From Zhihengliuella halotolerans (GTDB lineage: Bacteria > Actinomycetota > Actinomycetes > Actinomycetales > Micrococcaceae): a DNA stretch of 64,000 nt. The position numbers and the translations under genes are program-made. The notes under the pieces are model-generated. The model did no database searches. It was not told where the DNA came from and saw nothing but the letters and a program-made list of their open reading frames with translations. The stretch lies in NCBI RefSeq assembly GCF_004217565.1, contig NZ_SHLA01000001.1, positions 744,001-808,000 of the forward strand, written 5' to 3'. Shown here in pieces: positions 1 through 64,000 of the stretch. Each line of letters starts with the position of its first letter. The stretch's first letter is position 1.

Positions 1-1109
1 TCGGCCGCGAGCTCACCCGCGGCCTCGGCGCCGGTGCCAACCCAGAGGTGGGCCGCCAGGCCGCCGAGGACCACGCGGAGGAGATCGAAGAGGTCCTGCG
101 CGGGGCCGACATGGTCTTCGTGACCGCAGGCGAGGGCGGCGGCACGGGTACCGGCGGCGCGCCCGTCGTCGCCCGCATCGCCCGTTCGCTCGGCGCGCTG
201 ACCATCGGCGTGGTGACGCGCCCGTTCACGTTCGAGGGTCGCCGTCGTGCGACCTCGGCCGAGGCCGGAATCGACGCCCTGCGCGACGAGGTCGACACGC
301 TCATCGTCATCCCCAACGACCGACTGCTCTCCATCAGCGACCGCAACGTCTCGGTCCTGGACGCGTTCCGCTCGGCGGACCAGGTGCTGCTCTCCGGCGT
401 GCAGGGCATCACGGACCTGATCACGACTCCGGGCCTGATCAACCTCGACTTCGCCGACGTGAAGTCCGTCATGCAGGGCGCCGGCTCCGCGCTGATGGGC
501 ATCGGTTCGGCACGAGGTGAGGATCGAGCGGTCAAGGCCGCCGAACTCGCCATCGCCTCGCCGCTGCTCGAGGCCTCGATCGACGGGGCGCACGGCGTCC
601 TGCTGTCGATCCAGGGTGGTTCCGACCTCGGCCTCTTCGAGATCAACGAAGCGGCGCGCCTGGTGCAGGAGGTCGCCCACCCGGAGGCCAACATCATCTT
701 CGGTGCGGTCATCGACGACGCGCTGGGAGACGAGGCGCGGGTGACCGTGATCGCCGCCGGATTCGACCAGGTGGACGTGACGAACGCCCCGGCGAACAGC
801 CAGGGCTACGCGAACCCGCAGACGGTGGCCGCCCAGGCCGCGCCGGCCGCGGCCGCTAGTCAGGCGTCCTCCGTCCCGGGCACGATGCCGCTGAACTCGT
901 CGTCGAACGGTCAGTCCGTACCGGGCACCATGCCGCTGAACCCGCCGGCGGCCACGTCTCCGGCACCCGCGTCGGCTCAGTCGGCCGCTGAGCCGGCTCA
1001 GGCCGAGGCGCGGCCCGCGCAGCAGTACGAGGACCTGCCGACGGTCGTCGACCAGGACCTCAGTGCGTCGGAGAGCGACGATCTGGACGTGCCCGACTTC
1101 CTGAAGTAA
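1..1109 (+). CDS. ftsZ: Cell division protein FtsZ (5' end outside window)
   Basis: Tubulin-like GTPase that polymerises into the Z ring at mid-cell. The coding frame starts at base 3 of the window, so the N-terminus is missing and about 368 residues are visible. The T4 GTP-binding signature [10 protein letters not shown] lies near visible residue 45. The T7 loop [11 protein letters not shown], whose Asp completes the active site of the neighbouring subunit, is also present. After the globular domain comes an Ala/Pro/Gln-rich linker of about 110 residues, ending in the conserved C-terminal peptide [10 protein letters not shown] that binds SepF and other anchors. The linker holds two copies of SVPGTMPLN. 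The following genes (pgeF, yggS, sepF, yggT, divIVA) form the usual actinobacterial division cluster, and a strong hairpin terminator follows the stop. The identification is secure. Confidence 0.98.
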
Positions 1110-1120
1110 GAGCACGGACT

Positions 1121-1163
1121 GCCGCTGGCCGGCCGGGCACCGCCCGGTCGGCCAGCGGCGTTA
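1121..1163 (+). terminator. Hairpin terminator after ftsZ
   Basis: An 18-bp stem (GCCGCTGGCCGGCCGGGC against its near-perfect complement, one mismatch) with a 3-nt loop lies 12 nt after the ftsZ stop and is followed by GTTAAAG. The U-tract is weak, as is common in high-GC actinobacteria. It probably separates ftsZ from pgeF. Confidence 0.75.
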
Positions 1164-1197
1164 AAGAAACCATCAACCTCGAAGGGCGAGGAGTCCC

Positions 1198-1944
1198 ATG
1201 CCGCAGTACAGCCAGGCCGTCGACGGCGGCCTTGTCCGGGTGGCATTCACGACGCGCGAAGAGGGCAACCTGGCCCTGCACGTCGGCGACGATCCGGAGA
1301 CGGTTGCCGCCCGCCGCGCCCGATTGGTCGCAGAGTTGGGGCTCCCGGCCGCCGCGCAGTTCATGGATCAAGTGCACTCGACCGTCGTCGCGCGCCTCGA
1401 GACGCCCGAGCGGCCCGGGCCCACGGCGGACGCGCTCGTCACGGCCGCGGCCGACCTCCCGCTGGCCGTCATGGTCGCGGACTGCCTGCCGGTGGTCTTC
1501 GCGGCCGTATCCGGGGAGAGCGTGGCCCTCGGTGCCGCCCACGCCGGGCGGCGGGGCCTGCTGGATGGGATCCTGCCCGAGACGGTCGACCGCCTGCGCG
1601 AAGCGGTGGACGCGGGCGCTGCCCCGGCGCGCCTGACCGCCTGGATCGGGCCGTCGATCTGCGGTCGCTGCTACGAGGTGCCCGCGTCGATGCGGGCCGA
1701 TGCTGAACGCTTGCTGCCTGGCATCGGCAGCACCACGCGCGGCGGATCTGACGGCCTCGACCTCCCAGGGGCCGCGGCCCGGCAACTGCGCGCGCTGGGG
1801 GTCGACGTCGTCGCTTCGGGCGTGTGCACGCTCGAGGACGATCGTTTCTACTCGTACCGCCGCGACCCTGCCACGGGGCGGATCGCTGGCATCATCTGGA
1901 GGAGCGCCGGTGAGGGCGACGAGACGCGGAAGGACTCACGATGA
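1198..1944 (+). CDS. pgeF: Peptidoglycan editing / polyphenol oxidase family protein (YfiH/PgeF, DUF152)
   Basis: 248 residues, usual length for the YfiH/PgeF family (multicopper oxidoreductase-like or 'laccase-domain' proteins). Members have been described as purine nucleoside phosphorylase-like enzymes and as peptidoglycan-editing factors; which activity applies here is not known. The metal-binding residues are visible: His60 in QFMDQVHST, the Asp-Cys of VADCLPVVF, and the His of GAAHAGRRG. The ATG at 1198 is preceded by a GGGCGAGGAG Shine-Dalgarno. The 3' end overlaps yggS by 4 nt (ATGA), so the two are translationally coupled. The place between ftsZ and yggS is typical of actinobacteria. 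Confidence 0.9.
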   Translation: MPQYSQAVDGGLVRVAFTTREEGNLALHVGDDPETVAARRARLVAELGLPAAAQFMDQVHSTVVARLETPERPGPTADALVTAAADLPLAVMVADCLPVVFAAVSGESVALGAAHAGRRGLLDGILPETVDRLREAVDAGAAPARLTAWIGPSICGRCYEVPASMRADAERLLPGIGSTTRGGSDGLDLPGAAARQLRALGVDVVASGVCTLEDDRFYSYRRDPATGRIAGIIWRSAGEGDETRKDSR

Positions 1945-2735
1945 CTGAGCAGGAGAGCGAAACCCGGCGGGCGGACCTGAGCGAGCGGCTCGGGCGGGTC
2001 CGGCGTCGTATTGCGGAGGCGACGGCGGCGGCCGGGCGTAGCGAGGAACCCGAGCTGATCGTCGTGACCAAGTTCTTTCCGGCCGACGATGTCCGGCATC
2101 TGGCCGCGCTGGGGGTGCGGCAGGTCGGTGAGAACCGCGATCAGGAGGCTGGCGCGAAGGCCGAAGAGAGCACGGACCTGCCACTGCGCTGGCATTTCAT
2201 CGGCCAGCTCCAGACGAACAAGGCCAAGTCGGTCGTCAAGTATGCCGACGTCGTCCAGTCCGTCGACCGGCCGCAGCTCGTCGCGGCGCTCGGGAAGGCC
2301 ATGCGTCGCGAACACGAGCGGCGCGCCGAAAACGGACTGCCGGCCCGCGGTGCCCTGGAAGTCCTGGTTCAAGTTGACCTGCGTACGCCGGAGCAGGCAG
2401 CCGCCGATGAGCAGGATCGGCCGGAGCAGGGCAGGGCGGCGACGCTCGGCCGCGGGGGTGCATCGCCTGCCGACGTGGCCGCGCTCGCGTCCCTCATCGA
2501 GGCCGAGGAGCAGCTGACGCTGGGTGGTGTCATGGCTGTGGCGCCGCTGGGAAGCGATCCGGTCGCGGCGTTCGGCCGGCTCGTGGAGATCTCCCACGCA
2601 TTGCAGCGTGAACACCCCGGAGCCGTCGTCGTCTCGGCGGGGATGAGTCAGGACCTCGAAGCGGCCGTTGCCGCCGGCGCGACACACCTGCGAATTGGCT
2701 CCGATGTGCTCGGGCCGCGGCCTGCGTTGCGGTAG
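1941..2735 (+). CDS. yggS: PLP homeostasis protein YggS/PROSC family
   Basis: 264 residues with the fold-type III alanine-racemase-like barrel that binds pyridoxal phosphate. The family keeps PLP in balance and has no clear catalytic role. The PLP lysine is Lys44 in VVTKFFPADD, and the family motif HFIGQLQTNK follows. The phosphate-binding end THLRIGSDVLGPR is also present. A charged, Gly-rich insertion of about 25 residues (around 153-177) makes it slightly longer than E. coli YggS (234 aa). The start overlaps the pgeF stop by 4 nt. It lies between ftsZ-linked pgeF and sepF as in most Gram-positives. Confidence 0.95.
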   Translation: MTEQESETRRADLSERLGRVRRRIAEATAAAGRSEEPELIVVTKFFPADDVRHLAALGVRQVGENRDQEAGAKAEESTDLPLRWHFIGQLQTNKAKSVVKYADVVQSVDRPQLVAALGKAMRREHERRAENGLPARGALEVLVQVDLRTPEQAAADEQDRPEQGRAATLGRGGASPADVAALASLIEAEEQLTLGGVMAVAPLGSDPVAAFGRLVEISHALQREHPGAVVVSAGMSQDLEAAVAAGATHLRIGSDVLGPRPALR

Positions 2736-2803
2736 CGTCAAATCAAGCGGATGAGCCAGCGAACGTGAGGCGCTGGGCCGCGCACGACTAAAAGGAGAAG
2801 ACC

Positions 2804-3343
2804 ATGGCTGGCGCACTGCGCAAGACGATGATCTACCTGGGGCTTGCTGACGGCGACGAGCACTACGACGACGATCAGCGTGTCGAGGCGGCCGAACGCC
2901 AAGACCGCGAGGACGTGCGCCGTGCCGAGCCGGCCCCGGCCAAGGAGGCGAAGCCCGCCCAGGCGGCGGTCAAGCCCGAAACGCAGGTGTCCGACAACGA
3001 ATACCGGGCGCCGGTGACGCCCATCAAGCGCGCGGCTTCATCGAGGGACGAGGATTTCGAATTGCGCCAGATTACGACCGTTCACCCACGCTCGTACAAC
3101 GATGCCAAGATCATCGGTGAGAGCTTCCGTGACGGGATCCCGGTGATCATGAACGTCACCGACATGGGGGAGGCTGAGGCCAAGCGACTCGTCGACTTCT
3201 CAGCAGGCATCGTCTTCGGTCTGCGCGGTACCATTGAGCGCGTCACCAATAAGGTGTTCCTTCTCTCTCCGGCTACCGTCGAGATCCTTGGCGAGGACAA
3301 GAAGGCCTCGGAGGAGCAGTCCGCCTTCTTCAACCAAAGCTAG
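2804..3343 (+). CDS. sepF: Cell division protein SepF
   Basis: 179 residues. SepF tethers FtsZ filaments to the membrane, in actinobacteria in place of FtsA. The N-terminus [14 protein letters not shown] is the amphipathic membrane-targeting helix. A charged linker spans about 25-85, and the C-terminal FtsZ-binding domain (about 90-170) contains [18 protein letters not shown] and [14 protein letters not shown] strong AAAAGGAG Shine-Dalgarno sits 8 nt before the ATG. It is followed at 15 nt by yggT, so the two are probably cotranscribed. Confidence 0.97.
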
Positions 3344-3358
3344 CCCGAAAGTCGGTCC

Positions 3359-3649
3359 GTGGAACTACTGCTCGCTCTGGTCTACATCGTCCTGACTGTC
3401 TTTCAGGTCACGTTGATGATCAGGATTGTCTACGACGTCGTCCAGATGTTCGCCCACTCGTGGCGCCCGTCGGGCTTTGCGCTCGTCGTCGCATCATTCG
3501 TCTACCGCTTGACGGACCCGCCGATGCGCTGGCTGCGATCCAAGGTCAAGCCCCTAGACCTCGGGGGGATGCGCCTGGACCTGGCATTCCTCATCCTGTT
3601 CTTCGCGGTTGTCATCGCGAAACTGGTCGTTTCATCGATTGCTCACTAG
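3359..3649 (+). CDS. YggT family membrane protein
   Basis: 96 residues with two predicted membrane segments (about 3-25 and 70-93) joined by a basic loop containing the family motif TDPPMRWLRSKVKPL. YggT proteins are small integral membrane proteins of unresolved function, regularly found between sepF and divIVA. The GTG start at 3359 lies 15 nt after sepF. Upstream, GAAAGTCGG is only a weak Shine-Dalgarno, so reinitiation after sepF is likely. Confidence 0.88.
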   Translation: MELLLALVYIVLTVFQVTLMIRIVYDVVQMFAHSWRPSGFALVVASFVYRLTDPPMRWLRSKVKPLDLGGMRLDLAFLILFFAVVIAKLVVSSIAH

Positions 3650-3702
3650 TGCAAAGATGCTCATAAAAAATGGCCAATATTTAGTCGAACCGCCAAGACC
3701 GT

Positions 3703-3708
3703 TATAGT
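3703..3708 (+). promoter_or_regulatory. Candidate divIVA promoter (-10 TATAGT)
   Basis: TATAGT at 3703-3708, with TTAGTC at 3681-3686 as a possible -35 (16-nt spacer), lies in a locally AT-rich stretch (3650-3720). It would give a leader of about 100 nt that can form two GC-rich hairpins before divIVA. Inferred from sequence only. Confidence 0.5.
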
Positions 3709-3815
3709 CTTGTAAACGAAGTGCCCCGGAGCCCAGCTTCCGGAGCAACGCATGTGACAAGCCGCCCGGCAGGAAACACTGCCGCCGGGAGAGACCTAAG
3801 TATTGAGGTGACCAG

Positions 3816-4532
3816 ATGGCGCTCACGCCAGAAGACGTTGTCAACAAACGATTCCAGCCGACCAAGTTCCGTGAGGGCTACGATCAGGATGAGGTTGACG
3901 ATTTTCTTGACGAGATCGTCGTCGAGCTGCGTCGCCTGAATCAGGAGAACGACGAGCTCCGTCGTCGCGTAGCCGAATTCGAGTCCGGCGATGGCGCCGA
4001 GACCGCAGCCGTTCCGGCGCCGGTCGCAGCCGCCCCGGCGGGCAAGGTCGAGGAAAAGACCGAGGACAAGCCGGAGGCCAAGGCCGACAAGAAGGCCGTG
4101 GTCGAGGAGAAGGCCGAGAAGCCTGCGGAGGCAGCGCCCGCCGCCGAGCCGAAGAAGACGGCTGCAGCAGCTCCTGCCGCACCGGCAGCTGCCGCTGCCC
4201 CGGCAGCAGGCTCTGCGGAGTCCGCCGCTGGTGTTCTCGCGATGGCTCAGCGCCTGCACGACGAGTACGTCAGCGAAGGCAGCCAGAAGCGCGACAAGAT
4301 CATCGCCGAGGCCCAGACCCAGGCGAAGACCTTGGTCGCAGAGGCCGAGGAGAAGAGCCGTCAGACGCTGAATGCGCTCGAGGTCCAGAAGACCGAACTC
4401 GAGCAGAAGGTCGACTCGCTGCGCACCTTCGAGCGCGACTACCGCGGTCGCCTCAAGGCCTACATCGAGGGCCAGCTGCGCGAACTGGACGCGAAGGGTT
4501 CCTCCGCGCCGGACAAGGCGGAGAGCGCCTAA
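3816..4532 (+). CDS. divIVA: DivIVA/Wag31 polar growth and division coiled-coil protein
   Basis: 238 residues. DivIVA (Wag31 in mycobacteria) binds negatively curved membrane at poles and septa and directs cell-wall growth. The N-terminal DivIVA domain (1-55) holds ALTPEDVVNKRF and YDQDEVDDFLDEIV and runs into a coiled coil. A long Ala/Pro/Lys/Glu linker (about 60-135) is typical of actinobacterial DivIVA. A second coiled coil (about 140-225) contains LAMAQRLHDEYVSEG and SLRTFERDYRGRLKAYIEGQL. The ATG is preceded by the Shine-Dalgarno-like GAGGTGACCAG. It closes the division cluster and ends in a strong terminator. Confidence 0.96.
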   Translation: MALTPEDVVNKRFQPTKFREGYDQDEVDDFLDEIVVELRRLNQENDELRRRVAEFESGDGAETAAVPAPVAAAPAGKVEEKTEDKPEAKADKKAVVEEKAEKPAEAAPAAEPKKTAAAAPAAPAAAAAPAAGSAESAAGVLAMAQRLHDEYVSEGSQKRDKIIAEAQTQAKTLVAEAEEKSRQTLNALEVQKTELEQKVDSLRTFERDYRGRLKAYIEGQLRELDAKGSSAPDKAESA

Positions 4533-4543
4533 CCTGCAACGAA

Positions 4544-4580
4544 CACGATCGGCGGCCGGAACTACCGGCCGCCGATCGTG
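4544..4580 (+). terminator. Perfect hairpin terminator after divIVA
   Basis: A 16-bp perfect stem (CACGATCGGCGGCCGG / CCGGCCGCCGATCGTG) with loop AACTA starts 12 nt after the divIVA stop. It is followed by CGTTAAG, with almost no U-tract. It separates the division cluster from lspA. Confidence 0.8.
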
Positions 4581-4598
4581 CGTTAAGCCACTGCGGCC

Positions 4599-5186
4599 GT
4601 GAGAGCCTCGCGCCGCACGTACTCGAGACTGGAGCCAGCCACCGTGGAAGCAGCACCCCGCACGAAACCACCGCGCCGACTCACCCTGATGGGTGTCGTC
4701 TTCGCTGTGGCCCTCGGGCTCGACCAGCTCACCAAATGGCTGGTGCAGTCGACGATGGAGCTTGGCGAGACGATCCCTGTCATCGATCCGATCCTCAGCT
4801 GGCACTACATCCTCAACCCGGGGGCCGCGTTTTCCATCGGGACGAACATCACGTGGGTTTTCACACTGTTTCAGGCGGCGGTCGTTGTCTACATCGCGGT
4901 GATCGCCTCCCGCGTCCGATACACCCCGTGGGCACTCGCGCTCGGCGGGGTTGCCGGCGGAGCCGCCGGAAACCTGGTTGACCGGCTCTTCCGGGAACCC
5001 TCGTTCGGGATGGGCCACGTCGTCGACTTCATCGCCGTTCCGAAGTTCGCGGTCTTCAATATCGCCGACTCCTTCGTGGTGTGCTCGATGATCGCCGCCT
5101 GTCTGCTGATCTTCCGCGGTGTCAACCTCGACGGCCGACGTCCAGACGCCGAAGAAGCGCGTTCGACCGACGACGAGGCGGCCTGA
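4599..5186 (+). CDS. lspA: Lipoprotein signal peptidase (signal peptidase II)
   Basis: 195 residues from GTG 4599. A second GTG at 4644 (180 residues) has a better Shine-Dalgarno (GGAG at 4631-4634) and may be the true start. LspA is an inner-membrane aspartyl protease that cleaves prolipoprotein signal peptides after lipidation. Four membrane segments are visible. Catalytic motifs are present: NPGAAFS, GGAAGNLVDRLF with the first Asp, and VFNIADSFV with the second. The charged C-terminal tail is DGRRPDAEEARSTDDEAA. The stop is followed immediately by the rluD ATG, the usual lspA-rluD pairing. Confidence 0.95.
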   Translation: MRASRRTYSRLEPATVEAAPRTKPPRRLTLMGVVFAVALGLDQLTKWLVQSTMELGETIPVIDPILSWHYILNPGAAFSIGTNITWVFTLFQAAVVVYIAVIASRVRYTPWALALGGVAGGAAGNLVDRLFREPSFGMGHVVDFIAVPKFAVFNIADSFVVCSMIAACLLIFRGVNLDGRRPDAEEARSTDDEAA

Positions 5187-6110
5187 ATGCCGGTACTGGA
5201 GGCCGCTGAGTACGACGAGGGAACCCGCGTGGACGCGTTCGTCGCCGACATGCTGGGGATCTCCCGCTCCCACGCAGCCCAGCTGTGCAAAGACGGGCAT
5301 GTCCTCATCGGGGAGAAGAAAGCGGCGAAGTCGCGTCGACTCACGACGGGGGAGAGCGTGCACGTCACGGTTCCGGAGCGTCCGGACCCGTTGGAAGTGA
5401 AAGTTGAGGCCGTGGAAGCACTGAAAATCATCGCCGAGACCGACGACTACGTCGTCATCGACAAACCGGTCGGTGTCGCCGCGCATCCATCGCCCGGATG
5501 GGTCGGCCCCACCGTCGTCGGCGCCCTAGCCGCCGAGGGCTACCGGATCAGCACGTCCGGCGCGGCCGAGCGGCAGGGGATCGTCCACCGGCTCGACGTC
5601 GGCACGTCCGGCCTCATGGTCGTGGCCACGAGCGAGCGCGCCTACACGGCGCTCAAGCAGGCGTTCCGGGACCGGACGCCGAAGAAGGTCTACCACACGG
5701 TGGTCCAGGGGATCCCGGACCCGCTCAAGGGGACCATCGACGCGCCCATCGGTCGACACCCCGGCCACGACTGGAAGTTCGCCGTCATGGAGGACGGCCG
5801 CGACTCGATCACCCACTACGAGGTCATCGAGGCTTTCGGTCGTGCATCACTGACCGAGGTCCACCTCGAGACCGGCCGCACGCACCAGATCCGTGTGCAC
5901 TTCTCGGCGCTGAAACACCCATGCGCCGGCGATCTGACCTACGGAGCGGACCCGAAGCTGGCCGCCGCACTCGGTTTGACCCGCCAGTGGCTGCACGCCC
6001 ACCGGCTGGGGTTCCCGCACCCGGTTTCCGGCGAGTGGGTGGAGTACGTCAGCGACTATCCCGCGGACCTGCAGGGCGCGCTCGAGCTCCTCCGCGACGG
6101 ACTGCACTAG
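5187..6110 (+). CDS. rluD: Pseudouridine synthase, RluA/RluD family
   Basis: 307 residues. It isomerises uridine to pseudouridine in large-subunit rRNA (the RluD subgroup acts on helix 69). An S4 RNA-binding domain occupies about 12-75 ([19 protein letters not shown]). The catalytic motif [14 protein letters not shown] carries the active-site Asp, and [19 protein letters not shown] is the C-terminal family signature. Its ATG abuts the lspA stop (TGAATG), so the two are cotranscribed and probably coupled. The exact target site cannot be read from the sequence. Confidence 0.94.
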
Positions 6111-6194
6111 AAACCGCCGCCCGGAACGACGGCGTTCGGTGCGGTTGGCGCGCCGGCTTCCCGGGCCCGGTGCGCAAACGTCCCCCGTGGCTTC

Positions 6195-6200
6195 TAGAAT
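6195..6200 (+). promoter_or_regulatory. Leaderless -10 element TAGAAT for dnaE
   Basis: TAGAAT ends 6 nt before the GTG start of dnaE. There is no Shine-Dalgarno sequence in the gap. Transcription would begin at or next to the start codon, giving a leaderless mRNA. Confidence 0.65.
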
Positions 6201-6206
6201 GTTCTG

Positions 6207-9200
6207 GTGGCTAATCAAGACGGTTTCGTTCATCTGCACACGCACACCGAGTACTCGATGCTCGACGGGGCGGCGCGCTTGCCCGAGCTCTTCAAGGAGA
6301 CGGAGCGGCTGGGCATGGACGCCATCGCCACGACCGATCACGGCTACCTCTTCGGCGCCTTCGACTTCTGGAACAAGGCGACGAGCGCCGGGATCAAGCC
6401 GATCATCGGCGTCGAAGCCTACGTCACGCCGGGCACTGAGCGGCACGACAAGACGCGTGTGAAGTGGCGCACCGAGGAAGCCCAGAAGGGCGACGACGTC
6501 TCCGGTGGCGGTCTCTATACGCACATGACGCTGCTCAGCTACAACAACACGGGCATGCGCAACCTCTTCAAGGGCGGTTCGACAGCGTCCCTGGACTCGC
6601 CGCTGGGCAAGTACCCGCGCTGGGACCGTGAGCTGCTCAACAAGCACGCCGAGGGCATGATCGCCACGACGGGCTGCCCTTCGGGCGAGGTGCAGACCAG
6701 ACTGCGCCTCGGCCAGTACGAGGAGGCCAAGAAGTCCGCGGCGGAGTTCCGCGAAATCTTCGGTGCCGAGAATTACTTCTGCGAGCTCATGGACCACGGG
6801 CTGCAGATCGAGCGGCGCGTGACCAAGGACCTGCTGCGGCTGGCCAAGGAGCTCCAGCTGCCGCTGTTGGCCACCAACGACCTGCACTACACGCACGAGC
6901 ACGACGCGAAGGCGCACGAGGCGCTGCTCGCCATCAACTCGGGGTCGACGCTCAATGAGCCGACCTACGACCAGGGCGGCTCCCGCTTCGCGTTCTCGGG
7001 TTCCGGATACTACGTCAAGAGCCCACGCGAGATGCGCGAGTTGTTCAAGGAGATGCCCGAGGCGTGCGACAACACGCTGCTCATCGCAGAACGCGCCGAG
7101 GTCTCCTTCGACATGGACGCCAACTACATGCCGAAGTACCCGTGCCCGGAGGGCGAGGACGAGACCAGCTGGCTCATCAAGGAGGTCGACAAGGGCCTGC
7201 ATTACAGGTACCCGGACGGCATCCCGGACGACGTCCGGAGGCAGGCCGACTACGAGCTGGACATCATCATCAAGATGGGATTCCCGGGCTACTTCCTCGT
7301 CGTGGCCGACTTCATCAACTGGTCCAAAGACAACGGGATCCGTGTCGGACCGGGCCGCGGCTCCGGCGCCGGCTCCATGGTCGCCTACGCCATGCGCATC
7401 ACCGACCTGGACCCGCTCAAGCATGGCCTGATCTTCGAGCGCTTCCTCAACCCGGACCGCGTGTCCATGCCCGACTTCGACGTCGACTTCGATGATCGCC
7501 GCCGCTCCGAAGTCATCAAGTACGTGACCGAGAAGTACGGCGACGAGCGCGTCGCGATGATCGTCACCTATGGTTCGATCAAGACCAAGCAGGCGCTCAA
7601 GGACTCCTCGCGCGTCCTCGGCTACCCGTTCAGCATGGGCGAGCAGCTGACCAAAGCGCTGCCGCCGGCCGTCATGGCCAAAGACATCCCGCTCAAGGAC
7701 ATCGAGGACCCGAAGGCGCAGCGCTACGCCGAAGCCGGTGACTTCCGCAACCTGATCGCCAACGACCCGGAGGCTGCCCGCGTCTTCGAGACTGCGAAGG
7801 GTCTCGAGGGCCTGAAGCGCCAGTGGGGCGTGCACGCCGCCGGTGTGATCATGAGCTCGGACCCCGTCATCGACGTCATCCCGATCATGCGCCGCCTCCA
7901 GGACGGTCAGGTCATCACGCAGTTCGACTACCCGACGTGCGAGGGTCTCGGCCTGATCAAGATGGACTTCCTCGGCCTGCGCAACCTCACGATCGTCTCC
8001 GACGCGATCGAGAACATCCAGGCGAACAAGGGCGAGACCCTCGACCTCGAGCGGCTGGAGACGGACGACCGTGCCTCCTACGAGCTGCTGGCCCGCGGCG
8101 ACACGCTCGGCGTGTTCCAGCTCGACGGCGGGCCAATGCGCGCCCTGCTGCGCCTGATGCGGCCCGACAACTTCGAGGACATCTCCGCCGTCATCGCGCT
8201 GTATCGACCGGGTCCGATGGGCGCGAACTCGCACAACAACTACGCCCTGCGCAAGAACGGCCTCCAGGAGGTCACGCCGATCCACCCCGAGCTCGAGGAG
8301 CCGCTCAAGGAGATCCTCGACACGACCTACGGCCTGATCGTGTATCAGGAGCAGGTCATGGCCATCGCGCAGAAGGTTGCCGGCTACTCGCTCGGCCAGG
8401 CCGACATCCTGCGCCGCGCGATGGGCAAGAAGAAGAAATCGGAGCTGGACAAGCAGTACGCGGCATTCCACCAGGGCATGATCGACGGCGGCTTCTCCGA
8501 GGCCGCGATCAAGTCGCTCTGGGACATCCTGCTTCCGTTCTCGGACTACGCGTTCAACAAGGCTCACTCGGCTGCGTACGGTCTGGTCTCCTACTGGACC
8601 GCCTATCTCAAGGCCCACCACCCGGCGGAGTACATGGCCGCGCTGCTGACCTCAGTCGGCGACGACAAGGACAAGCTGGCCATGTACCTCAACGAGTGCC
8701 GGCGCATGGGCATCACGGTGCTGCCGCCGGACGTCTCCGAATCGGCGCTGAACTTCACCCCGGTCGGCAAGGACATCCGCTTCGGCATGGGCGCCATCCG
8801 CAACGTGGGCACCAACGTCGTCAACGCCATGGTTGAGGCGCGCGAGGAGAAGGGGCGCTTCGAGTCGTTCAGCGACTTCCTCCAGAAGGTCCCGGCCGTC
8901 GTCTGCAACAAGCGCACGATCGAGTCGCTCATCAAGGCCGGGGCGTTCGACGAGCTGGGGCATGCGCGCCGTGCGCTCGCGATGATCCACGAGGAGGCCG
9001 TCGACTCTGTCGTCGTGCTCAAGCGCAACGAGGCAGCCAACCAGTTCGACCTCTTCAGCGGGCTCGATGGCGACGCCGCCGGATCCAGCCTGACCGTCGA
9101 GATCCCGGACCTGCCCGAGTGGGAGAAGAAGGACAAGCTCGGCTTCGAGCGCGAAATGCTGGGTCTCTACGTCTCCGACCACCCGCTGCAGGGCCTCGGC

Positions 9201-9767
9201 GGCGTGCTCGAGCAGCATGCAGACATGCCCGTCAACCATCTGCTCGGCGAGGACGGTCCCCATGACGGGCAGATGGTCAAAATCGCGGGCATGATCACCT
9301 CGCTGCAGCGGCGTATCGCGAAGTCGAGCGGCAACCCGTACGCGCGGTGCGAGGTCGAGGACATGTCGGGTTCCATCGAGGTCATGTTCTTCGGCCAGGC
9401 CTACGGGCCGATCGCGTCCGTGCTCGCCGAGGATCTCATCGTCGTGATCAAGGGCCGTTTCCAGAGGCGCGACGACGGCGCGATCAGCATCTCCGCGCAG
9501 GAGATGACGATCCCGGAGATCAGCGAGGACGGGCTCGCCGGGCCCGTTGTGATCTCGATGCACAGCCACAAGGCCACGGAGGAGGTCGTCTCGCAGCTGG
9601 GCAGTGTGCTGCAGACGCACCCGGGCAACACGGAGGTCCGCGTCAAGCTCGCGGGCACGCGGACCGTGCAGCTGATGCGTCTCGGTCCGGATTTCCGGGT
9701 CAACCCCAACCCGGCGCTGTTCGGCGACCTCAAGGTCCTGCTCGGGCCCGCCTGCCTCGACGTCTAG
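6207..9767 (+). CDS. dnaE: DNA polymerase III subunit alpha (DnaE1)
   Basis: 1186 residues, the replicative polymerase of the holoenzyme. The N-terminal PHP domain starts [15 protein letters not shown] and continues to about residue 280; in actinobacteria it provides proofreading 3'-5' exonuclease. The catalytic aspartates lie in [12 protein letters not shown], preceded by [14 protein letters not shown] helix-hairpin-helix region follows. The C-terminal OB fold is [20 protein letters not shown]. Length and PHP histidines fit DnaE1 rather than the mutagenic DnaE2. The GTG start is supported by the leaderless -10 element and by the [20 protein letters not shown]-terminus. Confidence 0.98.
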
Positions 9768-9827
9768 CGCCAATCGGACGCGGCGTCACACGCGGGTACG
9801 ACGACGGCGACCGCCCGGTTGCGCACG

Positions 9828-9833
9828 TAAACT
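9828..9833 (+). promoter_or_regulatory. Leaderless -10 element TAAACT for hisD
   Basis: TAAACT ends 7 nt before the hisD GTG with no Shine-Dalgarno between. This supports both a leaderless transcript and the chosen start. Confidence 0.65.
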
Positions 9834-9840
9834 TGCTCAC

Positions 9841-11223
9841 GTGAGTGAGAATGCAACGACCCCGGTGACCCTTTCCGACAGCGACGCCCCCGTGCGGACC
9901 ATGGACCTGCGCGCAAGCGCGACGGGCCACGTGCTGACCCACGCCGAGCTCAAGGCGCTCATGCCGCGGCCCGAGCAGGACTCGGGCACCGCCGCGTCCG
10001 CCGTCGAGGAGACCATCGCCCGTGTCCGCGCGGACGGCTTCAGCGCGCTGGCCGAGCTCGCATCGCGATTCGACGGCGTTGAGCAGAGCACCACCCTCGT
10101 ACCCGCCGCCGAGCTGGAGCGCGCCGCCGCCGGTCTCGATCCGGCGGTGAGGGCCGCACTCGACGAGTCCATCGCGCGCGCCCGCGACTTCGCCGCTGCA
10201 CAGCGGCCGCACGACGCGTCGTCGACGTTCGGCAACGGAGCCGTGGTGACCCAGCGCTGGGTACCCGTCCGCCGCGTGGGCCTGTACGTCCCGGGCGGGC
10301 TCGCCGTCTACCCGAGCTCCGTGGTCATGAACGCTGTACCGGCGCTTGCCGCCGGTGTCGGCTCGCTGGCCTTGGCCTCGCCGCCGCAGCGCGAGTTCGG
10401 CGGGCTGCCGCACCCGACGATCCTCGCGGCCGCACACCTGCTGGGCATCGAGGAGGTGCACGCCGTGGGCGGCGCCCAGGCCGTGGCCGCGTTCGCCTAC
10501 GGCATCGAGGCCTCCGGCGATGCGGCCGCCATCGAACCGGTCGACGTCGTCACGGGTCCGGGGAACATCTTCGTCGCCACGGCCAAACGGCTGGTCAAGG
10601 GCGTCGTCGGCATCGACGCCGAGGCCGGCCCCACGGAGATCGCGATCCTCGCGGATGACAGCGCCGACCCGGCCTTCGTCGCGGCCGACATGATCAGCCA
10701 GGCCGAGCACGATCCGAATGCGGCAGCGGTGCTCATCACCGACTCCGAGCGCCTCGCGTCCGGGGTGCGCGCCGCGCTGGCCGAGCAGATCGCCACGACC
10801 AAGCACCACGAGCGGGTCGTCGCGGCCCTCGGGGGACGGCAGTCGGCGATCGTCCTGGTCGACGACGTCGACGCCGGGCTGCGGGTGTGCAACGTGTACG
10901 CGGCAGAACACCTCGAGATCCACACCCGCGACGCGAAGGAAACCGCGGCGCGGGTGACCGCCGCAGGGGCCGTTTTCGTCGGACCGTACAGCCCCGTGAG
11001 CCTCGGCGACTACAGCGCCGGTTCCAACCACGTGCTGCCGACGTCCGGGACGGCCGCCTACGCCTCGGGGCTGAACGTCGCGACCTTCATGAAGGCGATC
11101 CAGGTCATCGACTACTCGGAGGAGGCTCTGGCGGACGTCGCCGGGCACGTCGTCGCCCTGGCGCGTGCGGAGGATCTTCCGGCGCACGGCGACGCTGTCC
11201 TCGTGCGCGGGGTGGGGCAGTAG
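9841..11223 (+). CDS. hisD: Histidinol dehydrogenase
   Basis: 460 residues. It catalyses the last two steps of histidine synthesis, the NAD- and zinc-dependent oxidation of L-histidinol to L-histidine. Signature regions are visible: [35 protein letters not shown] with [31 protein letters not shown] (catalytic Glu-His), and the C-terminal [10 protein letters not shown] and [18 protein letters not shown]. The rest of the his operon is not in the window. The GTG start fits the leaderless -10. The roughly 30-residue N-terminal extension before the conserved domain is longer than in enterobacterial HisD. Confidence 0.96.
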
Positions 11224-11264
11224 CCGGGCCGCGGCACAAGACGTGGGAATGACAGCTTTGTGAT

Positions 11265-11270
11265 TACACT
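11265..11270 (+). promoter_or_regulatory. Possible nrdR promoter -10 (TACACT)
   Basis: TACACT lies 53 nt before the nrdR ATG, followed by a leader with GGCGGAAATCCGCC (small hairpin) and a GAGGAGG Shine-Dalgarno. I see no clear -35 and no NrdR box. Confidence 0.35.
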
Positions 11271-11323
11271 AGACGTAGTCGACCGGCGGAAATCCGCCCG
11301 TAGCGCGTGAGGAGGAACGGCAC

Positions 11324-11812
11324 ATGCACTGCCCGTATTGCCGCAATACCGACTCGCGTGTCGTCGACTCCCGCGTCGCCGACGACGGATCCGCGATCAG
11401 GCGCCGCCGCCAGTGCGGCGAGTGCGGGCGCCGGTTCACGACCGTCGAGACCGCCAGCCTGTCCGTGATCAAGCGCTCCGGCGTGGCGGAACCGTTCAGC
11501 CGGTCCAAGGTCATCAGCGGCGTGCGCAAGGCCTGCCAGGGCCGACCGGTCACGGACGACGACCTGGCGGTGCTGGCGCAGGAGGTCGAGGAGGCCGTCC
11601 GGCTTTCGGGTACCGCCGAAATCGACGCCCACCAGGTCGGCCTCGCGATCCTCGGGCCGCTGCAGAAGCTCGATCAGGTGGCGTTCCTGCGTTTCGCCAG
11701 CGTGTACCAGGGGTTCGAGTCCCTCGAGGACTTCGAGGCGTCCATCGCGAAGCTCCGCGCCGAAAGCCCGGACACGCCCATGGGCATCCAGCGGCCGCTG
11801 ACGGCCGACTGA
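11324..11812 (+). CDS. nrdR: Transcriptional repressor NrdR
   Basis: 162 residues. NrdR senses ATP/dATP and represses ribonucleotide reductase genes. The N-terminal zinc ribbon uses Cys3, Cys6, Cys31 and Cys34 (HCPYCRN ... [10 protein letters not shown]). The ATP-cone domain covers about 48-140, starting [16 protein letters not shown]. Length matches the family (150-165). A GAGGAGG Shine-Dalgarno precedes the ATG. No nrd genes are in the window, so it acts in trans. Confidence 0.97.
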
Positions 11813-11855
11813 ATCACAGGCTCCGCCGGCGGTGCAGGACCGTTCGGCGGCAAGA

Positions 11856-11908
11856 AAAATCCGGTGGTGGTCTCGGAGGGGAAGCCGAGACCGCCACCGG
11901 TACTTTTC
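11856..11908. terminator. Bidirectional terminator between nrdR and ppgK
   Basis: A 16-bp stem (CCGGTGGTGGTCTCGG / CCGAGACCGCCACCGG, one G-U pair) with loop AGGGGAAG is flanked by AAGAAAAAT on the left and TACTTTTC on the right. It can therefore terminate both convergent transcripts. Confidence 0.85.
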
Positions 11909-11922
11909 GACCGGCCCGCGAC

Positions 11923-12723
11923 CTACTTGACGAGCTTGAAGTGCAGCGCGGCCTGCAGGCCGGCTCCGACGATTCCGGCGTTGTTCTTTAGCTTCGCCGT
12001 GACGATCGGTGTGCGCAGATTCAGCAGCGGCAGGTAGTCCTCGCTGCGCTTGGAGATCCCGCCGCCGACAATGAACAGTTTCGGCGAGAACAGGAACTCG
12101 ACATGGGAGAAGTAGCGTTGCAGGCGCTGGGCGTATTCATCCCAGGGCAGGTCCTCGCGCTCGCGCGCCGCGGCGGAAGCACGGGTCTCCGCGCCGTGCC
12201 CGTCCAGCTCGAGGTGGCCGAGCTCGAAGTTGGGGATCAGCTGCCCGTCGTAGAGCATCGCGGAACCGATGCCCGTGCCCAGCGTGATGGCCAGAACTGA
12301 GCCGGCGATGTTCTCGCCGGCACCGTAGCGTGCCTCGGCGAGACCCGCGGCGTCGGCGTCGTTGATGACGTGCACGTCTCGGCCGAGGCGCTCCGTGAAG
12401 ATGCGGTCGACGTCGGCATCGATCCACGAGTCGTCGATGTTGGCGGCCGAACGTGCGACACCCTCGTCGATGATGGCGGGGAAGGCCGCGCCGATGGGCG
12501 TGTCCGCTGCGGGGGCCTCGTCGCGCTTCATCAACTCCTCGACGATCTCGGCGAGCACCTCCGCGACAGCCTCGGGCGTCGAGGGCTTGGGCGTCGGGAT
12601 CCGGAACCGGTCGCCGATGAGTTTGCCCCGCTTCAGGTCGACGATGCCGCCCTTCATGCCGGTGCCGCCGATGTCGACGCCGATCGCCGTCGTCGGCTTG
12701 TCCTTCTTGGTGTCCTTGGCCAT
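11923..12723 (-). CDS. ppgK: Polyphosphate glucokinase (ROK family)
   Basis: 266 residues from the ATG at 12723 (MAKDTKKDKPTTAIG), chosen over longer open frames because AGAGGA lies just upstream and the ROK fold begins at once. PPGK phosphorylates glucose using inorganic polyphosphate (and ATP) and is characteristic of actinobacteria. The phosphate-binding motif IGVDIGGTGMKGGIVD is near residue 15. Also visible are AAFPAIIDEGVA, NDADAAGLAEARYGAG and LGTGIGSAMLYDGQLIPN. The nearby minus-strand map gene has its own start signals 60 nt upstream, and cotranscription with map is possible. Confidence 0.92.
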   Translation of the reverse strand: MAKDTKKDKPTTAIGVDIGGTGMKGGIVDLKRGKLIGDRFRIPTPKPSTPEAVAEVLAEIVEELMKRDEAPAADTPIGAAFPAIIDEGVARSAANIDDSWIDADVDRIFTERLGRDVHVINDADAAGLAEARYGAGENIAGSVLAITLGTGIGSAMLYDGQLIPNFELGHLELDGHGAETRASAAAREREDLPWDEYAQRLQRYFSHVEFLFSPKLFIVGGGISKRSEDYLPLLNLRTPIVTAKLKNNAGIVGAGLQAALHFKLVK

Positions 12724-12782
12724 CTGATTCCTCTGGTTGGTCCCGCCGTAGCCGGCGGGAGTTCCTTTCGAGCGAAAATCCC

Positions 12783-13655
12783 CTACGGGACGGTCAGTAC
12801 CTCGGCGCCCGATTCCGTGACGACGAGCGTGTGCTCGAACTGGGCGGTGCGCTTGCGGTCGCGGGTCACGGCTGTCCAGCCGTCCTCCCACATCTCCCAC
12901 TCGGTCGTCCCGAGCGTGAGCATCGGTTCGATCGTGAACACCATGCCTGGCTCGATCTGCTGGTTGTAGGCAGGGGCGGCGTCGTAGTGCGGGATGATGA
13001 GTCCGGTGTGGAACGCCTTGCCGACGCCGTGGCCGGTGAAGTCGCGGACGACGCCGTAGCCGAAGCGTTTGGCGTACGAGGTGATCGTCCGTCCGATGAC
13101 GTTGATCTCGCGTCCCGGAGCCACCGCCTTGATCGCGCGGCGCAGGGATTCCTCGGTACGTTCCACGAGCAGTCGCGAGTCGTCGTCGACGTCGCCGGAC
13201 AAGAAGGTGCGGTTGGTGTCGCCGTGCACCCCGTCGACGAAGGCCGTGATATCGACGTTGACGATGTCGCCGTCCTCGAGCCGGGTCGTGTCCGGGATGC
13301 CGTGGCAGATGACCTCGTTGATCGACGTGCACGTGCTCTTCGGGAAGCCGCGGTACCCCAACGTCGAGGGGTAGGCGTGGTGATCGAGCAGGAATTCGTG
13401 CCCGATGCGGTCCAGTTCGTCGGTCGTGACGCCCGGGGCGACCGCGCGGCCGACCGCGTCGAGGGCGCCGGCGGCGATCTTCGAGGCGTGACGGATCTTC
13501 TCGATCGTCTCGGCGTCGTAGACGTCGGAGCCTTCGTACTCGGCCGGCGCCGGCTTGCCGACGTACTCGGGTCGGCGGATCGACGTCGGAACGGTGCGGA
13601 TCGGCGTGGGTGTGCCGGGGGTCAGTTGTCCTGTGGGAGCGGTGGAGATGGCCAT
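12783..13655 (-). CDS. map: Methionine aminopeptidase, type I with actinobacterial N-terminal extension
   Basis: 290 residues from ATG 13655. It removes N-terminal Met from new proteins using two divalent metals. Metal-ligand motifs are present: [20 protein letters not shown] (two Asp), [13 protein letters not shown] (His), [11 protein letters not shown] (Glu) and QFEHTLVVT (Glu). The roughly 40-residue N-terminal extension with [19 protein letters not shown] is the Pro-rich SH3-binding-like motif seen in actinobacterial MetAP1c. The start is fixed by a leaderless -10 element; an earlier in-frame ATG lies upstream of the predicted transcript start. Confidence 0.95.
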
Positions 13656-13662
13656 AGTTCCG

Positions 13663-13668
13663 ATCCTA
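13663..13668 (-). promoter_or_regulatory. Leaderless -10 element TAGGAT for map
   Basis: On the minus strand TAGGAT ends 7 nt before the map ATG with no Shine-Dalgarno. The remainder of the gap up to panB (13669-13881) holds no gene or hairpin I can support. Confidence 0.6.
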
Positions 13669-13881
13669 TCCATGCGGCTCGCGCGCGGGCGAGTAGCGTT
13701 GCGGTCAAGTTTGGTGGCGCGAGCACCATCGCAACGCGGAATACACAAGGGGAAGGACACCTGGCGAGTGGACCCGCCGGTGGCTACCGGTCCGGCGTCG
13801 TGACCCGCCAGCCGAAGAGCAGCAGGACGCCGTTGGCGACGACGAGGCCGCCGTCAGTGATGGAGCTTACATGAACTGCTG

Positions 13882-14748
13882 CTAGAACGAGTGCTCCGTG
13901 TCGGGAAATGCGCCCGAGGCGACATCTGAGCGATAGGCGGTGACGGCGTCGTGCACCACGGAGCGCAGGTCCGCATACTGCTTCACGAAGCGCGGCAGGC
14001 GGCCCCGGCGCAGGCCGAGCAGGTCCTGCCAGACGAGGACCTGGCCCGTCGTGGCGTTGCCGGCGCCGATGCCGATCGTCGGGACGGACAGCGCCTCGTC
14101 CACGCGGGCGGCGGCTGCCGCGGGCACCATCTCCATGAGCACGCAGAACGCGCCGGCTGCTTCGAGCGCCAGCGCGTCCTCGATGAGCGCCTGGGCGGCG
14201 TCGCCGCGGCCCTGGACGCGATAGCCGCCGAGGGCGTGTTCACTCTGCGGGGTGAACCCGATGTGGCCGATGACGGGCACGCCGGCGGCGGTCAGCGCCC
14301 GCACGTGGTCGGCGTAGTAGGCGCCCCCCTCGAGCTTCACGGCGTGCACGCCCGATTCCTTCATGAGGCGCACACCGGTCGTCACGGCTTGCTCGACGGA
14401 GGCCTCGTAGGAGCCGAACGGCAGATCGACGACGACGAGCGCGCGTTTGGCGCCGGAGACGACGGACTTGGCGAAGACGATCATCTCGTCGAGGGTGATC
14501 GGCAGGGTCGTGGCGTGGCCCATCACGTTGTTGGCGGCGGAGTCGCCGACGAGTAGCGTCTCCACGCCGGCCTCGTCGAACACCTCGGCCATGAGCGTGT
14601 CGTACGCGGTCAGCATCGAGAACCTGCGCCCCTCCGCCTTGGCCTGGGCCAGGTGGTGGGTGCGGATCTTCGCTGGCGTCGTCGCCGAGGGGGCCTCATC
14701 GGCTTCCGCGGCGGAGTTGGCGTACGGTGCTCTCTGCTCAGAACTCAT
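13882..14748 (-). CDS. panB: 3-methyl-2-oxobutanoate hydroxymethyltransferase
   Basis: 288 residues. It transfers a hydroxymethyl group from methylene-THF to alpha-ketoisovalerate, the first committed step to pantothenate and CoA. Family motifs are visible: [38 protein letters not shown] with metal-binding Asp, AVKLEGG (catalytic Lys region), [19 protein letters not shown], and the C-terminal [20 protein letters not shown]. About 30 unconserved residues precede the domain. No panC or panD is nearby. It is a single-gene unit with a leaderless-type promoter. Confidence 0.96.
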
Positions 14749-14754
14749 GGACCC

Positions 14755-14760
14755 AGCCTA
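14755..14760 (-). promoter_or_regulatory. Leaderless -10 element TAGGCT for panB
   Basis: On the minus strand TAGGCT ends 6 nt (GGGTCC) before the panB ATG, and no Shine-Dalgarno is present. Confidence 0.6.
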
Positions 14761-15011
14761 ATTCACCCGGCCGCGGGCGCTGCCGGAAGCGGCCTCCAAC
14801 CACCGCCTCAGGGCCGCGGCGGTGCCCGTTCGCGGTGACGAAACGACCTTGTCATGTGTGCACGGCATACTGGGGGCCGACGAGTAGAGTGGCACTGACA
14901 TGCCTTGCGGAGCGGGATGCTCCGACGAGGTCGGGCCACTGCCGAGCCCGTCGGGGAAATGCCAAGTAGGCCGACGTCGTGACGACGGCGTCGACGTGGA
15001 AGGAGACCCAA

Positions 15012-16352
15012 GTGGACCGTCAGCAGGAATTTGTGCTGAGGACGATTGAAGAGCGCGACGTCCGCTTCGTGCGGTTGTGGTTCACCGACGTCGTCGGCTC
15101 GCTGAAGTCTGTGGCCTTGGCTCCCGCCGAGGTCGAGGGGGCCTTCGAAGAGGGGCTCGGATTCGACGGTTCGTCGATCGAGGGGCTCTCGCGGATCTAC
15201 GAGTCCGACATGCTGCTCCAGCCGGATCCCTCGACGTTCCAGATCCTGCCCTGGCGCGGGCAGGTCGAGCCGACGAGCCGCATGTTTTGCGACATTCTGA
15301 CCCCGGACGGCACGCCATCACCGGCGGATTCCCGCCAGGTGCTCAAGCGGCAGCTCGCGCAGGCCGCGGACATGGGCTTCACGTGCTACACGCACCCCGA
15401 GGTCGAGTTCTACCTGCTCGAGTCGGACGAGCTCGACGCCGCCGGGAACCCCATCCCGGTCGACCACGGCGGCTACTTCGACCACGTGACCGGTGGCGTC
15501 GCCCAGGACTTCCGCCGCAAGGCCGTCACGATGCTCGAGGCCGTCGGCATCTCGGTGGAGTTCAGCCACCACGAGAATGGCCCCGGCCAGAACGAGATCG
15601 ACCTGCGCTACGCCGACGCCCTGCAGACCGCAGACAACATCATGACGTTCCGGACAGTCGTCAAGGAGGTGGCCCTGCAGCAGGGCATCTACGCGACGTT
15701 CATGCCGAAGCCGTTCTCCGAGCACGCCGGGTCCGGCATGCACACGCACTTCTCGCTCTTCGAGGGCGACACCAACGCCTTCTTCGAGGCCGGCAACGAA
15801 TACCAGCTCTCGCAGACGGCGCGCCAGTTCATCGCCGGGATCCTGCATCACGCGCCGGAGTTCACCGCCATCACGAACCAGTTCGTGAACTCCTACAAGC
15901 GACTCTGGGGCGGGGGCGAGGCCCCGAGCCACCTGGCATGGGGCCACAACAACCGGTCCGCGCTGGTGCGCGTGCCCCTCTACAAGCCCAACAAGGGCCA
16001 GTCCGCGCGCATCGAGTACCGCGGCATCGACTCCGCCGCGAATCCGTACCTGGCGTACTCGGTTCTGCTCGGCGCCGGTCTGAAGGGCATCCAGGAGGGC
16101 TACGAGCTGCCCGAAGCTGCTGAGGACGACGTCTGGAGCCTCTCCAACGCAGAACGCCGGGCCCTGGGGCACAACCCGTTGCCGGGCAGCCTGCACGACG
16201 CCATCCGCGTCATGGAGGATTCCGAACTCGTCGCCGAGGTCCTCGGCGAGCAGGTCTTCGACTCGTTCCTGCGCAACAAGCGCGACGAGTGGTCGGCCTA
16301 TCGCCAGAACGTCTCGCCGTTCGAGATCAACCGGTACCTCGGCATCCTCTAG
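15012..16352 (+). CDS. glnA2: Glutamine synthetase, GlnA2-type (lacks the adenylylation Tyr)
   Basis: 446 residues from GTG 15012, chosen because AAGGAG ends 6 nt before it and the protein then begins MDRQQEFVLRTIEERDVRF at the length of mycobacterial GlnA2. Type I glutamine synthetase motifs are present: GFDGSSIEG, MPKPFSEHAGSGMHTH and NPYLAYSVLLGAG. The loop that carries the modified Tyr in GS I-beta reads EDDVWSLS here, with Trp375 where Tyr is expected, so regulation by adenylylation looks lost. glnE follows 4 nt later. The leader contains a possible -10 TAGAGT (14885-14890) and a small hairpin (14908-14924). GlnA2 may act on other amines; its substrate is not readable. Confidence 0.93.
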   Translation: MDRQQEFVLRTIEERDVRFVRLWFTDVVGSLKSVALAPAEVEGAFEEGLGFDGSSIEGLSRIYESDMLLQPDPSTFQILPWRGQVEPTSRMFCDILTPDGTPSPADSRQVLKRQLAQAADMGFTCYTHPEVEFYLLESDELDAAGNPIPVDHGGYFDHVTGGVAQDFRRKAVTMLEAVGISVEFSHHENGPGQNEIDLRYADALQTADNIMTFRTVVKEVALQQGIYATFMPKPFSEHAGSGMHTHFSLFEGDTNAFFEAGNEYQLSQTARQFIAGILHHAPEFTAITNQFVNSYKRLWGGGEAPSHLAWGHNNRSALVRVPLYKPNKGQSARIEYRGIDSAANPYLAYSVLLGAGLKGIQEGYELPEAAEDDVWSLSNAERRALGHNPLPGSLHDAIRVMEDSELVAEVLGEQVFDSFLRNKRDEWSAYRQNVSPFEINRYLGIL

Positions 16353-16356
16353 CGTC

Positions 16357-19300
16357 GTGTTCACGACTCGCGACTTCATCACCGCCGGGTTCGACGACGT
16401 CGAGCGCGCCCGCACATTCCTCGGGGCCCCGGAGCTGGCGCCGTGCGATCCAGCCCACCTGCTGGAGGGGCTTTCGACGGCCGCCGACCCGGATCAGGCG
16501 CTGCTGAGCCTGGTCCGGCTGGCCGAACGATGCCCTGACGTGACCGGCTTCGTCGCCGACGCGCGGATCCGGCCGCGGCTCTTCCGCCTGCTGGGTGCGT
16601 CCGAGGCGCTGACGGAGTTCCTGCTGCGCCATCCGGACCAGTTGTCGCTCCTGCGACTCGACGATGCCGCCTGCGGCCAGCAATCGGCGGGGGAGCTGCG
16701 TCGTCGTGCGCTTGAATCTGTCGGGGCCGATGGGCCCGACGGGCAATGGGTGGCGGGGACGGCGGGGCCGGAGGGCGCGCAGGCGCTGCGTGTGGCCTAC
16801 CGGGCTGAGATCGTGAGGATTGCGCTGCGTGACCTCAACGCGGCAGATCCGCTCGCCGTCATGCCGTCGGTCGGCGCCGAGCTAGCAGACGCCGCAGCGG
16901 CGGCGATCGAGGCAGCGCTCGCGGTCGCGCGCGCCGACCTCGCGCAGCACTACGCGCCCGACGACGTCGCCAAGGTGCGCCTGAGCGTCATCGGCATGGG
17001 CAAGTGCGGCGCGCGGGAGCTGAACTACATCTCGGACGTGGACGTGATCTACGTGCACGAGGCGGAGGGGCTCGAGGAGTCGGACGCTGCCGGGATCGCC
17101 GCCGCCCTGGCGAGTGCGATGTCCCAGATCGTCGGATCCTCCGGCATGGAGCCCGGCTTGTGGGAAGTCGACCCGAACCTGCGGCCGGAGGGCAAGGACG
17201 GGGCCCTGTCGAGGACGCTGGACTCGCACATCACTTACTACGAGCGGTGGGCGCAGAGCTGGGAATTCCAGGCGCTGCTGAAGGCGCGCCACCTCGCCGG
17301 CGACGCCGCACTCGGCCGGGACTACGAGGCGGCCGTGGCGCCCATGATCTGGTCCTGTTCCGAACGCGACGGGTTCGTCGAGTCCGTCCAGGGAATGCGG
17401 CGGCGCGTGACCGAGAACATCCCCCAGCAGGAGGTGGCCCGGCAGATCAAACTGGGGCCCGGCGGGTTGCGCGACGTCGAGTTCACGGTGCAGCTGCTGC
17501 AGCTCGTGCACGGCCGCGCCGACGTGAGCGTGCGCGTGCGGGATACCACCGGCGCGATCCGCGACTTGAGCGAGGCCGGCTACATCGGGCGTACCGACGC
17601 CATCGACTTCGACAGCGCGTATCGGTACCTGCGTGTTCTCGAGCACCGGATCCAGCTCGTGCACCTGCGCCGAACCCACCTGATGCCGACCAAGGATTCG
17701 GCGCGACGCGCGTTGGCGCGTGCCGCCCAGCCGCCGTCTGCCGCGAAGCGGCACAGTGCTGAGCTCCTGATGGATCGGTGGCAGCAGACGAAGCGTCAGG
17801 TCAAGTCCCTGCACGAACGCATCTTCTACCGCCCTCTGCTCGCGACGGCGGCGAACCTCAGCACCGATGAGGTCAAACTGAGCCCGGAGGCTGCACAGGC
17901 GCGGCTCGCTGCACTCGGCTACCTCGACCCGCAGGGGGCGATGCGCCACATCGAGGCCCTGACGGCCGGGGTGAGCCGCCGCGCGTCCCTGCAGCGGCAG
18001 CTGCTGCCGATCCTGCTGGGCTGGATCGCCGAGGGTGCCAGCCCCGACGCCGGACTGCTGGGTTTCCGCCGCATCAGCGAGCGACTGGGGGAGAGTCCCT
18101 GGTATCTGGGGCTGCTGCGCGACTCGAATGCGGCCGCTGAACGGCTCTGTCGCATCCTTTCGTCCTCGCGGCTACTCACCGACTGGTTGGAGGTCTCGTC
18201 GGAGTCGGTGGCCTGGCTCGGCAGTGACGACGAGCTCAAGCCGATGCCAGCTGAACAGCTGCTGCGCGAAAACGCGGCGAAGCTGCGCAGGCACAACAAC
18301 TCGGAATCGGGGATGCGGCTCGTGCGGATCAACCGCCGCCGCGAGATGCTCCGCACCGCGCTGGCCGAGGGGGCCGGACTGATCGACGTCGAAGAGGTGG
18401 GGGCCTCCCTGTCCAATGCCGACGGCGCCTGCGTTCAGGCGGCGCTGACGGTCGCTGAGAAGGAGGAGAGCGATCAGCGCGAGCTGATCACCGACGTCGT
18501 CGTCATCGCGATGGGGCGCCAAGGCGGGCAGGAGATCGGCTACGGTTCGGACGCAGACGTCATGTTCGTGCACCGGACGCGTGACGGGGCCGACGGGCAG
18601 GCGGCCCAGGAGCAGGCCACGCGGATCGTGACCCGCATCAGCCAGCTCCTGACGGCGCCGCTCAAGCCCGCCGTTCCCGCCGAGATCAAGCTGACCGTCG
18701 ACGCCGCGCTCCGGCCCGAGGGCAAGCAGGGCGCACTTGTGCGCTCGCTCGACGCCTATCGCGAGTACTACCGCAAGTGGGCGCTCGTGTGGGAGCGTCA
18801 AGCGCTGCTGCGCGCGCGACCGATGGCCGGCGACGAGGCCCTCGCGGCGGAGTTCATGGAGGTCGTCGACCACGTCCGCTACGGGACGGGCTTGAGCGAA
18901 GACGATCGGAGGGAGGTCCGCCGGATCAAGGCCCGCGTCGAGGCAGAGCGGCTGCCGCGTGGCGCCGACCCCGCCCTGCACGTCAAGCTCGGCCGGGGCG
19001 GTCTCAGCGATGTCGAATGGCTCGTCCAGATCATCCAGATGGAACACGCGGGGGAGCACCCGGCACTGCAGACCCCGTCGACGCTGCCGGCGCTGCGGGC
19101 GATCGCCGACGCCGGCTTGCTGGAGCGCGAGGACGCGGAATTGCTCGACGCCGCGTGGAGGCTCGCGACTCGCGTCCGCAGTGCCACGCTCATCGCGACC
19201 GGCAGGCCTTCCGATGTGCTGCCCCGCAGCTGGCAGGACCTCGAGGCGGTGGGACGCTGGTGCGGCTACGAGCAGGGCGGCGGCGGGCACCTCGAGGAGG

Positions 19301-19365
19301 ATTACCGGAAAGCGACCCGGCTGGCGCGCCAGGTGTTCGAGCGGGAGTTCTACGGGTTCCACTAG
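16357..19365 (+). CDS. glnE: Bifunctional glutamine synthetase adenylyltransferase/deadenylylase
   Basis: 1002 residues. It attaches AMP to, and removes it from, the Tyr of type I glutamine synthetase according to nitrogen status. Two nucleotidyltransferase domains are visible: the N-terminal one with GMGKCGARELNYISDVDVIY (about residue 210) and the C-terminal one with AMGRQGGQEIGYGSDADVMF (about 715). Each is followed by a helical GlnD-type linker (VEFTVQLLQLVHGRAD; LSDVEWLVQIIQMEHAG). The GTG start is 4 nt after the glnA2 stop, so the pair is an operon. Its likely target is GlnA1 at 21498-22922, which keeps the Tyr, rather than adjacent GlnA2. Confidence 0.96.
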   Translation: MFTTRDFITAGFDDVERARTFLGAPELAPCDPAHLLEGLSTAADPDQALLSLVRLAERCPDVTGFVADARIRPRLFRLLGASEALTEFLLRHPDQLSLLRLDDAACGQQSAGELRRRALESVGADGPDGQWVAGTAGPEGAQALRVAYRAEIVRIALRDLNAADPLAVMPSVGAELADAAAAAIEAALAVARADLAQHYAPDDVAKVRLSVIGMGKCGARELNYISDVDVIYVHEAEGLEESDAAGIAAALASAMSQIVGSSGMEPGLWEVDPNLRPEGKDGALSRTLDSHITYYERWAQSWEFQALLKARHLAGDAALGRDYEAAVAPMIWSCSERDGFVESVQGMRRRVTENIPQQEVARQIKLGPGGLRDVEFTVQLLQLVHGRADVSVRVRDTTGAIRDLSEAGYIGRTDAIDFDSAYRYLRVLEHRIQLVHLRRTHLMPTKDSARRALARAAQPPSAAKRHSAELLMDRWQQTKRQVKSLHERIFYRPLLATAANLSTDEVKLSPEAAQARLAALGYLDPQGAMRHIEALTAGVSRRASLQRQLLPILLGWIAEGASPDAGLLGFRRISERLGESPWYLGLLRDSNAAAERLCRILSSSRLLTDWLEVSSESVAWLGSDDELKPMPAEQLLRENAAKLRRHNNSESGMRLVRINRRREMLRTALAEGAGLIDVEEVGASLSNADGACVQAALTVAEKEESDQRELITDVVVIAMGRQGGQEIGYGSDADVMFVHRTRDGADGQAAQEQATRIVTRISQLLTAPLKPAVPAEIKLTVDAALRPEGKQGALVRSLDAYREYYRKWALVWERQALLRARPMAGDEALAAEFMEVVDHVRYGTGLSEDDRREVRRIKARVEAERLPRGADPALHVKLGRGGLSDVEWLVQIIQMEHAGEHPALQTPSTLPALRAIADAGLLEREDAELLDAAWRLATRVRSATLIATGRPSDVLPRSWQDLEAVGRWCGYEQGGGGHLEEDYRKATRLARQVFEREFYGFH

Positions 19366-19433
19366 CCCCGAGTGTGGCACATGACACATCCGATATCTGA
19401 AGGATGTTGTGAATTCGGTAGGGTGGAGACGTT

Positions 19434-19511
19434 ATGCCCTCAGCCCACCGAATGTGGAAGGAACTGCGGCGGGCGAATGCTGAGAGTGAAGCCGGCCGCA
19501 CCGAATTATGA
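19434..19511 (+). CDS. Putative 25-codon leader ORF coupled to the BCCT gene
   Basis: ATG at 19434 opens a short frame (MPSAHRMWKELRRANAESEA... ending TEL) whose TGA overlaps the BCCT ATG by 4 nt (ATGA). A -10-like TAGGGT (19419-19424) ends 9 nt before the ATG, so transcription would start at or just before it. The BCCT gene itself has no Shine-Dalgarno, which is what translational coupling would predict. No similarity to any known peptide is recognised. It could be chance, as the sequence alone cannot prove translation. Confidence 0.4.
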   Translation: MPSAHRMWKELRRANAESEAGRTEL

Positions 19512-21322
19512 GCACACCTGAATCGACACGAGACCTACTCCAAGCACTGCACAAGGTCACCACGCGCAAGCAGCGTCCCCACGGCGAACAGGGCCTCGAC
19601 AGGGTCATCTTCGGCGTCGCCGGCGTCCTGGCGCTCGCCTTCGTCGTCTGGGGATTCGTCTCCCCGGAAGGACTCAGCGCCGTCGCCGGTGATCTACTGA
19701 CCGGGACCATCAGCAACTTCGGCTGGCTTTTCGTCATCGCCGCCTCGTTCTTCCTGATCTTCGTGATCGTGGTCGCCGCGAGCAAGTTCGGCACGATCCG
19801 GCTCGGCAAAGACGACGAGGTGCCGGAGTTCCGGACCTCCTCGTGGATCGCCATGATGTTCGCCTCCGGCATGGGCATCGGACTGGTCTTCTACGGCGTG
19901 GCCGAGCCGCTCTGGTACTACATGGCGCCGCCACCGCGGACCGTCGACGCCCAGACCTCCGAAGCCATGCTGACCGCGATGGGCACCACGATGTTCCACT
20001 GGGGCCTGTACCCGTGGGCCATGTACGCGATCGTCGGCCTCGGCCTCGCCTACGGCACCTTCCGCCTCGGCCGGCGCCAGCTGTTCTCCTCGATGTTCGT
20101 CCCGCTCTTCGGCCAGAAAGCCGTCGACGGGGTCGGCGGCAAGGTCATCAACATCCTCGCCATCCTCGCGACCCTCTTCGGATCGGCCTGCTCGCTCGGC
20201 CTCGGGGCCATTCAGATCGGCGGCGGCATCCAGTCCGTCGGCCTGATGGAATCCATCGGCACGACGACGTTGGTCGTCATCATCGCGGTCCTCACCGCCG
20301 GGTTCGTCGCGTCGGCGGCCTCCGGTATCGCGAAGGGCATCCAGGCGCTGTCCAACATCAACATGGTCCTGGCGATCCTGTTAGCCGTCCTCGTCTTCAT
20401 CGGCGGCCCGACCCTGTTCATCCTGAACGTCCTGCCGAACGCGCTGGGCTCCTTCATCGCCGACCTGCCGCATATGGCGTCGCGGACGGCGGCTTCCGGC
20501 GGGGCCGAGCTCGAAGCGTGGATGTCGTCCTGGACGATCTTCTACTGGGCGTGGTGGGTCTCGTGGACGCCGTTCGTGGGCCTCTTCATCGCCCGCATCT
20601 CCCGCGGCCGCACGATCCGGCAGTTCGTCACCGGCGTGCTCTTCGTCCCGACCGTGATCTCGCTGATCTGGTTCTCCGTCATGGGCGGCGGAGCGATCGG
20701 CATCCAGCAGCGCGCCGAGGCCTCCGGCGGCGTCGTCGAACCCATCGTCAATCTGGTCGAGGGCGCACCGGACCTCAACTTCGACACCGCGCTGTTCGAC
20801 TTCATGCTGCACCTGCAGGTGCCCGGCTGGCTCTCGGTGACGATGATGATCGTCGCGGTCGTGCTGATCGGGATCTTCTTCGTGACGAGCGCCGACTCGG
20901 CCTCGATCGTGATGGGCACCCTCTCGGAGAACGGGTCCACGGAGCCGAGCCGCCGCATCGTCATCTTCTGGGGCGTGGCCGTGGGTGCGGTTGCGGCCGC
21001 GATGCTCCTGGCTGGCGGCGACGAACCCGCCGCGGCGCTCACCGGGCTCAAGAACATCACCATCGTCTCGTCCCTGCCGTTCCTGATCGTGATGCTGCTG
21101 CTCTGCGTCTCGCTCTGGAAGGACCTCTCTCAGGACGCAGTGGTCCTGCAGGGCCAGCTGGCCCGCCAGGTGCTCGCGGACACGGTCGCCACGGCCGTGG
21201 ACAGGTACGACGGCGAGCCCTTCGAGATCCACACGATGGAGGCCGGCACCGACGAGCAGGAAGCAGTTCCGGCCACGGCCGATACTGTGACCGGGGAGCG
21301 CGAGAACGCCTCCTCGTCCTGA
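19508..21322 (+). CDS. BCCT family osmolyte (betaine/carnitine/choline) transporter
   Basis: 604 residues with about 12 membrane helices. BCCT proteins are Na+ or H+ coupled importers of glycine betaine, choline or ectoine. The diagnostic segments are GMGIGLVFYGVAEPLWYY and the helix-8 signature WAWWVSWTPFVGLFIARISR with RGRTIRQFV. VTSADSASIVMGTLSENG follows in helix 10. A charged N-terminus (about 40 residues) and an acidic C-terminal tail (about 65 residues) could sense osmotic state as in BetP. The substrate cannot be read. The start overlaps a 25-codon upstream ORF and lacks its own Shine-Dalgarno. Confidence 0.93.
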   Translation: MSTPESTRDLLQALHKVTTRKQRPHGEQGLDRVIFGVAGVLALAFVVWGFVSPEGLSAVAGDLLTGTISNFGWLFVIAASFFLIFVIVVAASKFGTIRLGKDDEVPEFRTSSWIAMMFASGMGIGLVFYGVAEPLWYYMAPPPRTVDAQTSEAMLTAMGTTMFHWGLYPWAMYAIVGLGLAYGTFRLGRRQLFSSMFVPLFGQKAVDGVGGKVINILAILATLFGSACSLGLGAIQIGGGIQSVGLMESIGTTTLVVIIAVLTAGFVASAASGIAKGIQALSNINMVLAILLAVLVFIGGPTLFILNVLPNALGSFIADLPHMASRTAASGGAELEAWMSSWTIFYWAWWVSWTPFVGLFIARISRGRTIRQFVTGVLFVPTVISLIWFSVMGGGAIGIQQRAEASGGVVEPIVNLVEGAPDLNFDTALFDFMLHLQVPGWLSVTMMIVAVVLIGIFFVTSADSASIVMGTLSENGSTEPSRRIVIFWGVAVGAVAAAMLLAGGDEPAAALTGLKNITIVSSLPFLIVMLLLCVSLWKDLSQDAVVLQGQLARQVLADTVATAVDRYDGEPFEIHTMEAGTDEQEAVPATADTVTGERENASSS

Positions 21323-21335
21323 CCCGGTATGACGA

Positions 21336-21365
21336 CGGGCCGTCACCCGAACGGGTGACGGCCCG
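21336..21365 (+). terminator. Hairpin after the BCCT gene
   Basis: A perfect 13-bp stem (CGGGCCGTCACCC / GGGTGACGGCCCG) with loop GAAC starts 14 nt after the BCCT stop. No U-tract follows; termination may be shared with the next hairpin. Confidence 0.7.
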
Positions 21366-21388
21366 CTGTCGTACCTGCCTGCACACAC

Positions 21389-21442
21389 AAGAGTCCGCAC
21401 GTGCGGCCAGCACCGAAGTGATGGTTGCTCGTGCGGACTCTT
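21389..21442. terminator. Long cruciform-like terminator between BCCT gene and glnA1
   Basis: A perfect 12-bp outer stem (AAGAGTCCGCAC / GTGCGGACTCTT) encloses 30 nt that can form a smaller inner hairpin (AGCACC ... GGTTGCT). T-runs on the right side and the convergent gene arrangement suggest a bidirectional terminator. Confidence 0.7.
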
Positions 21443-21497
21443 TGTGCGGGGCGGAGCCCGATGCTGGCCGCCGCACCCCTGTTTCGGGGGCCGGCCG

Positions 21498-22922
21498 TTA
21501 GCAGCTGAAGTAGAGCTCGAACTCGTACGGGTTCGGGCGCAGCGAGAGCGGCTTGATCTCGTTCTCGCGCTTGTAGTCGATCCACGCGGTGATCAGGTCT
21601 TCGGTGAAGACGTCGCCGGCGAGCAGGAACTCGTAGTCCTCCTCGAGCGCGACAAGCGCCTCTTCCAGTGAACCCGGGGCGATCTGGATGCCCGCGGCCT
21701 CCTCGGCCGGAAGCTCGTAGAGGTCCTTGTCGATCGGCGCGGCCGGCTCGATACGGTTCTTGATGCCGTCGAGGCCCGCCATCAGCTGGACGGCGAAGGC
21801 CAGGTACGGGTTCGACGAGGGGTCCGGAGCGCGGAATTCGATGCGCTTGGCCTTCGGGTTCGAGCCCGTGATCGGGATGCGGATGCCTGCGGAGCGGTTG
21901 CCCTGCGAATACACCATGTTGACCGGCGCTTCGAAGCCCTTGACCAGGCGCTTGTAGGAGTTCACCGTCGGGTTGGTGAAGGCCAGGACGGCCGAGGCGT
22001 GCTTGAGCAGGCCGCCGATGTACCAGCGGGCCAGATCCGAGAGACCGGCGTAGCCCTTCTCGTCGTAGAACAGCGGGTCGCCGTTGGACCACAGCGACTG
22101 GTGGCAGTGCATGCCGGAGCCGTTCTCGTTGAAGATCGGCTTCGGCATGAACGTTGCGGTCTTGCCGAAGGCGTCGGCGACGTTCTTGACGATGTACTTG
22201 AACTTCAGGATGTCGTCAGCCGCGTGGGTGAGCGTGTTGAAGCGGTAGTTGATCTCGGCCTGACCGGCGCCGCCCACCTCGTGGTGGCTGCGCTCGACCT
22301 CGAGGCCCGCCGCGTCCAGCTCGACGCAGATGGCGTCGCGGAGGTCGGCCTGCTTGTCGATCGGGGCGACCGGGAAGTAGCCGCCCTTGAACGGCGTCTT
22401 GTGGCCCAGGTTTCCGCCGGCCTCGGCGCGGCCCGTGTTCCAAGCGGCCTCGTCGGAGTCGACCTTGTAGAAGGAGCCCTGCGGGGAGGACTCGTACTGG
22501 ACGTTTTCGAAGATGAAGAACTCGGCTTCGGGGGCGAAGAATGCCGTGTCGGCGATGCCCGTCGATGCGAGGTAGGCCTCGGCGCGCTCGGCCACGCCGC
22601 GCGGGTCACGGTGGTACGGCTCACCGGAGCGCGGGTTGATGATGGAGAAGTTCATCGCGAGGGTCTTCTCGACACGGAAGGGATCGATGAATGCGGTGGT
22701 CACGTCCGGAATCAGCTGCATGTCGGATTCGGCGATGCCCTGGAAGCCGCGGATGGAGGAGCCGTCGAACAGCTGGCCGTTGACGAAGAAGTCGGCGTCA
22801 ACCGTCTTGGCCGGGACGTTGAAGTGCTGCTGCACACCCGGCAGGTCGGTGAATCGAATGTCGACGAACTTCACGTCTTCGTCGGCAATGTACTTGAGGA
22901 CTTCGTCCGGATTCTTGAACAT
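21498..22922 (-). CDS. glnA: Glutamine synthetase type I-beta (GlnA1)
   Basis: 474 residues, the main ammonium-assimilating glutamine synthetase (glutamate + NH3 + ATP to glutamine), a dodecamer. Motifs: [38 protein letters not shown], and [16 protein letters not shown]. The regulatory loop [11 protein letters not shown] contains Tyr402, the expected adenylylation site, so GlnE encoded 2 kb away can act on it. An AAGGAG Shine-Dalgarno is 9 nt from the ATG. It is transcribed toward the BCCT gene and stands alone on its strand. Confidence 0.98.
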
Positions 22923-23117
22923 CTAGAACTGCTCCTTGGTGTGCTTTCAGCGTGGGCAAGCGGGGCCCGACGTCTCGGACGTTTTGTCCCCGAGATTAGT
23001 AGCAACCCTAACTATTCGTCGTTACTCGTTGGTGACGCAACTGTTTCCGGGGTGTTACGTGAGTCGCGATCGCCGGTGATTTCGGGGCGCGAGAGATGGG
23101 TTCTCATCCGGGCGCGA

Positions 23118-23123
23118 TAGCCT
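23118..23123 (+). promoter_or_regulatory. Leaderless -10 element TAGCCT for the RDD gene
   Basis: TAGCCT ends 6 nt (AGAACC) before the GTG start at 23130, with no Shine-Dalgarno. This supports a leaderless transcript. Confidence 0.6.
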
Positions 23124-23129
23124 AGAACC

Positions 23130-23567
23130 GTGGATAGAAGAGACTTTGGATCGTGGCTCGAAGGGCCCCCGCAGCTGCACGACGACGAATGGCCCGGCAA
23201 GGCGCTCGGGCGTCCGGAATCTGGACCGGGCAGTATCGCGAGGATCGGCCCCCGACTAGTAGCGATCTGCATCGACTGGGGCCTGTCGATGCTGGTCTCG
23301 TTCATCTTCTTCGATGGCGACGCGTTCGCCAACCTCGCGATATTCGCCGCGTCGACTCTGCTCTTCGTCAGCGTGACGGGCCATTCGGTGGGGCATCGCG
23401 TGATGGGTATGCAGGTCCAGCGGCTCGACGGTTCGCCCATCCGCCCGCTCGACGGCGTGATCAGGACTCTGCTCGTCTGCCTCGTCGTCCCCGCCTTCGT
23501 CTCGGACAAGAACCAGCGCGGATGGCATGACCGAGTGCGCGGCACCATCCTGGTGCGGACGAGGTAG
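23130..23567 (+). CDS. RDD family membrane protein
   Basis: 145 residues. The RDD domain (about 45-140) carries RLVAICIDWG, the Arg/Asp pattern that names the family, with two or three membrane segments (about 45-65, 70-90 and 108-128). It ends with NQRGWHDRVRGTILVRTR, also a family feature. The N-terminal 40 residues are hydrophilic (FGSWLEGPPQLHDDEWPGKALG), a segment common to actinobacterial RDD proteins beside glnA. Function is unknown; some RDD proteins have been linked to ion exchange. GTG start supported by the -10 element. Confidence 0.88.
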   Translation: MDRRDFGSWLEGPPQLHDDEWPGKALGRPESGPGSIARIGPRLVAICIDWGLSMLVSFIFFDGDAFANLAIFAASTLLFVSVTGHSVGHRVMGMQVQRLDGSPIRPLDGVIRTLLVCLVVPAFVSDKNQRGWHDRVRGTILVRTR

Positions 23568-23588
23568 GCCACAGACCGCTGACGCAAA

Positions 23589-23624
23589 AAAGGGGACCTT
23601 CCGCCAATGCGGAAGGTCCCCTTT
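23589..23624. terminator. Bidirectional terminator between RDD and DUF4191 genes
   Basis: A perfect 16-bp stem (AAAGGGGACCTTCCGC / GCGGAAGGTCCCCTTT) with loop CAAT is flanked by A- and T-runs on the two sides, the classical arrangement for convergent genes. Confidence 0.9.
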
Positions 23625-23642
23625 CATGTCGGGCCGAGTGTG

Positions 23643-24401
23643 TTACCGGCCGCGCGTGGCGCGGCGGTCCGGACGGGCGCGCATCGGGTCGATGCCTTTC
23701 GGCACGGGCAGCTTTCCGGTGCCGAGGGCGTTCAGGCGGCGGTCGATCGTGTGGACCTCGGTCTTGTTGAGCTTCTTGGGGAGCTTCTTCATCTTCTTGG
23801 CCACGTCGCCGAGCTTCGTCTGCCCCTCGCCGGAACCGGCGTTGATCACGTGGATCGGCACGTCCGGCAGCACGCGCGACATGCGTCGACGCTCGGCGTC
23901 GACGAGCGTCTTGACGCGGCCCGTGGGGCCCTCGGTCACGAGGACGACGCCGGCCCGCCCGATGGCCATGAACACGAGGTCCTGGGTCCGTGGGCTCACG
24001 GCAATGGGCTCTTCCTTGATGTTCCAGCCGCGCTTGAGGACGCTCATGGCGGCGCCGGCGGCGCCCTGCCTGCCCTCGATCTGGGCGAAGGCTGCCGTTT
24101 CGGCCTTGCGGGAGAGCACGATCATCGCCAGCAGCAGGCCGATCGGGATCGAGATCAGGAGGAGGGTGACCCAGTTGTTGACGAGGAGGCCGACAACGAG
24201 GCCCACGGCGACGACGCCGAGGAACACGAGGGCCATCCACCAGACGACGCTCGGGTCGTGGCTGCGGGTCATCTTGAACACCTGAGCGATCTGCTTCAGG
24301 CGCCCGGGCTCCTTGTTTGCTTTCTCTTCTTTGGGCTTGCGTTTGAAGAGGCCGCGCTTCTGCGGCTCCTGTGCGGATGCGCTGTTAGAGGTGTTGGCCA
24401 T
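23643..24401 (-). CDS. DUF4191 membrane protein
   Basis: 252 residues. A basic N-terminus (KKRGLFKRKPKEEKANKEPG-like) precedes two membrane helices (about 53-72 and 78-100). A cytoplasmic C-terminal domain follows with GRQGAAGAAMSVLKRGWNI and PIHVINAGSGEGQTKLGDV. This matches the actinobacterial DUF4191 family, typically encoded beside lipA and glnA; its function is unknown. A -10-like TAGAAT lies 9 nt before the ATG and overlaps the lipA stop codon, so it may be transcribed both from lipBA and on its own. Confidence 0.88.
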   Translation of the reverse strand: MANTSNSASAQEPQKRGLFKRKPKEEKANKEPGRLKQIAQVFKMTRSHDPSVVWWMALVFLGVVAVGLVVGLLVNNWVTLLLISIPIGLLLAMIVLSRKAETAAFAQIEGRQGAAGAAMSVLKRGWNIKEEPIAVSPRTQDLVFMAIGRAGVVLVTEGPTGRVKTLVDAERRRMSRVLPDVPIHVINAGSGEGQTKLGDVAKKMKKLPKKLNKTEVHTIDRRLNALGTGKLPVPKGIDPMRARPDRRATRGR

Positions 24402-24410
24402 AATGGCTTA

Positions 24411-24416
24411 ATTCTA
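24411..24416 (-). promoter_or_regulatory. Possible -10 TAGAAT for DUF4191 inside the lipA stop
   Basis: On the minus strand TAGAAT begins with the TAG stop of lipA and ends 9 nt before the DUF4191 ATG. This would allow an internal, near-leaderless promoter. The spacing is longer than in the clear leaderless cases. Confidence 0.4.
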
Positions 24417-25349
24417 CGTGATCTCCCGGCCCTTCTTTTTCATCGCTTCGCGCCAGAGCGTTCCGGCGCGGTAGGACGACCGCACGAGCGGCCCGCTCAT
24501 GACGCCCAGGAAGCCGATCTCCTCCGCTTCCTGCTTCAGCTCCACGAATTCCTCGGGCTTGACCCAGCGATCCACCGGCAGGTGGCGCTTGCTCGGCCGC
24601 AGGTACTGCGTGATCGTGATCAGGTCGCAACCCGCGTCGAAGTGGTCCTGCAGCGCCTGCGAGATCTCCTCGCGCGTCTCGCCCATGCCCAGGATCAGGT
24701 TGCCCTTGGTGATCATGCCGCGATTGCGTCCGTGCGTGAGGACGCCGAGCGACCGATCGTAGCGGAACGCGGGGCGGATGCGCTTGAAGATGCGCGGGAC
24801 GGTCTCGACGTTGTGCGCGAAGACCTCCGGGGCCGCGTCGCAGATGGCATCGAGGTGGTCCGGGTTGCCGGAGAAGTCGGGGATGAGCAGTTCGACGCCG
24901 GTCTCCGGGTTCATCCGGTGGATCTGGCGCACGGTCTCGGCGTACAGCCAGGTGCCTTCGTCTTCGAGGTCATCACGTGCGACGCCGGTGACTGTCGCGT
25001 AGCGCAGCTCCATCTTCTTCACGCTCATGGCGACCTTGAACGGCTCGGCGCGGTCGACGGGATCGGGCTTGCCCGTGTCGATCTGGCAGAAGTCGCAGCG
25101 GCGGGTGCATGCGGAACCGCCGATGAGGAACGTCGCCTCGCGGTCCTCCCAGCACTCGAAGATGTTCGGGCAGCCGGCCTCCTGGCAGACGGTGTGCAGT
25201 CCCTCGGACTTGACGAGCTTCTTCAGCTCGACGTACTCCGGGCCGATGTTGACCTTCGCCTTGATCCAGTCGGGCTTCCGCTCCACCGGGGTCGACGCGT
25301 TGCGCTGCTCGATGCGAAGAAGGCGACGGCCTTCGGGGGCCAAGGTCAT
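24414..25349 (-). CDS. lipA: Lipoyl synthase
   Basis: 311 residues. It is a radical-SAM enzyme that inserts two sulfurs into octanoyl-lysine to make lipoyl groups. The auxiliary cluster cysteines are in [14 protein letters not shown], and the radical-SAM CxxxCxxC is [25 protein letters not shown] is the usual context. The sequence ends GREIT. The ATG overlaps the lipB stop (4 nt), so lipB-lipA form a coupled operon. Products are needed by the lipoyl domains of SucB, encoded 3 kb away. Confidence 0.97.
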
Positions 25350-26050
25350 GCGGTTACTCCCTGGGTGGTGAGTTCGGTGGGGGCGGCCTCGTCGGCCGGT
25401 GTCGGAGCCAAGGCCGCGGGTAGCAGCCGCTCGAATTCTTCCTCGACGCGAACGACGACGTCGTTCGGCTTGACCTCGCGTCCGGCCTCAGCGCTGATGG
25501 TAGTCACGGAGGCGTCCGTGAGGCCGCACGGGATGATCTGACCGTAGGCAGCGAGCGAGTTGGAGCAGTTCAGCGCGAAGCCGTGGAGCGTCACGCCCTT
25601 GAGCACGCGGATGCCGATGGCGGCGATCTTGCGGTCCTGGGCGCCGTCGGTGCCGAGGACCCACACGCCAGCGCGCCCGTCGACGCGGGTGGCCACGATG
25701 CCGTAGTCCGCGACGACGTTGATCAACACCTCTTCGAGTCGCCACACGTAGTCCTTGACGGCGCCCCTGCTTGCGAGCTTGACGATGGGGTAGGCGACGA
25801 GCTGGCCTGGGCCATGCCAGGTGATCTTGCCGCCACGGTCGACGTCGACGACGCGTGTTCCATCGCGGGGGCGGTCGATCTCTTCAGTGCGCTTGCCTGC
25901 CGTGTAAACCGAGGCGTGTTCCAGTAGCAGGACCTCGGGGGGACGCTCGTCGGCCAAGACTCCGGAGTGGATGGTTCGTTGAAGCTCCCAGCATTCGCTG
26001 TAGTCAACGAAATCTGGCTCGAGGCCGAGTCGTCGGAAGGTCAGTGACAT
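25346..26050 (-). CDS. lipB: Lipoyl(octanoyl) transferase
   Basis: 234 residues from ATG 26050. It transfers octanoate from acyl carrier protein to lipoyl-domain lysines, the step before LipA. Motifs: [35 protein letters not shown] (substrate loop), KIAAIGIRV with catalytic Lys, and [20 protein letters not shown] with catalytic Cys. The longer open frame upstream is rejected because the leaderless -10 lies 7 nt before this ATG and the protein then begins at the usual family position ([15 protein letters not shown]). Confidence 0.96.
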
Positions 26051-26057
26051 GTGCGAC

Positions 26058-26063
26058 AGCGTA
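26058..26063 (-). promoter_or_regulatory. Leaderless -10 element TACGCT for lipBA
   Basis: On the minus strand TACGCT ends 7 nt (GTCGCAC) before the lipB ATG, without a Shine-Dalgarno. Confidence 0.55.
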
Positions 26064-26151
26064 CGCCGAGGGCAGGTCCGGATGCCACTTAGGTAACGCC
26101 GAGCCCTGTGGATAACTTCGGAACGGAGCAAAAAGCGGATAGAACTGATGT

Positions 26152-27687
26152 ATGGCGAGAAACGAGCAGATTCAATCCACGACGGCGGAGGCCGCCGGTA
26201 GAGCCGGCGGAATGCGAGAAGACTCCGAGAACGCCAACGTCTCCGACGCCCTGCGCGGCGGCGAGAGCGTCGAGATCCTGCGCACGGTCGGCGCTGGCGC
26301 GACCGGGACCGTCTATGAGGTCCGCCGCGCCGGGCGGGTGGGCACCTATGCGCTGAAAGTTCTGGCCGACGCCGAGAACGGACTCCAGCTCCGTCGGCGT
26401 GAGGCGGAGGCCCTGCAGGCCCTGCGCCACGATCATCTGGTCGAACTGCACGGGTGGGCCACGGCGGAATCGGGCCCGGGGCTGCTGATGGAGTTCTTGC
26501 CGCAGGGTTCAGCCGACCAGCTGATCGCGCGCCACGGACCCATGGCCCCGGGGGAGGCCGTGACGCTCGTCGCGCCGATCGCGTCCGCTCTCGCCTACTT
26601 GCACGAGCAGGGTGCCGCGCATGGCGATGTGGGCCCGAGCAACGTGCTGTTCACCGCGGAGGGCCGGCCGAAACTCTCCGACCTGGGCGTCTCGTCGCTC
26701 CTGGGCGGACGGGGCAGCATGGCCCGGCCGCCGGGATTCTCGGCGCCTGAACTCGAGACGGAGAGAAGCGGAAGCGATGAGCGGCCGGCTGACGTGTACG
26801 CCCTCGGTGCGCTCACCTGGTTCGCTCTCACCGGCACCGAGCCGGGGCGACGCCCGCTGCCGGAGCTGCCGGCGGAGGCAGCGGATCTTCTCGAGCGCTC
26901 GCTGGATTCGGAACCGGACCGGCGTCCGAGCGCGGAGGACTTCTGGGCCGGTATCTTTGCCGCCGGCGAGCCCCAACCGCTGGACTTGACCGGTCCCGCG
27001 CCGCGAACCGACGCGTCGCGGGACGACGCTCCCGCTGCCGCTCCGGCTCCGGTGCCGACGCGACCGGCCCGGCGCCGCCCCGCCCGGCGCAGCCCGGCGG
27101 GAGCCTCCGCACGCCCTGTCGGACTGGCACGCCACTGGCGGTCGGTCGCGGTGGCGGGCGTCGTCGTCGTGCTCGCTGCCTGCGGCCTGATCTGGGCGGC
27201 CGCCAGCGGCGTCCTGACCACGGATGACGACGCGGGGGCGGGGGAGAGCCCGGGCTCGACGGCCGCGAGCGGCAACACCGACCCGCCGGCGCCAGCCGCC
27301 CCGGAAGGCGTGGGCGGGGTCGTGCAGGCGCTCGCGGAACGGAGAAGCGAAGCGTTGACCACGCTGAATCCGGAGCTCCTGGACGAGGTCTACGCCTCTC
27401 CGGAAGCGGCCGCAGGCGACCTGGAGGTCATCGACGAGCTCGTCGCCCAGGGGCGCCGCTACGACGACCTGTCCATCTCCATGAGCGACGCGGAGGTCCT
27501 CGAGGAAGCCGCCGACTCGCAGCGCGTGCGGGTCACGAGCCGCATCCTGCCGTACTCGGTCCTCGATGCCTCCGGCGCCCGGGTCGAGACCGTCCCGGAC
27601 GCCGAGGAGCAGGCGCTCGAGCTCGAACTGGCGGAGACGGGCGAAGGCTGGCGGATCGCCTCGATCGAATCAGCCGAGGACCGGTAG
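26152..27687 (+). CDS. Ser/Thr protein kinase-like membrane protein with altered catalytic loop
   Basis: 511 residues. The kinase domain covers about 41-275: Gly-rich loop VGAGATGTVYEV, ATP-binding Lys69 in TYALKV, catalytic loop HGDVGPSN (157-164) and SDLG (176-179) in place of DFG. Asp159, Asn164 and Asp177 are kept, but HRD is HGD and the usual catalytic-loop Lys is Gly161, so activity may be weak or absent. A Pro/Arg-rich juxtamembrane segment (about 282-328), one membrane helix (331-353) and an extracytoplasmic domain (about 365-511) follow. The external domain resembles no sensor I recognise. It is divergent from lipB; TAGAAC ends 6 nt before the ATG, a weak leaderless signal. Confidence 0.85.
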   Translation: MARNEQIQSTTAEAAGRAGGMREDSENANVSDALRGGESVEILRTVGAGATGTVYEVRRAGRVGTYALKVLADAENGLQLRRREAEALQALRHDHLVELHGWATAESGPGLLMEFLPQGSADQLIARHGPMAPGEAVTLVAPIASALAYLHEQGAAHGDVGPSNVLFTAEGRPKLSDLGVSSLLGGRGSMARPPGFSAPELETERSGSDERPADVYALGALTWFALTGTEPGRRPLPELPAEAADLLERSLDSEPDRRPSAEDFWAGIFAAGEPQPLDLTGPAPRTDASRDDAPAAAPAPVPTRPARRRPARRSPAGASARPVGLARHWRSVAVAGVVVVLAACGLIWAAASGVLTTDDDAGAGESPGSTAASGNTDPPAPAAPEGVGGVVQALAERRSEALTTLNPELLDEVYASPEAAAGDLEVIDELVAQGRRYDDLSISMSDAEVLEEAADSQRVRVTSRILPYSVLDASGARVETVPDAEEQALELELAETGEGWRIASIESAEDR

Positions 27688-27699
27688 CCGGCGAACGAA

Positions 27700-27729
27700 A
27701 AAGCGGCCGCCCCATGGGGCGGCCGCTTT
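27700..27729. terminator. Bidirectional terminator after the kinase gene
   Basis: A 14-bp perfect stem, AAAGCGGCCGCCCC / GGGGCGGCCGCTTT, with a 2-nt centre (AT) lies 12 nt after the kinase stop and faces the convergent membrane-protein gene. A- and T-runs flank it. Confidence 0.85.
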
Positions 27730-27761
27730 CGCGTCCGGAGTGTACCGGAGAAGTCTGAGGC

Positions 27762-28112
27762 TCAGGACCAGAAGACGGCCAGGGCGACGTTGATGAGCGC
27801 GAAGCCACCCACGGTGTGGGCGATGCCCTTCGGGACGTCCTCGCCCTTCTTCATCTTCTTGCGGCCGATGATGGCCGCGACCAGAACAGCGATGAGCAGG
27901 ACCAGCTTGACGCCGATTTTGGCGTGGTTCACGGGATCCTCGCCCATTTCCGCGAGCACGGTCAGCCCGAGGCCGGTGACCAGCTGGACCCAGGCGCCGA
28001 TGAACTGCCACGTGCCGACGGTGGGCGTCTTGAACGCCGCAAGCCAGCCGCCGACGAGAGCGGCGGCGCCGAGGATGTGAAAGAAGACCAGGAGAGTGTG
28101 CAGGAAGTCCAT
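27762..28112 (-). CDS. Small four-helix integral membrane protein, unknown function
   Basis: 116 residues with four hydrophobic segments (about 5-25, 36-52, 66-83 and 97-115). Sequence landmarks are VFFHILGAAALVGGWLAAF and HAKIGVKLVLLIAVL, with a conserved-looking His in the first and third helices. The layout recalls small haem- or copper-associated (CopD-like) membrane proteins, but I cannot assign a function. It lies between the kinase and sucB and is probably monocistronic. Confidence 0.75.
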   Translation of the reverse strand: MDFLHTLLVFFHILGAAALVGGWLAAFKTPTVGTWQFIGAWVQLVTGLGLTVLAEMGEDPVNHAKIGVKLVLLIAVLVAAIIGRKKMKKGEDVPKGIAHTVGGFALINVALAVFWS

Positions 28113-28119
28113 GCCTCCT

Positions 28120-28125
28120 AGTCTA
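28120..28125 (-). promoter_or_regulatory. Leaderless -10 element TAGACT for the small membrane protein
   Basis: On the minus strand TAGACT ends 7 nt (AGGAGGC) before the ATG at 28112. The gap itself resembles a Shine-Dalgarno but is too close to the start to work as one and would be partly untranscribed. Confidence 0.5.
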
Positions 28126-28174
28126 GGCCACTTCGACGCCGTGTCGAAAAGCGCTTGGGGCGCGCAGACAACAA

Positions 28175-28217
28175 CGCCGGTGGGCAGTCACTCGTGACGA
28201 GTGACCGCCCACCGGCG
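28175..28217 (-). terminator. Long hairpin terminator after sucB
   Basis: Near-perfect 20-bp stem from CGCCGGTGGGC-A-GTCACTCG to CGAGTGAC-C-GCCCACCGGCG with a very short loop, 18 nt past the sucB stop on the minus strand. GTTGTTGT follows as a weak U-rich tail. Confidence 0.8.
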
Positions 28218-28234
28218 TCAACTGCGGACGACCT

Positions 28235-29953
28235 CTAGAGGCCGAGATCGCCCTGGAATGCGCCGCCTTCGAGACGGGCCTTGAGCGTCTGCAGGAAGCG
28301 CCCTGCGTCAGCCCCGTCGACCAGACGGTGATCGTAGGTCAGCGAGAGGTACATCATGTGGCGGATGGCGATCGTGTCGTCGCCCTCGTCGTTCGTGACG
28401 ACGACGGGACGCTTGACGATGGCGCCCGTTCCGAGGATGGCGACCTGCGGCTGGTTGATGATCGGGGTGTCGAACAGGGCGCCCACGGAGCCGATGTTCG
28501 TGATCGAGAACGTTCCGCCGGAGAGCTCGTTCGGTCCGATCTTGCCGTCGCGGGTGCGTCCCGCGACATCGGCGATCTTGCTCGCCAGGCCGGCGAGGTT
28601 CAGGTCGCCTGCGTCCTGGACGACCGGGACCAGCAGGCCCTTTTCGGTGTCGACGGCAAACGCCAGGTGCTCAGCACCGTGGTACGTGATCTCCTGCTTC
28701 TCCTCGTCGTATTCGGCGTTGAGCGTCGGGTGCTGCTTGAGCGCCTCGGCCACTGCCTTCGCGATGAAGGGGAGGAAGGTCAGGTTGGTCCCGTTGACGG
28801 CCTTGAAGTTGGCCTTGGCGGACGCGCGCAGCTTGGCGACGCGGGTCATGTCGACTTCCTGGACCTGCGTCAGCTGGGTCGAGACGTCGAGCGACTCGCG
28901 CATGCGCCGGGCGATGACCTGACGGATGCGCGGGGCCTTGGCCGTCGTGCCGCGCAGCGACGACGCCTCGACCTTCGGCGCGGCCGGGGCGGAGGGAGCC
29001 GGTGCGGCCGCGGGCGCCGCGGCCGGGGCGGCAGACGCCTTGGCCGAGATGGCCTCTTCGACGTCCTGCTTCCGGATGCGGCCACCGACGCCGGTGCCCT
29101 TGATCGAGTTCAGATCGATGTCGTTCTTGTTGGCCAAGCGGCGGACCAGCGGTGTCACGTAGCCGTCGCCGGCCGACTCCGGAGCAGCGGGGGCCTCCGG
29201 CGTCGAAGCGGCGGCAGGAGTCTCGGCCTTCGGCGCGGGTGCGGCCGGGGCCTCTTCCTTCTCCGGGGCCGGCCTTTCTGCGGGCGTGGGCTCTTCTGAC
29301 TTCGGGGCCTCCGGGGCTGCTGCGGGAGCGGCACCAGAACCGATCAGTGCCAGGACGGCGCCGACCTCAGCCGTGTCGTCCTCGGCGACGCGCGTCTCGA
29401 GCAGCGTGCCGGCCACGGGAGACGGGATCTCGGTGTCGACTTTGTCAGTCGAGACCTCGAGCAGTGGTTCGTCGACGGCGACTTCGTCGCCGACTTCCTT
29501 GAGCCAACGAGTCACGGTGCCCTCGGTCACCGATTCGCCCAGGGCGGGCAGGGTGACCTCGGTGGCGTCGTCGGATGCTGCCGGTGCGGACTCGGCGGCG
29601 GGAGACTCAGCGGCCGGAGCCTCCTCTGCGGGAGCTTCCTTCTCCGCAGGAGCCTCCTTCTCGGCGGGGGCCTCGTCGGCCTCCGGGGCTTCCGCCTCGC
29701 CGGAGTCCGCGCCGGAGCCGTCGCCGATGCGCACGAGCGGGGAACCGACTTCGGCTTCCTCGTCTTCGCCGACGAGGATCTCTTCGATGACGCCGGCGAC
29801 CGGCGACGGGATCTCGGTGTCGACCTTGTCGGTCGACACCTCCACCAGCGGCTCGTCGACCTCAACGCGGTCGCCGACGGCCTTGAGCCAGCGGGTAACA
29901 GTACCTTCGGTGACACTTTCACCGAGGGCGGGCAAGTTCACGGTTTCAGACAT
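28235..29953 (-). CDS. sucB: 2-oxoglutarate dehydrogenase E2 (dihydrolipoamide succinyltransferase)
   Basis: 572 residues. It is the core acyltransferase of a 2-oxo acid dehydrogenase complex. Two nearly identical lipoyl domains (about 3-78 and 130-205) each carry the lipoylated Lys in [16 protein letters not shown]. They are separated by Ala/Pro/Glu linkers. The E3/E1-binding domain (about 268-305) reads [20 protein letters not shown]. The catalytic domain ends with [20 protein letters not shown] (His and Asp of the active site). An AGGAGG Shine-Dalgarno precedes the ATG. In actinobacteria the same E2 often also serves pyruvate dehydrogenase, so the acyl specificity is not certain. lpd lies just upstream on the same strand. 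Confidence 0.94.
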
Positions 29954-30119
29954 TTCGTCCCCGTCCTCCTATGGACTTGGTTCTCAATCACGGCCGACGG
30001 CGCGGTGGGAGCGGCCTCGAACGACTATTTGCGAGCTTAGTGCAACCGTCGACCAACCAGCCCCTGCGACCGCTGAGATGACGATCGCAGGTGGCAGTGG
30101 TGCGGAGCACCCACGGTCA

Positions 30120-31499
<1,380 letters not shown>

Positions 31500-31656
31500 G
31501 TGAACGCTCCCTCGCGATGTGATGGTCTCCCGAGGATTCGGGATTTGCTATGGGGAAACCGGCGGTGACGGTCGTCGCCACTGGTCCTTGTGGTGTTCTG
31601 TCATGAAGTACCTTAGCCGGATTACACCCTGGGTGGCATCCGGGCAAGACACACGC

Positions 31657-31698
31657 GAAGCCCGTCACGTCGTAAATCAATGCGCCGTGACGGGCTTC
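31657..31698 (-). terminator. Hairpin terminator after pepA
   Basis: A perfect 13-bp stem (GAAGCCCGTCACG / CGTGACGGGCTTC) with a 16-nt loop lies 60 nt past the pepA stop on the minus strand and upstream of lpdA. The rest of 31500-31759 holds no convincing gene. Confidence 0.7.
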
Positions 31699-31759
31699 TC
31701 ACGCTGAATCTCTTTTCATGTGATTTTCGGCGCGCCCTGGTGTGATCCGGACGGTCCGG

Positions 31760-33280
31760 TCAGACCGCCAGGGACTCGGTGTAGGCGACCAGGGTGCGCA
31801 CCATCGTCCCGGTGCCGTTCTTCGGCGTGTAGCCGAAGGCCCCGGAGTCGTTGAACGACGGCCCGGCGATATCGATGTGGGCCCACGGGATCCGGTGGCC
31901 GTCGACTTCGCCGACGAACTCCTGCAGGAAGACGGCCGCGGTCATCATGCCGCCGAAGCGCTCGCCGATGTTGGCTAGGTCAGCGACCTCGGAAGCGATC
32001 GACGGCCGCAGTTCTTCCGGCAGCGGCATCGGCCAGGCGGTTTCGCCGGCGGCGTCCGCCGCCGCCTTGAGCGCGTCGCGGACCTCGTCGTCGCCCATCA
32101 GGCCGGTGGTGCGGCGGCCCAAAGCCACCATCTGGGCGCCGGTTAGGGTCGCGATGTCGAGGACGACGTCGGGCTTCTCCAGGCTGGCGGCGGCGAGGCC
32201 GTCGCCCATGACCAGACGGCCCTCGGCGTCGGTGTTGAGGATCTCGACGGTCTTGCCGTTGAACATCGTCACGACGTCGCCGGGGCGGGTCGCCGATCCG
32301 GAGGGCATGTTCTCCGCGAGGCACAGCCACGCGGTCACCTTCACGGGCAACCCGAGCTCGGCAACGGCGAGCACCGTTTGCAGAGCGGTCGCGGCGCCGG
32401 CCATGTCGGATTTCATGTGGTGCATGTTGGCCGCCGGCTTGATCGAGATGCCGCCGGTGTCGAAGGTGATCCCCTTGCCGACGATGGCCAGGTGCTTTTT
32501 CGGCTTCGACGGGGCGTACTCGACCTTGACCAGGCGCGGCGGCCGGTCGGAGCCGCGTCCGACGCCCATGATGCCGCCGTAGCCGTCCTTCTCGAGGCGC
32601 TTCTCATCGAGCACGGTGACCTTCAGGCGGTGGGCCTTGCCGCCGTCGTACGCCACCTGGGCGAACGTCTCCGGGTAGAGGAGGTTCGAGGACGTGTTGA
32701 CGAGGTCGCGCACGGCGCGCACCGCGCGGCCGACCACGGCAGCGCGCTTGAACGCGGCCGGCAGCTCGGCCTCGACTGCCGCGTCCGTGGCGACGATGCC
32801 CTCGGAAAGCACGGATTCCTCCGATTTCGACGAGCGCAGGCTCTCGAAGCGATAGGCGCCGAGGGCAATACCCTCCGCCACGGCCGCCGCGGAGGCGAGG
32901 TCCGCCGCCGGAAGGGCGAACAGGATCTTCTCGAGGCCCGTCACCTGCCGGGCGACCGAGCCGGCCGCGCGGCGCAGGGTCTCGATATCGACGGAAGCAT
33001 CGGTGACTTTGCCGAGGCCCACGGAGATGACGACGTCGGCCTTCGTCCCATCGCCCGCTGGCAGGCGCACGATCTCGTCGGCCTTGCCGGTCGCGCCGGC
33101 GAGTCGGAGCGCGCGCTCGAGCTCGGCGGTCTCTGCCTTCGGCAGCGGCGAGGCGACGAGGCGCGGGGCCTCCTTGGCGGAGTCCGCGGCGGCCGCCAGG
33201 CCCACTACCAGGGCATCGGCGGAGACACGTTTGATGTCGGTTGAAACGGCCGTTAGTTTCAGGTCGCTGCTAGTGATCAC
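31760..33280 (-). CDS. pepA: Leucyl aminopeptidase (M17 family)
   Basis: 506 residues from GTG 33280, preferred over a longer open frame because the protein then starts VITSSDLKLTAVS at the family's usual length and AAGGA lies upstream. It is a hexameric two-metal exopeptidase removing N-terminal Leu and other residues. The catalytic domain shows GKGITFDTGGISIKP (metal ligands Lys/Asp), MKSDMAGAA, and the signature NTDAEGRLVMGDGLA. The C-terminus AYTESLAV is normal. A terminator hairpin follows. Confidence 0.93.
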   Translation of the reverse strand: MITSSDLKLTAVSTDIKRVSADALVVGLAAAADSAKEAPRLVASPLPKAETAELERALRLAGATGKADEIVRLPAGDGTKADVVISVGLGKVTDASVDIETLRRAAGSVARQVTGLEKILFALPAADLASAAAVAEGIALGAYRFESLRSSKSEESVLSEGIVATDAAVEAELPAAFKRAAVVGRAVRAVRDLVNTSSNLLYPETFAQVAYDGGKAHRLKVTVLDEKRLEKDGYGGIMGVGRGSDRPPRLVKVEYAPSKPKKHLAIVGKGITFDTGGISIKPAANMHHMKSDMAGAATALQTVLAVAELGLPVKVTAWLCLAENMPSGSATRPGDVVTMFNGKTVEILNTDAEGRLVMGDGLAAASLEKPDVVLDIATLTGAQMVALGRRTTGLMGDDEVRDALKAAADAAGETAWPMPLPEELRPSIASEVADLANIGERFGGMMTAAVFLQEFVGEVDGHRIPWAHIDIAGPSFNDSGAFGYTPKNGTGTMVRTLVAYTESLAV

Positions 33281-33420
33281 GAAAACTGAAATCCTTAATG
33301 TCTGGCGCGGGCCCATCCGCTGCCGGACGGTCATCGGGCCGCGATCGAGGGCGGTCCGAAACTATTTAATGGGTCCTTTGCATCGTAACGCCTGCCACAC
33401 CGGCCTCGGCGCGGACCCGC

Positions 33421-33426
33421 TAAAAT
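33421..33426 (+). promoter_or_regulatory. Possible -10 (TAAAAT) for the PAC2 gene
   Basis: TAAAAT at 33421 is followed by a leader of about 115 nt containing the hairpin TTTCGCC-GCTG-GGCGAAA and a GAGAGGAGAG Shine-Dalgarno. No good -35 is seen. Confidence 0.4.
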
Positions 33427-33550
33427 AGAGGGGTTGTTTCGCCGCTGGGCGAAATCAGGCTGCGGTGCGGACGGGGAACAAACCACCGCCGACGCTGGTT
33501 GACGTACGTGGGCCCGTTCGGGCCCGACGAGTGCTGCGAGAGGAGAGAAC

Positions 33551-34468
33551 GTGCTGGATCCATTGTCGCTGATCCGTCTGAACGACGAGGTGGTCGACGA
33601 CGCGTCCCTGCAGGGGCGGGACCTCATCATCGCGCTCGATGGCCACGCCGATGCCGGCCACGTGCTGCGGCAGGTGCGCGGCACGCTCCTCGACGAGCTC
33701 GATGCCCGGCTCGTCGCCACCTTCGATGCGGACCAGCTCATCAACTATCGCGAGCGCCGCCCGCAGATCACGTTCCTCGGGGACCACTTCACCGCGTACC
33801 AGCGACCGCGGATCGAGCTCTACGCGCTCACCGACGGGCTGGGCACTCCCTTCCTGCTGTTGACCGGCCCGGAACCCGACCTCCAGTGGGATCGGTTCGC
33901 GGCCGCCGTCGTGCGGTTGTCGATGGCGCTGAACGTGCGACTGGCCGCGTCCTTCAACGGTGTGCCGATGCCCGTACCCCACACCCGGAGGCTCGGGGTC
34001 ACTGTCTACGGGAACCGGCCGGACCTGGCGGAAGGGGTGACGACGTGGAACCCGACCGCCGAGGTGCCCGCGTCGGCCGCGCACCTCATCGAGCTAGAGC
34101 TGGCACAGCGCGGCCGCGATGTCGTCGGCTTCACGCTGCACGTGCCGCACTATCTCGGCGATGCCGAGTACCCGCAGGTAGCGGTCGCGGCGCTCGAGCA
34201 TTTGGGGGCCGCCATGGGTCTCGGCCTGCCGACGGACCGCCTGCGGGAAGCCGGACGAAGCGTCGGGGAACAGATCGAGTCCCAGGTGGCCGGGTCGCCC
34301 GAGATCCAGCGGATGGTTTCGAAGTTCGAGCAGCGCTTCGACGAGCACGTCCCGCAGCAGGAGCGCCGCTCGCTGCTGCTCGGAGCCGACGAGCAACTGC
34401 CCGACGGCGACGATCTGGGTCACGCGATCGAGGCCTACCTGTCGGGGCGGCGCGCCGAAGACGACTGA
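33551..34468 (+). CDS. PAC2 family protein
   Basis: 305 residues from GTG 33551 with GAGAGGAGAG upstream. PAC2 (proteasome assembly chaperone 2-like) proteins occur across actinobacteria and archaea; the bacterial function is unresolved. Landmarks are IIALDGHADAGHVLRQVRG near the N-terminus, GSSV-type core strands such as PFLLLTGPEPDLQWDRF, and HVPHYLGDAEYPQVA late in the domain. The C-terminal 60 residues are acidic (QQERRSLLLGADEQLPDGDD). It lies upstream of the DUF4192 gene with an independent start. Confidence 0.87.
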   Translation: MLDPLSLIRLNDEVVDDASLQGRDLIIALDGHADAGHVLRQVRGTLLDELDARLVATFDADQLINYRERRPQITFLGDHFTAYQRPRIELYALTDGLGTPFLLLTGPEPDLQWDRFAAAVVRLSMALNVRLAASFNGVPMPVPHTRRLGVTVYGNRPDLAEGVTTWNPTAEVPASAAHLIELELAQRGRDVVGFTLHVPHYLGDAEYPQVAVAALEHLGAAMGLGLPTDRLREAGRSVGEQIESQVAGSPEIQRMVSKFEQRFDEHVPQQERRSLLLGADEQLPDGDDLGHAIEAYLSGRRAEDD

Positions 34469-34571
34469 CGCGCTGATCACGGGCCGTCCACAGGAGTGAG
34501 GGCCGGCGGAAGTTTCCACAGTTCGGGCTCGTGGGCTGTGGGGCGGGGCCGGCGCTCGGCAGGGTGCTGTT

Positions 34572-35774
34572 ATGACAAGACACCCTGCATCCCCGGAACC
34601 CACCACCGATCGCCTGTCCGTCTCGGACTCGCCCAATGTCCTTGCGCTGGTCCCGCACCTTCTCGGCTTCGAACCGGAGCGTTCGCTCGCCCTCCTGCTG
34701 CTCTCCGGTCGGCGCCTCGTGGCGACCCTTCGCGTCGACCTGCCGCGGCCCCAGCGGGACGGGATGACGTCGGAAGCGGACTGCCTCGATTTCTCGGCCC
34801 GGGTCGGGCGCCTGATCGATCCGCTCGTGGACGTCGACGGGGCCCTGCTCGTCGCCTACGGCGAGTCTCCGCCCGGACGGGATCTGCCGCATTCAGACGT
34901 GCTCGAGCACCTCGGAGTATCCCTCGCCCTGGCGGGAGTCTCGGTCGCCGGGGCCTGGTACGTCGGGGGCTCGCGCTGGTTGCACTATGCCTGCCCGCGC
35001 CCGACCTGCTGTCCCGCCGCCGGGCACTCGGTCGACGCGCTGCTCGGGACCGAAGCCAACGCGGAAATGACGTTTCGCGGCAGCGCGCCCAAAGTCGGGG
35101 TCTGGGACGGGACGAACACGCAGCCGTGGCCCGGTCTGGACGACGTCAGGCGAGGCGTCCGGGGGCACCTCGACGGCAGCCGTTCGCGCTACACGCTGCG
35201 CCAGCTGCTCGGTCGCTGGGAGCTGTTGCTGCAGATGCCCGCGGCAGAGGCTGTCGCCGGCCTGAAGGCGGACCCGGACCTCACCGCCACCCTCGTCGCC
35301 AGCCTCCACCGGTACCAGTTGCGCAACATGCTCGTGTCGATGGCCGCCGACGCCAGAGGCTACGCCGACATCCCCCGAGAAGAGGGCGACCTCGGTTACG
35401 ACCCCGATGACATCGGGAGCCTCATGGCGGACTCGCACCGGCTGGCTGAACGGGCCGTTCGATTCATCACGGGCCAGGCCGAAGTCGCCCCCGACTGGCG
35501 GCGGATGGACCGTCTCTGGGACATCGGATACGCGCTTGTCCCCGCAACCGAGGGGCGTGACCGATCCTCGCTGCTGACGATGATGGCGTGGATGGAGTGG
35601 GCGCGCGGGCGGAGTACCGCATCCAAGGCGCTCCTCGAGTGCGGCGGGGGAGTCGATCGCCAGGACGACCTCGCGTTGATCGCGACCACCATGATGAACC
35701 GCGGAGAGTTCGCCACCTGGGTCCAGGACCGGAGTCGGGCCTGGCGCCCGATGGAGGAGCACAAGGCGGCCTAG
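34572..35774 (+). CDS. DUF4192 domain-containing protein
   Basis: 400 residues matching the actinobacterial DUF4192 family, function unknown. The N-terminus has the typical SVSDSPNVLALVPHLLGFEP and ERSLALLLLSGRRLV. A Cys pair occurs in YACPRPTCCPAAGH, and the C-terminal part is mainly helical (MMAWMEWARGRSTASKALLE). There are no membrane segments. CAGGGT ends 6 nt before the ATG and may be a variant leaderless -10. It sits between PAC2 and the primary sigma factor gene, as in related actinobacteria. Confidence 0.87.
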   Translation: MTRHPASPEPTTDRLSVSDSPNVLALVPHLLGFEPERSLALLLLSGRRLVATLRVDLPRPQRDGMTSEADCLDFSARVGRLIDPLVDVDGALLVAYGESPPGRDLPHSDVLEHLGVSLALAGVSVAGAWYVGGSRWLHYACPRPTCCPAAGHSVDALLGTEANAEMTFRGSAPKVGVWDGTNTQPWPGLDDVRRGVRGHLDGSRSRYTLRQLLGRWELLLQMPAAEAVAGLKADPDLTATLVASLHRYQLRNMLVSMAADARGYADIPREEGDLGYDPDDIGSLMADSHRLAERAVRFITGQAEVAPDWRRMDRLWDIGYALVPATEGRDRSSLLTMMAWMEWARGRSTASKALLECGGGVDRQDDLALIATTMMNRGEFATWVQDRSRAWRPMEEHKAA

Positions 35775-35930
35775 TGTTGATCCGTTCCGTTCCCGACCTG
35801 CGCCTACTGATGAACCCATCGGTTGCCATTTCGTGAGACAATGGGACCCGAGACCCCGTTGGGTCCGTGTTTCCGGCCCTCGAGTCACCCTGACAGGTGG
35901 AGCGAGAAATCCAGCTTCTTCACAGAAATT

Positions 35931-35957
35931 GGGAACACCGGAGCGATTGCAGGCGTT
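35931..35957 (+). promoter_or_regulatory. SigR/SigH-like promoter before the primary sigma gene
   Basis: GGGAAC at 35931-35936, then exactly 18 nt and GTT at 35955-35957, match the actinobacterial SigR/SigH promoter pattern (GGAAY-N18/19-GTT). It lies 118 nt before the rpoD GTG in the right orientation. The roughly 300-nt gap 35775-36074 also holds an imperfect hairpin near 35843-35868 and TTGACA at 36009 without a matching -10. Confidence 0.5.
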
Positions 35958-36074
35958 CGACAGTACGAGGACCCTGCGATCGGGACCGCCGTGTGCGGCC
36001 ACCCGGACTTGACAGGGTCATAGTGGCGTTACCCACCGGGAGACTCCACGGATCACACGTGAGGAAGGTTATTC

Positions 36075-37343
36075 GTGCCAGCAACCGAGACAAGTTCTCA
36101 GAACGCCCGGACGCGGGATCAGCAGTCGTCGGCTCCTGCCGCCGAACCAGACGCCCCTCAGGATGAGGAGCTGACGCCGCAGCAGAAGGCGGCCCGCACG
36201 CGGGCACGCAAGAAGGCGGCGGCCGAGGCGTCGGGTACTGCGCCTGCCAAGGCGACCCGGGCGAAGAAGCCGGCGGCCGCTCCGGCTGCGGAGCCTGCGC
36301 CGGCGGCCGAGGCGGCGGAGGAGCAGAAGCCCGCCGCCGACAAGGACGGCAAGCCCGAGGAAGAGAGCCGCGGGTTCGTCCTGACGACGGACGAGGACGA
36401 CGCGCCGCAGCAGCAGGTGCTCGTCGCCGGCGCCACGGCCGACCCCGTGAAGGACTACCTCAAGCAGATCGGCAAGGTCGCCCTGCTGAATGCGGAGCAG
36501 GAAGTGGATCTTGCGCTCCGCATCGAGGCCGGACTCTTCGCGACCCACAAGCTCGCGCAGGGCGGCGACAAGCTCGACAAGCGCCTGCGTTGGGACCTCG
36601 AGCAGGTCGTGCACGACGGCAAGATCGCGAAGAACCACCTCCTCGAGGCGAACCTTCGCCTCGTGGTGTCGCTGGCGAAGCGCTACACGGGCCGCGGCAT
36701 GCTCTTCCTGGACCTCATCCAGGAAGGCAACTTGGGTCTCATCCGTGCCGTCGAGAAGTTCGACTACACCAAGGGCTTCAAGTTCTCGACCTACGCGACC
36801 TGGTGGATCCGTCAGGCGATCACTCGCGCCATGGCCGATCAGGCGCGAACCATCCGCATCCCGGTCCACATGGTCGAGGTCATCAACAAGCTCGCCCGCG
36901 TGCAGCGCCAGATGCTCCAGGACCTCGGCCGCGAGCCCACGCCGGAGGAGCTGGCCAAGGAACTCGACATGACCCCTGAGAAGGTCGTCGAAGTCCAGAA
37001 GTACGGTCGCGAACCCATTTCCCTGCACACGCCGCTCGGCGAAGACGGGGACTCGGAATTCGGCGACCTCATCGAGGACTCCGAAGCGGTCGTGCCGGCC
37101 GACGCGGTCAGTTTCACACTGCTGCAGGAACAGCTGCATTCCGTGCTGGACACGCTCTCGGAGCGGGAGGCCGGCGTCGTCGCCATGCGCTTCGGCCTGA
37201 CCGACGGACAGCCGAAGACTTTAGACGAAATAGGAAAAGTCTACGGAGTGACGCGCGAGCGCATCCGCCAGATAGAGTCCAAGACAATGTCCAAGCTCCG
37301 GCACCCGTCCCGCTCGCAGGTCCTGCGGGACTACCTGGACTAG
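36075..37343 (+). CDS. rpoD: Primary sigma factor of RNA polymerase (SigA/HrdB)
   Basis: 422 residues. It directs core RNA polymerase to housekeeping promoters. A long Ala/Lys/Glu-rich N-terminal region (about 1-110), typical of actinobacterial SigA/HrdB, precedes region 1.2 ([21 protein letters not shown]). Region 2 follows with [37 protein letters not shown] and [17 protein letters not shown]. Region 4 ends with [29 protein letters not shown] Shine-Dalgarno precedes the GTG. Neighbours parE, parC, sepH and dut match the conserved actinobacterial sigA/hrdB region. Confidence 0.98.
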
Positions 37344-37358
37344 TAGACACGCGTCCGT

Positions 37359-37403
37359 GACCGGTGGCCCGGCTCCCTCGTGGGGCCGGGCCACCGGTCT
37401 TTT
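37359..37403 (+). terminator. Strong intrinsic terminator after the sigma gene
   Basis: A perfect 15-bp stem (GACCGGTGGCCCGGC / GCCGGGCCACCGGTC) with an 11-nt loop is followed directly by TTTT. Confidence 0.93.
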
Positions 37404-37434
37404 GCGACGGTCCCGCCGGCCCCGGAACGCACTT

Positions 37435-37462
37435 CGGGGCCGACCCCGAAGGATCGGCCCCG
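37435..37462 (-). terminator. Hairpin after the small zinc protein gene
   Basis: A perfect 9-bp stem CGGGGCCGA / TCGGCCCCG with a 10-nt loop, just past the stop of the minus-strand gene at 37493. Confidence 0.65.
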
Positions 37463-37492
37463 AACGGGTCCTGTCAGCGGTGCCGGATGCGG

Positions 37493-37720
37493 TCAGTCCG
37501 CGTCCAAGAACACCGGCTTCTCGTGGAGCTTGCTGGATTCGTCCTGCCACTCCGCGGTCTGCGGGCGAAGCTTGGCCTCGACCTCGCGTGCGTGGTGTGC
37601 GCAGAAGAGCAGTTCTCCGCCCGAGGTCGCCAAAACCGCGCGCACGTAAGCCTGGGCTCCGCAGCGATCGCAACGATCCAACGCGGTGAGACCACGTGTT
37701 GCCACTGAAGTTGCATTCAT
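37493..37720 (-). CDS. Small zinc-binding protein (DUF7455-like)
   Basis: 75 residues from ATG 37720, chosen because GAGGAGG lies 8 nt upstream. The sequence MNATSVATRGLTALDRCDRC then shows CDRCGAQAYVRAVL and LLFCAHHAREVEAKL: two Cys followed by Cys-x-His-His, a likely zinc site. This is the small protein regularly encoded next to the primary sigma factor gene in actinobacteria (named DUF7455 in recent annotations, recalled). Function unknown. It is divergent from parE. Confidence 0.85.
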   Translation of the reverse strand: MNATSVATRGLTALDRCDRCGAQAYVRAVLATSGGELLFCAHHAREVEAKLRPQTAEWQDESSKLHEKPVFLDAD

Positions 37721-37946
37721 GACGACCTCCTCAATATCGGTAGTACCTAATACAACCAGTTCCGGGCCCCGGATCATCGCAATTCGGACCGCCTTTCGCT
37801 CACCGCGTAGCGATGCATCGCCGGGAATACGGGCCGCAGCGCGCGGCCCGCGGCGAGCCACCGGGCCCGTGTCGACGCCACGGAGTAGGGTTGGAGGGAT
37901 CATCGCAGACCGCGTATCGACGCAGATCCCGAGGAGTTGCAGCCGC

Positions 37947-40052
37947 GTGGCACCTAGTTCCGAGTACAGCGCACGCCACCTTTCCGTACTGGAAGGTCTG
38001 GAGGCCGTACGTAAGCGCCCCGGCATGTACATCGGATCCACCGACTCCCGCGGGCTCATGCACTGCCTGTGGGAGATTATCGACAACTCCGTCGACGAGG
38101 CACTCGCCGGCCACGGCCAGAACATCCGTATCATCCTGCACCCGGACGACTCCGTAGAGATCTGGGATGATGGCCGAGGCATCCCGGTGGACGTCGAGCC
38201 GCGGACCGGCCTGACCGGCGTCGAGGTCGTCTTCACTAAGCTGCACGCCGGCGGAAAATTCGGTGGCGGGTCCTACACAGCCTCGGGCGGACTGCACGGC
38301 GTCGGCGCCAGCGTCGTCAATGCGCTGTCCTCGCGCCTCGACGTCGAAGTGGACCGTGGCGGCAAGACGTATCGGATGCAGTTCCGACGCGGCGAGCCGG
38401 GCCGCTTCGCAGACAGCGGCAAGCCCAAGCCGACCGCCGACTTCGCCCCCTTCGTCGAGGGCTCCGAGCTCGACGTGGTCGGCAAGGCCAAACGGGGCGT
38501 GACCGGAACCCGCATCCGCTACTGGTCCGACCACCAGATCTTCACCCGCGACGCGAAATTCTCCTACGAGGACCTGCAGAATCGCGCCCGCCAGACGTCC
38601 TTCCTCGTGCCCGGCCTGAAGATCGAACTGCGCGACGAGCGGCGGCTTCCCGGGACACCCGGCGCCGACGGCCCCGTCACGGAGGTCTTCCACCACGACG
38701 GCGGCATCTCCGAGTTCGTGGAGTACCTCGCCCCGGACGCGGCGGTGACCGACGTCTGGCGCTTCCACGGGACCGGCACCTTCACGGAGTCCGTCCCCGT
38801 CCTCGACGAGAGCGGGCACAGTCAGATCACCGACGTCGAGCGCGCCTGCGAGGTCGACATCGCCCTGCGCTGGGGCGTCGGCTACGACACGACGAGTCGA
38901 AGCTACGTCAACATCATCGCCACACCCAAGGGCGGCACGCACCAGACCGGTTTCGACCAGGCCATCTTGAAGACGTTCCGCAAGCACATCGAGGCCAACG
39001 CCCGTCGGCTCAAGGCCGGCAACGACAAGGTCGAGAAAGACGATGTGACGGCCGGGCTCACCGTGGTGCTGACCGTTCGCCTGGCCGAACCGCAGTTCGA
39101 AGGCCAGACGAAGGAAGTCCTCGGCACCTCCGCCGTTCGCCAGATCGTCGCGAAAGTCGTCGAGAAGTCGCTGCAGGAGAAGCTGAACTCGCGCGCCCGT
39201 GCCGACAGGCAGCAGGCAACGCTGCTTCTCGAGAAGGTCGTCAACGAGATGAAGTCGCGCATCTCCGCGCGCGTACACAAGGAGACCCAGCGCAGGAAGT
39301 CGGCCCTCGAGGGCTCGTCCCTGCCCACGAAGCTCGCGGACTGCCGAAGCAACGACGTCGAGAGGTCCGAGCTCTTCATCGTCGAGGGCGACAGTGCGCT
39401 CGGGACCGCGAAACTGGCGCGCAGCTCGGACTTTCAGGCGCTACTGCCGATCCGCGGCAAGATCCTCAACGTGCAGAAGGCCTCCGTCGGCGACATGCTC
39501 TCCAACACGGAGTGTGCGGCCCTCATCCAGGTCATCGGGGCCGGTTCGAGCCGGAGCTTCGATCTGTCCGCAGCGCGCTACGGCAAAGTGGTTCTCATGA
39601 CCGACGCCGACGTCGATGGCGCCCACATCCGCACGCTGCTGCTCACCCTCTTCTTCCGCTACATGCGGCCCATGGTCGAGGCCGGTCGTGTCTACGCTGC
39701 GGTGCCCCCGCTGCACCGCGTCGAAGTGATCAACCCGGGCTCCAAGAGCAACGAGATGGTCTACACCTACTCGGAGGCCGAGCTCCACCGTGTCCTCGAC
39801 GGGCTCGAGGCCGCGGGCCGCAAGTACAAGGAGCCGATCCAGCGATACAAGGGGCTGGGTGAGATGGACGCCGAGCAGCTGGCTGAAACGACGATGGATC
39901 CGCGGCATCGCACACTGCGCCGGGTGAACATCGACCATGCCGAGCAGGCCGAGCGGGTGTTCGAGCTGCTGATGGGCAGCGACGTCGCCCCGCGCAAGGA
40001 GTTCATCATCACCGGATCCGAACGGCTGGATCGCGAACAAATCGACGTCTGA
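37947..40052 (+). CDS. parE: DNA topoisomerase IV subunit B (ParE/GyrB type)
   Basis: 701 residues from GTG 37947, selected for GAGGAG 10 nt upstream and MAPSSEYSARHLSVLEGLEA as N-terminus; the open frame extends further upstream without family similarity. It contains the GHKL ATPase domain (EIIDNSVDEALAGHG, DDGRGIPVDV, GGLHGVGASVVNALS), transducer domain, and TOPRIM domain (FIVEGDSALGTAKLARSSDF; metal Asp in TDADVDGAHI). EGDSALGTAKLARSS is the form seen in actinobacterial ParE beside sigA, unlike EGDSAGGSAKQGR of GyrB. With ParC (47579-50209) it should decatenate chromosomes. The choice of topo IV over gyrase is by context. Confidence 0.93.
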   Translation: MAPSSEYSARHLSVLEGLEAVRKRPGMYIGSTDSRGLMHCLWEIIDNSVDEALAGHGQNIRIILHPDDSVEIWDDGRGIPVDVEPRTGLTGVEVVFTKLHAGGKFGGGSYTASGGLHGVGASVVNALSSRLDVEVDRGGKTYRMQFRRGEPGRFADSGKPKPTADFAPFVEGSELDVVGKAKRGVTGTRIRYWSDHQIFTRDAKFSYEDLQNRARQTSFLVPGLKIELRDERRLPGTPGADGPVTEVFHHDGGISEFVEYLAPDAAVTDVWRFHGTGTFTESVPVLDESGHSQITDVERACEVDIALRWGVGYDTTSRSYVNIIATPKGGTHQTGFDQAILKTFRKHIEANARRLKAGNDKVEKDDVTAGLTVVLTVRLAEPQFEGQTKEVLGTSAVRQIVAKVVEKSLQEKLNSRARADRQQATLLLEKVVNEMKSRISARVHKETQRRKSALEGSSLPTKLADCRSNDVERSELFIVEGDSALGTAKLARSSDFQALLPIRGKILNVQKASVGDMLSNTECAALIQVIGAGSSRSFDLSAARYGKVVLMTDADVDGAHIRTLLLTLFFRYMRPMVEAGRVYAAVPPLHRVEVINPGSKSNEMVYTYSEAELHRVLDGLEAAGRKYKEPIQRYKGLGEMDAEQLAETTMDPRHRTLRRVNIDHAEQAERVFELLMGSDVAPRKEFIITGSERLDREQIDV

Positions 40053-40053
40053 T

Positions 40054-40082
40054 CCGCTCTGAACCCTGCCGGTTCAGAGCGG
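40054..40082. terminator. Hairpin shared by parE and M56 gene ends
   Basis: A perfect 12-bp stem (CCGCTCTGAACC / GGTTCAGAGCGG), loop CTGCC, starts 2 nt after the parE stop and its right arm contains the last codons and stop of the convergent M56 gene. No U-tract. Confidence 0.75.
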
Positions 40083-41006
40083 CAGGGCCGGGGCCACGAG
40101 CAGAACAGTCGGGGCCACGACCAGCAGGGCGGCCGCCGCGACGAGCGCCACCCGCGAAGTCTTCGGCAGGCGCGGCGCCGGTGTGATCAGCCGCTTGAGG
40201 CGCTGCGCGGAAAGGTCGCCCTCCGGCAGTCCGGACGCTGCGCCGGGCGGCGGTGCCTGGCCGGTGGCCGCGGTGATCAGCGCGCGCAACAGGACCGCGG
40301 AATCGACCTGGCGCAGGGCGGCGTCGTCGGCCAGCATCTCGATCAGCTCGTGCACGGCACCGCGGGCGAGCTTCGAGGTGGGAAGCCAGGGCAAGGCCTG
40401 ATGCCACGATTCGAACGCCAGCACCAGCAGGTCGTGGCGCTGGTCCAGATGGGCCCGTTCGTGGGCCAGGACGGCCCTGAGCCCGGCTGGATCCAGGGCG
40501 TCCATGAGTCCGCGGGAGACCACGGTCACAGAACTCGTGAGCCCGGGAAGGCAGTACGCGACGGGCGCATCGTGCTGGACGACGACAGTCCGGGCGTCGG
40601 AAGGCGCCGGGTTCGAGAGCAGCGCCAGCAGCTTGCGGTGGCGCGACCGGTGGCGGTTGACGCGGACCCAGGTCAGCAGCAGCGTGAAGACAAGGTGGAG
40701 GCCGAGTAGGACCGCGGCACTGAGCGCGAAGAGGTGCACGGGGCCGAGTCGGTCCGCCGAGATGCGCCCCGAGAACACGTCCCACAGTCCGCCGAGCCCC
40801 GCGAGCAGGTTGTCACCCAGCGGAGCAAGCCCCCAGATCAGCATCGATCCGATCATCGACAGCCCGCCGGCGAGGGCGATGGCCTGCCAGAAGATCAGTG
40901 TCGTGAAAGGCGAGCGACTGGTGAACGAGGCACGCGAAAGCCAGACCGGGACGGGCCACGCCAGAGCGATGGCCAGACCCGCCAGCAGGTACGAGGTCAG
41001 CAGCAC
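40074..41006 (-). CDS. M56 family membrane metallopeptidase (BlaR1-like sensor)
   Basis: 310 residues with four or five membrane segments (N-terminal pair about 2-22 and 36-58, one near 95-115, a C-terminal one near 285-305). The zinc motif HERAH is in LAHERAHLDQRHDLL with the further Glu in VHELIEMLADDAAL, typical of M56/BlaR1 peptidases. There is no beta-lactam-binding C-terminal domain, so this is not a penicillin sensor of the staphylococcal type. It is encoded just after blaI (24-nt gap); in such pairs the protease cleaves the repressor on a signal. The signal is unknown, but operator placement suggests respiration. Confidence 0.88.
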   Translation of the reverse strand: MLLTSYLLAGLAIALAWPVPVWLSRASFTSRSPFTTLIFWQAIALAGGLSMIGSMLIWGLAPLGDNLLAGLGGLWDVFSGRISADRLGPVHLFALSAAVLLGLHLVFTLLLTWVRVNRHRSRHRKLLALLSNPAPSDARTVVVQHDAPVAYCLPGLTSSVTVVSRGLMDALDPAGLRAVLAHERAHLDQRHDLLVLAFESWHQALPWLPTSKLARGAVHELIEMLADDAALRQVDSAVLLRALITAATGQAPPPGAASGLPEGDLSAQRLKRLITPAPRLPKTSRVALVAAAALLVVAPTVLLVAPALPL

Positions 41007-41030
41007 GATGGGCCCGGGCCCGCAGTCGGG

Positions 41031-41462
41031 CTAGGCCGTTTGGCCGGACGGGGCCGAGCGCGATTCGGGGTCACGCGCGGGTCCGGTGGAGTTGGCGGGG
41101 CCGTCTTCCAGGATACGGCGTAAGGCGGCTGCCTCGCCGCCCGAGATGCCGCCGATGAACCGTGCAAGGACCGCCTCGCGGTCCATGACGTTGCCGAGGG
41201 CTTCATTCATGAGTTCTACGGTGTGCTCCTCGCGGCTCATGACCGCGCGGTACCGGTGTGGACGCGTGTCGCGCTCGCGGGTGACGAGATCCTTTTTCTC
41301 GAGGCGGGCAAGCACCGTGAGGACGGTGGTCACGGCCAGCTCTTTGCCGTCCTGTGTGCCCGAATGCGCCAGCGCGTCCCGGAGGCTGTTGGCCGTCTGG
41401 GCTTCGGTGCTGTCCCACAGAAGGTCCATGACCGCACGCTCGAGGTCGCCAAGTGAGGCCAC
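41031..41462 (-). CDS. BlaI/MecI/CopY family transcriptional repressor
   Basis: 143 residues from GTG 41462. A winged helix-turn-helix covers about 1-75 (LGDLERAVMDLLWDS, LAVTTVLTVLARLEKKDLV, HRYRAVMSREEHT) and a dimerisation helix region about 80-125, both standard for BlaI. A variable acidic/Pro tail follows. It is followed by an M56 peptidase gene, the typical partner. Three palindromes between its start and cydA are the likely operators, so it probably represses both itself and cydABDC. Confidence 0.92.
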   Translation of the reverse strand: MASLGDLERAVMDLLWDSTEAQTANSLRDALAHSGTQDGKELAVTTVLTVLARLEKKDLVTRERDTRPHRYRAVMSREEHTVELMNEALGNVMDREAVLARFIGGISGGEAAALRRILEDGPANSTGPARDPESRSAPSGQTA

Positions 41463-41512
41463 TGCGTAGTCCTGCTTTCCAAGGTGAAGTTTCGACAGAA
41501 TCCTGAACTACA

Positions 41513-41518
41513 AATTTA
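41513..41518 (-). promoter_or_regulatory. Possible -10 (TAAATT) of the blaI promoter
   Basis: On the minus strand TAAATT lies about 50 nt before the blaI GTG. A 17-nt spacer would place its -35 at 41536-41541, inside operator 1, although that hexamer (TAGAAA) is a poor -35. Confidence 0.35.
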
Positions 41519-41536
41519 CCGCGAAACGGTCCAGAT

Positions 41537-41553
41537 TTCTACGTGGAGTAGAA
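41537..41553. promoter_or_regulatory. Operator 1, blaI-proximal palindrome
   Basis: TTCTACG-TGG-AGTAGAA: 17 bp with one mismatch from the perfect palindrome of the other two sites. It is the nearest to blaI and overlaps the expected -35 of the blaI promoter. Confidence 0.7.
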
Positions 41554-41562
41554 CGAGGGGTA

Positions 41563-41579
41563 TTCTACGTAGCGTAGAA
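41563..41579. promoter_or_regulatory. Operator 2, perfect palindrome
   Basis: TTCTACG-TAG-CGTAGAA, a perfect 7+3+7 inverted repeat, centred 26 bp from operator 1 and 21 bp from operator 3. Confidence 0.75.
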
Positions 41580-41583
41580 GTCG

Positions 41584-41600
41584 TTCTACGGCTCGTAGAA
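41584..41600. promoter_or_regulatory. Operator 3, cydA-proximal palindrome
   Basis: TTCTACG-GCT-CGTAGAA, identical half-sites to operator 2. Its centre is 21 bp (two helical turns) from operator 2, and it covers the expected -35 of the cydA promoter. Confidence 0.75.
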
Positions 41601-41610
41601 GTCACGCCGG

Positions 41611-41616
41611 TAGCGT
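41611..41616 (+). promoter_or_regulatory. Candidate -10 (TAGCGT) of the cydABDC promoter
   Basis: TAGCGT lies 37 nt before the cydA TTG. A 17-nt spacer places the -35 at 41588-41593 within operator 3, so a bound repressor would block polymerase. Confidence 0.45.
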
Positions 41617-41653
41617 TCTGAACGTCCGGCACGCACCCATCCGGGAGGCACCT

Positions 41654-43228
41654 TTGGACCCGCTCGACATCGCCCGTTGGCAATTCGGCATCACGACCGT
41701 CTACCACTTCCTCATGGTCCCGTTGACGATCGGGCTCGGGGTCCTCGTCGCGAGCCTGCAGACCGCGTGGCACGTGACCGGACGCGAACACTACCTGCGC
41801 ATGACCAAGTTCTGGGGGAAGCTCTTCCTGATCAACTTCATCATGGGCGTCGCCACCGGCATCGTCCAGGAGTTCCAGTTCGGCATGGCGTGGAGCGAGT
41901 ACAGCCGCTTCGTCGGCGACGTCTTCGGGGCTCCGTTGGCCATGGAGGCCCTTCTGGCCTTCTTCGTCGAGTCGACCTTCCTCGGGCTGTGGATCTTCGG
42001 CTGGAAGCGGCTGCCCAAGGCTGTTCACCTCGCCTGCATCTGGTGCGCGTCGCTGGCGACGGTCTTCTCCGCCTATTTCATCCTCGTCGCCAACTCCTGG
42101 ATGCAGCACCCCGTCGGCACCGAGCTCGTCGACGGGAGGGGCGTCATGACCGATGCCTGGGCCGTCTTCACGAACAACACGGCGCTCGTGACGTTCCCCC
42201 ACACGATCTTCGGCGCGTTCGCCGTCGCCGGAGCATTCCTGCTCGGCATCGCCTGGTTCCACCTGTACAAGCGCCGCGCCGCCGGCATCGACACCGTCGA
42301 CGCGACCGGCCGCGTCGTCGTCGGTGAGGACACCTCCCGGGGGCGCAACCGCGACAAAACCGACTACCGCGTCTGGATCACGTCGCTGCGGCTCGGTGCC
42401 GTTGTCGCGCTGATCTCCTTCCTCGGCGTGGCCTTCAGCGGCCACGCGCAGGCACAGCTGATGTTCGAGCAGCAGCCCATGAAGATGGCCGCGGCCGAGG
42501 CTGCCTGCCACGACGGCACCGGCTTCTCGGTGCTCTCGATCGGGAACCTCTCCGCGGACGGTGCGACGACGTGCGAGGACATCGTCGCCGTCTACGAGAT
42601 CCCCGGGCTGCTCTCCTTCCTCGCCAACGACGACTTCACCACCGAGATCAAGGGAGTGAACACGCTCCTGCCGGAGTACCAGGAGAAGTACGGGACACAC
42701 CTGCCCGACGACCCGATGTACGGCGAGCGCGCCGGTCAGGAGATCAACTACTTGCCGCTCATGGAGGTCACCTACTGGGGCTTCCGCATGATGATCACCT
42801 TCGGCGGCCTGGCGGCGTTTGCGGCCGCGGTGGCGCTGTGGATCGTGCGCAAGGGAACGGTCCCGCAGCGACGGTGGCTCTCGCGCCTGGCCGTGTTCGG
42901 AATCCTCGCCCCGTTCGGCGCCAACAGCGCCGGCTGGATCTTCACGGAGATGGGACGCCAGCCCTTCGTCGTCGCGCCGAATCCCACGTTCGACGGCGTC
43001 GATCAGGTGTTCATGTTCACGGCGTCAGCCGTCTCGCCCGGGGTGAGCGCGGGGGAGATGCTCTTCTCCCTCGTCGCGCTGACGAGTGTGTACGCGGTGC
43101 TGCTCGTCGTCGAGGTGGTGCTGCTGTGGCGGTACGTCGGCGGCGGCGTGGGCTCGGCGATGCCGGAGCTCAATGATACGGACGACGGCGCCGGGCAGGA
43201 CGACGACGTCCTGGCCTTCGCCTACTAG
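41654..43228 (+). CDS. cydA: Cytochrome bd ubiquinol/menaquinol oxidase subunit I
   Basis: 524 residues, nine membrane helices expected. It oxidises menaquinol and reduces O2 with high affinity, using haems b558, b595 and d. The N-terminus MDPLDIARWQFGITTVYHFL carries the conserved early His ligand. GREH, GFRMMITFGG and NSAGWIFTEMGRQPF (quinol-oxidase signature) are present, along with a Q-loop region near 250-320. The TTG start is supported by GGGAGG 5 nt upstream. It is first in cydA-cydB-cydDC, with three likely BlaI operators in front. Confidence 0.96.
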   Translation: MDPLDIARWQFGITTVYHFLMVPLTIGLGVLVASLQTAWHVTGREHYLRMTKFWGKLFLINFIMGVATGIVQEFQFGMAWSEYSRFVGDVFGAPLAMEALLAFFVESTFLGLWIFGWKRLPKAVHLACIWCASLATVFSAYFILVANSWMQHPVGTELVDGRGVMTDAWAVFTNNTALVTFPHTIFGAFAVAGAFLLGIAWFHLYKRRAAGIDTVDATGRVVVGEDTSRGRNRDKTDYRVWITSLRLGAVVALISFLGVAFSGHAQAQLMFEQQPMKMAAAEAACHDGTGFSVLSIGNLSADGATTCEDIVAVYEIPGLLSFLANDDFTTEIKGVNTLLPEYQEKYGTHLPDDPMYGERAGQEINYLPLMEVTYWGFRMMITFGGLAAFAAAVALWIVRKGTVPQRRWLSRLAVFGILAPFGANSAGWIFTEMGRQPFVVAPNPTFDGVDQVFMFTASAVSPGVSAGEMLFSLVALTSVYAVLLVVEVVLLWRYVGGGVGSAMPELNDTDDGAGQDDDVLAFAY

Positions 43229-43242
43229 AGAAGGGGCTCGTC

Positions 43243-44265
43243 ATGGAATTTCTTCCCACGCTGTGGTTCATCAGCATCGCGGTCCTCTGGGCCGGGTACC
43301 TCTTCCTGGAGGGCTTCGATCTGGGCGTCGGCATGCTGCTCGGCCCCTTCGCCCGCTCGGAGAAGCAGCGCCGGTTGCTCATCAACACGGTCGGCCCCGT
43401 CTGGGACGGTAACGAGGTGTGGCTGATCACGGCCGCCGGGGCGACCTTCGCGGCCTTCCCGCACTGGTACGCGTCGCTGTTCGCCGCGATGTACGTACCT
43501 CTCGTGGTGGTGCTGCTGGCCCTGATCTTCCGGGCCGTGGCCTTCGAATACCGAGGCAAGGCGGAGACGGCCCTCACGCGCCGACTGTGGACGCTCGCGC
43601 TCTCGGCCGGAAGCCTCGTGATCGCCTTCGGCGTCGGCACCCTGCTGGCGGTGACGACGACGGGGCTCCCGCTCAACGCCAACGGTGACCGGGTGGGCGG
43701 CCCCTTCGCGTGGCTGAGCTGGCAGGCGGTCCTCGGCGGCTTGGCCGTCGTCGGCTTCTGCCTGGCCCAGGCGCTCGCGTTCCTGGCTCTGAAGACGGAC
43801 GGCGACGTGCGGGCGCGCTCCGCCCGCCTGCTCGCGCGCTGGGCGCCGGTGCTGCTGGCCCCGCTCGCCGGTTGGGCCGTCGTCGTCGTGGCGGGGAACG
43901 TGCGTCCGGCCGCGGTGATCGTGCTCGCCATCGGCGTGGCGGCGGCGCTGGCCTCGTGGCGCTCCGCCGCGCGTCGGGCTGAGGGCCGGGCGTTCCTGTT
44001 CCTCGGCCTCTTCCTGCTCGCTTCGGTCGCGGCGATCTTCACGTCCGCCTATCCCGCCGTGCTGCCCTCGACGCTCGACGCGGCATTCGATCTGACCGTG
44101 TCGAACGCCTCCTCCACGCCGTACACGCTGCAGCTCATGAGTATCGTTGCGGCCTTCGGGCTGCCGCTCGTGCTCGGCTACCAGGCGTGGACGTACTGGG
44201 TCTTCCGCCGCCGGATCACCGAGGCGCACATCCCCGAAGCGCACGCCGTCACGCGGATCGTCTGA
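43243..44265 (+). CDS. cydB: Cytochrome bd oxidase subunit II
   Basis: 340 residues with eight to nine membrane helices. It is the partner of CydA. The N-terminus LWFISIAVLWAGYLFLEGFD and GPVWDGNEVWLITAAGATFA are family signatures. YTLQLMSIVAAFGLPLVLGY is the last-helix motif. The GAGAAGGGG Shine-Dalgarno lies 14 nt after cydA. The stop overlaps the cydDC start (TGATG), so translation is coupled. Confidence 0.96.
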   Translation: MEFLPTLWFISIAVLWAGYLFLEGFDLGVGMLLGPFARSEKQRRLLINTVGPVWDGNEVWLITAAGATFAAFPHWYASLFAAMYVPLVVVLLALIFRAVAFEYRGKAETALTRRLWTLALSAGSLVIAFGVGTLLAVTTTGLPLNANGDRVGGPFAWLSWQAVLGGLAVVGFCLAQALAFLALKTDGDVRARSARLLARWAPVLLAPLAGWAVVVVAGNVRPAAVIVLAIGVAAALASWRSAARRAEGRAFLFLGLFLLASVAAIFTSAYPAVLPSTLDAAFDLTVSNASSTPYTLQLMSIVAAFGLPLVLGYQAWTYWVFRRRITEAHIPEAHAVTRIV

Positions 44266-47200
44266 TGGCTCGCACGACGTCGCCCCTGGCCCCGCTGCTC
44301 GAAGCCGATCTGCCCGGCACGCGCCGCCGCCTCACCCTGCTCGCCGCCTTCGCGTTCGCCAAGGCCGTCGGCCTGATTCTCGTCGCGGACGCGCTTGCCG
44401 TCGGAATCGGGCAGGTGGCCTCCGGCGATCGGCTCGATGCGACCCGGCTGGCGGTCTGGGGGCTTCTCGGCGCGGGTCTTCGCGCAGGGGCGATCGGGGC
44501 CACGAAACTTCTCGCGCAGCGCGCGGGCCTCGGCGCGAAGGAGGAGCTGCGTTCGCGGCTGCTGCGGCACCGGATGACGAGCCGGCCCGCCACGGGCCAC
44601 GACGACGTCGGCACAGTCTCCGCGCTGGCCACCCGCGGGCTCGACGGGCTCGACGCCTACTTCACCACCTACGTCCCCGCGCTCATGACCGCGGCCGTAG
44701 TCCCCGCGGTCGTGGGCTTGCGCATCCTCGCCGCCGACTGGGTCTCGGCGCTGATCGTCGCCCTGACGGTCCCGCTCGTGCCGCTCTTCATGGTGCTGAT
44801 CGGGCTGCACACGCAGGAGCGGATCGCTGCCGCGGCCGCGGGCGTCGCGCGGCTCTCCTCGCACCTGCTGGAACTCGCCCAGGGGCTGCCTGCCCTCATC
44901 GGGCTCCGCCGCGCCGGCGCCAAGCGCCGGGCCCTGGGCGAGGTATCGGAACGCTACCGTGCGACGACGATGGAGACCCTGCGGACCGCCTTCCTGTCCT
45001 CCCTGGCGCTCGAGCTCATCGCCACGATCTCAGTCGCCGTGGTCGCGGTGTTCGTCGGCGTCCGGCTCGTGCATGGCGACATGGAGCTCACGGCCGGGCT
45101 CGTGGCCCTGATCCTGGCACCGGAGTGTTTCCTGCCCTTGCGCGAGGTGGGGGCGGCCTTCCACGCTTCCGAGGACGGGGTCGAGGCCCTGCGCCGCACG
45201 CGCGAACGGGTGGACGAGGCGGGTCGCGTCCGGCCGGTGACTCCCGTCGCAGGCGTGGCGCGCGTGGGTGCACCCGCCGGCGGGGTCGAGCTGCGCGGGC
45301 TCGCCGTCGAGTACGACGGCGAGGCCGTCGTCGGACCCGTGAGCCTCGCCCTGCGTCCTGGCGACGTGGAGGTCTTCGACGGCCCGAGCGGCAGCGGCAA
45401 GACCAGCCTGCTCGCCGCCGTCGCCGGGACCCTGCCCGACGCCGCACTCCGCGGGCGGTACGTCGTCGACGCCGAGCGGACGCTCTGGATCCCGCAGCAC
45501 CCCACGACGACGGAGTCGACGGTCGCGGACGAGCTCGGCCTCTACGCCGGCCGTCCGCTGGCACGCCGCGAAGGGGACGCCGTGCTGGAGGCCGTGGGCC
45601 TGCACGGGACCGGCGACGCGGACCCGGCGACGCTGAGCCCGGGGGAGCTGCGCCGGCTCGCGATCGCCCGCGCGGTGGCCCGGGTCCGGCACGGTGCCCC
45701 GGTCGACGTCGTCCTCGCCGACGAACCCACCGGGCACCTCGACGCGGAGAACGCCGAGCGGGTGCGCGACGTCGTCGTGCAGCTGATCGCCGGGCGCGCG
45801 GCGCTCGTGGCGACGCACGATCGCCGGCTCGCCGCGCGACTGCGCGGACAGCGGGCCCCCGCTGAATCGCCCGGAACCACCGACGCACCCCACAGCGACG
45901 CGATCCCCGGCGCGCGGGATGCGACGCCCGAGGCCTCCGCCCGTGGGGCCGCGTGGCGCGCCGTGCTCGGCGGCTTGCCCCGGCGCCGCGTCGCCCTGGC
46001 GCTCGCCGTCGGGACGGTCTCGGCGCTCTTCGCCGCGGCCCTGACGGGCGTTTCGGGCTGGCTCATCGTCTCCGCGAGCCACCAGCCGCCCATGCTGCAC
46101 CTCATGGTCGCGATCGTCGGCGTCCGCTTCTTCGGCATCGGGCGCTCCGTCGCGCGCTACACGGAACAGCTGCTCGTGCACGACGCCCTGCTCACCTGGG
46201 CATCCACAACTCGTCAGCGCGTGTGGGACGGCCTCGTCGCCTCGCCGCGGTGGTGGGGGCGGATCACGCGCGGCGGCGGGTCGCTGGAGTATCTCGTGAC
46301 CCGGCTCGACGAGGTCCGCGACGGCCTGCCGCGTGTGCTGTTCCCTCCCGTGACGGGCCTGCTCGCTGCGGCGGGCGTCTGCACGGCCATCGGCGCCTGG
46401 GCGCCGGACGCGCTCTGGGTGGCCCTCGCCGCGACCGTGCTCGGGTGGGTGGTGCTGCCGGCCGTCGTCGTCCGGATCGACGCCGCGGCCCGCGCTGACG
46501 TGATCGAGCACCGGGCGTGGCTCGCCCGCCGCGTGCCCGTCCTGCTCCGCGCGGCGGACCAGCTGCGCGCCAACGGCGCCGCGGCGACGGCCCTGCGAGC
46601 CTTCACCCGGCACGACGGAGCCGCTTCCGCCCGGCTCGTCGCCACCGGGCGCGCAGAGTCGGTGGCCGCGGCCGCGGCAGCCGGCATCGCGTCGGTCGGA
46701 GCGGTGGCGGCGCTTCTCGCCTCCGCCGGCCACGGGGGCGAGACCGCAGCCATGAGCGCGCTGCTGCTGCTCGCCCTGGCCGAGCCCATGGCGACGACGG
46801 CCACCGCCGCGCAGAACGCCCGTTCCCTCGACGAGGGAGTGCGGCGGCTGGCGGCCGTGCTGCCCTCCGAAGATGCGGACCTCGCCGAGCCGGCCACCGG
46901 AACAAGCCCGATCGACGGCCTGCGCGCCGTAGACGTCGACGCCGGATGGGAAGACGGCGCGGAGCGTGTCCTGTCCGGGGTGAGCGCCGGCGTCGTCCGA
47001 GGGAGCTGGGCGGTCGTGTCCGGGCCCTCGGGCAGCGGAAAATCCACGCTGCTGGCGGTCCTGCTCGGTGAGCTCGCGCCGGGCGCCGGACGCATCGAGG
47101 TGCTGCGCTCTGGCGCATGGCGGGAGGCGTATGACGCAGATCACTCCCGGATCGCCTGGTGCCCTCAGGAGGCGCACCTCTTCGATTCGAGCGTGCGCGC

Positions 47201-47582
47201 GAACCTCGGCCTCGGCCGCGGGGACCAGGGTGACCCGGTGACGGATCAGGAACTGCTCGCCGCCCTGGAACATGTGGGGCTCGGCCCCTGGTTCGAGGGG
47301 AAGCCGGATGGTCTGGACACCCGCATCGGTTCAGGCGGGCACGCGCTCTCGGGCGGGCAGCGCCAGCGCCTCGCCGTGGCCCGGGCGCTCGTGGCGCGGG
47401 CCGACGTCGTCCTCCTCGACGAGCCGACCGCCCACCTGGGTGAGGACGAAGCGTCCTCGCTCATCGCGGACCTGCGCGCGGCGCTCGCCGACCGGGCGGT
47501 CGTGCTGGTCACTCACGACGAACGCCTCGGCGCCGCCGGTGACGTCCGCGTGCGCCTCGGCGCGGTGGGGGCGCCGGCCTAG
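44265..47582 (+). CDS. cydDC: Fused thiol-reductant ABC exporter CydDC
   Basis: 1105 residues joining CydD and CydC in one chain. The heterodimer exports cysteine/glutathione-type thiols (haem binding also reported) and is needed to assemble cytochrome bd. First half: membrane domain about 20-320 and nucleotide-binding domain with Walker A GPSGSGKT near 373, a non-canonical signature LSPGELRRLAIARA and ADEPTGHL. A Pro/Ala linker lies near 545-560. Second half: membrane domain about 570-860 and Walker A GPSGSGKS near 920, canonical LSGGQRQRLAVARA and LLDEPTAHL. The asymmetric signatures suggest one degenerate ATP site. ATG overlaps the cydB stop; the stop shares CTAG with convergent parC. Confidence 0.95.
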   Translation: MARTTSPLAPLLEADLPGTRRRLTLLAAFAFAKAVGLILVADALAVGIGQVASGDRLDATRLAVWGLLGAGLRAGAIGATKLLAQRAGLGAKEELRSRLLRHRMTSRPATGHDDVGTVSALATRGLDGLDAYFTTYVPALMTAAVVPAVVGLRILAADWVSALIVALTVPLVPLFMVLIGLHTQERIAAAAAGVARLSSHLLELAQGLPALIGLRRAGAKRRALGEVSERYRATTMETLRTAFLSSLALELIATISVAVVAVFVGVRLVHGDMELTAGLVALILAPECFLPLREVGAAFHASEDGVEALRRTRERVDEAGRVRPVTPVAGVARVGAPAGGVELRGLAVEYDGEAVVGPVSLALRPGDVEVFDGPSGSGKTSLLAAVAGTLPDAALRGRYVVDAERTLWIPQHPTTTESTVADELGLYAGRPLARREGDAVLEAVGLHGTGDADPATLSPGELRRLAIARAVARVRHGAPVDVVLADEPTGHLDAENAERVRDVVVQLIAGRAALVATHDRRLAARLRGQRAPAESPGTTDAPHSDAIPGARDATPEASARGAAWRAVLGGLPRRRVALALAVGTVSALFAAALTGVSGWLIVSASHQPPMLHLMVAIVGVRFFGIGRSVARYTEQLLVHDALLTWASTTRQRVWDGLVASPRWWGRITRGGGSLEYLVTRLDEVRDGLPRVLFPPVTGLLAAAGVCTAIGAWAPDALWVALAATVLGWVVLPAVVVRIDAAARADVIEHRAWLARRVPVLLRAADQLRANGAAATALRAFTRHDGAASARLVATGRAESVAAAAAAGIASVGAVAALLASAGHGGETAAMSALLLLALAEPMATTATAAQNARSLDEGVRRLAAVLPSEDADLAEPATGTSPIDGLRAVDVDAGWEDGAERVLSGVSAGVVRGSWAVVSGPSGSGKSTLLAVLLGELAPGAGRIEVLRSGAWREAYDADHSRIAWCPQEAHLFDSSVRANLGLGRGDQGDPVTDQELLAALEHVGLGPWFEGKPDGLDTRIGSGGHALSGGQRQRLAVARALVARADVVLLDEPTAHLGEDEASSLIADLRAALADRAVVLVTHDERLGAAGDVRVRLGAVGAPA

Positions 47583-50209
47583 TCGGTCTCGACGACGCCC
47601 GGGTCGCCGAACGGGATCGAGTCCTGCTCGGGGGCCGCCAGCGGCGCGCGGCGCGGTTCCTCGCTCCGCAGCGACTCCAGCACCGAATCGGACTCCGACG
47701 CGGCGCCGTCGCCCTCCGGGGCATCATCGCGACCGCTGACGGTGCCGGCGAGAAGCTCGATCCGCTGCGCGAGGGGCACCCCGGAGCCATCGCGTCGGCC
47801 GTGCTCGGTGGGCAGGGCGCGGGCGACGCCCGCGGCCGAGCTGGCCTTCGCCGGCCCGGGGCCCGCGAACGCCAGGGACAGGTTGTCCTCGCCCTTGAGG
47901 AAGCGGTGCGCGCGGACGCCGGCCGTGGCGCGGCCCTTCGTCGGGTACTCGGCGAGCGGAGTGACCTTCACGGTGCCCGCCTCGGTGCCGGGCAGCGCGC
48001 CGGAGCCGGAGGCGATCGTGACGACGACGGAGCGGTCGTCGTCGGCGGCGATACCGAAGAAGAGCGCCCGGTCGTCCGCGGCGAGCTTGACGCCCGCCAT
48101 GCCGCCGGCCAGCCGACCCTGCGGGCGAACGGTGGCGGCGGGGAAGCGCAGCAGCCGCGCCTGCCGGGTGATGAACACGAGGGCGTCGTCGTCGCGGGCC
48201 GCGCCCGCCCCGATGACCTCATCGCCGTCCTTGAGCGTGATGGCCTCGAACTCGTCGCGGTTGAGCGGGTAGTCAGGGCTCACGCGCTTGACGACACCGG
48301 CAGCCGTGCCGAGGGCGAACGGCTCGTTCATCGGGACGATCGCGACGACGGACTCGCCCTTCTGCATGGTGGCGAACTCCTTGACGGGGACGCCCTGGGC
48401 CAGCGGCGGGAAACCGGGGGAGGGGGCGAGCACGGGCATGTCCACGACCTGCAGGCGGATCAGGCGCCCCGCCGACGTCAGCGCGCCGACCTCCCCCCGG
48501 GCCGTGGTCGGCACCAGGGATCGGACGGCGTCGTGCTTGACGCGCGGCCCGGTCTCGCCGAGCGGGGAACGGTCGGCCGTGCGCGCGAGCTGGCCCGATG
48601 CGGAAAGCAGTACGTAGCAGGGGTCGTTGGCGATTTCGAGCGGTACCGACGTCTTGGCCCCCGGGGCGGCCGGCTCGCTCGGCAGTGCAGAGCCCTTCAG
48701 TGGCTTTCCGTCGTCCTTCTTCTGCAGCACGGTCCGCCGCGGCGTCGCGAACTTCTCGGCGACGTCGGCCAGCTCGGTGGAGACGACGTCGCGCAGGCGC
48801 TCGTCGGAGGCGAGAATGGCTTCGAGCTCTTCGATCTCGGCCTTGAGCTTGTCGCGCTCAGCTTCCAGCTCGATCTGCGAGTACTTGGTCAGCTGACGCA
48901 GGCGCAGCTCCAGGATGTGATTCGACTGGACCTCGGTGAGGTCGTAGATCTTCATGAGGCGCTCGCGGGCCGCGGCCGTCTCATCGGAAGTGCGGATGAT
49001 CTGGATGACCTCGTCGATGTCGAGGATCGCCACGAGCAGGCCCTCGACGAGGTGCAGCCGGTCGCGCCGCTTGCCGAGGCGGAACGCGGTGCGGCGGCGG
49101 ACGACGTCGAGCCGGTGACCGACGTAGACCTGCAGCAGTTCCAGCAGGCCCATGGTCCGGGGCTGCCCGTCGACGAGAGCGACGTTGTTGATGCCGAAGG
49201 AGTCCTCCATCGGCGTGAACTTGAAGAGCTGGGCGAGCACCGCGTTCGGGTTGAAGCCGTTCTTCAGCTCGATCACGAGCCGCATGCCGTGTTTGCGGTC
49301 GGTGAGGTCGACGACGTCGGAGATCCCGGTCAGCTTCTTCGCCGTGACCGCGTCCTTGATCTTCTCGATGACCTTCTCGGGGCCGACCATGTAGGGCAGC
49401 TCGGTGACCACCAGGCCCTTCTTGCGGGCCGAAATCTGCTCGAGGGCGACCTTCGCGCGGGTCTTGAACGAGCCGCGCCCCTTCGCATATGCGTCCTTGA
49501 TGCCGTCCAACCCGACGATGATGCCGCCGCCGGGCAGGTCGGGGCCGGGGATGAACTTCATGACGTCCTCGAGCGTGGCCTCCGGGGTCGCGACGAGGTG
49601 TCGGGCCGCGGCGATGACCTCGCCGAGGTTGTGCGGGGCCATGTTGGTGGCCATGCCGACGGCGATGCCCGTCGTGCCGTTGACCAGCAGGTTCGGGAAC
49701 GCCGAGGGCAGCACGTCGGGCTGGGTCAGCTGGTTGTCGTAGTTGGGGACGAAGTCGACGACGTCCTCGTCCAGGTTGTCCGTCATCGCGACGGCGGTCG
49801 CGTCCATCCGGGCCTCGGTGTAGCGGGCGGCGGCCGGGCCGTCGTCGAGCGAACCGAAGTTCCCGTGCCCGTCGACCAGGGGCAGGCGCATCGCCCACGG
49901 CTGGGCGAGGCGGACCATCGCGTCGTAGATCGCACCATCGCCGTGCGGGTGCAGCTTGCCCATGACCTCGCCGACCACGCGGGCGCTCTTCACATGGCCT
50001 TTGTCCGGGCGTACGCCCATCTGCGTCATCATGTAGAGGATGCGACGCTGGACAGGCTTGAGGCCGTCGCGGGCGTCCGGGAGGGCGCGCGAGTAGATCA
50101 CCGAGTAGGCGTACTCCAGGAAGGAGTCCTCCATCTCGCTGGTGACATCGACGTCCACGATGTTCTCCGTGAAGTCCTCGTCGAGTATCGAACTCTGCCG
50201 ACGCGCCAT
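47579..50209 (-). CDS. parC: DNA topoisomerase IV subunit A (ParC/GyrA type)
   Basis: 876 residues from ATG 50209 (MARRQSSILDEDFTENIVD), chosen over a longer frame for GGAGGG upstream. It cuts and rejoins DNA together with ParE. The QRDR-like region reads HVKSARVVGEVMGKLHPHGD with YDAMVRLAQPW. The catalytic Tyr is in AARYTEARMDATAVAM. The coiled coil and C-terminal beta-pinwheel follow, with no obvious GyrA box QRRGGKG, which supports topo IV. The tail after about residue 770 is Ala/Asp-rich and variable. It is convergent with cydDC, stop codons overlapping. Confidence 0.94.
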   Translation of the reverse strand: MARRQSSILDEDFTENIVDVDVTSEMEDSFLEYAYSVIYSRALPDARDGLKPVQRRILYMMTQMGVRPDKGHVKSARVVGEVMGKLHPHGDGAIYDAMVRLAQPWAMRLPLVDGHGNFGSLDDGPAAARYTEARMDATAVAMTDNLDEDVVDFVPNYDNQLTQPDVLPSAFPNLLVNGTTGIAVGMATNMAPHNLGEVIAAARHLVATPEATLEDVMKFIPGPDLPGGGIIVGLDGIKDAYAKGRGSFKTRAKVALEQISARKKGLVVTELPYMVGPEKVIEKIKDAVTAKKLTGISDVVDLTDRKHGMRLVIELKNGFNPNAVLAQLFKFTPMEDSFGINNVALVDGQPRTMGLLELLQVYVGHRLDVVRRRTAFRLGKRRDRLHLVEGLLVAILDIDEVIQIIRTSDETAAARERLMKIYDLTEVQSNHILELRLRQLTKYSQIELEAERDKLKAEIEELEAILASDERLRDVVSTELADVAEKFATPRRTVLQKKDDGKPLKGSALPSEPAAPGAKTSVPLEIANDPCYVLLSASGQLARTADRSPLGETGPRVKHDAVRSLVPTTARGEVGALTSAGRLIRLQVVDMPVLAPSPGFPPLAQGVPVKEFATMQKGESVVAIVPMNEPFALGTAAGVVKRVSPDYPLNRDEFEAITLKDGDEVIGAGAARDDDALVFITRQARLLRFPAATVRPQGRLAGGMAGVKLAADDRALFFGIAADDDRSVVVTIASGSGALPGTEAGTVKVTPLAEYPTKGRATAGVRAHRFLKGEDNLSLAFAGPGPAKASSAAGVARALPTEHGRRDGSGVPLAQRIELLAGTVSGRDDAPEGDGAASESDSVLESLRSEEPRRAPLAAPEQDSIPFGDPGVVETD

Positions 50210-50282
50210 AGGTGTCTGGTTTCCCTCCGTGGATCCGAGTGACGTGCTGCGTCGCCTCCAGACGGGAGCCGCACGCAGGACG

Positions 50283-50288
50283 TAGGCT
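50283..50288 (+). promoter_or_regulatory. Leaderless -10 element TAGGCT for the GNAT/ACS gene
   Basis: TAGGCT ends 6 nt (AAGCCT) before the ATG at 50295, without a Shine-Dalgarno. Confidence 0.65.
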
Positions 50289-50294
50289 AAGCCT

Positions 50295-53030
50295 ATGGCG
50301 GAGCAAGGCGAAAACGGCGAATATCCGGCCCACTGGGAGGCTGATGTCGTCCTGCGCGACGGTTCGACGGCACACCTGCGCCCGATCGCCCCCACGGACG
50401 CCGCCGAGCTGCAGCGGTTGCACACGTCGCAGTCCGAGAAATCGATCTACCTGCGCTTTTTCACGTACAAGTCCAAGCTGACCTCCAAGGAGCTGGCACG
50501 GTTCACCCGCGTCGACCACCGGGACCGGGTCGCGTTCGTCACCGTCCGCGGCGGGGCCATCATCGGGGTCGGTCGCTACGACCGCCTCGACGACCCCGCC
50601 GAGGCGGAGGTCGCGTTCAATATCGCGGACAATGCCCAGGGCAAGGGCGTCGGCTCGATCCTGCTCGAGCACCTGGCCGCGGCGGCCCGCGAGAACGGCA
50701 TCGAGCGTTTCAGCGCCGAGGTGCTGCCCGAGAACCGGAAAATGCTCACCGTGTTCGCCGAGGCCGGCTACGAGGTCGGGCGCAGGTTCGACGACGGCGT
50801 CGTCGCCCTGGAGTTCCCCATCGACCCGACCGCCCGGTCCCGCGCCGTCATGGAGGCCCGCGAACACCGGGCCGAGGCCCGGAGCCTCGCCGGGCTGCTC
50901 GCCCCGCGCTCGGTCGCCGTCATCGGTGCGAGCCGCGAGTGGGGATCGCCCGGCCACACCCTGCTGACCAACCTGATCGAGGGCGGCTTCGACGGACCTG
51001 TCTACGGCATCAACCCCGATGCCCTCGAAATCGCCGGCATGGTCTCCTACGCCCGCATCGGAGACGTTCCGGGCGACGTTGATCTGGCCGTCATCGCGGT
51101 GCCGCGCACGGAGCTGGAAGCGGTCGTGGCAGACTGCGCTGCTCAGGGGGTCCGCGGCGTCGTCGTCATCACGGCCGGATTCGACGCTGCCGGTGAGGAC
51201 TCGGCCGCGCAGCAGCGCGAACTCGTCCGCGTCGCCCGCAGCAACGGCATGCGTCTCGTGGGGCCGGCGTCCCTGGGTCTCATCAACACTGCCTCAGGTG
51301 TCAGGCTGAACGCCTCGGTGGCCCCGGGCATGCCGAAGGCAGGCACTCTCGGGCTCTTCAGCCAGTCGGCCGCGATGGGCGTCATCCTGTTCACCACGGC
51401 CAGCCGCCGCGGCGTGGGCGTCTCGAACGTCGTCTCAGCGGGAAACCGGGCGGACGTCTCCGGCAACGATGCGATGCAATTCTGGGAGGACGACGAGTCG
51501 ACCTCCGCCGTCGGACTGTATCTGGAGAGTTTCGGCAACCCGCGTAAGTTCTCCCGCATCGCCCGCCGGCTCTCGCGCTCCAAACCCGTCATCGTCGCCA
51601 AGAGCGACTACATGGGGGTGCGGCTGCCCCCGGGACACGCCGTGCGCACCACGCAGGCCCCGCTCGGCGCGGTCGACGAGATGCTGCGCCAGTCCGGCGT
51701 CATCCGGGTCCAGACCAGCGAGCAACTGATGGATATCGCGCAGATCGTCGCGAGCCAGCCGTTGCCGGAAGGCGGCCGGGTCGCCGTCGTGGCGAACTCC
51801 GAGTCACTCGTCGACAACGTCGCGGACGCCGCTGGCCAGCACGGCCTCGAACCGACGCATACGAACGGTTCACTGCAACTCGACGACGGCCAGTCGCGCG
51901 CCCTGCCGCGCCTGAACCGGGCGCTCGCCGAGGCGCTCGAACCGGCCGACGTCGACGCTGGGCTCCTCGTGCTGCTTCCCGTGCGCGGAATCGCCGTCGA
52001 GACATTGGCCCGCGCCGCCTACGACGCCGGTCGGGCCGCTGGCAAACCCGTCGTCGTCGCGTTCGCCGGCCAACTCGACCCGGCGTTCCCCGCGGAGGGT
52101 GTCCTTGAAGAGGGGGAGGGGCCCGCCGTCGCGTCCGCCCAGGACGCGGACGTCGCCGCCCTCCAGCCAGCCATCCCCTATTTCGCCAGCCCGGGGCAGG
52201 CTGCGGCCGCGCTGGGGCGGATCGCGGCCTACGTGAAGTGGCGGGAGCGCGACTTCGGCGAGCCGGTCGAGGTTCCCGACGCCGACGTCGACCGGGCCGA
52301 GTCGCTGCTCGCCGGCTATCTGGGCCGCGTGGCCGACGCGGAGTTGCTCCGCCTGGACCGAGGGCAGGTCGCCGAGCTGCTCGGCTGCTACGGCATCTCC
52401 GTGCTGGAGTCCGCGCCGTTCGACACCGAGGATGAGGCCGCAGCCGCCGCCGGACGCGTCGGGTACCCGGTCGCACTGAAAACGACCGACGAGCACCTGC
52501 GGCACCGGCTCGATCTCGGCGGGGTCCGCTTGAACATCTACGACGAGGAGAGCCTACGCGGGAACATCCGGCACATGCGCAGCATCCTCGAGCCCTTCGG
52601 GGTCGTCGGGCTCGAGCTGCAGGCCATGGCCGAATCGGGGCAGGGCTGCGTGGTCCGGGCCCTCGAAGATCCGCTGCTCGGCCCGCTCGTCTCCTACGGC
52701 CTGGCCGGGGACGCCGTGAACCTGCTGGACGACTGGGCCCACGTCATCCCGCCGTTGAGCAGCACGGACCTCGCGGAATTCATCCGCCGCCCGCGGGCGG
52801 CGCGGAAACTGTTCGGATACCAAGGGCTGCCCGCGGTCGATGTCGCCGCGCTCGAGGACGTGCTCAACCGAGTCGCGACGCTCAAGGACCAGCATCCTGA
52901 GGTCGCGCTGCTCGAGCTCAACCCCGTCCTGGTGTCCGCCCGCGGCGTGACGGTCCTGTCAGCCGACGTGCGGATCGGCAATCCGGCCGAGCGCACGGAC
53001 AGCGCTCGGCGGGCGATGTCGAAATACTGA
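50295..53030 (+). CDS. GNAT acetyltransferase fused to ADP-forming acyl-CoA synthetase-like protein
   Basis: 911 residues. Domain order: N-terminal GNAT (about 15-180; LRPIAPTDAAELQRLH, FNIADNAQGKGVGSILLEHL as acetyl-CoA loop), then CoA-binding Rossmann (about 198-320; SVAVIGASREWGSPGHTLL), succinyl-CoA-ligase-like domains (about 330-640), and an ATP-grasp domain (about 690-900; GYPVALKTTDEHLRHRLDLG). This is the architecture of bacterial protein lysine acetyltransferases of the Pat/PatZ group, with the GNAT at the N-terminus as in many actinobacteria, whereas E. coli PatZ carries it at the C-terminus. The synthetase part in such proteins is often catalytically silent and senses acyl-CoA; that is inference here. 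Likely targets include acetyl-CoA synthetase. Confidence 0.9.
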   Translation: MAEQGENGEYPAHWEADVVLRDGSTAHLRPIAPTDAAELQRLHTSQSEKSIYLRFFTYKSKLTSKELARFTRVDHRDRVAFVTVRGGAIIGVGRYDRLDDPAEAEVAFNIADNAQGKGVGSILLEHLAAAARENGIERFSAEVLPENRKMLTVFAEAGYEVGRRFDDGVVALEFPIDPTARSRAVMEAREHRAEARSLAGLLAPRSVAVIGASREWGSPGHTLLTNLIEGGFDGPVYGINPDALEIAGMVSYARIGDVPGDVDLAVIAVPRTELEAVVADCAAQGVRGVVVITAGFDAAGEDSAAQQRELVRVARSNGMRLVGPASLGLINTASGVRLNASVAPGMPKAGTLGLFSQSAAMGVILFTTASRRGVGVSNVVSAGNRADVSGNDAMQFWEDDESTSAVGLYLESFGNPRKFSRIARRLSRSKPVIVAKSDYMGVRLPPGHAVRTTQAPLGAVDEMLRQSGVIRVQTSEQLMDIAQIVASQPLPEGGRVAVVANSESLVDNVADAAGQHGLEPTHTNGSLQLDDGQSRALPRLNRALAEALEPADVDAGLLVLLPVRGIAVETLARAAYDAGRAAGKPVVVAFAGQLDPAFPAEGVLEEGEGPAVASAQDADVAALQPAIPYFASPGQAAAALGRIAAYVKWRERDFGEPVEVPDADVDRAESLLAGYLGRVADAELLRLDRGQVAELLGCYGISVLESAPFDTEDEAAAAAGRVGYPVALKTTDEHLRHRLDLGGVRLNIYDEESLRGNIRHMRSILEPFGVVGLELQAMAESGQGCVVRALEDPLLGPLVSYGLAGDAVNLLDDWAHVIPPLSSTDLAEFIRRPRAARKLFGYQGLPAVDVAALEDVLNRVATLKDQHPEVALLELNPVLVSARGVTVLSADVRIGNPAERTDSARRAMSKY

Positions 53031-53094
53031 GTACCGTCCCGCGTCATCCGACCGGCCGCCGACGCCCTGATACTTCGGAATCGCGCGGCGTCGA

Positions 53095-53100
53095 TAGACT
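53095..53100 (+). promoter_or_regulatory. Leaderless -10 element TAGACT for the DUF5998 gene
   Basis: TAGACT ends 7 nt before the ATG at 53108. GGAACC in the gap is not a usable Shine-Dalgarno. Confidence 0.6.
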
Positions 53101-53107
53101 GGAACCT

Positions 53108-53728
53108 ATGTTCTCGCGACCCCAGAACCCATCGGATGCACTAGACGCGCTACCCGCCCTGCGCCACAGCCTCAGCCGGGCCGGTTTCTACCCCCAGCTG
53201 GTCGAAGACGTCGTCGTGGACGCCCTCGACTCGGATGTGCCTGTGGATCATTTCATCCATCTCGAAACCCACTTCGACCGCGACGAGGTGCACCGTCACA
53301 TCACCGCTCTCGTGCTCACTCACGACGTCCTCGTGATCGTCCACGTCGACGACCAGCAGCTCGACGACAAGGGCGACCACGTCGCGGCCCAGGCCTCCAC
53401 CGAGACGGTCCCGGTCGCGCGCATCGGGTCGGTCCTGCTCAGCTCGGTCTACCACCAGCCACAGGACTACAAGTCCGGAGATCCGGTACGCGAGATGACC
53501 TTGGCCATCGCCTGGTCCGGGGGCCAGCGCCTCGATTTGATGCCGGCCGGCTGCTCGGACGCGCAGTGCGACGCCGACCACGGCTACACGGGCACGGTCG
53601 CCCGCGAGGACCTCGTCCTGCGGATCAGCGCGGAGGCCGACGGGCCCACGGCCGTCGAAGACGCCCGCCGATTCGCCCGCGCCCTGCGCAAGATCAACAC
53701 CGCTGCCGCACTCGGACGTCGGGCCTAG
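53108..53728 (+). CDS. DUF5998 family protein
   Basis: 206 residues, soluble, no signal peptide or membrane helix. It fits the actinobacterial DUF5998 family encoded next to an alkaline-phosphatase-like gene (assignment from memory of context and sequence). Landmarks: LRHSLSRAGFYPQLVEDVV, HRHITALVLTHDVLVIVHVDD and CSDAQCDADHGYTGTVARED, the last with a Cys/His/Asp cluster that could bind metal. The role is unknown. The phosphodiesterase gene follows 7 nt later, so they are one transcript. Confidence 0.82.
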   Translation: MFSRPQNPSDALDALPALRHSLSRAGFYPQLVEDVVVDALDSDVPVDHFIHLETHFDRDEVHRHITALVLTHDVLVIVHVDDQQLDDKGDHVAAQASTETVPVARIGSVLLSSVYHQPQDYKSGDPVREMTLAIAWSGGQRLDLMPAGCSDAQCDADHGYTGTVAREDLVLRISAEADGPTAVEDARRFARALRKINTAAALGRRA

Positions 53729-53735
53729 CCGCCGG

Positions 53736-54887
53736 ATGTCGTCCTCCGAGCTGCCCGCGGTTCCCCGCTACGACGGTGCGCACCTGCGCCATGTCCTGCC
53801 CAGCTCCGCCGCCGTGCTGGGCGTCCCGGGCTACGAGAACACCCTGGGTCTGCCGGCTGCCCGGCGCGTCTGCGTCGTCATGGTCGACGGGCTCGGCCTG
53901 TCCCTGTTGAAGGCTCGCGGTGGGCACGCCCCGTTCCTGCGTCGCGCGCTGGAATCGAACCGGACGTTGGACGTGTCTTTCCCGACGACAACGGCCGCGT
54001 CGCTCGCGAGCTTCGCCACCGGTGCGACGCCGGCAGAGCACGGCATCGTCGGGTACGACGTCGTCGACCCCGGCACCGGGCACGTGGTCAACCAGCTCGG
54101 AAACTGGCCCGGCTGGCTCGACCCGGTCCAGTGGCAGCCGCATCCGACGGTGCTCGAGCGCGCCGCCGAGGTGGTCGGCGTCACGACGGTGAGCCTGCCC
54201 GAGTTCGCGTCCTCGCAGTTGACCCGTGCGGCCCTGCGCGGGGGGGATTTCGTGGGCGCCCGCTCGGTTCAGGCGCGTGTGCGTGCGGCCTCCGAGTCCC
54301 TCGCGAAGCATGAGCGGTCGCTCGTCTACCTGTACTTCAACGAGCTCGACAAGACGGGCCACCGCCACGGGGCCGGGTCTCTGAAGTGGGGCGAGCAGCT
54401 CGAGGAGCTGGACTTTGCTCTGCGGACGCTGACCAAGCGCCTGCCGGCGTCGACTCTTGTCCTGCTCACAGCCGACCACGGGATGGTCGACGTCCCGGTG
54501 AAACAGCGCATCGACTACTCGCTGCACGCGGATCTGGTGGCCGGGGTCGAGCTCACGGCGGGGGAGCCGCGAGCCGTGCAGCTGCACGTGGCGGACCCGG
54601 CGCGGGCGGACCGTGTCGCGGATGCTTGGCGTGCGCACTTCGGCGCCAAGGTCTGGGTGCTCACGCGCGACGAAGCCGTCGCGGGCGGCTACTTCGGTTC
54701 AGAACTGCGCGACGGCGTCGCCGCCCGGATCGGCGACGTTCTGGTGTTGGCGCGTGAGCACGAGCTGGCGCTCTACGACGGGCGCCGGGTCGCCCCGCAC
54801 GCCTTCGACATGGTGGGCCAGCACGGCTCGCTCACGCGCGCTGAGCGCGAGGTGCCGCTGCTGACGCTTGCGACGCCGAGGGGCTAG
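53736..54887 (+). CDS. Alkaline phosphatase superfamily nucleotide pyrophosphatase/phosphodiesterase
   Basis: 383 residues. It is a two-metal phosphodiesterase fold of the NPP branch. Metal and nucleophile motifs are visible: VVMVDGLGLSLL (metal Asp), FPTTTAASLASFATG (Thr nucleophile), LYFNELDKTGHRHG (Asp/His), LLTADHGMVDVP (Asp-His) and FDMVGQHGSLT (His). No signal peptide, so it is cytoplasmic; the substrate is not readable. It is cotranscribed with the DUF5998 gene and ends convergent with sepH, the two stop codons sharing CTAG. Confidence 0.9.
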   Translation: MSSSELPAVPRYDGAHLRHVLPSSAAVLGVPGYENTLGLPAARRVCVVMVDGLGLSLLKARGGHAPFLRRALESNRTLDVSFPTTTAASLASFATGATPAEHGIVGYDVVDPGTGHVVNQLGNWPGWLDPVQWQPHPTVLERAAEVVGVTTVSLPEFASSQLTRAALRGGDFVGARSVQARVRAASESLAKHERSLVYLYFNELDKTGHRHGAGSLKWGEQLEELDFALRTLTKRLPASTLVLLTADHGMVDVPVKQRIDYSLHADLVAGVELTAGEPRAVQLHVADPARADRVADAWRAHFGAKVWVLTRDEAVAGGYFGSELRDGVAARIGDVLVLAREHELALYDGRRVAPHAFDMVGQHGSLTRAEREVPLLTLATPRG

Positions 54888-56062
54888 TCCGTCTTCTTCC
54901 CGAAGACGATCTCGTCCCAGCTGGGTACCGAGGAGCGCTTCGGCTTCTGGCGCTTGGGCTCCGGGTCGTCCCCGTTCTGGTCGGCCCCGTCGCGTGCGGA
55001 CTCGGACTCTTCGGAGGCGACGCGGTCGGCGAAACGCAAGGCGCGGAGGTTCGGTACGAGCGTGACCTCGGTCGTGTCGGTGCTGACCCCGTCGTGCAGG
55101 CGCGGGACGTTGTCGTGCTCATCCTCGTCGGCGAAGCCCAAACGGCGGGCCTCGTCGTCATCCGCGAAGTCCTCGTCCCGCGGGTGCGCGGCCGGGATGC
55201 CCTGGGTGAGCATCGTCGCGAGCATGTCGTCGCCGTCCTCGTCCTCACCGAGGCGCTGCCCGCGGCGGGCGCGGAGAATCTCAAGGAACTCGTCCTGGGC
55301 GCGGGACTCGTCGGTCTCGATGCCGGGGGCCGACGATGCGGAGGGCGGTGCCTGCTCGGCATCGGCCTCCACATCGAACGGCCGGTCCTTCACCGCGGTC
55401 AGACGGCGTGCCGTCAGCGGCGAGTCCAACGGTTCCAGCTCCGACAGGACCTGAGACCAGCGATTGGTGTTCTGGAGCAGCTTGCGGGCGGGGTGGAAGA
55501 TCCAACGGGCCGGCGGTTCCTCGCCGATGGAGGCGTGCTTGGCATCGTCGGGTGAGGTGAAGGTGGCGGTGACATCCCATGCGCCATCCGAGCGGCGGGC
55601 CGCGTCCCACTCGACGCTCTCAGCGGGGACTCCGAACCCGGCGAGCCGCACGCCGACCATGTCGCCGAGGTTGGCCGGTTCGTCACCGAAAGCCGAGCGG
55701 TAGGCGTCGTGCCCCTGTGGACCGGAGACCTCGATGTTACGGGCCTGCTGTGCGACGAATTCGCGTTCGGCGTAGACGGGGCCGGCATAGCGCATGATGC
55801 CGTCCAAGGGCAGGCCAGTCTCCTCCGCGAGGGCCTCGGCCGAGGCACCGGACCGGATCCGGGCCTGGATCTCGCGAGGGGACAACGGCTGCGGTTGTTC
55901 GCCCGTCTCCGCCGATCGCCCGGCGGCCGCGCGGTTGTTCGATCGGACGACGGCGGTGCGCAAAGCCTCGTCGAGGGGCAATTGGTAGGTCACGCCCTCG
56001 TCGGACGCCACCAAAAGGTGCTCACCATCCTCGTGGACACCCACAAGCCGGAGTTGCTGCAT
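54884..56062 (-). CDS. sepH: Septation protein SepH (DUF3071)
   Basis: 392 residues from ATG 56062 with GGAGGA upstream; the frame stays open beyond this but without similarity. SepH binds FtsZ and promotes Z-ring formation in Streptomyces and mycobacteria. The N-terminal DUF3071 domain (about 1-170) begins MQQLRLVGVHEDGEHLLVAS, has LSPREIQARIRSGASAEALA (HTH-like segment for FtsZ binding) and VEWDAARRSDGAWDV further on. The C-terminal half is acidic and disordered and ends in RSSVPSWDEIVFG, a conserved terminal motif. Confidence 0.93.
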   Translation of the reverse strand: MQQLRLVGVHEDGEHLLVASDEGVTYQLPLDEALRTAVVRSNNRAAAGRSAETGEQPQPLSPREIQARIRSGASAEALAEETGLPLDGIMRYAGPVYAEREFVAQQARNIEVSGPQGHDAYRSAFGDEPANLGDMVGVRLAGFGVPAESVEWDAARRSDGAWDVTATFTSPDDAKHASIGEEPPARWIFHPARKLLQNTNRWSQVLSELEPLDSPLTARRLTAVKDRPFDVEADAEQAPPSASSAPGIETDESRAQDEFLEILRARRGQRLGEDEDGDDMLATMLTQGIPAAHPRDEDFADDDEARRLGFADEDEHDNVPRLHDGVSTDTTEVTLVPNLRALRFADRVASEESESARDGADQNGDDPEPKRQKPKRSSVPSWDEIVFGKKTD

Positions 56063-56160
56063 TCCAAGTCCTCCACACGCCGTTGACTGCTTCCTCAAAC
56101 TCTGCCATTGCGGCGGGTGGTTTCGGGTGATTTTGGGCGGTGTGGCGCGGGCTGAGGGGC

Positions 56161-56188
56161 GGGAATAGAAGGGTCCCCGGCGGGGGTT
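56161..56188 (+). promoter_or_regulatory. SigR/SigH-like promoter before the DUF4193 gene
   Basis: GGGAAT at 56161-56166, 19 nt, then GTT at 56186-56188 match the SigR/SigH pattern. It lies about 160 nt upstream of the DUF4193 ATG. The remaining gap 56063-56347 carries the sepH Shine-Dalgarno and no gene I can support. Confidence 0.4.
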
Positions 56189-56347
56189 GTGGTATCGGTG
56201 GAAGAAATGATTGGCTTTTTCAGCCCTGATGGTGAACAATCTGTGCGTCACGGGCACTCGAAGCCACAGTGTCAGCTGCTCCAGGGTCACCTGCGAGCAG
56301 AAAAGTACAAAGTACAGCAGCTAACACCGGAGCGTGATTGAAAGAAT

Positions 56348-56647
56348 ATGGCGACCGACTACGATGCGCCGCGGAAGAACGACGACGAGCTCAACGAGGA
56401 TTCGATCGAGGAGCTGAAGGGCCGGCGTTCCGATAAGCAGTCTTCCGTCGTCGACGAGGATGAGGCGGAGACCGCTGACAGCTACGAGCTCCCGGGAGCC
56501 GACCTCTCCGGCGAGGAGCTCCTGGTGCGGGTCCTGCCCGCCCAGTCCGACGAGTTCACGTGCGCCTCGTGCTTCCTCGTGCGCCACCGTTCCCAGGTGG
56601 CCAAGGAGAAGGGCGGCCTCTTCTACTGCAAGGATTGCGAGGGCTAG
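56348..56647 (+). CDS. DUF4193 small zinc-ribbon-like protein
   Basis: 99 residues. The N-terminus MATDYDAPRKNDDELNEDSI and the acidic middle are typical of DUF4193. The C-terminal half holds two CxxC pairs (FTCASCFLVRHRSQ and YCKDCEG), suggesting a zinc site. The M. tuberculosis counterpart is Rv2699c (recalled). The function is unknown. It is probably monocistronic and converges on the DUF3093 gene through a strong terminator. Confidence 0.92.
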   Translation: MATDYDAPRKNDDELNEDSIEELKGRRSDKQSSVVDEDEAETADSYELPGADLSGEELLVRVLPAQSDEFTCASCFLVRHRSQVAKEKGGLFYCKDCEG

Positions 56648-56673
56648 AACGTCCCTCGACGCGCACGGTGAGA

Positions 56674-56721
56674 AATGACGACGGCGGCGCACCCCACCCG
56701 GGGTGTGCCGCCGTCGTCATT
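56674..56721. terminator. 22-bp-stem bidirectional terminator
   Basis: A stem of 22 bp with one G-U pair (AATGACGACGGCGGCGCACC and on, closed by its complement) and a 4-nt loop between convergent DUF4193 and DUF3093 genes. This is the longest stem seen in the window. Confidence 0.88.
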
Positions 56722-56753
56722 CTGCCGGTCGCTCGCGGTCCGGCGGGTGGGCG

Positions 56754-57248
56754 CTATCGCCCGGATTCGAGCGCCGCGACGAGCTCTTCGGGGCGTCGAG
56801 TGCTCGTGATCCAGTAGGGCGTTGAATCGGCTGGGTCGGTGATCTCCAGTGTCACGACCGGGTCGATCCAGCCGCGGAAGCACATGAACGCCGTCCCGTT
56901 GAGTTTCGGGCCGCGGGCGTCCTGGGCATCGTCGCCGCGGAAGGCCGCCGCCTCGCCGATGTAACGCCGTTCGATCCGGGCGCGCCCGACCCGCACCCAC
57001 TCGTCCGTGATCTCGATCTTGCCGCCGGTGAGCGTGTGGTTGATCGTGATAATCGTCAGTACTCCGGCGACGATCGAACCGCCGATCAGGCCGGCGCCGA
57101 GGCTGATCGGCAGGAAGATGACGAAGCCGGCCCCGCCCGTCCCGGCGACGAGGATCCAGATCCACCACGCGGGCCAGAGGTACTCGTGGTAGGTCGGCCC
57201 AGGGGAGCGGGCCGGTTCGGTGCTCTTCGAATCAGTCGTTTCAGGCAT
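56754..57248 (-). CDS. DUF3093 membrane protein
   Basis: 164 residues. Two membrane segments (about 27-45 and 49-68) follow a short N-terminus with [17 protein letters not shown]. The C-terminal domain has [19 protein letters not shown] and [20 protein letters not shown], as in the actinobacterial DUF3093 family (Rv2698 in M. tuberculosis). Function unknown. It is divergent from dut, the usual arrangement. Confidence 0.92.
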
Positions 57249-57254
57249 GGCACC

Positions 57255-57260
57255 AGTCTA
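57255..57260 (-). promoter_or_regulatory. Leaderless -10 element TAGACT for the DUF3093 gene
   Basis: On the minus strand TAGACT ends 6 nt (GGTGCC) before the ATG at 57248; no Shine-Dalgarno. Confidence 0.6.
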
Positions 57261-57285
57261 GGTTCACGCGCGCGGTGAAAGTGAC

Positions 57286-57291
57286 TAGAGT
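57286..57291 (+). promoter_or_regulatory. Candidate -10 TAGAGT for dut
   Basis: TAGAGT gives an expected transcript start near 57298, downstream of the ATG at 57293. The dut start is therefore placed at 57335, which has an AGGAG Shine-Dalgarno (57319-57323). Confidence 0.5.
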
Positions 57292-57334
57292 GATGTGCGT
57301 CCCGAACCACCCGAAGGCAGGAGCAGAGCGGCGC

Positions 57335-57820
57335 ATGGCGGCCGAACACGACACCACCCTTGAAGTTGAACTGAAGATGCTCGATGCGGGCATCGAGCCG
57401 CCGTCGTACGCCCATCCGGGCGACGCCGGCGCCGACTTGCGCGCCCGCGTCGATGTGGCGCTCGCGCCGGGGGAGCGGGCTCTGGTTCCGACGGGTGTCT
57501 CGCTCGCGCTGCCGTTCGGCTACGTGGCGCTGATCCATCCCCGTTCGGGTTTGGCGACCAAGCACGGTCTGACCGTCGTGAACGCGCCAGGTACCGTCGA
57601 TGCCGGTTACCGCGGAGAGATCGCGGTGACGCTGCTGAACACGGACGCGAATACCCCGATCGAGCTCAAGCGCGGCGATCGTATCGCGCAGATGGTCATT
57701 CAGAAGGTCGAGACGGCACGCTTCGTGCCCGTGGACGAGCTGCCGGATTCGGTACGCGGCGCCGGCGGCTTCGGGTCGACCGGCGGATTCGCTCCGGCGG
57801 CCGCCGCGCACCGCGGCTGA
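57335..57820 (+). CDS. dut: dUTP diphosphatase
   Basis: 161 residues from ATG 57335. A homotrimeric enzyme that hydrolyses dUTP to dUMP and PPi, keeping uracil out of DNA. All five motifs are present: [10 protein letters not shown] (1), PTGVSLALP (2 region), [11 protein letters not shown] (3 core), [11 protein letters not shown] (catalytic Asp) and [11 protein letters not shown] (C-terminal P-loop-like motif 5). Earlier in-frame starts (57275, 57293) lie before the predicted transcript start. Order DUF3093-dut-DUF3710-OB-DUF3159 matches M. tuberculosis Rv2698-Rv2693c. Confidence 0.96.
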
Positions 57821-57870
57821 ACACTGTCCAGACGGCGCCGCGGGCACGGCCGGCGGTCAGGCTGGCGACA

Positions 57871-57876
57871 TAAGAT
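57871..57876 (+). promoter_or_regulatory. Candidate -10 TAAGAT for the DUF3710 operon
   Basis: TAAGAT would start a transcript near 57883, leaving a short leader with the GAGGAG Shine-Dalgarno before the ATG at 57904. Confidence 0.45.
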
Positions 57877-57903
57877 GGCCGGGAGACTGGCACGAGGAGC
57901 AGC

Positions 57904-58611
57904 ATGATTTTCAAGCGCAAGAAGCGCGTGGCCGACACGGCCGAGGACCAGGGCACGGACGAGTCGCAGGCTACCGATCCTGCGCGACCGGCGGCGGGAC
58001 CCTTCGACGGTGACGAGCATTCGGATCGAGACGGGTACTTGGACCTGGGGTCGCTGCTGATCGAGCCCGTCGAGGGCATGCAGATGCGCCTCGAGGTCGA
58101 GGATAAGACCAAGCGCGTCATCGCTGTCGCCCTCGAGCTGGATGGATCTCGCCTGCAGCTTCAGGTCTTCGCCGCGCCAAAGTCCGAGGGCTTGTGGCCG
58201 CGCATTCAGGAGCAGATCGGTACCAGTATCGACAAGCAGGGCGGCAAGACCGATAAGGTCAACGGCCGTTTCGGCGAGGAACTCGTCGCCCGTGTACCGG
58301 CCAAGCGTCCGGACGGCACGGAGGGGTTCATGGTCGCTCGTTTCCTGGGTTACGACGGCCCTCGCTGGTTCCTTCGCGGCGTCATCGGCGGCCCGGCCGC
58401 CCTCGACCGCGCGAAGGCGCAGGTGCTCGAAGAACGTATGGCGCGGGCCATCGTCGTCCGGGGAGACTCGCCCATGCCGCCGTCGGAACTACTGCCGCTC
58501 AAGGTTCCCGAGGGCGCGGTACCGCGCACGAACGAGGACCCCGAGGCTGACGGCACTGAGCAAGGGCTGAAGGCTCCACAGCGCGGCCCTGAGACTACCG
58601 AGATCGGCTGA
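57904..58611 (+). CDS. DUF3710 domain-containing protein
   Basis: 235 residues. Charged N-terminus MIFKRKKRVADTAEDQGTDE, then the DUF3710 core (about 35-195) with DGYLDLGSLLIEPVEGMQMR, LQVFAAPKSEGLWPRI and FLGYDGPRWFLRGVIGGPAA. No membrane helix. Function unknown; homologue Rv2696c in M. tuberculosis. It has a GAGGAG Shine-Dalgarno and leads the DUF3710-OB-DUF3159 operon. Confidence 0.93.
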   Translation: MIFKRKKRVADTAEDQGTDESQATDPARPAAGPFDGDEHSDRDGYLDLGSLLIEPVEGMQMRLEVEDKTKRVIAVALELDGSRLQLQVFAAPKSEGLWPRIQEQIGTSIDKQGGKTDKVNGRFGEELVARVPAKRPDGTEGFMVARFLGYDGPRWFLRGVIGGPAALDRAKAQVLEERMARAIVVRGDSPMPPSELLPLKVPEGAVPRTNEDPEADGTEQGLKAPQRGPETTEIG

Positions 58612-58618
58612 GATCGTA

Positions 58619-59056
58619 GTGGGCGAACAACCCATGATTTCCGACGTGACGACTGGCGCGGCCCAGCAGCTGGAGGGCGTCCGCCAGTGCCTTCGGATCG
58701 AAGACCTCCCGTCGCGTGGGCGTGTCACGACTGGTGGTTTCATCGAGTACGTCCGCTACCCGGCGGCCAACCAGGCGCCGGAATTCTCCGCGAGCATCGT
58801 CGACGGCCCGGCTGGTCCCGGCGGTCGCCGTGCACCAGCGGTGCGGATGATGGTCGTCTGGCACGGACAGCGCACGGTTCCCGGGGTCGAGCAGGGCGTC
58901 TGGCTGCGTGTCGTCGGCGCCATATCTCAGGAGAAGGGCATCACGACCATGTACGACCCCAACTATGAGATCTTGGCTTCGAAGAGGGAACTGCAGGACA
59001 ACCCGACGATCAAGCGCCAGGTCAAAAGCCACCTCGATGGAAAGGCGACGAAATGA
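58619..59056 (+). CDS. OB-fold nucleic-acid-binding-type protein, Rv2694c-like
   Basis: 145 residues from GTG 58619, 7 nt after the DUF3710 stop. The central part (about 30-125) with GRVTTGGFIEYVRYP, RMMVVWHGQRTVPGVEQGVW and LRVVGAISQEKGITTMYDP fits the small OB-fold proteins in this locus (Rv2694c in M. tuberculosis). A C-terminal segment EILASKRELQDNPTIKRQVK is conserved-looking. The ligand is unknown. The stop overlaps the next start by 4 nt. Confidence 0.82.
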   Translation: MGEQPMISDVTTGAAQQLEGVRQCLRIEDLPSRGRVTTGGFIEYVRYPAANQAPEFSASIVDGPAGPGGRRAPAVRMMVVWHGQRTVPGVEQGVWLRVVGAISQEKGITTMYDPNYEILASKRELQDNPTIKRQVKSHLDGKATK

Positions 59057-59790
59057 GCGCGGTCAAGGGACCCGGAGACGCCCAGGGCGGCACGGGAGAA
59101 ACTCCTGAGCAGCCCACCCCAGAGCAGCTGGCTCGACAGGTTGCAGCTCGGTCCGGGGTCCAGCGCCGGGGCGACGGACAGGTCGATGTCCTCGCAACCA
59201 TCGGTGGCCTGCGTGGCCTCGTGGAGGCAATTGGCCCGGGTCTGATTTTCATCGTCGTCTTCACCGTCACCCAGCAGTTGGACGTCGCGCTGATCGGCGC
59301 GCTCGGCATCGCCGCCGTTCTGACGATCATCCGGCTCATCCAGCGTCAGTCGCTGACGCAGGCCCTCGCCGGGCTCGCGGGAGTCGTGATCTGCGCCTTG
59401 TTCGCCCGCACGACGGGGGCGGCGCGCGACTTCTACGTGCCCGGGTTTCTCACCAACGTCGGCTACGGCGCCGCCCTCATCATCTCGATCTTCGTGAAGT
59501 GGCCCTTGATGGGGGTCGTTTTCGGTTTCATCCGCGGCGAAGGACTCGACTGGCGTCAAGCCCCGGCGCGCGTTCGCGCGTATTCGATTGCCACCTGGAT
59601 CATCGTCGCGGTGTTTACTGCCCGTCTCGCCGTCCAGCTTCCGCTGTACTATGCCTCGGCCGACGACGGCGGTGCGCTCACCGCGCTCGGCTCGGCCCGC
59701 CTCATCATGGGCGTGCCGCTTTATGCGATGGGCCTGTGGCTGGCCTGGATGCTTTCCCGCCCGCGAGAAGCTCGTGGGCCGGTAGCCTGA
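59053..59790 (+). CDS. DUF3159 membrane protein
   Basis: 245 residues. A hydrophilic N-terminus (about 45 residues) precedes six hydrophobic segments between about 55 and 235. Landmarks are IGGLRGLVEAIGPGLIFIVV, VICALFARTTGAARDFYVPG and LGSARLIMGVPLYAMGLWLA. It matches DUF3159 (Rv2693c). Function unknown; linkage to TrkA proteins hints at transport. It overlaps the preceding gene by 4 nt (ATGA). Confidence 0.92.
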   Translation: MSAVKGPGDAQGGTGETPEQPTPEQLARQVAARSGVQRRGDGQVDVLATIGGLRGLVEAIGPGLIFIVVFTVTQQLDVALIGALGIAAVLTIIRLIQRQSLTQALAGLAGVVICALFARTTGAARDFYVPGFLTNVGYGAALIISIFVKWPLMGVVFGFIRGEGLDWRQAPARVRAYSIATWIIVAVFTARLAVQLPLYYASADDGGALTALGSARLIMGVPLYAMGLWLAWMLSRPREARGPVA

Positions 59791-59880
59791 CACAATTTGA
59801 GGCGGTCGTTTCGTGCGTGATGACGTGCGGAACGGCCGCTGTCGTCTACCCGGCTTCCGTCGAGGTGCGTCCTGTGCGTG

Positions 59881-61713
59881 TCATCCGCTCCGGTGCCGGT
59901 CCGGCTCGGGGAAGGCTCGCCGGATCGGTGCGTCAGGCGGTTCGGGCGGGTCGTCCCCGCCACTGCCTCCACCCCCGCTGCCGTTTCCGCTGTCGCCGGC
60001 CCCGCTACTGCCAGGACCGGGTCCGTGCGCGCTTTGCGCGTTTCGGTTGGGCGTGGTCTTGATGGCGTGGGCGGTGAGGATTCTGGCCCGTTGCCGGGTG
60101 TGGGAGGTCGCGGCGGGTACGAAGGTTCCGCCCGGGTCCAGCCAGGGCGGTGCTTTGACATGGACAATGCCGTTTCGCATTTGGATGTCCCAGCCGTTCT
60201 TGTCGAGGCTGTGGTGGTGGTGCCAGCAGAGGAGGACCCCGTTTTCGATCGTGGTCTTCCCACCCCGAGCCCAGGGACTCACGTGGTGGACTTCGCACCA
60301 GGCGGCCCGGATCGTGCAGTTCGGGATCACGCATCCGCCGTCTCGGGCCGCGATCGCCCGGCGTTGGTGCCCCGTGAAGGTGCGTTCCTTCGCGCCGAGG
60401 CCGATGATGCGGCCGTTGGTGTCGAACACGACTTTCTGCACGGCCCCGGTGCACGCGGTGCGGTGGGCGACCCGCGACGAGACCGGCACATCGATGCCCT
60501 CGAGTTGGGCGTAGCCCTGCGGGTCCTGCAGGTCTTCGGCATTCACATGCACGAGCAGGGTCGCGGTGTCACCGCCGAGGTGCGGGGTCTCTTCGCACCG
60601 CGACGCGGCCTGGACCACGGTCATGAGGATGTCGTGGCGTTTCTGCGCCGCCGTCCGCGTATCTAACACCGTTGCACCGGTGATTGCGGTGGCGTTCGAA
60701 TCGGTCCCCGCCGCGTCGTCAGTGTTCGGGTCCGCGCCGGCCGCGTTCGCTTCGGCACGGCCAGTGTTCGAGTCAGGGCCAGCAGTCTCGTCGCCGGTGC
60801 CGGTGGTGCGGGCGGCGGGGTTCGAGTGGGCGTCGAAGACGCGCTGCAGGTGCGCGGCGACTTCGGGCAGCAACCACCCGGTCAACGGCACGAGCCCGTC
60901 CCTGGGAGAACCGAGCGTGAGCGAGCGTTTGCCGTGGGCTCGTTCCTCGGCGGGGTCCGGGCCGTCCTGGTCCAGGCAGGCACCCCACTGATGGGCGAGC
61001 TTGACCATCTGCGGGTAGCTCAACGCCAACCCCTCCTCCGGCACCACCGCGCCCGCGGGATCGGCCGCCGGGTTGTCTGGGTTAGGGGGGTCCTCTGAGT
61101 TGGCGGGGTTGTCAGGTGTGTTCTCGCTGCCGTCCTGTTCAGTCTGGGCCTGCCGGAGCAGCCGGGCCGCGAGGGCGCCGGTCGCCGCGTCGACGAGTTC
61201 AGCCTCCGCCTCGGCGAGTATGGCCGGGTCGGCACGCCGGGCGACCTTGTTCAACATCCCCGTCACCAGGGCCGCGGTCTCGGGATCGACCCGGCCCTGA
61301 TGCAGGGCGGCGGCCACGTGCGGGAACTTCGGCTCCACCAGCGCACCGCTCACGCTGAACGCGGGACGGGTATCAGCGTCCAGGGCGATCCGGCGTTTGA
61401 GCTGCCCGTACGACAGGCGGGTGAGGCGCTGGAGCAACTCGACCTCGGTTCGGCACCCCAACCGGGCCGAGAGTCGGTCCTCACCCAACGACTTCTCCGA
61501 CCGTACCGCGACCTCGCCGGCATTCCGGATTCGAAGCGCGTCCAGATGCCGGCCAGCGGCTTCTGCTGCGCGGGTGGCCTCGATCAGCGCCTCATCACCC
61601 TGGGCAGCCAGCTCATCAGCCGCACCTCCGAGCGCCGCGATCACGACGCGCGCCCGGTCCGCCGGCGAGAGACCGGCGTACGTTTCCGGGTTCAACAGGA
61701 GGGCTGCTTCCAT
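59881..61713 (-). CDS. DUF222/HNH endonuclease family protein (13E12-like)
   Basis: 610 residues. N-terminal DUF222 domain (about 20-200; LSYGQLKRRIALDADTRPAF, ALHQGRVDPETAALVTGML) and C-terminal HNH nuclease motif (about 480-545: CVIPNCTIRAAWCEVHHVSP, ARGGKTTIENGVLLCWHHHH). Between them are two low-complexity stretches rich in Asp/Asn/Pro/Thr/Ala (about 205-235 and 305-350), and the C-terminus is Gly/Ser-rich. This is the REP13E12-type family that is multicopy in many actinobacteria; its role is unclear, possibly self-spreading. It lies between DUF3159 and trkA genes that are adjacent in M. tuberculosis. No target duplication or terminal repeat is seen. Confidence 0.9.
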   Translation of the reverse strand: MEAALLLNPETYAGLSPADRARVVIAALGGAADELAAQGDEALIEATRAAEAAGRHLDALRIRNAGEVAVRSEKSLGEDRLSARLGCRTEVELLQRLTRLSYGQLKRRIALDADTRPAFSVSGALVEPKFPHVAAALHQGRVDPETAALVTGMLNKVARRADPAILAEAEAELVDAATGALAARLLRQAQTEQDGSENTPDNPANSEDPPNPDNPAADPAGAVVPEEGLALSYPQMVKLAHQWGACLDQDGPDPAEERAHGKRSLTLGSPRDGLVPLTGWLLPEVAAHLQRVFDAHSNPAARTTGTGDETAGPDSNTGRAEANAAGADPNTDDAAGTDSNATAITGATVLDTRTAAQKRHDILMTVVQAASRCEETPHLGGDTATLLVHVNAEDLQDPQGYAQLEGIDVPVSSRVAHRTACTGAVQKVVFDTNGRIIGLGAKERTFTGHQRRAIAARDGGCVIPNCTIRAAWCEVHHVSPWARGGKTTIENGVLLCWHHHHSLDKNGWDIQMRNGIVHVKAPPWLDPGGTFVPAATSHTRQRARILTAHAIKTTPNRNAQSAHGPGPGSSGAGDSGNGSGGGGSGGDDPPEPPDAPIRRAFPEPDRHRSG

Positions 61714-61719
61714 GAACTA

Positions 61720-61725
61720 ATCCTA
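61720..61725 (-). promoter_or_regulatory. Leaderless -10 element TAGGAT for the HNH gene
   Basis: On the minus strand TAGGAT ends 6 nt (TAGTTC) before the ATG at 61713. It lies in a markedly AT-rich stretch (61714-61800), unusual for this window. Confidence 0.6.
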
Positions 61726-61861
61726 GTACAAGGCTTCGAAAAACGGAAGAGATTTTGGTACTTTTTAGAATGAAAACCGGCGCGTGGATACTGGTAAAAA
61801 CTCGCTGAACGGCCCTAAGTGCACCCCGTGTAACGCGGAGGTGTTCGAACGTACCGAAACG

Positions 61862-62524
61862 CTAGTCGGTCGCGCGCAGGGTCGCCCGCAGTTCGTCCTC
61901 GGCGGCAATCGCCGTGATGAAGAACATCTCGTCGCCCGCCTCGACGACGTCGTCCGCACTCGGCACGATGGGCACCTCGTCCCGAAGCAACGCCACCACG
62001 GCTGAGTCCTCCGGCCAGTGCAGCGATCCCAGCGTCTTGCCGATGATGGGCGAATCCGACGGGACCGTGAACTCAACCATCGACGTCTCGCCGGTGCGCA
62101 GTGTCAGCAGGCGCACGAGGTCGCCGATCTCCACGGCCTCCTCGACGAGTGCCGTCATCAGGCGCGGAGTGTTCACGGCGACGTCGACGCCCCATGAGTC
62201 GTTGAACATCCAGTCATTCTTCGGATTGTTCACGCGACCCACGGTGCGCCCGATACCGAACTCGCTCTTCGCCAGCAGCGAGACGACGAGGTTGACCTTG
62301 TCGTCACCCGTGGCCGACACGACGACATCGGTGTCGTCCAGTCCGGCGGCCTGCAAGACCGTCAGCTCGCACGCGTCGCCGATGAGCCACTCCGCGTCGC
62401 TGAGGTCACTGCGGCCCATGGATTCCGGTTTCTCGTCGATTAGGAGGACCGTATGGCCGTGCGACATGAGCTCGCGCGCAATAGAGGACCCGACACTTCC
62501 CGCGCCAACGATGGCAACCTTCAC
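61862..62524 (-). CDS. trkA: TrkA family potassium uptake regulator (CeoC-like)
   Basis: 220 residues. NAD-binding RCK_N domain (about 1-120) begins MKVAIVGAGSVGSSIARELM with GxGxxG and the acidic LLIDEKPES; the RCK_C domain (about 135-218) has EFTVPSDSPIIGKTLGSLHW. It is a cytoplasmic gating subunit for a K+ channel/transporter. Its ATG overlaps the upstream trkA stop by 4 nt. The pair corresponds to ceoBC (Rv2691-Rv2692). No K+ pore protein (TrkH/KtrB) is in the window. Confidence 0.94.
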   Translation of the reverse strand: MKVAIVGAGSVGSSIARELMSHGHTVLLIDEKPESMGRSDLSDAEWLIGDACELTVLQAAGLDDTDVVVSATGDDKVNLVVSLLAKSEFGIGRTVGRVNNPKNDWMFNDSWGVDVAVNTPRLMTALVEEAVEIGDLVRLLTLRTGETSMVEFTVPSDSPIIGKTLGSLHWPEDSAVVALLRDEVPIVPSADDVVEAGDEMFFITAIAAEDELRATLRATD

Positions 62525-63240
62525 TGCTCGTCCTCCTGGGCATCGGTCTTGTCCGGTCGTGTCGATGTTCCCGGCCTGCCCGCCGGCGGTTTGGAGAGCA
62601 CGCGGTCGATGTCCCCTGTCGAGTCGACGGGCATCATGGCATGAAGAATGTCCCCTTCCTGCAGCCGCGTCTTCGGCGTGGGGACGATGCCCTGACCGAA
62701 TCGCGTCAGGTAGGCGACGCGCAGTTGTGCCGCCTCCTCAATCTCCGTCAAGAGTTTGCCGTACCAGTCGCGGTGCAGGCCCACCTCGCCGAGCAGGAGG
62801 CGACCCGAGGCCTCCCGGAAGTCGCCCTGGACGCCGGTCTCGGGCAGGATCCGCCGCAGGACCTGGTCCGCGCTCCAGCGAACGGCCGCGACTGTGGGGA
62901 TGCCGAGCCGCTGGTAGATCTCCGCGCGGCCGGGGTCATAGATGCGCGCCACCACGTGGGGAACGTTGTAGGTCTCGCGAGCGACGCGTGTGGCCACGAT
63001 GTTGGAGTTGTCGCCGCTGGAAACCGCAGCGAAAGCGTAGGCCTCCTCGATGCCGGCGCGTTCGAGGGTGTCGCGGTCGAAACCGACGCCAGTCACGCGG
63101 CGGCCCGAGTAGTGCTGCCCCAACCGGCGGAAGGCCCGCTCGTCCTGATCGATGATGGCCACGGAGTGGCCCGCTTCGTCGAGGGTGTGGGCGAGCGTCA
63201 CGCCGACGCGGCCTGCGCCCATGATGACGAAATGCGGCAT
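62521..63240 (-). CDS. trkA: TrkA family potassium uptake regulator (CeoB-like)
   Basis: 239 residues. RCK_N with MPHFVIMGAGRVGVTLAHTL and VAIIDQDERAFRRLG; RCK_C near 135-215 with RLLLGEVGLHRDWYGKLLTE. The last 20 residues (PAGRPGTSTRPDKTDAQEDE-) are hydrophilic and unconserved. A GGAGG Shine-Dalgarno precedes the ATG. It is the first gene of the trkA pair and is divergent from the APC permease. Confidence 0.94.
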   Translation of the reverse strand: MPHFVIMGAGRVGVTLAHTLDEAGHSVAIIDQDERAFRRLGQHYSGRRVTGVGFDRDTLERAGIEEAYAFAAVSSGDNSNIVATRVARETYNVPHVVARIYDPGRAEIYQRLGIPTVAAVRWSADQVLRRILPETGVQGDFREASGRLLLGEVGLHRDWYGKLLTEIEEAAQLRVAYLTRFGQGIVPTPKTRLQEGDILHAMMPVDSTGDIDRVLSKPPAGRPGTSTRPDKTDAQEDEQ

Positions 63241-63383
63241 GTCTTTCCTCCGCTGGTGAGGCGTCTCGCGGTCTGGGACCGCACGAATATTCAGCCCCTA
63301 GTGTGTCACGTGCAGCCGCGTGATCGGCGTGTGCCCGCGCCGCTGCCCGCGCGCCGAGGAATGACACAGCGCGGGCAACAGGC

Positions 63384-63389
63384 TAACTT
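63384..63389 (+). promoter_or_regulatory. Leaderless -10 element TAACTT for the APC permease gene
   Basis: TAACTT ends 7 nt (TGACGAA) before the GTG at 63397; TGACAC at 63362-63367 with a 16-nt spacer may be the -35. No Shine-Dalgarno. Confidence 0.65.
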
Positions 63390-63396
63390 TGACGAA

Positions 63397-64000
63397 GTGT
63401 TGACGTTTCTCGAAGCACTCAAGCGGGTCCTGGTCGGGCGGCCCTTTGAGACCGAAACCCAGAAGCGGACCCCGTTGCGGCGGTTCGCCGCCCTCGGCAA
63501 GCTGAGCTCGAACGCGCTGTCCTCCGTGGCGTACGCGCCCGACGAGATCCTGTTGACTCTCGCCATCGCGGGCATGAGCGCGATCCATTTCTCGCCGCTC
63601 GTCGGCGCCGCGGTCATGGTCGTCATGTTCGTCATCATCGCCTCCTACCGCCAATCCGTTAAGGCCTACCCGGGCGGTGGCGGTGACTACATCATCGCCA
63701 GCAGGAATCTGGGGCCGCGGGCAGGTACGACGACGGGGGCGGCGCTCCTGATCGACTTCGTCCTGACGGTCGCCGTGTCCATGTCGGCGGCGGCCCACTA
63801 TCTCGTCGCCGCCCTGCCGCAGTTGCAGGGAAGCCGGGCCGAGATCGCGGCATGGGGCGTGGCCCTGCTGGCGTTCGCAAGCCTGCGCGGCCTGGGACGG
63901 TCGCGCTGGGCGCAGATCGTGCCGACCTACCTTTTCGTGGCCGGCGTCCTCGTGATGCTCGTCGTCGGTTCGATCCTCGCGGCGCTGGGCCAGCTCGGGC
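63397..64000 (+). CDS. APC family permease (3' end outside window)
   Basis: About 201 residues are visible and the frame is open at the window edge. GTG start chosen by the leaderless -10. The protein begins VLTFLEALKRVLVGRPFETE, then KLSSNALSSVAYAPDEILL, the first helix pair of amino acid/polyamine/organocation transporters. YPGGGGDYIIASRNLGPRAG follows in the next loop, and at least five membrane segments are seen. The M. tuberculosis counterpart beside ceoBC is Rv2690c. The substrate is unknown; linkage to TrkA proteins is compatible with cation or amino-acid transport. Confidence 0.9.
   Translation, partial: MLTFLEALKRVLVGRPFETETQKRTPLRRFAALGKLSSNALSSVAYAPDEILLTLAIAGMSAIHFSPLVGAAVMVVMFVIIASYRQSVKAYPGGGGDYIIASRNLGPRAGTTTGAALLIDFVLTVAVSMSAAAHYLVAALPQLQGSRAEIAAWGVALLAFASLRGLGRSRWAQIVPTYLFVAGVLVMLVVGSILAALGQLG

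What the first reader, a model, noticed from the sequence alone, without database searches (positions are those of the whole stretch)
41537..41600. Three-operator array between a BlaI/M56 pair and the cytochrome bd operon
The 190-nt divergent region holds three copies of a 17-bp palindrome, TTCTACG-N3-CGTAGAA: two perfect at 41563 and 41584, one with a single mismatch at 41537. Centres are 26 and 21 bp apart. The outer sites fall where the -35 elements of blaI and cydA would be. BlaI-family repressors bind such TAC/GTA palindromes as dimers, and the M56 partner normally relieves repression by proteolysis. The M56 protein here has no beta-lactam-sensing domain, so the pair looks like a respiratory switch rather than an antibiotic-resistance system. 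I recall that mycobacterial BlaI (Rv1846c) has been tied to respiration and ATP synthase genes.
Basis: partly seen in the sequence, partly recalled or inferred. Interest (0 to 1): 0.75.

Follow-up and report, generated by a model that had tools for sequence, protein, structure and literature searches.

The report
BlaI operator array for cytochrome bd
A repressor usually named after penicillin resistance appears, in this actinobacterium and its relatives, to control the backup respiratory oxidase together with haem, copper and ATP-synthase genes; its DNA sites are shared across many genera but have not been tested at the bench.

Summary
Three copies of a 17-bp palindrome lie at 41537, 41563 and 41584 between blaI/M56 and cydABDC. 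Relatives refine it to TTCTAC-N5-GTAGAA, which all three match exactly. In the 80 best named BlaI loci an M56-like gene is always found; divergent cytochrome bd is found in 75, with 2 or 3 operators, and the 5 without it have one. The same operator, within one mismatch, sits upstream of ATP synthase, ctaE, ctaB or hemQ in 34 of 35 genomes taken to have this BlaI and in 0 of 6 taken to lack it. Other sites lie at cytochrome-c, copper, flavohaemoglobin and Fe-S genes. The array most likely serves a respiration-wide BlaI repressor: one site for blaI-M56, a pair for cyd. Relief by M56 proteolysis and the signal (copper or aa3 failure) are inferred. It is not wholly new: PMC5473688 says M. tuberculosis BlaI binds cytochrome bd and ATP-synthase promoters, citing Sala et al. 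2009, which was not available. New here are the Micrococcaceae system, its operator anatomy and the wider predicted regulon. All is sequence evidence.

The parts
40074..41006 (-). M56/M48-type membrane metalloprotease, 310 aa, BlaR1-like but without a sensor domain; HExxH at residue 182
   Evidence: Pfam M48 41.5 bits, M56 21.5 bits (cut-off 31); alignment and hydropathy
41031..41462 (-). BlaI-family repressor, 143 aa, GTG start
   Evidence: PF03965 77.4 bits; only PDB match at E <= 0.001 is 2g9w, named BlaI (Rv1846c) in PMC9045315; only PF03965 match in the genome
41513..41518 (-). probable -10 element of blaI (TAAATT); a -35 would overlap operator 1
   Evidence: conserved GGTANATTTG-like box across named relatives, read by eye
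41537..41553 (.). operator 1, blaI-proximal, TTCTACGTGGAGTAGAA
   Evidence: a single operator remains in the 5 named loci without cydA
41563..41579 (.). operator 2, distal one of the cydA pair, TTCTACGTAGCGTAGAA
41584..41600 (.). operator 3, cydA-proximal, TTCTACGGCTCGTAGAA
41654..43228 (+). cydA, cytochrome bd subunit I, TTG start
   Evidence: PF01654 490.9 bits
43243..44265 (+). cydB, cytochrome bd subunit II
   Evidence: PF02322 314.1 bits
44265..47582 (+). fused cydD-cydC ABC exporter, 1105 aa, start overlapping the cydB stop
   Evidence: TIGR02857 CydD and TIGR02868 CydC both above cut-off

Best explanation
The three palindromes are operators of the adjacent BlaI, which acts as a respiratory repressor. 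A BlaI dimer on operator 1 (41537) blocks the blaI-M56 promoter (autorepression); dimers on the tandem pair (41563, 41584) repress cydABDC. The same repressor, the only one of its family found in the genome, binds single sites at copper-acquisition loci, ctaE-qcrC, ctaB, the ATP-synthase operon and cytochrome-c maturation genes, plus sucC and suf in this genome; in relatives also hemQ-hemH, flavohaemoglobin and truncated haemoglobin. When the copper-dependent aa3 branch fails (copper or haem shortage, NO, cyanide, low oxygen), the partner M56 protease would cleave or inactivate BlaI. That would release cytochrome bd, which needs no copper, together with the genes that rebuild the main chain. 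Shown by sequence: operators, their conservation, their co-occurrence with blaI, and their overlap with promoter-like elements at blaI, atp and (8 of 15 loci) ctaB. Inferred: that BlaI binds them, repression, proteolysis by M56, and the signal.
For: A site upstream of blaI in 30 of the 30 loci scored (of 39 genomes with a match) and in 80 of 80 named loci (79 exact). cydA divergent in 75 of 80 with 2 (17) or 3 (58) operators within 1 mismatch; the 5 without cydA in the fetched flank have exactly 1. Where cydA lies away from blaI it still carries two operators (G008, G060: L099, L100). Exact operators in 41 family genomes: 189 against 19 for the reversed control (my sums); 0 in the four of them where one search found no BlaI. 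Sites within 1 mismatch in BlaI+ / BlaI- genomes: atp 28/35, 0/6; ctaE 16/35, 0/5; ctaB 15/35, 0/5; hemQ 25/35 (19 exact), 0/6; the best of 59 permuted dyads scored 1, 1, 1 and 0. Cores and flanks vary between genomes while arms stay, although sites were chosen by their arms. Operator overlaps a -35 position at blaI, an extended -10 at atp in 21 of 28, and lies just upstream of TATGAT at ctaB in 8 of 15. In four of the six f22 genomes with a BlaI, the related dyad TACKACN5GTAGTA lies upstream of blaI 4/4, cydA 4/4 and the atp operon 3/4; one of these BlaI proteins matches 2g9w at E 5.5e-67. In print: M. tuberculosis BlaI at bd and ATP-synthase promoters (PMC5473688, passages) and EMSA at the Rv1303/atp promoter (PMC12565901, passages).
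Against: No binding or expression data in Micrococcaceae. No promoter could be placed for cydA. Targets shift between lineages: hemQ lacks a site within 1 mismatch in this genome and in 9 other BlaI+ genomes, and ctaE and ctaB lack one in 19 and 20 of 35. At 2 mismatches one BlaI- genome scores at atpB, and one permuted dyad reaches 9 of 35 there. In this genome 6 of 17 sites within 1 mismatch lie inside genes or at promoters that do not fit, and the reversed control has 10. 12 of 46 relative loci fall outside known respiratory, haem, NO, Fe-S or copper genes; in four f22 genomes 7 of 18 places are not at blaI, cydA or atp, and G154 has no site. BlaI status of 7 of the 41 genomes was taken from a genus mate or, for G060, from one fetched locus; for G061 this is partly circular, and G015, counted as BlaI-, has a distant one. 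The M56 match is below Pfam's cut-off.
Confidence: 0.78

Rival explanations
1. BlaI is a dual regulator, like cyanobacterial PetR: it represses some targets (cyd, blaI, atp) and activates others (for example ctaE-qcrC or hemQ), depending on operator position.
For: PetR, a BlaI-family protein with a BlaR1-family partner, represses one gene and activates another (PMC7896320, part 1 of 2 read). The ctaE site lies 125-140 bp upstream of the start codon in most genomes that have it, and the hemQ site often 51-58 bp upstream; neither was tied to a -10 box.
Against: Sites at blaI, at atp (21 of 28) and at ctaB (8 of 15) overlap or adjoin promoter-like elements, which fits repression.
Confidence: 0.2
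2. The pair is mainly a beta-lactam or cell-envelope stress system and the respiratory sites are secondary, as often described for mycobacteria.
For: Family names; M. tuberculosis blaI-blaR and cydAB both rise under a beta-lactam/clavulanate combination (PMC5473688, passages).
Against: No sensor domain. None of the target genes identified at the operators is a beta-lactamase, though not every neighbour was annotated. The protease-repressor pair neighbours cydA in 75 of 80 named loci.
Confidence: 0.08
3. The palindrome is read by another respiratory regulator and BlaI is a bystander.
For: No binding was measured here; other regulators of cyd are known (Rex in Streptomyces, Crp1 in M. smegmatis: PMC7739888, abstract and passages).
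Against: Exact operators are absent in the four family genomes where no BlaI was found, precede blaI in all loci scored, and stay at blaI when cydA is gone.
Confidence: 0.05
4. Chance palindromes or RNA hairpins.
For: They are inverted repeats near gene starts.
Against: 1 of 20,000 shuffles; 189 against 19; no terminator-like site.
Confidence: 0.01

Closest known systems
M. tuberculosis BlaI (Rv1846c) / BlaR (Rv1845c)
   Same: Only PDB match of this BlaI (2g9w; named BlaI Rv1846c in PMC9045315); partner said to lack a sensor domain and BlaI said to bind cytochrome bd and ATP-synthase promoters (PMC5473688); EMSA at the Rv1303/atp promoter (PMC12565901); blaR needed for haem use in TnSeq (PMC7058343)
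   Different: That system also controls blaC. The Micrococcaceae operator has TT/AA outer bases where f22 genomes have TA/TA. cydA is the divergent neighbour here. The predicted regulon adds bc1-aa3, ctaB, hemQ-hemH, cytochrome-c maturation, copper loci, hmp and suf; whether Sala et al. 2009 list any of these could not be checked
Cyanobacterial PetR/PetP
   Same: BlaI-family regulator with BlaR1-family protease, swapping a copper electron-transfer protein for a haem one (PMC7896320)
   Different: Swap of terminal oxidases and a much wider set of targets is predicted here; copper control not shown
Staphylococcal BlaI/BlaR1 and MecI/MecR1
   Same: Repressor family and protease partner
   Different: No penicillin-sensor domain and no beta-lactamase among identified targets; staphylococcal operator details recalled, not compared
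CopY copper repressors
   Same: Same repressor superfamily; copper loci among targets
   Different: This BlaI contains no cysteine and scores 32.3 against a cut-off of 121.95 for CopY/TcrY

Membership tests
BlaI/MecI/CopY repressor family (PF03965) | Pfam model above its cut-off | tested here: met
   77.4 against 22.6 bits
BlaI/MecI/CopY repressor family (PF03965) | binds a TAC/GTA dyad at its own promoter | tested here: inconclusive
   dyad present at blaI in 80 of 80 named loci; binding not measured
BlaR1/MecR1 sensor-protease (M56) | Peptidase_M56 above Pfam cut-off | tested here: not met
   21.5 against 31 bits for this protein; 18 of 23 aligned members match at E <= 0.001, scores against the cut-off not shown
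BlaR1/MecR1 sensor-protease (M56) | zinc-protease HExxH plus downstream glutamate | tested here: met
   H182, E183, H186 and E223 invariant in 23 sequences
BlaR1/MecR1 sensor-protease (M56) | extracellular penicillin-binding sensor domain after the last membrane segment | tested here: not met
   protein ends at residue 310 within a hydrophobic segment that begins near residue 283
M. tuberculosis-type BlaI respiratory regulon | operators at blaI, cydA and the ATP-synthase operon | tested here: met
   this genome: array at blaI/cydA, and a 1-mismatch site 74 bp upstream of the first of two short genes that precede atpB; f22 genomes: blaI 4/4, cydA 4/4, atp 3/4
M. tuberculosis-type BlaI respiratory regulon | controls a beta-lactamase | tested here: inconclusive
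   no beta-lactamase among identified target genes; neighbours not exhaustively annotated
CopY copper sensor | cysteine metal site and CopY/TcrY model | tested here: not met
   no cysteine in the sequence; 32.3 against 121.95 bits; cysteine motif recalled
PetR/PetP copper switch | copper-dependent proteolysis of the repressor | not testable with these tools
   needs experiment

The most novel reading that the evidence does not exclude
Across Actinobacteria the BlaI-M56 pair is a proteolytic sensor of failure or copper starvation of the aa3 oxidase, analogous to PetR/PetP. It would control, from one operator type, the change from copper oxidase to cytochrome bd together with copper uptake, haem and cytochrome-c synthesis, NO detoxification and ATP synthase. 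Beta-lactamase control in mycobacteria would be a later addition.
Probability: 0.35. Interest if true: 0.8.

Novelty: new variant of a known kind. Interest (0 to 1): 0.55.

Why it matters
It gives a concrete, genome-wide target list for a repressor family that is generally annotated as antibiotic resistance, and suggests that in Actinobacteria its core job is respiration. A sensor-less BlaR1-like protease next to cydA, with shared sites at copper and haem genes, makes the question of what signal induces cytochrome bd in this group directly testable in harmless Arthrobacter-type strains.

Tried and rejected
Considered and rejected: chance; terminator hairpin; CopY-type copper sensing by the repressor itself (no cysteine). 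The strict pattern TTCTACGN3CGTAGAA was dropped for TTCTACN5GTAGAA, because relatives vary the seventh and eleventh bases; the own-genome site lists were therefore made twice. A cydA promoter was sought and not found.

Led nowhere: a text search on Arthrobacter, cytochrome and haem gave no paper on BlaI in Arthrobacter, though it listed the PetR/PetP commentary; passages of M. abscessus, Brachybacterium and bedaquiline papers held an author name, another gene, or BlaI off topic. My early impression from the searches that no paper ties BlaI to cytochrome bd was wrong: PMC5473688 does so.

Limits: the phylum survey used one pattern and found multi-site genomes only in family f1; some other families use a TA/TA variant. 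The TA/TA pattern was then run on 7 genomes that I chose out of the 29 with a BlaI match, 4 of the 6 from f22. Genes in fetched loci were called with a simple GC-position rule that misplaced some frames (for example L089, L095, L107); classes were then set by tblastn, whose reference proteins come partly from the same loci. Names: hemQ, flavohaemoglobin, CopC, ferrochelatase, SufB, ATP-synthase a chain, histidine phosphatase and MatE rest on Pfam; ctaE on NCBIfam; truncated haemoglobin on a PDB match; ctaB (Pfam: UbiA), qcrC (Pfam: cytochrome c), sucC (Pfam: ATP-grasp_2 and CoA-ligase), resA and sufR (NCBIfam below cut-off) are my reading; the copper role of YcnI and CopC is recalled. Of the 80 record titles I looked up only Zhihengliuella; the Micrococcaceae placing of the other genera is recalled.

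Full report
What is there. The window lies in a 3.58-Mb single-contig genome of a Micrococcaceae-like organism: the nearest named BlaI genes are from a record labelled Kocuria polaris MS50-16 (97%) and from Zhihengliuella salsuginis (94%, family Micrococcaceae). Downstream of blaI lies a 310-aa membrane metalloprotease; downstream of cydA lie cydB and a fused cydD-cydC. One match to the BlaI family was found in the genome.

The operator. Of 59 relatives searched, 39 had a BlaI match; the 30 best loci were fetched and scored. All 30 hold an M56-like gene and at least one dyad upstream of blaI; 26 have cydA next door and 4 do not. The comparison shows the conserved part to be TTCTAC-N5-GTAGAA. 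In the 80 best named loci (of 573 that the scan confirmed; by record title 79 Micrococcaceae-type and one Agromyces) an M56 match is present in 80 and divergent cydA in 75, with 2 (17) or 3 (58) dyads within one mismatch; the 5 with no cydA in the fetched flank have exactly one, exact in 4 and with one mismatch in L368. Of the 72 cydA-bearing loci with two or more exact sites, the cydA-side pair is 24-25 bp apart in 56; here it is 21. On the blaI side a -10 box (GGTANATTTG) is conserved and the dyad covers the -35 position. This gives one site for blaI and a pair for cydA. Two genomes in which cydA lies elsewhere (G008, G060) still have two sites at cydA and one at blaI. Among the 26 cydA-bearing loci, three (L041, L048, L053) show only one dyad, and so does G024 (L438), so the pair is usual, not universal.

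Co-occurrence. In 41 genomes of the family, exact dyads number 189 against 19 for the reversed control (summed by me). Four of these genomes had no BlaI match (G006, G009, G018, G036) and have none. G061, a genus mate of G009, also has none; G015, with only a distant BlaI (E 1.8e-13), has one, equal to its control. For G059 and G062-G065 presence of BlaI was assumed from genus mates; for G060 it was seen in a fetched locus.

Other targets, tested by orthologue. For four genes the upstream DNA of all matched genomes was collected (plus L123 and L130) and scored. Within one mismatch, BlaI+ against BlaI- (the six genomes above): ATP synthase 28/35 and 0/6; ctaE 16/35 and 0/5; ctaB 15/35 and 0/5; hemQ 25/35 and 0/6 (19 exact). 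The best of 59 permuted dyads reached 1, 1, 1 and 0. At two mismatches one BlaI- genome scores at atpB, and one permuted dyad reaches 9 there. Of 35 BlaI+ genomes, 34 have at least one of the four sites and 18 have three or four; of 6 BlaI-, none has any. Cores and flanks vary (for hemQ 21 different cores in 25 sites), so the sites are not merely copied with their surroundings, though the sites were selected by their arms and the genomes are related. At atp the dyad covers an extended -10 (TGTAGAAT) in 21 of 28, and at ctaB a TATGAT lies within 15 nt downstream in 8 of 15, which fits repression. The atpB window was 1,500 bp; in G005, G016 and G059 the site lies 159-288 bp from atpB, in most others about 820-1,040 bp, before the genes that precede atpB.

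Other targets, unbiased. The printed match list was cut off after 13 genomes; for those 13 I took all 48 sites not at the blaI-cydA locus (46 loci, classes by tblastn): hemQ 10, flavohaemoglobin 6, cytochrome-c maturation 5, copper loci 5 (two directly at copC, three by the next gene), sufR 3, cydA away from blaI 2, group III truncated haemoglobin 2 (PDB 2ig3), qcrC 1; a pyridoxamine-oxidase-like family 3, two unnamed membrane families 5 and 2, unassigned 2. That is 34 of 46 in respiration, haem, NO, Fe-S or copper. In this genome, 11 of 17 sites within one mismatch are at such places: the array (3), copC-copD, a membrane gene followed by a ycnI-like gene, sucC, sufR, ctaE, ctaB, the atp operon and a histidine phosphatase-resA locus. 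The other 6 are inside genes or at unrelated promoters; the reversed control has 10. The five exact sites are the array and the two copper loci. Several of these promoters are divergent (ctaB with a transketolase-like gene, ctaE with another gene, sufR with an ABC-transporter gene), so the true target could be the other side.

Beyond the family. In 236 genomes of the phylum the exact dyad is rare (15 genomes) and multiple only in the two genomes of family f1; BlaI matches at E <= 1e-12 are found in 29. Divergent cydA with dyads also occurs in Agromyces (L376) and in G056 (family f19); G276 (f24) has blaI-M56 divergent from cydA with TACTAC-N5-GTAGTA-type sites; G266 (f23) has blaI, M56 and cydA in one direction. 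The TA/TA form was run on 7 genomes chosen from the 29. In four of f22 the 18 places are: blaI 4 of 4 genomes, cydA 4 of 4, the ATP-synthase operon 3 of 4, a membrane family also seen in Micrococcaceae 1, DUF4383 2, others 4. The BlaI of one of them matches 2g9w at E 5.5e-67. G276 has one site 49 bp from a copC and another about 650 bp upstream of a copC; G266 has a tandem pair at another cydA; G154 has none. Control counts are 0-3 per strand against 0-6, and G266 shows no excess, so it is the gene identities, not the totals, that carry the argument.

What is known. PMC5473688 (passages) states that M. tuberculosis BlaI binds the promoters of cytochrome bd and ATP synthase, citing Sala et al. 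2009, and that mycobacterial BlaR lacks the sensor domain. PMC5874750 (passages) cites the same work for atp; PMC7924339 (passages) names rv1305 and atpE as predicted members. PMC12565901 (passages) shows EMSA binding at the Rv1303/atp promoter and lower transcription of the M. smegmatis counterpart when BlaI is overexpressed. PMC7058343 (passages) finds blaR needed for haem use. PMC7896320 (part 1 of 2 read) describes PetR/PetP, a BlaI/BlaR1-type copper switch in cyanobacteria. Sala et al. 2009 and the PetR/PetP paper itself were not held. The ten text searches listed no paper on BlaI and respiration in Micrococcaceae; only the top of each list and the passages named were seen, subscription journals are mostly missing, and no search named hemQ, ctaB or cytochrome-c maturation, so absence in print is not shown for those. 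From recall only: a copper-deprivation response of Corynebacterium glutamicum that includes bc1-aa3 assembly genes.

Verdict. Its core (BlaI at cyd and atp) is already reported for M. tuberculosis, so this is a new variant with a wider predicted regulon and a clear operator anatomy. The role of the protease and the signal remain inferred.

Noticed in passing
L084, L092, L095, L108, L116 (five relatives): A short unnamed membrane protein carries an exact operator in five genomes; no Pfam family reaches its cut-off in the two members scanned. In L084 it lies near a MatE transporter. A possible new respiratory accessory gene.
   Followed up: partly
L096, L111; L413:1550-1900: A second small membrane family with an exact operator in two Micrococcaceae and, in the TA/TA form, in an f22 genome.
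   Followed up: partly
hemQ upstream regions of G064, G010, G062: In 3 of 25 hemQ sites the operator is directly preceded by GTGA-N6-TCAC, which resembles a CRP/FNR-type site.
   Followed up: partly
L425:1554-1988, L430:1032-1460: A DUF4383 membrane protein carries a TACTACN5GTAGTA site in two f22 genomes.
   Followed up: no
L088, L093, L114: A Pyridox_ox_2 flavoprotein-like gene has an exact operator centred 16-17 bp from its predicted start in three genomes.
   Followed up: partly
L085, L089, L117, L119: An Rrf2-type regulator gene lies just upstream of the flavohaemoglobin gene that carries the operator (Pfam for the L085 copy), so two regulators may share this target.
   Followed up: partly
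L302: The record labelled Kocuria polaris MS50-16 has a BlaI 97% identical to this one, closer than Zhihengliuella salsuginis (94%); the label may be wrong.
   Followed up: no
window 44265-47582: cydD and cydC are fused into one 1105-aa gene that overlaps the cydB stop codon.
   Followed up: no
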